Below are positions 1 to 15,090 of a stretch of DNA of 15,090 nt, one piece after another. The notes under the pieces are model-generated. The model saw only the letters and a program-made list of their open reading frames with translations. It searched no databases and was not told where the DNA came from. Origin of the DNA: Oscillospiraceae bacterium (GTDB lineage: Bacteria; Bacillota; Clostridia; Oscillospirales; Oscillospiraceae); the NCBI GenBank assembly GCA_017458025.1, contig JAFTGG010000066.1, positions 1-15,090 of the forward strand, read 5' to 3'. The position numbers were made by a program, and so were the translations under genes. The first letter of the stretch is position 1. Every line of letters starts with the position of its first letter.

Positions 1-131
1 ACTGCCTGTGGAGCATCGCGCAAAAGCTGCTCGGCAGCGGCAGGCTCTGGGGCACACTGTATGAGCTGAACAAGGATCAGATCAAGGACCCGGCGCTCAT
101 CAACATTGGCCAGGTGCTCAGGACCAGATAA
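1..131 (+). CDS. C-terminal end of a LysM-domain protein (5' end outside the window)
   Basis: An open frame entering from the left edge (codons in phase from base 3) ends at TAA 129-131. Its last 42 residues read like the second half of a LysM module: a Leu-Trp-Ser-Ile-Ala-Gln helix, a Trp followed by Tyr-Glu-Leu-Asn-Lys, and an Asn-Ile-Gly-Gln-Val-Leu ending in Arg-Thr-Arg. The pattern of a helix, then N-x-x-x-I-x-(D)P, then I-x-x-G-Q-x-L is the classic LysM peptidoglycan/chitin-binding fold. LysM proteins usually sit at the cell surface or in the spore coat. The N-terminal part, which would show whether this is a hydrolase, a spore protein or a phage-tail-like protein, lies outside the window. 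The gene ends at the hairpin just downstream. Family is fairly sure; role is unknown. Confidence 0.7.
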
Positions 132-143
132 AGAACATATTGC

Positions 144-189
144 AAAAAGGGCGCGCCGCAGAAGAAAAATTCTGCGGCGCATCCTTTTT
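144..189. terminator. Bidirectional intrinsic terminator between the LysM gene and recR
   Basis: A perfect 10-bp GC-rich stem pairs 153-162 with 171-180 around an 8-base A-rich loop. Outside a 2-base mismatch the pairing continues as aaaaagg (144-150) with ccttttt (183-189). Read on the plus strand it ends in a T-run and can stop the LysM transcript. Read on the minus strand it also ends in a T-run and can stop the rpe-recR transcript, so it serves both converging units. Confidence 0.85.
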
Positions 190-204
190 ATATTTATATC
201 ACTT

Positions 205-804
205 TTATATCTCTCTGCGCCCTTCCAGCGCCCGCATCAGCGTCGCGTCGTCGGCGAACTCAAGGTGTCCGCCGACCGGAATACCGTAGGCGAGGCGCGT
301 GACCTTGACGTCGAACGGCCGCAGCAGCCGCGCGAGATACATTGCCGTCGCTTCGCCCTCTGTGTCGGGGTTCGTCGCCATGATGACCTCGCTGACGCCG
401 CCCTTGGCGACACGCTCGACAAGGGTTTTGATCTCCAGATCGTCGGGACCGACATGGTTCATCGGCGAGATGACGCCGTGGAGCACATGGTAGCGGCCGG
501 AGAACTCGCGCGCGCGTTCAATGGCGACCACGTCGCGCGGGTCGGCGACCACGCAGATGACCGATTCGTCGCGCTTGGGCGACGAGCAGATCGGGCACAG
601 CCCGCCGTCGGTCAGGTTGCGGCAGACGGGACAGAACGTGACCGTTTTCTTCGCCGTCACGATGGCGTCGGCGAACTTTTGCGCCTCGCCCTCGTCCAGG
701 CTCAGGACGTGGAACGCGAGGCGCTGCGCGCTCTTGCTTCCGACGCCCGGCAGCCGCGCGAACTGCTCGACCAGCGCCTCCAGCGCCGCGGGAAAATACT
801 CCAT
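205..804 (-). CDS. recR: Recombination mediator protein RecR
   Basis: RecR works with RecF and RecO in the cytoplasm to load RecA onto single-stranded DNA gaps. The 199-residue length is normal for the family. In order it shows an N-terminal helix-hairpin-helix (about residues 16-34, with LPGVGSKSAQR), a four-cysteine zinc finger (C58, C61, C70, C73), and a Toprim domain from about residue 80 containing VVADPRDV and the ATNPDTEGEAT loop. It starts at ATG 804-802, with GGAGG (815-819 on the complement) a normal distance upstream. It follows rpe on the same strand after 66 bases with no clear promoter or terminator between, so it is probably cotranscribed with rpe and ends at the shared terminator at 144-189. 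In many Firmicutes recR follows dnaX and ybaB; that linkage is absent here. Confidence 0.96.
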   Translation of the reverse strand: MEYFPAALEALVEQFARLPGVGSKSAQRLAFHVLSLDEGEAQKFADAIVTAKKTVTFCPVCRNLTDGGLCPICSSPKRDESVICVVADPRDVVAIERAREFSGRYHVLHGVISPMNHVGPDDLEIKTLVERVAKGGVSEVIMATNPDTEGEATAMYLARLLRPFDVKVTRLAYGIPVGGHLEFADDATLMRALEGRREI

Positions 805-870
805 CGGTTGTCAACCTCCAAGAAAAGCGTAGATGCGCCCGCGGAGCCGAAGCGTCCGGTACGGCGCCGC

Positions 871-1515
871 TCAGCCGCGCAGCAGGGCAATGCGCGCGGG
901 GATATCCTCCGCGCCGTAGACCGCGCTGCCGGCGACGAGCACGTTCGCGCCCGCCTCGACGCAGACGTCGCGCGTCGCGGGGCCGACGCCGCCGTCGACC
1001 TCCAGCTCGCAGCAGAGTCCTCGCCCGTCGATCCACTCGCGGATCTGAGCGACCTTCGGCATCATGTCCGCCATAAACGACTGCCCGCCGAAGCCCGGCT
1101 CCACCGTCATGACCAGCACGATGTCGCAATCGTCCAGAAACGGCAGCACCGCATTCGCGGGGGTCTTGGGCTTGACGACCACGCCCGCCTTTTTGCCCTT
1201 GGCGTGGATTTTCGCGAGCGCCTCGCGGGTGTTTTCCTCCGTGTCCGACTCGACATGGCAGGTGATGATGTCCGCGCCCGCGTCGCAGAACTTTTCGACA
1301 TAGCGTACCGGACGGTCGATCATCAGGTGCACGTCCAGCGGCAGCGCCGTCGTCGGGCGGATCGCCTTGACGACGGGAATGCCGATGGTGATGTTCGGCA
1401 CGAACAGCCCGTCCATCACGTCGACGTGGACGTAGTCGGCAGACGCGATCTTTTCAATGTCGCGCGCGAGGTTCGCGAAGTCGGCGGAGAGGATCGAGGG
1501 AGAGATCTTGACCAT
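871..1515 (-). CDS. rpe: Ribulose-phosphate 3-epimerase
   Basis: This cytoplasmic TIM-barrel enzyme interconverts ribulose-5-phosphate and xylulose-5-phosphate in the pentose phosphate pathway. The 214-residue protein is full length. The family's metal and catalytic residues are visible: S7, H30 and D32 in the strand HVDVMDG, H63 in LDVHLM, and D174 in EVDGG. The flexible MTVEPGFGGQ loop and the C-terminal phosphate-binding GSAVYG are also present. A GGGAGG ribosome site lies upstream of ATG 1515-1513. It is the first gene of a two-gene minus-strand unit with recR. It often sits with rsgA and a thiamine pyrophosphokinase in Firmicutes, but neither is next to it here. Function is secure from sequence. 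Confidence 0.97.
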   Translation of the reverse strand: MVKISPSILSADFANLARDIEKIASADYVHVDVMDGLFVPNITIGIPVVKAIRPTTALPLDVHLMIDRPVRYVEKFCDAGADIITCHVESDTEENTREALAKIHAKGKKAGVVVKPKTPANAVLPFLDDCDIVLVMTVEPGFGGQSFMADMMPKVAQIREWIDGRGLCCELEVDGGVGPATRDVCVEAGANVLVAGSAVYGAEDIPARIALLRG

Positions 1516-1550
1516 GACATAGCGCCTCCCGTTTCAAAATTTCGCAATAT

Positions 1551-1579
1551 ATTGTAGCAGATAGGCAATATAAAAGCAA
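1551..1579 (-). promoter_or_regulatory. Possible promoter of rpe-recR
   Basis: On the minus strand a good -10 box TACAAT (1551-1556) is preceded, at a 17-base spacer, by a weak -35 TTGCTT (1574-1579). It lies 36 bases upstream of the rpe start. The -35 element falls in the lower stem of the terminator of the preceding bioY unit. The -10 is convincing; the -35 is poor. Confidence 0.45.
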
Positions 1580-1606
1580 GCGGCGGTTTATCCAACCGCC
1601 GCTTGC
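1571..1606 (-). terminator. Intrinsic terminator of the bioY-DUF1284 unit
   Basis: A perfect 13-bp stem pairs 1576-1588 with 1594-1606 around a 5-base loop, followed on the minus strand by TTTTATATT. The hairpin includes the last codons and stop codon of the DUF1284 gene, so the coding end and the terminator overlap. Confidence 0.85.
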
Positions 1607-1974
1607 GAGCAGATATCGTACCATTGACAGTCGCCGCAGACCTCGCAGAGCCGTCCCGCGTCGAGGATACGCTCGCGTACGAGCGCGCGCAGCGCCGACC
1701 AGCGCAGGGTTTCGCCGGCGTTGAGGCCGGTCAGCCGCAGGACGCCCGCGTCGTACCGCGCGGTCTTCTCCGCGCTGTCGCAGACGCCGCCGTTGTTATG
1801 CGGACAGCTCCGGCAGACGCCGTCGGCGGCGCCGCGCAGCGTCAGGAGAGGGTCTGACGCGCGCAGCGCGCCGACGAGTTCCGCCATGTTGTCGACAAAC
1901 GCAGGGGAATAGCCCTTGCCTTGAAAAAACTCCACACAGAGCGCGTGGTGCGCGCGCAACTCAGAGATGGACAT
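1588..1974 (-). CDS. DUF1284-family cysteine-rich protein
   Basis: The 128-residue product opens with the hallmark of the DUF1284 family: RAHHALC near the N-terminus (residues 7-13), then GKGYS and F-x-x-N-M. No biochemical role is established for the family that I can name. Two cysteine clusters stand out: C54-x2-C57-x7-C65, and C110-x2-C113-x2-C116-x5-C122 near the C-terminus. Such spacing suggests an iron-sulfur or other metal site, which is inference. There is no signal peptide or membrane segment, so it is probably cytoplasmic. Its ATG (1974-1972) lies inside the end of bioY, a 14-base overlap in a different frame, which suggests translational coupling. Because it would be transcribed from the biotin-controlled promoter, a link with biotin supply is possible but unproven. 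Confidence 0.85.
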   Translation of the reverse strand: MSISELRAHHALCVEFFQGKGYSPAFVDNMAELVGALRASDPLLTLRGAADGVCRSCPHNNGGVCDSAEKTARYDAGVLRLTGLNAGETLRWSALRALVRERILDAGRLCEVCGDCQWYDICSQAAVG

Positions 1975-2533
1975 GCTTTTTGAGCATTGCGCCGAGGCAC
2001 CATGCCAGCGCGAGCTTGGCGAGGTCGGGAATGATGAACGGCAGCACGCACCAGCCGAGCGCGGTCGCGAGGCCGACAGGACCGGCCTGGCGCGCGTAGA
2101 CGACCATAAACCACGCCGTGCCGAAGGCGTAGCAGACGATCAGGCCCAGCACCAGCGTCCCGATTTGCAGCGCGCCCTTGCCCTCGATGAAGCGCTCCAA
2201 CACCCAATAGAGGAGGGCGCTGAACAGGAAGCCGATGATGTAGCCGCCCGTCGTGCCGAACAGGACGCCGACGCCGCTCATGAACTGCGCGAACACCGGC
2301 AGCCCGACCGCGCCGAGCAGAATGTAGGTCAGAATGGTGAAAAACCCGCGTTTGCCGCCGAGCAGCAGCAGAATGAGGAACACCGCGAAGGTTTGGAGCG
2401 TGAACGGCGCGAGCGGCGCGGGCGCGGGGATCGAGATCCACGAGCAGACCGCCATCAGCGCGGCGCAGACGGCAATGTAAACAAGCTCGGTGGTTGACAA
2501 GGATCTCTTGCCGGATACTGTAGCTTCGGACAT
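1961..2533 (-). CDS. bioY: Biotin transporter BioY (ECF S-component)
   Basis: BioY is the membrane protein that captures biotin for an energy-coupling-factor transporter. The 190-residue product has about six hydrophobic segments. It carries family features such as the SIPAPAPLAPFTLQTF stretch after the first helix, LLLLGGKRGF, and the FGTTGGYIIGFLFSALL region. The chosen start is ATG 2533-2531, preceded by a strong AAAGGAG at 7-8 bases. An open frame reaching back to 2860 is not used, because it would run through the promoter and into the rubrerythrin gene. No EcfA/EcfA'/EcfT genes lie nearby, so it must share a module encoded elsewhere or act alone. The promoter carries a BirA-type operator, so expression should rise when biotin is scarce. 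Confidence 0.95.
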   Translation of the reverse strand: MSEATVSGKRSLSTTELVYIAVCAALMAVCSWISIPAPAPLAPFTLQTFAVFLILLLLGGKRGFFTILTYILLGAVGLPVFAQFMSGVGVLFGTTGGYIIGFLFSALLYWVLERFIEGKGALQIGTLVLGLIVCYAFGTAWFMVVYARQAGPVGLATALGWCVLPFIIPDLAKLALAWCLGAMLKKHVHL

Positions 2534-2573
2534 GGTTGTGATCTCCTTTTGACGATTGCGATTTGATACTACC

Positions 2574-2602
2574 CTTATACTACGGTTTCGGCGAATTGTC
2601 AA
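2574..2602 (-). promoter_or_regulatory. bioY promoter
   Basis: On the minus strand a perfect -35 TTGACA (2597-2602) and a -10 TATAAG (2574-2579) are separated by exactly 17 bases, about 40 bases before the bioY start codon. The -35 hexamer lies inside one half of the BirA-type operator, which gives a direct way for the repressor to exclude RNA polymerase. Confidence 0.85.
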
Positions 2603-2628
2603 CCACAAAATGCAAAAAAGGTTTACTA
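2596..2628. promoter_or_regulatory. BirA-type biotin operator over the bioY -35 box
   Basis: Two inverted half-sites, TTGTCAACC (2596-2604) and GGTTTACTA (2620-2628), are separated by exactly 15 bases. The known Firmicutes BirA pattern is TTGTWAACC, a spacer of about 15, then GGTTWACAA, so each half differs by one base. The right half also begins a perfect 16-bp palindrome (2620-2635), adding a third half-site. Binding of biotinyl-AMP-loaded BirA would cover the -35 box. The regulator gene is not in the window; the match is to a known consensus, not to data for this organism. Confidence 0.8.
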
Positions 2629-2687
2629 GTAAACCCCGAAAAACGCGGACAGCAAAAATTTTGAGGTTGCTCATAGGCAACAATCGC

Positions 2688-2716
2688 TTGCAAAAGACCG
2701 TGGCGCATGATATACT
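2688..2716 (+). promoter_or_regulatory. Promoter of the rubrerythrin cassette
   Basis: A -35 TTGCAA (2688-2693) and a -10 TATACT (2711-2716) have a 17-base spacer and lie about 46 bases before the rubrerythrin start. Just upstream is a small inverted repeat, GTTGC (2666-2670) and GCAAC (2677-2681), a possible regulator site. No PerR-box match was seen. The unit diverges from bioY. Confidence 0.75.
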
Positions 2717-2762
2717 GCGGACACAAGCGCAGACTTGAAAAAATCTACAGGAGGATATCAGC

Positions 2763-3350
2763 ATGAAGAAATGGGTATGTTCCGTTTGCGGATACATCTT
2801 TGAGGGGGAGAATCCCCCTGAGCAGTGCCCCATCTGCAAAGCCCCCGCGGACAAGTTCAATGAGAAGAAAGAGGGCGAGACCCTCGCCGCCGAGCACGTT
2901 TACGGCGTCTATGACAAGTTTGTCAAAGACAACAAGGACGTTCCCGAGGCGGACAAGCAGTACATGCTCGAACAGCTCAAGGCCATGTTCCACGGCGAGT
3001 GCAGCGAGGTCGGTATGTATCTCTGCATGGCGCGCGTCGCGATCCGTGAGGGCTATCCCGAGATTGGCGCGTACTGGGAGAAGGCGGCTTGGGAAGAGGC
3101 CGAGCATGCCGCGATGTTTGCCGAGCTGCTGGGCGCCGAGCTGGAGCCGAGCATGACCGACAGCACGAAGAAGAACCTCGAATGGCGCGTGGACGCGGAG
3201 TTCGGCGCGACGAAGGGCCGCTTCGATCTCGCCGCCTGCGCGAAGAAGAACAACATCGACCCGATCCACGACGCGGTGCATGAAATCGGGCGTGACGAGG
3301 CGCGCCACTGCCGCGCGTTCAAGGGCCTGCTGGACAGATACTTTAAGTAA
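2763..3350 (+). CDS. Reverse-type rubrerythrin (rubredoxin domain N-terminal)
   Basis: Rubrerythrins are cytoplasmic diiron peroxidases that protect anaerobes by reducing hydrogen peroxide with electrons from NADH via rubredoxin-type carriers. The 195-residue product begins with a rubredoxin-like knuckle (C6-x2-C9 and C22-x2-C25). It continues with a four-helix ferritin-like domain showing iron-binding helices around [10 protein letters not shown], an E-x2-H motif in EEAEHAAMF, and a second in [10 protein letters not shown]. Having the rubredoxin domain first is the 'reverse' arrangement known from clostridia, where the protein supports oxygen and peroxide tolerance. The start has AGGAGG 7-8 bases upstream. 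It is the first gene of a plus-strand cassette with a DUF4177 protein and a rubredoxin, which could be its electron donor. Confidence 0.93.
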
Positions 3351-3358
3351 GCGTCGAG

Positions 3359-3544
3359 ATGTCGAAAATGGTCTACAAGGTCGATTCCTTCGGCTGTACG
3401 TTTTCCACGAGAGGAAAGTTCACTGCACAGCTTCAAGAGATCATCGATAAATATGCCGCCGACGGCTGGAAGCTTCATTCCTACGAGACGCCCGGCGCGA
3501 TCGGCGAGCTTTGCGTAGTCGTTTTCTACAAGGAAATTGAGTAA
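3359..3544 (+). CDS. Small DUF4177-like protein
   Basis: The 61-residue product begins [12 protein letters not shown] and has a central amphipathic helix ([16 protein letters not shown]), followed by KLHSYETPG and a hydrophobic strand ELCVVVFYK. This beta-helix-beta layout with the D-G-W-x-L-x-S motif is typical of DUF4177 proteins. No molecular function is known for that family that I can name. It starts only 8 bases after the rubrerythrin stop with little Shine-Dalgarno sequence, so it probably depends on coupling to the upstream gene. A second ATG at 3368 is possible but less likely. It sits between rubrerythrin and rubredoxin, so a role in that peroxide-reducing unit is suggested by position only. 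Confidence 0.8.
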
Positions 3545-3560
3545 AAAGGAGGACGCACAA

Positions 3561-3713
3561 ATGAAATACGTTTGCCCCTGCGGCTATGAGTACGACCCCG
3601 CCGTCGGCGATCCCGACAGCGGCATCGCTCCCGGCACCCCGTTCGAGGCGATCCCCGACGATTGGGTCTGCCCGGTCTGCGGTCTGAGCAAGAGCGACTT
3701 CGTCCCCGCGTAA
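3561..3713 (+). CDS. Rubredoxin with a Cys-X-Cys first metal loop
   Basis: Rubredoxins are small one-iron electron carriers. This 50-residue protein shows the family core: [20 protein letters not shown], an F-E-x-I-P-D-D-W segment, and CPVCG near the C-terminus (C37-x2-C40). The first loop reads V-C5-P-C7-G-Y, one residue shorter than the usual C-x2-C-G-Y, so the iron site should be somewhat strained or altered. The codons are TGC CCC TGC with the frame intact on both sides, so this is an in-frame difference. A strong AAAGGAGG (3545-3552) sits 8 bases before ATG 3561. As the last gene of the cassette it probably passes electrons to the reverse rubrerythrin. It ends at the terminator at 3726-3755. 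Confidence 0.93.
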
Positions 3714-3725
3714 GCAGCGACTGAG

Positions 3726-3755
3726 AAAGAGTGAGGCGTGAGCCTCACTCTTTTT
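3726..3755 (+). terminator. Intrinsic terminator of the rubrerythrin cassette
   Basis: A perfect 12-bp stem pairs 3726-3737 with 3742-3753 around the loop GTGA, ending in five T residues (3751-3755). It lies 12 bases after the rubredoxin stop codon. Confidence 0.9.
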
Positions 3756-3778
3756 GTGCATTTTGCTTAATTTTTATG

Positions 3779-3807
3779 TAGACAAACCTCACGCCTTGTG
3801 CTATACT
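3779..3807 (+). promoter_or_regulatory. deoC-deoD-kinase promoter
   Basis: A -35 TAGACA (3779-3784) and a -10 TATACT (3802-3807) are separated by 17 bases, about 38 bases before the deoC start. No clear DeoR or catabolite-responsive (cre) site was recognised next to it. Confidence 0.75.
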
Positions 3808-3845
3808 GTCCATAATATACACGAATTTACAAGGAGGAGATTCCC

Positions 3846-4520
3846 ATGAATGTTCAAGAGATCCTGCGTCATGTCGACCACACGCTGCTCGCGCAGGGCG
3901 CGACCTGGGACGAGATCAGGCAGATCTGCGACGACGGCATGAAGTACGGCTGCGCGTCGGTCTGTATCCCGCAGAGCTATGTCAATCGCGCGTCTCGCTA
4001 CATTGCCGCGGCCTGGCGCGAAAAGGGCAGTTGGCTGCCGGTGTGCACCGTCATCGGCTTCCCGAACGGCTACAGCCCCACCACCATCAAGTGCCTCGAA
4101 GCGGGCAACTCCGTCGCCGACGGCGCGGGCGAGATCGACATGGTCGTCAACGTCGGCTGGGTCAAGGACGGGCTGTACGACCTCGTCGAAAAAGAGATCA
4201 ACGAGATCAAGGTCGCCTGCCGCGGCCGCGTGCTCAAGGTCATTATCGAGACGTGCCTGCTCACCGACGAGGAGAAGATCAGGCTCTGCGAGGTCGTGTC
4301 GCGCTCGAACGCGGACTATATCAAGACCTCGACCGGCTTTGCCGGCGGCGGCGCGACCCGCGAGGACGTCAAGCTGATGGTGGAGCACTGCAAGGGCAAG
4401 CTCGTCAAGGCGGCGGGCGGCATCGCCAATCTCAAGGACGCGGAGGACTTTCTTGCCCTCGGGGCCGACCGGCTCGGTACGTCGAGGATCGTAAAGGCCG
4501 TCAAGGCTATGGAGAAATAA
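3846..4520 (+). CDS. deoC: Deoxyribose-phosphate aldolase
   Basis: DeoC is a cytoplasmic class I aldolase that splits 2-deoxyribose-5-phosphate into acetaldehyde and glyceraldehyde-3-phosphate, the last step of deoxynucleoside breakdown. The 224-residue protein is full length. The Schiff-base lysine is K160 in DYIKTSTGF, the second active-site lysine is K188 in VKAAGG, and the family segments VCTVIGFPNG, GAGEIDMVVNVG and LKVIIET are present. The C-terminal GADRLGTSR phosphate loop is intact. The start is marked by AAGGAGGAG (3831-3839). It heads a three-gene run with deoD (17-base gap) and a nucleoside kinase (37-base gap), with no terminator between, so an operon is very likely. Confidence 0.97.
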   Translation: MNVQEILRHVDHTLLAQGATWDEIRQICDDGMKYGCASVCIPQSYVNRASRYIAAAWREKGSWLPVCTVIGFPNGYSPTTIKCLEAGNSVADGAGEIDMVVNVGWVKDGLYDLVEKEINEIKVACRGRVLKVIIETCLLTDEEKIRLCEVVSRSNADYIKTSTGFAGGGATREDVKLMVEHCKGKLVKAAGGIANLKDAEDFLALGADRLGTSRIVKAVKAMEK

Positions 4521-4537
4521 GAAGGGGAGAAGAATAT

Positions 4538-5290
4538 ATGGCAACACCGCATAACAGCGCCGAAGCCGGCGCGTTCGCAAAGACCGTATTGATGCCCGGC
4601 GATCCGCTGCGCGCGAAGTTTATCGCCGAGACGTTCCTCGACGACGCGAAGCTCGTCAACAACGTGCGCGGCATTCACGGCTACACCGGCGCCTACAAGG
4701 GCACGCCGGTGAGCGTGATGGCGTCCGGCATGGGCTGCCCGTCCATCGGCATCTACTCTTACGAGCTGTTCACGATGTACGGCGTGGACAACATCATTCG
4801 CATCGGCTCCGCCGGCGCGATCTCTCCCGACCTCAAGCTCCGCGACGTGGTCGCGGGCATGGGCGCGTGCACGAACTCGTCGTTCGCGCGGCAGTACCGC
4901 CTGCCCGGCACGTTCGCGCCGATTTGCAGCTACGAGCTGCTGGCGATGGCGGTCGAGGCGGCGGGGGAGATCGGCGTGCGCATGCCGGTGGGCAACCTGT
5001 TCTCGTCCGACACGTTCTACGACGCGGCGGCGTCCTCGATGGAGTGGGCGAAGATGGGCTGCATGGCGATCGAGATGGAGGCGGCGGCGCTCTACTGCAA
5101 CGCCGCGTACACGCACAAGCGCGCGCTCGCGATCTGCTCGATCTCGGACAGCCTCGTCACCGGCGAGGAGCTGGACGCCGACGAGCGCCAGACCACGTTC
5201 ACCAATATGATGAAGATCGCGCTGGAGGTCGCCGTCAAGGCGACGAAGCTGCCCTCGCTCACGGGCTCGGGCAACGCGGCGAGCAAGTAA
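4538..5290 (+). CDS. deoD: Purine-nucleoside phosphorylase, DeoD type
   Basis: This enzyme splits purine (deoxy)ribonucleosides with phosphate to free base and (deoxy)ribose-1-phosphate. The 250-residue product matches the hexameric DeoD family: phosphate-loop GDPLRAKFIAE near the N-terminus, GMGCPSIGIYSYEL, the arginine in IIRIGSAGAI, the ribose-binding EMEAAALY, and D204 in SISDSL, the position of the base-binding aspartate in the E. coli enzyme. A tail after VAVKATKLP makes it slightly longer than usual. ATG 4538 follows AGGGGAG at about 8 bases; a longer frame reaching upstream runs through deoC and is not used. The product feeds DeoC only after conversion by phosphopentomutase, which is not encoded in this window. 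Confidence 0.96.
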   Translation: MATPHNSAEAGAFAKTVLMPGDPLRAKFIAETFLDDAKLVNNVRGIHGYTGAYKGTPVSVMASGMGCPSIGIYSYELFTMYGVDNIIRIGSAGAISPDLKLRDVVAGMGACTNSSFARQYRLPGTFAPICSYELLAMAVEAAGEIGVRMPVGNLFSSDTFYDAAASSMEWAKMGCMAIEMEAAALYCNAAYTHKRALAICSISDSLVTGEELDADERQTTFTNMMKIALEVAVKATKLPSLTGSGNAASK

Positions 5291-5327
5291 ACGGGATACG
5301 GAAAGCGCACAGGAAAGGAGAAACACC

Positions 5328-6254
5328 ATGCGTGTGATCGACATTGAAGACATCACCGAGGCGATGGAGGACCAAACGGCGTTTGTGCTGCGCTGCGAGG
5401 AGGAGTACAGGGACAAGATCAGCGCCGCCGCGGCGAAGATCCTGCGTAACCGGAAGGAAAAGCCCATTGTCTGCCTGACCGGCCCCTCCGGCTCCGGCAA
5501 GACCACGACGGCGATGCGGCTCAAAATGTACATTGAAAATCTGGGCGTGCCCGTGGGGCTCGTGAGCATGGACAACTTCTTCCTGCCGCTGAATAAGCGC
5601 CCGCCCGAGGCGTCCGACTGGGAGTCGCCCTACTGCGTCGACCGGCAGGGTCTCGCGGACTGCATCCTGCGCCTTGCCGACGGCGAGGACGTGAACGCGC
5701 CGTGGTACGACTTTAAGACCGGCGACATCGGCGGCTACCGCGCGCTGCACGGCGACAAGGACGGCATCATCATCGCCGAGGGCATCCACATGCTCAACCC
5801 GCTGATCCTCGACCTTTTGAAGGGCGAGTATACGGGCGTCTACGTCGCGCCGCGCACGCGCATCATCACGAACGACGACAAGATCGTCGATCCGGAGAAG
5901 CTGCGCGTCGCCCGCCGCATGCTCCGCGACCTGATCGGGCGCGGGCACAGCCTGCGCAGCACCGTCGAGCGCGCGCAGAGCGTCGACCGCGGCGAGATGA
6001 ACTATATCCAGCCGAACAAGGTCAACGCGAGTATCCACATCAACACGTTCCACGACTACGAGCCGTGTATTCTCTCAAAGTACCTGCACGACATTCCGGA
6101 GTTCCACGAGCAGCTCGACGGCGAGTTCATCGAAATGCACGGCCTGACCGACCTGATGAAGGTCGTCAAGTCCGTCCCGCCGCTGACGACGCCCTATGTG
6201 CCGAAGAACTCGCTGGTGCGCGAGTTTGTGGGCGGCAGTATCTTTGAGTACTGA
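5328..6254 (+). CDS. Uridine kinase-like nucleoside kinase
   Basis: The 308-residue protein carries a Walker A P-loop GPSGSGKT (residues 52-59) after a helical extension of about 45 residues. The following kinase core is that of the phosphoribulokinase/uridine kinase family, with GLVSMDNFFLPL after the P-loop (the family's substrate-binding aspartate region), APWYDFKTGDI, and IIIAEGIHMLNP, which fits the Walker B strand. The second half has RRMLRDLIGRG, the usual lid-type arginine stretch of uridine kinases. It would phosphorylate a nucleoside, probably uridine or cytidine, to the monophosphate in the cytoplasm; the exact substrate cannot be read from sequence. It is longer than typical Udk (about 210 residues). 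A good AAAGGAG lies 7 bases before the start. Third gene of the deoC-deoD unit, so salvage and breakdown are expressed together. Confidence 0.85.
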   Translation: MRVIDIEDITEAMEDQTAFVLRCEEEYRDKISAAAAKILRNRKEKPIVCLTGPSGSGKTTTAMRLKMYIENLGVPVGLVSMDNFFLPLNKRPPEASDWESPYCVDRQGLADCILRLADGEDVNAPWYDFKTGDIGGYRALHGDKDGIIIAEGIHMLNPLILDLLKGEYTGVYVAPRTRIITNDDKIVDPEKLRVARRMLRDLIGRGHSLRSTVERAQSVDRGEMNYIQPNKVNASIHINTFHDYEPCILSKYLHDIPEFHEQLDGEFIEMHGLTDLMKVVKSVPPLTTPYVPKNSLVREFVGGSIFEY

Positions 6255-6262
6255 TTTCCGGC

Positions 6263-6291
6263 TTGACAGGGGACAATAAAATCAGTATATT
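6263..6291 (+). promoter_or_regulatory. Strong promoter before the EIIC-type permease gene
   Basis: A perfect -35 TTGACA (6263-6268) and a -10 TATATT (6286-6291) are separated by 17 bases, beginning only 8 bases after the kinase stop codon. The expected start of transcription, near 6297-6299, falls inside the inverted repeat that begins directly after the -10 box. Confidence 0.85.
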
Positions 6292-6325
6292 GTGATTCAC
6301 GGGCGTTTCGGCGCCCGTGAATCAC
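6292..6325. repeat. 34-base perfect inverted repeat at the transcription start
   Basis: Fourteen bases at 6292-6305 pair perfectly with 6312-6325 around a 6-base centre. The outer arms are GTGATTCAC and GTGAATCAC, each itself a near-perfect small dyad (GTGA-x-TCAC). It abuts the -10 box and has no T-run after it, so it is not a standard terminator. It could be a double operator for a repressor or a 5'-end RNA hairpin. Confidence 0.7.
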
Positions 6326-6351
6326 ATGTAGAGAAAAAGCGGGTGCTCGCA

Positions 6352-7425
6352 ATGTCTGACTTCAAAGCGTTTCTCCGGCGCAAAAACATCGAATTTTCCG
6401 CCAAGCGCTACGGTATCGGCGCGCTCGGCGCGATGGCGCAGGGCCTGTTCTGTTCGCTGCTTATCGGCATGATCATTCGCACGCTGGGGCAGCAGCTCGG
6501 CGCGCAGTTTCTGACTGACATCGGCACCTACGCGATGGCGGTCTCCGGCCCCGCGATGGCGGTCGCCATCGGCTATGCGCTGCAAGCGCCGCCGATGGTG
6601 CTGTTCTCGCTCGCGGCGGTGGGCTGGGCGGCGAACGCCGAGGGCGGCGCGGGCGGCCCGCTGGCGGTGCTCGTCATCGCCATCGTCGCCGCGGAGTGCG
6701 GCAAGGCGGTCAGCAACGAGACGAAGGTCGATATCCTTGTCACGCCCGCCGCGACCATTCTCGTCGGCGTTGCGCTGGCGAAGTGGATCGCGCCGCCCAT
6801 CGGCACGGCGGCGAGCGCGTTCGGCCTTGTCATCGACGAGGCGACGAGGCTCCGGCCGTTCTCGATGGGCGTCGCCGTGTCGGTGCTCGTCGGCGTCGCG
6901 CTGACGCTGCCCATTTCGTCCGCGGCGATCTGCTCCGTGTTGGGGCTGACCGGCCTCGCCGGCGGCGCGGCGGTGGCGGGTTGCTGCGCGCAGATGGTCG
7001 GCTTCGCCGTCATGTCGTTCCGCGAGAACAAGTGGGGCGGCCTCGTTTCGCAAGGGCTCGGCACGTCGATGCTTCAGATGCCGAACATTGTCAAAAACCC
7101 GCGCGTCTGGATCGCGCCCATTGTGACGAGCGCCGTCACCGGCCCCATTGCGACCTGCGTGTTCGGGTTGGAAATGAACGGCGCGCCCATCAATTCCGGC
7201 ATGGGCACCTGCGGCCTCTGCGGCCCCATCGGCGTCTGGACAGGCTGGCTCGCGCCGAGCGAGGACGCGCTCGCCAAGGGCGCGGCGGCAATTTCGCCCA
7301 CCGCCTTCGACTGGCTGGGGCTGATCCTCATCAGCATCGTCCTGCCCGCGGTGCTCTGCCCGATCATCAACGGGGTCTGCCGGAAGCTGGGCTGGGTGAA
7401 GGACGGCGACCTGACGCTCGCGTGA
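6352..7425 (+). CDS. PTS EIIC-type membrane permease (PTS_EIIC_2-like), stand-alone
   Basis: The 357-residue product is a multi-pass membrane protein with roughly eight to ten hydrophobic segments rich in Gly and Ala. Its pattern is that of the PTS_EIIC_2 family: NIEFSAKRYGIGALGAMAQGLF at the start, then the GYALQAPPMVLFS and NETKVDILVTPAATILVG stretches, and FGLEMNGAPINSGMGTCG with GPIGVWTGW later. Such proteins are annotated as sugar-specific IIC permeases, but no EIIA or EIIB gene is present here, so it may use partners from elsewhere or work without phosphotransfer. ATG 6352 is chosen as the match to the family start, although its ribosome site is weak; GTG 6343 is an alternative. The neighbours suggest a sugar or nucleoside-related substrate, which is inference. 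Confidence 0.85.
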   Translation: MSDFKAFLRRKNIEFSAKRYGIGALGAMAQGLFCSLLIGMIIRTLGQQLGAQFLTDIGTYAMAVSGPAMAVAIGYALQAPPMVLFSLAAVGWAANAEGGAGGPLAVLVIAIVAAECGKAVSNETKVDILVTPAATILVGVALAKWIAPPIGTAASAFGLVIDEATRLRPFSMGVAVSVLVGVALTLPISSAAICSVLGLTGLAGGAAVAGCCAQMVGFAVMSFRENKWGGLVSQGLGTSMLQMPNIVKNPRVWIAPIVTSAVTGPIATCVFGLEMNGAPINSGMGTCGLCGPIGVWTGWLAPSEDALAKGAAAISPTAFDWLGLILISIVLPAVLCPIINGVCRKLGWVKDGDLTLA

Positions 7426-7433
7426 GCGGGCGC

Positions 7434-7458
7434 GAAAGCCGCTGATACAGCGGCTTTC
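7434..7458 (+). terminator. Hairpin after the permease gene, without a T-run
   Basis: A perfect 10-bp stem pairs 7434-7443 with 7449-7458 around GATAC, 9 bases after the permease stop codon. The sequence that follows is not T-rich, so it may only weaken transcription or protect the 3' end of the message. Confidence 0.45.
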
Positions 7459-7472
7459 AGCGGAAATGGGGA

Positions 7473-7501
7473 TTGACTTTCTCCGGCTGTTTCGATAAAC
7501 T
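7473..7501 (+). promoter_or_regulatory. yjjI-yjjW promoter
   Basis: A -35 TTGACT (7473-7478) and a -10 TAAACT (7496-7501) have a 17-base spacer, about 40 bases before the yjjI start. This gives the glycyl radical enzyme pair its own transcript, possibly with read-through from the permease gene. No FNR- or cre-type site was recognised. Confidence 0.7.
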
Positions 7502-7540
7502 GAAGGACACGGTTAATATGAGAAAAGGAGCGTTGTCATT

Positions 7541-9064
7541 ATGAGTCAGGTTTTGGACATTATTCAGGACGAGACCTTAACGTATCATCAGGAGGTGCTG
7601 GCGCTGGCGCGCCTCGGCGAGAGCACGGATACCACCACGCTGCGCTACAGCGACGATTATTACCGCGCCAAGGAGAAGATGGCGCTTTGCGACCTGAACG
7701 AGGGCCCCATGCCCTACCGTCCGCGCTATATCTGTCCGGACTATGAGCTGCTGTTCCGCAAGGGCTGCAAATTCTTGGAGCTTGAGCCGCCCACCGACCT
7801 GCTGGAGGCGGTCAACGCGCTGGAGATTTTTTACGCGCACGTCCCGTCCATCACGAGCTTTCCGGTCTACCTCGGCGACCTCGACAAGCTGCTGGAGCCG
7901 TTCGTCGTCAAGGAGGACCGCGCGTTTGCCAAGAAGGTGCTGCGATTGTTCCTGCTGCAAATCGACAAGGTGCTGACCGACTCGTTCGTCCACGCGGACA
8001 TCGGTCCGGAGGACAGCGTCACCGGCCGTATCCTGCTGGAGCTGACCGAGGAGATGCAGCTCGCCGTGCCGAACCTGACGCTCAAGTACGACCCCGAGCG
8101 CACCAGTCAGGACTTTGCCTTGGCGTGTATCAAGTGCATGCTCAAGACCGCCAAGCCGTCGTTCGCGAACCACCGCATGTTCACTGAGGAGTGGGGCGAG
8201 GACTACGCCATCGCATCCTGCTACAACGGCCTCAAGAAGGCGGGCGGCGGCTACACGCTGCCGCGCATGCGCCTCTATGAGTGCTCGCTCGACGCCAAGA
8301 GCCCCGAGGACTTTCTTGAGCGCGTGTTGCCGTACTATATGGATTTGCAGCTTGAGTACATGGACAAGCGCGTCAAGTTCATCGTGGAGCAGTCCACGTT
8401 CTTCAAGCACAACTTCCTCGTTACCGAGGGCTTTGTCAAGCAGGAGAACTTCACCGGCATGTTCGGCCTCGTCGGCCTCGCCGAGTGCTGCAATCACCTG
8501 CTGGGCATCGAGGACAAGAAGAAGGGCTTCGGCCTGAACAAAGAGGCGACCGCGCTCGGCGTGAAGATCATGGACCGCATCGAGTCCTACGTCGCTGCGC
8601 ACGAGGCGCCCTACTGCGAGGGCTTCGGCCATCGCTACCGCCTGCACGCGCAGGTCGGCATCGACACCGACGGCATGGACGACGCGCCCGGTACGCGTAT
8701 CCCCATCGGCGTCGAGCCGACGATGCTCGAACAGCTCGAGGTCAACGAGCAGTTCCACAAGTATTTCCCCACCGGCACCGGCGACATCTTCAAGTTCGAG
8801 GAAACCTACCTCAAAACGCCGGAGGCGATCCTGCCCATCATCAAGGGCTCGCTCGCGAACGGCCTGCGTTACTTCAGCGGGTATCTGGAGAACAACGACG
8901 TGGTGCGCGTCACGGGCTACCTCGTGAAGAAGTCCGAGATCGAGAAGCTCAGCGCGCGCAAGCAGTCGCTCAACAACGTCACGGTGTTCGGCAAGGGCGC
9001 GCAGGACGGCGGCCACGCGCTCGACCGCAGAGTGCAAAAAGATGGCGAGCTTCGCGCCGGTTAA
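7541..9064 (+). CDS. yjjI: Glycyl radical enzyme, YjjI family
   Basis: Glycyl radical enzymes carry a protein radical on a C-terminal glycine, made under anaerobic conditions by a radical SAM activase, and use an active-site thiyl radical on the substrate. This 507-residue product is near the length I recall for E. coli YjjI (about 516). The radical motif is RVTGY, with G459 47 residues before Y-tail end. The likely thiyl loop is GLVGLAECCN, with adjacent C316 and C317; this resembles the finger loop of anaerobic ribonucleotide reductase more than pyruvate formate-lyase. No reaction is known to me for the family. It has AAAAGGAG upstream of the ATG and overlaps yjjW by 23 bases. Its place beside deoC, deoD and a nucleoside importer suggests a nucleoside- or deoxyribose-derived substrate. 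Confidence 0.93.
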   Translation: MSQVLDIIQDETLTYHQEVLALARLGESTDTTTLRYSDDYYRAKEKMALCDLNEGPMPYRPRYICPDYELLFRKGCKFLELEPPTDLLEAVNALEIFYAHVPSITSFPVYLGDLDKLLEPFVVKEDRAFAKKVLRLFLLQIDKVLTDSFVHADIGPEDSVTGRILLELTEEMQLAVPNLTLKYDPERTSQDFALACIKCMLKTAKPSFANHRMFTEEWGEDYAIASCYNGLKKAGGGYTLPRMRLYECSLDAKSPEDFLERVLPYYMDLQLEYMDKRVKFIVEQSTFFKHNFLVTEGFVKQENFTGMFGLVGLAECCNHLLGIEDKKKGFGLNKEATALGVKIMDRIESYVAAHEAPYCEGFGHRYRLHAQVGIDTDGMDDAPGTRIPIGVEPTMLEQLEVNEQFHKYFPTGTGDIFKFEETYLKTPEAILPIIKGSLANGLRYFSGYLENNDVVRVTGYLVKKSEIEKLSARKQSLNNVTVFGKGAQDGGHALDRRVQKDGELRAG

Positions 9065-9884
9065 CAAGATCATTCCGTTTTCCAATGTGGACGGTCCGGG
9101 CAACCGCACGTCGATCTTCTTTCAGGGCTGCTGCTTCGACTGCCTGTTCTGCCACAATCCCGAGACGATCCATCTGTGCGTCCACTGCGGCGACTGCGTC
9201 AAGACCTGCCCCGCCGGGGCGCTGCGCCTGCGGGACGGGCGCGTGACGTGGGACGATAAGGCGTGCGTCAACTGCGACGCCTGCCTCAAGACCTGCACGC
9301 ACGGCGCGTCGCCCAAGGTGCGGCAGATGTCGGTGGAGGACGTGCTGCGCGAGATCGACCGGGCGCTGCCGTATATCGACGGCGTCACCTGCTCCGGCGG
9401 GGAGTGTACGCTGCGCAACGACTTCATGATCGAGCTGTTCGCAGAGGTGCAAAAGCGCGGCAAGACCTGTCTCGTCGACTCCAACGGCTCGTTCGACTTT
9501 GAAAAGGACCCGCGTATCCTCGCCGTCTGCGACGGCGTGATGCTCGACGTCAAGGCGGTGGACGCGGCGTGGAGCCGCGAGCTGGTTTCCTTTGCGCCGG
9601 ATCTGGTGCTCCGCAATCTCGACTATCTGCTGCGAGCCGGCAAGCTGTACGAGGCGCGCACGATCATCTTTCCGGATCGCGACAGGGAAAATGAGGAGAC
9701 CGTCCGCTATGTGGCGGAGCATATCGGCGACGGCTGCTTTTACAAGCTCATTCGCTACCGTCCCTTCGGCGTACGCGAGGCGAATATTCCGCGCATGGGC
9801 GAGTTCACGACGGACGCGGAGTACGCCGAGCGCTACGCGCGGCTCGCGCGCAGCCTCGGCGCGTCGAAGGCATATGTTGTCTGA
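9042..9884 (+). CDS. yjjW: Glycyl radical enzyme activase, YjjW family (radical SAM)
   Basis: This 280-residue radical SAM protein would cleave S-adenosylmethionine to make the glycyl radical on YjjI. It shows the radical SAM cluster motif C30-x3-C34-x2-C37 within GCCFDCLFCHN. After it comes a ferredoxin-like insert with two four-cysteine sets, C46/C49/C52/C56 and C75/C78/C81/C85, typical of activases other than PflA. The GGE motif (residues 119-121, in TCSGGECTL) contacts the methionine part of SAM. The start ATG 9042 lies inside yjjI in another frame and has little Shine-Dalgarno sequence, so translation is probably coupled to yjjI. It ends just before a very strong terminator. The pairing with yjjI in the same order of enzyme then activase makes the assignment firm. 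Confidence 0.94.
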   Translation: MASFAPVNKIIPFSNVDGPGNRTSIFFQGCCFDCLFCHNPETIHLCVHCGDCVKTCPAGALRLRDGRVTWDDKACVNCDACLKTCTHGASPKVRQMSVEDVLREIDRALPYIDGVTCSGGECTLRNDFMIELFAEVQKRGKTCLVDSNGSFDFEKDPRILAVCDGVMLDVKAVDAAWSRELVSFAPDLVLRNLDYLLRAGKLYEARTIIFPDRDRENEETVRYVAEHIGDGCFYKLIRYRPFGVREANIPRMGEFTTDAEYAERYARLARSLGASKAYVV

Positions 9885-9885
9885 C

Positions 9886-9921
9886 AAAAAGAACCACGGC
9901 CAATCGGCCGTGGTTCTTTTT
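9886..9921. terminator. Bidirectional terminator between yjjW and the ABC importer
   Basis: A perfect 16-bp stem pairs 9886-9901 with 9906-9921 around the loop AATC. It is bordered by five A on the left and five T on the right, so it has a U-run in either direction. It lies between the stop codons of two converging genes, 1 base after yjjW and 7 bases after the permease gene on the other strand. Confidence 0.95.
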
Positions 9922-9928
9922 GCGGTTG

Positions 9929-10873
9929 TTATTTTGACTTGATATACGGCTTGCCGTTCGCGGCCGGAACGCGGGACTTGCCGACGAACAGGATCAGCAC
10001 GATGACCGTGACCACATAGGGGATCATGGACAGCAACTGCATGTTCACGCCGGACGAGCCGCCCAGCACGACCTTGAGGCCGGAGCAGAAGCCGAAGAGC
10101 AGGCAGCCCAGCAGCGCGCCCTGCGGGCGGAACTTGCCGAAGATGACCGCCGCGATGGCGATGAAGCCCTGGCCGACGATGGAGATCGGGCGGAACTGCG
10201 TCGAGATCGCCATCGTGACGCAGGCGCCGCCGAGACCGGACAGGAAACCGGAAATGCACACGCACCAGAAGCGCATGGACAGCACGTTGATGCCGAGCGT
10301 CTCGCACGCCTGGGGATGCTCGCCGCAGGCGCGCAGGCGCAGGCCGAAGCGGGTTTTGTAGAATATGAACCACACCAGCAGCGTCGCGAGGAAGACCAGG
10401 TATGTGCTGGCGTAGGTCGCGAACACGTTGTCCATGAACCGGCCGAACACCGTGGAGGTGTCGAACACGTCGCGAAACAGCCGCGGGATCTTCATGCTCG
10501 CCTCCAGCGGAATGGTGTCCGTGGAGTCGAACATGACGCGGGCGATCATGATGACGATGCCGGGGCCGAGCATGTTGATCGCGGTACCGGCGATGGTCTG
10601 GTCCGCGCCGAGGCGGACGGTGGCGAGCGCGTGGAGCGCGCCGAACAGCATGCCCGCGAGGCCGCCGCAGAAAAAGCCGATCCACGGGTTGCCGGTGAAG
10701 TACGCGACGACCGTGCCGGTGAACGCGCCGGCGGTCATCATGCCCTCAATGCCGATGTTGACGACGCCGGACACCTCGGAGAAGCAGGAGCCCAGCGCGG
10801 CGTACAGCAGCGGCGTGGTGTAGATCAGGGTGGCATAGAGGATAATGCCGAGACTGTTGATGAAGTTCGTCAT
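9929..10873 (-). CDS. Nucleoside-type ABC transporter permease (NupQ/YufQ-like)
   Basis: This 314-residue inner-membrane protein has eight to ten hydrophobic segments and belongs to the BPD_transp_2 group of ABC permeases. The N-terminal part carries SEVSGVVNIGIEGMMTAGAF, the group's E-G signature, and the central part shows RLGADQTIAGTAINML and GLRLRACGEHPQACETLGINV, both typical of the second permease of BMP-type nucleoside importers. Its ATG overlaps the stop of the upstream permease gene (ATGA, 10870-10873) and has AAAGGAGG about 10 bases upstream. It is the last gene of an ATPase-permease-permease operon that ends at the shared terminator at 9886-9921. Nucleoside specificity is inferred from the family and from deoC/deoD nearby. 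Confidence 0.92.
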   Translation of the reverse strand: MTNFINSLGIILYATLIYTTPLLYAALGSCFSEVSGVVNIGIEGMMTAGAFTGTVVAYFTGNPWIGFFCGGLAGMLFGALHALATVRLGADQTIAGTAINMLGPGIVIMIARVMFDSTDTIPLEASMKIPRLFRDVFDTSTVFGRFMDNVFATYASTYLVFLATLLVWFIFYKTRFGLRLRACGEHPQACETLGINVLSMRFWCVCISGFLSGLGGACVTMAISTQFRPISIVGQGFIAIAAVIFGKFRPQGALLGCLLFGFCSGLKVVLGGSSGVNMQLLSMIPYVVTVIVLILFVGKSRVPAANGKPYIKSK

Positions 10874-11994
10874 GCCTTGTCACCCTCCTTTGCTTTGTCC
10901 GCCCCCGCGGGAGGCGCGGCTTGCGGTTTTTTCTGAAAGCGCTTGAGATTCGTAAAGATCACGGAAATGGCGATGAAGAACACCACCGTGCCGACGATGA
11001 CGTTGACCAACTGCGTCGGCGCGCCCACGAGGTTGAGCTTGCTGCCGCCGTAGATCAGCGCGCCGTAGAAGATACCGGCGATGAACACGCCGAAGGGATT
11101 CGAGATACCCATCAGGGCGACCACGATGCCGGCGAAGCCGAAGCCCTCCTGCGAGGAGAAGACCGAGATACGGCCGCCCATGCCCATCAGCTGCAAGGAG
11201 CCGGCGAGACCGGCGAGCGCGCCGGAGATGGCGAGCGCCGTGAGGATCGAGCGGTTGACGTTGATGCCGCCGTACTCCGCGGCGAACTTATTTGAACCCA
11301 CCGCTTTGAGCTCGTAGCCGAGCGTGGTCTTTTCAATGATATACCAGACGAGGACCGTCATGGCGATCGCCACCAGAATGCCCCAGTTGGCGGTGGGGGC
11401 GAGGCCCGCGCGGCTGATGAAATCCTGCGAGAGCAGCGTGCGCGCGTTTTCGGAGATGTTCTTCGTCGCCTCGGCGCTGCCGTCGGAGTGAATAGCGGGA
11501 ATGCCGGCGATGAAGTTGCTCAGATAGAAGGCGATCCAGTTGAACATAATCATGCTCAGCACTTCGTTGATGCCCCACTTGGTTTTGAGAAAGCCCACGA
11601 CGACGCCCCAGAGCGCGCCCGCCGCCATCGCGGCGAGGAAGCACAGCGGGATCAGCAGGAGCTTGGGAAGGCTGCCGAGCAGAATACCCACCACGGCGGC
11701 GGACATCGAGCCGATGACGAACTGCCCCTCCGCGCCGATATTAAACACGCCCGTTTTAAAGGAGAACGCCACGGACAGGCCGGCGACAATGTAGGGGATC
11801 GCGTAAACGATGACGTAAGAGAAGCCCTTGACGCCCGTCACGCTCGAAAGCAGGCGCCCGTATGCGTCGCCCACGGACACGCCGAGGATCGCGAGGAAGA
11901 CGGCGCCGACCAGAAAGCCGAGAATGATGGAGAGAATGGTGTGGATAAATTGGTTTTCCGAGACCACATCCCAAAAGCCCTTTTTCTTAGTCAT
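10870..11994 (-). CDS. Nucleoside-type ABC transporter permease (NupP/YufP-like)
   Basis: The 374-residue product is the larger permease of the importer, with a cytoplasmic N-terminus (MTKKKGFWDVVSENQF), about ten hydrophobic segments, and the signature FNIGAEGQFVIGSM. It also has WGINEVLSMIMFNWIA and GYELKAVGSNKFAAEYGGINV, matching the first permease of BMP-family systems. A large outward loop with FIAGIPAIHSDGSAEATKN separates the middle helices. ATG 11994-11992 is chosen because AGGAGGTG lies just before it; an in-frame GTG at 12003 falls inside that ribosome site. It overlaps the ATPase gene by 8 bases and the next permease by 4, which indicates tight translational coupling. Confidence 0.93.
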   Translation of the reverse strand: MTKKKGFWDVVSENQFIHTILSIILGFLVGAVFLAILGVSVGDAYGRLLSSVTGVKGFSYVIVYAIPYIVAGLSVAFSFKTGVFNIGAEGQFVIGSMSAAVVGILLGSLPKLLLIPLCFLAAMAAGALWGVVVGFLKTKWGINEVLSMIMFNWIAFYLSNFIAGIPAIHSDGSAEATKNISENARTLLSQDFISRAGLAPTANWGILVAIAMTVLVWYIIEKTTLGYELKAVGSNKFAAEYGGINVNRSILTALAISGALAGLAGSLQLMGMGGRISVFSSQEGFGFAGIVVALMGISNPFGVFIAGIFYGALIYGGSKLNLVGAPTQLVNVIVGTVVFFIAISVIFTNLKRFQKKPQAAPPAGADKAKEGDKA

Positions 11995-13510
11995 GCTTCG
12001 CACCTCCTCCCGCCATCATCAATCCGAGGTCGTTTTCGTTCGCGTCCTTGCCGGGAATGGAGTTGACGATCTGACCGTCGAAGATGACGTCGATGATATC
12101 GGACAGGCTCATGATCTCGTCCAGCTCGAAGGAGACCAGCAGCACCGCCTTGCCCTTGTTGCGCTGCTCCACGATGTACTTGTGGACGTACTCGATCGCG
12201 CCCACGTCCAGACCGCGGGTGGGGTTGACGGCGATCAGCAGGTCCTTGTCGTTCTGCACCTCGCGGGCGATGATGACCTTCTGCTGGTTGCCGCCGGAGA
12301 GCGTTCCCGCCGGACGCTTCTCGCTGCTTCTCGGACGGATATCGTAGTGCTCGATGGACTCGCTTGCGTGGCTGAAGATGGGCTCGCGCTGCAAAACGCC
12401 CTTCTTGGAGAACGGGTCCTTGTCGTAGTTCTGCAGGATCAGGTTGTCCTCGATGGAAAAGTCCAGCACGAGGCCGTGCTTCTGGCGGTCGGCGGGAATG
12501 GAGCTGACGCCGTGTACGAAGCCGAAGTGCGGCGGCTTGTTGAACACGTCGACGCCGTTCACGAGCACCTGGCCGGATTCGCCCTTGCGCAGGCCCGTGA
12601 TGACCTCGACCAGCTCCGTCTGGCCGTTGCCGTCGATGCCGGCGATGCCGACGATCTCGCCGCGGCGCACCTGCAGGTTGAGGCCCTTGACGATCTCGAC
12701 GCCGCGGTAGTCCTTGCAGCGCAGGTCCTTGACGTCCAGCACGACCTCGCCCGGCGTCTGCTCGGGTTTATCGACCTTGAACGTGACCTTGCGGCCGACC
12801 ATCATGCTGGCGAGGTCGTTCTCGTCCACCTTTTCCACGTCCACGGTGTCGATGTACTTGCCCATGCGAATAATGGTGCAAAAGTCCGCCGACTCCTTGA
12901 TCTCCTTGAGCTTGTGGGTGATGAGAATGATGCTCTTGCCGTCGGCGGTCAGGTTGTGCATGATCTCGATCAGCTCCACGATCTCCTGCGGCGTGAGCGA
13001 GGAGGTCGGCTCGTCGAGGATCAGGATCTCCGCGCCGCGATACAGCGCCTTGAGGATCTCGACGCGCTGCTGCATGCCGACGGAAATGTCCTCGATCCTG
13101 GCGTCCGGATCAATGGACAGGCCGTAGCGCTCGGAGATCTCCACCACGTTCCTGCGCGCGGTCTCCATATCGAGCGCGACGCCCTTGCGCGGCTCCGTGC
13201 CAAGGACGATGTTTTCCGTTACGGTGAAGGGCTGGACCAGCATGAAGTGCTGGTGGACCATGCCGATCCCCGCGTCGATCGCGTCGCGGGGATTGTCCAT
13301 CACGATCTTCTGCCCCTTGACCAGAATGTCGCCGGAGGTGGGCTTGAGCAGGCCGTAGAGCTGGTTCATCAGCGTGGACTTGCCCGCGCCGTTCTCGCCC
13401 AGGATCGCGTGGATATCGCCTTTGTGGACGGTGAGGTTGATGCCGTCATTGGCGGTAAAGTCGCCGAATTTCTTGACGATGTTCCGCATTTCGATGACGG
13501 GGGTGCTCAT
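11987..13510 (-). CDS. Nucleoside-type ABC transporter ATPase, two cassettes (NupO/YufO-like)
   Basis: This 507-residue cytoplasmic protein energises the importer and holds two fused ABC domains. The first has Walker A GENGAGKST (residues 38-46), signature ISVGMQQR and Walker B LILDEPTSSL. The second has a degenerate Walker A (GIDGNGQTEL), signature LSGGNQQK and a Walker B-like LLIAVNPTRGLD without the catalytic glutamate, as is usual for the second half in this group (also RbsA- and MglA-type proteins). The start is taken at ATG 13510-13508, giving MSTPVIEMRNI, with AAAGGA about 10 bases upstream. A TTG at 13531 with AGGGGG before it would add seven residues and cannot be excluded. It leads a three-gene operon with the two permeases and has its own weak promoter downstream of the lipoprotein gene. 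Confidence 0.95.
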   Translation of the reverse strand: MSTPVIEMRNIVKKFGDFTANDGINLTVHKGDIHAILGENGAGKSTLMNQLYGLLKPTSGDILVKGQKIVMDNPRDAIDAGIGMVHQHFMLVQPFTVTENIVLGTEPRKGVALDMETARRNVVEISERYGLSIDPDARIEDISVGMQQRVEILKALYRGAEILILDEPTSSLTPQEIVELIEIMHNLTADGKSIILITHKLKEIKESADFCTIIRMGKYIDTVDVEKVDENDLASMMVGRKVTFKVDKPEQTPGEVVLDVKDLRCKDYRGVEIVKGLNLQVRRGEIVGIAGIDGNGQTELVEVITGLRKGESGQVLVNGVDVFNKPPHFGFVHGVSSIPADRQKHGLVLDFSIEDNLILQNYDKDPFSKKGVLQREPIFSHASESIEHYDIRPRSSEKRPAGTLSGGNQQKVIIAREVQNDKDLLIAVNPTRGLDVGAIEYVHKYIVEQRNKGKAVLLVSFELDEIMSLSDIIDVIFDGQIVNSIPGKDANENDLGLMMAGGGAKHD

Positions 13511-13562
13511 GTCCACATGTTCCTTTGCCAAATAGATCGCCCCCTTGTCTGTGAATAATAAT

Positions 13563-13591
13563 ATTGTACCATACCGGAATACATTTTTCTA
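13563..13591 (-). promoter_or_regulatory. Weak promoter for the ABC ATPase-permease operon
   Basis: On the minus strand a good -10 TACAAT (13563-13568) and a weak -35 TAGAAA (13586-13591) are separated by 17 bases, about 50 bases before the ATPase start. It lies just after the terminator of the lipoprotein gene and would give the transporter core its own lower-level transcript, in addition to any read-through. Confidence 0.6.
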
Positions 13592-13601
13592 CATAAAATT
13601 G

Positions 13602-13635
13602 AAAAAACAGGCGCCGCCCATTCGGGCGGCGCCTG
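13602..13635 (-). terminator. Terminator after the BMP lipoprotein gene
   Basis: A perfect 12-bp GC-rich stem pairs 13608-13619 with 13624-13635 around a 4-base loop, followed on the minus strand by six T (13602-13607). It separates the lipoprotein gene from the downstream ATPase gene. Confidence 0.93.
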
Positions 13636-13663
13636 CCGTGCGTTGGCCGTGAGGATCGTGGAA

Positions 13664-14674
13664 TCAGTTGAGCGTGAACGCCGGGCACTCGGCGACGGTG
13701 GTGGGGACGCTCTTCTTGCCGTCGATGATCTCCTTCTTGGCGCCCTCGACATAGGTCAGAACGTCGGCGGGGATGTGGTCGCGGGTCGGGGCGAGGTCAA
13801 CGCCGCCGTTGGAGAGGTCATACATGTGGATACCGGCGGTGAAGCTGCCGGCCTTGACCGCCTTGGAGATATCCTGGGAGGCGATGTCGACGCGCTTCAT
13901 AGCGGAGGTGATGACGTGATCCGGAGCGAGGATCGACTGGTCGGTATCGACGCCGATGGCCCAGATGCCTTCCTCGTTGCACGCCTCGATGACGCCCATG
14001 CCGGTGCCGCCCGCCGCGTGGTAGATGACGTCGGCGCCCTGGGTGATCATGTTCTTGGCGGCGGTGGAGCCGCCGGCGGAGTCGCCGAAGGAGTTGGCGT
14101 TATACTGCAGAACGGTCGCGTCGGGGCAGACCTCGAGGACGCCGGTGATGTAGCCGATGCCGAAGAGGTTCATCTGATCGGAGACCATGCCCTGCACATA
14201 GCCGACGGTCTTGGACGAGGTGACGGAGCCGGCGACGAGGCCGACGAGGTAGGAAGCCTGCTCCTGCGCGAACATCAGGCAGGCGACGTTCGGCAGATCA
14301 ATGCTGGAGTCGTCGATGATGGCGAACTTCTGGTCGGGGTTGGCCTCGGCGGCCGCCTTGGTGGCGTCCGCGAGCATGTAGCCGACGCAGATGATCAGGT
14401 CATAGCCGTCGTCGATGAAGGTGTTGATGTTGGTCTGATAGTCCGCGTCGGTCTTGCTTTCGAGGTACTTGACCTCAAAGCTGCTGTCCTCGGCCGCGAG
14501 CGCCTGCAGGCCTTCCCAGGAGGTCTGGTTGAAGGACTTGTCGTTGACGCCGCCGACGTCGGTGACCATACCGATTTTGGTCTTGGAGCCGGAGCTGCCG
14601 CTGTTGCCGCTGCCGCAGGCAACGAGCGCGAACACCATACACAGAGCAAGGACAAGAGCAAGGATCTTTTTCAT
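13664..14674 (-). CDS. BMP-family nucleoside-binding lipoprotein (NupN/BmpA-like)
   Basis: This is the extracellular substrate-binding protein of the importer, tethered to the membrane by lipid. The 336-residue precursor starts with a classic lipoprotein signal: positive KK, a hydrophobic core and the lipobox LVAC, with C20 as the lipidated residue. A Gly/Ser-rich linker follows. The mature domain opens with IGMVTDVGGVNDKSFNQTSW, the hallmark of BMP proteins such as BmpA, PnrA and Med, which bind nucleosides. Later segments such as LIICVGYMLAD, IYHAAGGTGMGVIEA and AIGVDTDQS are also typical. ATG 14674-14672 is chosen with GGAGGA 6 bases upstream; a longer frame to 14809 runs through the promoter. 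It forms its own unit between a promoter (14735-14763) and a terminator, upstream of the ATPase operon, which permits higher expression of the binding protein. Confidence 0.95.
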   Translation of the reverse strand: MKKILALVLALCMVFALVACGSGNSGSSGSKTKIGMVTDVGGVNDKSFNQTSWEGLQALAAEDSSFEVKYLESKTDADYQTNINTFIDDGYDLIICVGYMLADATKAAAEANPDQKFAIIDDSSIDLPNVACLMFAQEQASYLVGLVAGSVTSSKTVGYVQGMVSDQMNLFGIGYITGVLEVCPDATVLQYNANSFGDSAGGSTAAKNMITQGADVIYHAAGGTGMGVIEACNEEGIWAIGVDTDQSILAPDHVITSAMKRVDIASQDISKAVKAGSFTAGIHMYDLSNGGVDLAPTRDHIPADVLTYVEGAKKEIIDGKKSVPTTVAECPAFTLN

Positions 14675-14734
14675 GTTGTTTCCTCCGTAAAAATTTTTTT
14701 GGACCTTTCTGGGAAAGGACCCATATCTTTGCTT

Positions 14735-14763
14735 AGTATACCATAGCCCCGCCGGACAATCAA
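14735..14763 (-). promoter_or_regulatory. Promoter of the BMP lipoprotein gene
   Basis: On the minus strand a -35 TTGATT (14758-14763) and a -10 TATACT (14735-14740) are separated by 17 bases, about 60 bases before the start codon. The -35 box overlaps the stop codon of the upstream ylbJ-like gene. Confidence 0.75.
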
Positions 14764-15090
14764 GGATAAAAATGCCCAAAAAATTGCAGTTGCGACACAA
14801 ATATCGCAAGTGGCACGGAAAGCAGCGCCTGCACGGCTTTTCCGAGGAAATACCACCGCGCCGAAAGCCCCGTGCCGTCGAGCACCGAGAGCGTCTGCGC
14901 GTGGACGCTCAGCCCGCCCCAGCCCAGCAGCGCCGCGCAGAGCACGAAGCCGCCGCGGTCGGCGCGCAGCGCCAGCACGCCGTTCGTCAGCTCGACGAAG
15001 CCGAGCAGCAGCGGACGGTCCGGCAGCACGAGCGTCGCGAGCCGCAGCACCACCGCGAACAGCACCACGAACCCGCACACGCTCCACACC
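14760..15090 (-). CDS. ylbJ: C-terminal part of a YlbJ-like sporulation membrane protein (start outside the window)
   Basis: A minus-strand frame enters from the right edge and ends at TGA 14762-14760. The visible 109 residues hold several hydrophobic segments and the stretch FVELTNG, then LLGWGGLSVHAQTLSVL followed by YFLGKAVQALLS. This matches the C-terminal region of YlbJ, an integral membrane protein needed for sporulation and spore coat formation in Bacillus, where a similar GG-x-SV-x-AQ segment occurs. The family belongs to the 'nucleoside recognition/gate' domain group, whose name is not good evidence of nucleoside transport. The N-terminal two thirds lie outside the window, so another gate-domain protein is possible. 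It is the nearest upstream gene to the BMP lipoprotein on the same strand. Confidence 0.65.
   Translation of the reverse strand, partial: VWSVCGFVVLFAVVLRLATLVLPDRPLLLGFVELTNGVLALRADRGGFVLCAALLGWGGLSVHAQTLSVLDGTGLSARWYFLGKAVQALLSVPLAIFVSQLQFFGHFYP

Follow-up and report, generated by a model that had tools for sequence, protein, structure and literature searches.

Recurrent linkage of the orphan glycyl radical enzyme YjjI and its activase YjjW to genes of nucleoside uptake and breakdown

Results

Gene content of the locus

The window (the whole stretch of 15,090 nucleotides analysed here) carries the overlapping genes yjjI and yjjW between a group of nucleoside breakdown genes and a BMP-type ABC importer (Table 1). 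The product of yjjI, an intact open reading frame, scores 650.6 bits against TIGR04040 (curated cut-off 498.3), which places it in the YjjI family, and is matched by PF11230 with E 7e-202 in the Pfam scan. Its RVTGY radical motif occupies residues 456-460, with the radical glycine G459 encoded at 8915-8917, and the cysteine C227 (codon 8219-8221) lies in an S-C-Y-N finger loop. The yjjW product reaches 333.8 bits against TIGR04041 (cut-off 250.2) and combines one CxxxCxxC motif (C30, C34, C37) with two CxxCxxCxxxC clusters starting at C46 and C75. These scores and motifs, together with the overlap of 23 nt, bear out the first-pass annotation of the pair as a glycyl radical enzyme overlapping a radical SAM activase with two ferredoxin-type clusters. 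YjjW probably makes the glycyl radical at G459.

The placement of yjjIW between deoC-deoD-kinase and a BMP-type importer, likewise claimed at first, is confirmed by the family scores, with the kinase reaching only 60.4 bits against the udk model (cut-off 220.3). An EIIC-like gene of family PF13303, absent from that annotation, lies between the kinase and yjjI. It was rejected as a conserved partner of yjjI, since none of the 46 further loci from the window's lineage shows it.

Table 1. Features of the window, with positions counted from its first letter.
Feature	Position	Strand	Evidence and remarks
Promoter-like site before deoC	3779-3807	+	consensus scan
deoC, deoxyribose-phosphate aldolase	3846..4520	+	TIGR00126, 211 bits, cut-off 117.3
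deoD-type purine-nucleoside phosphorylase	4538..5290	+	TIGR00107, 295.1 bits, cut-off 232.25; PF01048
Phosphoribulokinase/uridine kinase family kinase	5328..6254	+	PF00485, E 2.9e-15
Promoter-like site before EIIC gene	6263-6291	+	consensus scan
PTS_EIIC_2-family membrane protein	6352..7425	+	PF13303, E 1.4e-86
Promoter-like site before yjjI, TTGACT-17-TAAACT	7473..7501	+	consensus scan
yjjI, compact glycyl radical enzyme	7541..9064	+	507 aa
yjjW, radical SAM activase	9042..9884	+	280 aa; two 4Fe-4S ferredoxin-type motifs
Terminator-like stem-loop	9885..9922	+	17 pairs; directly 3' of yjjW, where the yjjIW and BMP operons converge
BMP-type ABC importer, permease 2	9929..10873	-	PF02653; NF047928 below cut-off
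BMP-type ABC importer, permease 1	10870..11994	-	PF02653; NF047929 below cut-off
BMP-type ABC importer, double ATPase	11987..13531	-	PF00005, two stretches
BMP/PnrA-type putative nucleoside-binding lipoprotein	13664..14674	-	PF02608, E 2.6e-67

The importer has the PnrA-type layout, i.e. a Bmp-domain lipoprotein, a double ATPase and two BPD_transp_2 permeases in one operon. It shares this arrangement with the PnrA, TmpC and Lbp nucleoside importers and differs from them in being combined with a radical enzyme. The solved structures nearest to the lipoprotein are 7x0r 'Lbp' (E 1.4e-126, 425 bits), followed by the lipoprotein 6yab and Treponema TmpC (2fqw), and the crystal density of Lbp was fitted as guanosine (PMC9601137). 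By analogy with Lbp and PnrA the lipoprotein of the window probably binds nucleosides; its sole NCBIfam match, to a B6-transporter model, reaches 101.4 bits against a cut-off of 400. Within the window's lineage, yjjIW is found between the importer's ATPase and binding-protein genes, on the opposite strand, in 9 of 47 loci.

Four promoter-like sites were counted in the window against a mean of 1.3 in shuffled sequences, although a match to the consensus alone is no proof of function. The five terminator-like sites are not above the number in shuffles (5.2); the stem-loop behind yjjW is the longest of them, followed by one of 14 pairs at 3724-3755. Scanned for Rfam families and tRNA genes, the window gave no match.

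The E. coli proteins YjjI and YjjW (TIGR04040/TIGR04041; PF11230, formerly DUF3029) form the same overlapping pair, with deo neighbours and the same SCYN and TGY motifs, and E. coli YjjI is 38.9% identical to that of the window over 90% of the query. The position of yjjIW beside deoCABD in E. coli, named in the first-pass annotation, was seen as well, in divergent orientation: there the pair points away from deoCABD, whereas in the window it is co-directional with deoC-deoD and faces the BMP importer, of which the E. coli stretch examined has no counterpart.

Linkage of yjjI to nucleoside genes

In 20 of 44 lineages, yjjI has a gene of the nucleoside panel at a distance of at most five genes, the panel HMMs having been built from yjjI neighbourhoods and their families chosen since they recur near yjjI. 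The same distance yields none among 20 control loci of PFL-like enzymes (Fisher 1.0e-4), which were drawn from yjjI-bearing genomes out of 34 listed PFL-like places, and 2 among 40 arbitrary loci (Fisher 1.7e-5). For the BMP binding protein alone the counts are 13/44 lineages against 0/60 control loci. The first-pass annotation had proposed to count such neighbours beyond enterobacteria and to compare them with those of other glycyl radical enzymes; with the lineages of the window and of E. coli left out, the result is favourable (18/42 against 0/20 PFL-like loci), and the counts support the functional connection proposed there between YjjI and the uptake and breakdown of nucleosides. Among the neighbours that recur next to yjjI are nucleoside importers of the PnrA type and nucleoside phosphorylases, and the linked lineages are scattered across the YjjI tree. 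Several different arrangements place yjjIW inside nucleoside operons, which were delimited by gaps of at most 250 nt, with up to 700 nt allowed from yjjI to yjjW because the start of yjjW is often placed too late by the gene caller. In 39/44 lineages a YjjW-like gene is clustered close to yjjI. The nucleoside link of YjjI is real and extends beyond enterobacteria.

The gene caller found yjjI in 106 of 107 loci (it missed that of L053). The set is not an even sample, with 80 loci from the window's closest relatives, and many loci stop at contig ends. An evenly drawn phylum sample of 19 loci comprised 13 lineages, six of them with a panel gene and four with a BMP gene, while a seventh had only a permease of the panel type. 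The link recurs without being obligatory, since 24 of the 44 lineages show no panel gene over this five-gene distance. Among the 25 commonest Pfam families around yjjI in these 24 lineages (122 of 142 neighbour proteins scanned) there is no nucleoside family.

Active-site residues and related enzymes

C227 is the only cysteine invariant in YjjI, and together with S226, G459 and the asparagine two residues after C227 it is present in all 44 lineages. The 'CC loop' emphasized at first (C316-C317) did not hold up: it lies away from the finger loop, position 316 is cysteine in 26/44 lineages, and position 317 is cysteine in two and valine in 37. It was accordingly rejected as a PFL-like dyad. The only CxxC of the window's YjjI, at 196-199, is not conserved either. 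C50 is cysteine in 40 of 43 lineages including E. coli, and missing only in L133, L134 and L135.

The finger loop of pyruvate formate-lyase (YGIACC) aligns with YAIASC of YjjI. The Cys-Cys dyad of the former (C418-C419 in E. coli) is Ser-Cys (S226-C227) in YjjI, which makes acyl transfer of the PFL type unlikely; on this ground YjjI was rejected as a PFL. Glycyl radical dehydratases and YbiW/PflD, with their GCVE loop, resemble YjjI in having one thiyl cysteine, a glycyl radical and a radical SAM activase with extra clusters. Two residues after the thiyl cysteine, however, these eliminases have glutamate in place of the asparagine of YjjI.

The predicted core fold of YjjI (AF2 model, pLDDT 88.4) most resembles class III ribonucleotide reductase (NrdD), sharing with it a barrel, a finger-loop cysteine and a C-terminal glycine radical. 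Pfam NRDD matches YjjI with E 9.3e-7, and in profile comparison NrdD (E 2.6e-15) is followed by nearly as close PFL-like enzymes (E 4.9e-14). The NCBIfam scan at E 0.001 returned TIGR04040 alone and no NrdD model. The second active-site cysteine of NrdD (C79 in T4) aligns with R60 in the profile alignment or with I64 in that of MAFFT, with cysteine at neither position and C50 nearby. Asn311 of NrdD (T4 numbering) aligns in both cases with residue 237, a position taken by Ser, Gly or Ala in 42/44 lineages and by Asn in one, i.e. other than Asn in 43. These equivalences derive from sequence alignments and not from coordinates; the finger-loop cysteines are five columns out of register in the YjjI-NrdD profile alignment and coincide after MAFFT alignment of all three families. 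A motif check of YjjI found neither the C-terminal zinc cysteines nor the NxN flap of NrdD, and the Pfam scan found no ATP cone. We therefore do not class YjjI as a ribonucleotide reductase, given the missing NrdD score, Asn311 and zinc cysteines, and note the nearly conserved C50.

Discussion

YjjI is present in E. coli, Salmonella, Yersinia and Haemophilus, and NCBIfam (June 2026) still carries it only as a hypothetical equivalog. In the accessible literature searched, which took in few subscription journals, no assigned activity was found. The first-pass annotation saw here a candidate for an undescribed pathway, which is too strong, as a network paper on E. coli had already grouped YjjI with deoxyribonucleoside degradation in 2009 (PMC2672614).

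Most likely, YjjI works on nucleosides or their sugar without oxygen. In particular, we tentatively favour, with confidence somewhat short of even, that YjjI is an oxygen-sensitive radical enzyme activated by YjjW, that the two form an optional anaerobic part of nucleoside import and catabolism, and that YjjI acts in a redox-neutral way on a nucleoside-derived pentose. YjjW would generate the radical on G459, from where it would be relayed to C227, and the resulting thiyl radical would remove a hydrogen from the pentose of a nucleoside or of a nucleoside-derived sugar. The reaction would be an elimination or rearrangement rather than a reduction, and its product may enter the ordinary phosphorylase, DeoB and DeoC steps. 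A nucleobase or a non-nucleoside substrate is also conceivable, and an aldehyde product would be compatible with the gene context. The near conservation of C50 leaves room for doubt, as this residue might be a second working cysteine and thus have a redox role; we have weighed the favoured reading lower, and a reductase higher, for this reason.

If YjjI acts on nucleosides, radical chemistry would be added to the Deo pathway, which was thought finished, the presence of an FNR-activated gene beside deoCABD would be explained, and the fate of nucleic-acid sugars in anaerobic gut and rumen bacteria would become visible. The controlled nucleoside link, the single invariant cysteine, the lack of an acyl-carrying cysteine and a reductase fold without Asn311 or zinc site already narrow this orphan to a short list of assays.

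Alternatively, the linkage may reflect shared ecology or regulation in anaerobic gut bacteria living on nucleic acids of host or diet, with YjjI acting elsewhere, e.g., in nitrogen or redox metabolism under anaerobic conditions, a role that has been proposed on the basis of co-expression. We regard this as unlikely, though by no means negligible. It is consistent with the missing link in over half of the lineages and with the activation of yjjI by FNR, as well as with its co-clustering with narGHJI (PMC3228777). Such co-clustering, however, is expected of any FNR-activated gene, and neither the unlinked PFL-like enzymes of the same genomes nor the insertion of yjjIW into nucleoside operons in several arrangements fits this explanation well.

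Deoxyribose 5-phosphate and the DeoC products acetaldehyde and glyceraldehyde 3-phosphate, perhaps converted with PFL-like chemistry, are quite improbable as substrates of YjjI. The DeoC products had been suggested as substrates at first, and the position of deoC upstream of yjjI in the same direction in the window, its divergent neighbourhood in E. coli and its proximity to yjjI in L113 and L060 agree with this. A pair of mtnA and class II aldolase genes beside yjjI in L127 points the same way; such a pair would also yield acetaldehyde if the substrate were 5-deoxyribose. An aldo/keto-reductase-like gene, called by eye, was observed near yjjI in three lineages, mostly on the opposite strand, and could be counted on the same side. 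The suggestion is weakened by the rarity of deoC within eight genes of yjjI (only three lineages) and by the Ser-Cys that stands in place of the PFL dyad, which a PFL-like transfer of acyl groups to CoA would require. It also draws nothing from co-occurrence, dropped as evidence since deoC is present in 28/29 yjjI genomes and in 254/299 genomes of the phylum sample, which is no signal.

A more specific version of the favoured reading, speculative and to be given little weight, would make YjjI the first enzyme of its kind, with a glycyl radical, in nucleoside catabolism. A pared-down reductase fold that lacks Asn311 and the usual reducing cysteine, and has asparagine two residues after the thiyl cysteine, would perform the first half of the ribonucleotide reductase reaction, turned into a redox-neutral elimination at the ribose of PnrA-imported nucleosides, and thus open ribonucleosides or modified nucleosides anaerobically and independently of phosphate.

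Still less probable is a second anaerobic ribonucleoside or ribonucleotide reductase that converts imported ribonucleosides into deoxyribonucleosides. The nearest fold, the Pfam NRDD match, the nucleoside context and C50 speak for it, while the apparent loss of the second cysteine and of Asn311, as aligned, and the missing zinc cysteines, NxN, ATP cone and NCBIfam NrdD match speak against it, as does the ordinary NrdD also present in 12 of 12 yjjI genomes checked. A PFL-type acyltransferase or extra formate source is very improbable, even though 14 of 29 yjjI genomes are without a PFL-like enzyme at E 1e-30, the profile of PFL-like enzymes is close and HI0521 is called a pflB homologue (PMC3228777), because S226 replaces the first dyad cysteine throughout and YjjI, with its 507 aa, is much smaller than three full-length dyad-bearing control PFLs (740-742 aa).

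Relatives also occur in 15 records of the plasmid collections, which range from 180 kb to 4.9 Mb, and in 4 of the phage collections. On a Haliovirga plasmid, nucleoside genes are absent up to 12 kb from yjjI, and a plasmid of Chloroflexota carries only a ribokinase gene, about 9 kb away.

The yjjI-yjjW pair and its neighbours

The first-pass annotation had placed a glycyl radical enzyme gene, yjjI, overlapping its activase gene, yjjW, between deoC-deoD-kinase genes and a BMP-type importer, and both the overlap (23 nt) and the two flanks are present. YjjI and YjjW exceed their family cut-offs (TIGR04040, 650.6 bits against 498.3; TIGR04041, 333.8 bits against 250.2), and YjjW carries the radical SAM CxxxCxxC motif and two CxxCxxCxxxC clusters. 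The YjjI of the window is a genuine and quite ordinary representative of a family that awaits characterisation.

Four co-directional genes stand upstream of yjjI: deoC, deoD, a PRK-family kinase gene and a gene for a PF13303 membrane protein, with successive gaps down to yjjI of 17, 37, 97 and 115 nt. The four-gene BMP importer lies opposite, facing yjjIW. Promoter-like sites (consensus matches only) stand in front of deoC, of the PF13303 gene and of yjjI; directly after yjjW comes a stem-loop of 17 pairs. Because of the site before yjjI and this stem-loop, yjjIW may constitute a separate transcription unit. Among the identified neighbours of the PF13303 protein in the window there are no EIIA or EIIB genes, and no PF13303 gene was seen next to yjjI in the other 46 loci of the window's lineage. 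The assembly comprises 2.0 Mb in 282 contigs; the nearest relatives that bear names come from rumen and gut, and their labels conflict.

Features of the window and of comparison loci (L, yjjI loci; G, sampled genomes)
Feature	Location	Remark
DUF1284 protein	window 1588-1974	adjoins bioY
Rubrerythrin	window 2763-3350	N-terminal rubredoxin-like domain; upstream of deoC; rubrerythrin-like cluster near yjjI also in 4/44 lineages
PRK/uridine-kinase-family protein	window 5328-6254	N-terminal extension; far under udk cut-off
PF13303 (PTS_EIIC_2) membrane protein	window 6352-7425	between kinase and yjjI
yjjI	window 7541-9064	507 aa
C50 of YjjI	window 7688-7690	Cys in 40/43 lineages; absent only in L133, L134, L135
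yjjW	window 9042-9884	
mtnA, class II aldolase, DeoR-like regulator	L127:4174-8188	between yjjIW and BMP importer
Crp/Fnr-type regulator	L092:7197-7808	near yjjI
Crp/Fnr-type regulator	L105:16968-17513	near yjjI
NrdD gene, second deoC, yjjI	G303:C17:578980-596419	within about 17 kb; genome of L082
deoC homologue and a different PFL-like glycyl radical enzyme	G300:C3:301170-303966	directly adjacent

Linkage to nucleoside genes

A nucleoside link is not new in itself. In E. coli, YjjI, YeiM and YjjJ were assigned in 2009 to a module concerned with the transport of nucleotides and the breakdown of deoxyribonucleosides (PMC2672614). In 2011 YjjI was proposed to contain a domain resembling NRDD and to have a nitrogen-related role (PMC3228777). 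Direct activation of yjjI by FNR has been reported (PMC3688515; PMC2634741), as have anaerobic induction in Yersinia (yjjI 4.3-fold, yjjW 2.1-fold; PMC3792023) and a CRP site between yjjI and deoC (PMC4287617). No assigned activity for YjjI was found in the literature searched, whose coverage excluded most subscription journals. New here are the nucleoside link outside enterobacteria, tested against controls, the association of yjjIW with the BMP importer, and arguments from individual residues that speak against chemistry of the PFL type and against placing YjjI among ordinary RNRs; a long-standing orphan of E. coli thereby becomes directly testable.

We compared 107 loci (the window, 80 close relatives, 6 plasmid-collection records and 20 others), in 106 of which yjjI was called, giving 44 lineages at 75% identity. 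A list-free count per lineage of gene families within eight genes of yjjI, named mostly by eye and in some cases by scanning, was led by YjjW (39 lineages), ABC ATPases (23) and the BMP binding protein (13), followed by BMP-type permeases (11), deoD/udp (6), rubrerythrin (4) and pdp (4). Those at 3 lineages each include deoC, udk, cdd, deoB, xpt and pfkB; the same group also holds a number of housekeeping genes and a protein resembling aldo/keto reductases.

A panel of nucleoside-family HMMs, picked after the neighbourhoods had been seen, had a member within five genes of yjjI in 20 of 44 lineages, compared with none of 20 PFL-like loci from yjjI-bearing genomes (Fisher 1.0e-4) and 2 of 40 arbitrary loci (Fisher 1.7e-5), lineages being non-independent draws throughout these comparisons. 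The difference stands without the window and E. coli lineages (18/42 versus 0/20 PFL-like loci, Fisher 2.3e-4), and for BMP alone (13/44 versus 0/60 control loci, Fisher 4.2e-6). On a quick YjjI tree the linked/unlinked label requires 14 changes, at least nine of them forced by well supported branches. In 11 lineages a nucleoside gene is contiguous with yjjI on the same strand. Record names place linked lineages in Clostridia/Erysipelotrichia-type genomes, in E. coli and, via udk only within five genes, in one Spirochaetes genome (L109), among others. The remaining 24 of 44 lineages have no panel gene within five genes, and the 25 commonest Pfam hits among their neighbours (122 of 142 listed proteins scanned) include no nucleoside family. 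We regard the link of YjjI to nucleosides as well supported. The presence of deoC was dropped as support: 28 of 29 yjjI genomes possess it, as do 254 of 299 genomes overall, so it is uninformative.

Arrangements vary. The pair sits within an importer/deo cluster in three loci (L114, L092 and L113). Nine of the 47 loci from the window's lineage have it between the importer ATPase and binding-protein genes, on the opposite strand. The E. coli pair diverges from deoCABD. In L127 yjjIW leads the order yjjI-yjjW-mtnA-class II aldolase-DeoR-like-BMP, which resembles a 5-deoxyribose/methylthioribose (DHAP) shunt coupled to the uptake of nucleosides. Xanthine phosphoribosyltransferase adjoins or lies near yjjIW in L128 (scanned), L132 and L104 (both by cluster). 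The Crp/Fnr-type regulators near yjjI would fit anaerobic control outside E. coli.

Catalytic residues

The "CC loop" (residues 316-317) does not hold as a family feature: of 44 lineages, 26 have cysteine at position 316 and 2 at position 317, the latter being valine in 37. The sole invariant cysteine is C227, within S226-C227-Y228-N229 (S, C and N in 44/44, Y in 43/44). In the profile alignment YGIACCVS of PFL pairs with YAIASCYN of YjjI, and when YjjI, NrdD and PFL-like rows are aligned together with MAFFT, C227 shares a column with the finger-loop cysteine of NrdD and the second cysteine of PFL. In YjjI, serine therefore stands where PFL has the first cysteine of its Cys-Cys dyad, the residue which carries the acyl group. 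By simple motif search, CC or GC[VT]E occurs in 13 of 14 PFL-like control-set proteins.

The BMP binding protein

The best solved relative of the window's BMP binding protein is 7x0r "Lbp" (E 1.4e-126), followed by lipoprotein 6yab and Treponema TmpC 2fqw. Judging from the shared name, 7x0r is probably the C. thermocellum Lbp whose density fits guanosine (PMC9601137). Genes labelled "hp" and "rsam", which might be a yjjI-yjjW pair beside Lbp, are named in a figure legend of that paper for C. thermocellum transporter loci, that of Lbp among them.
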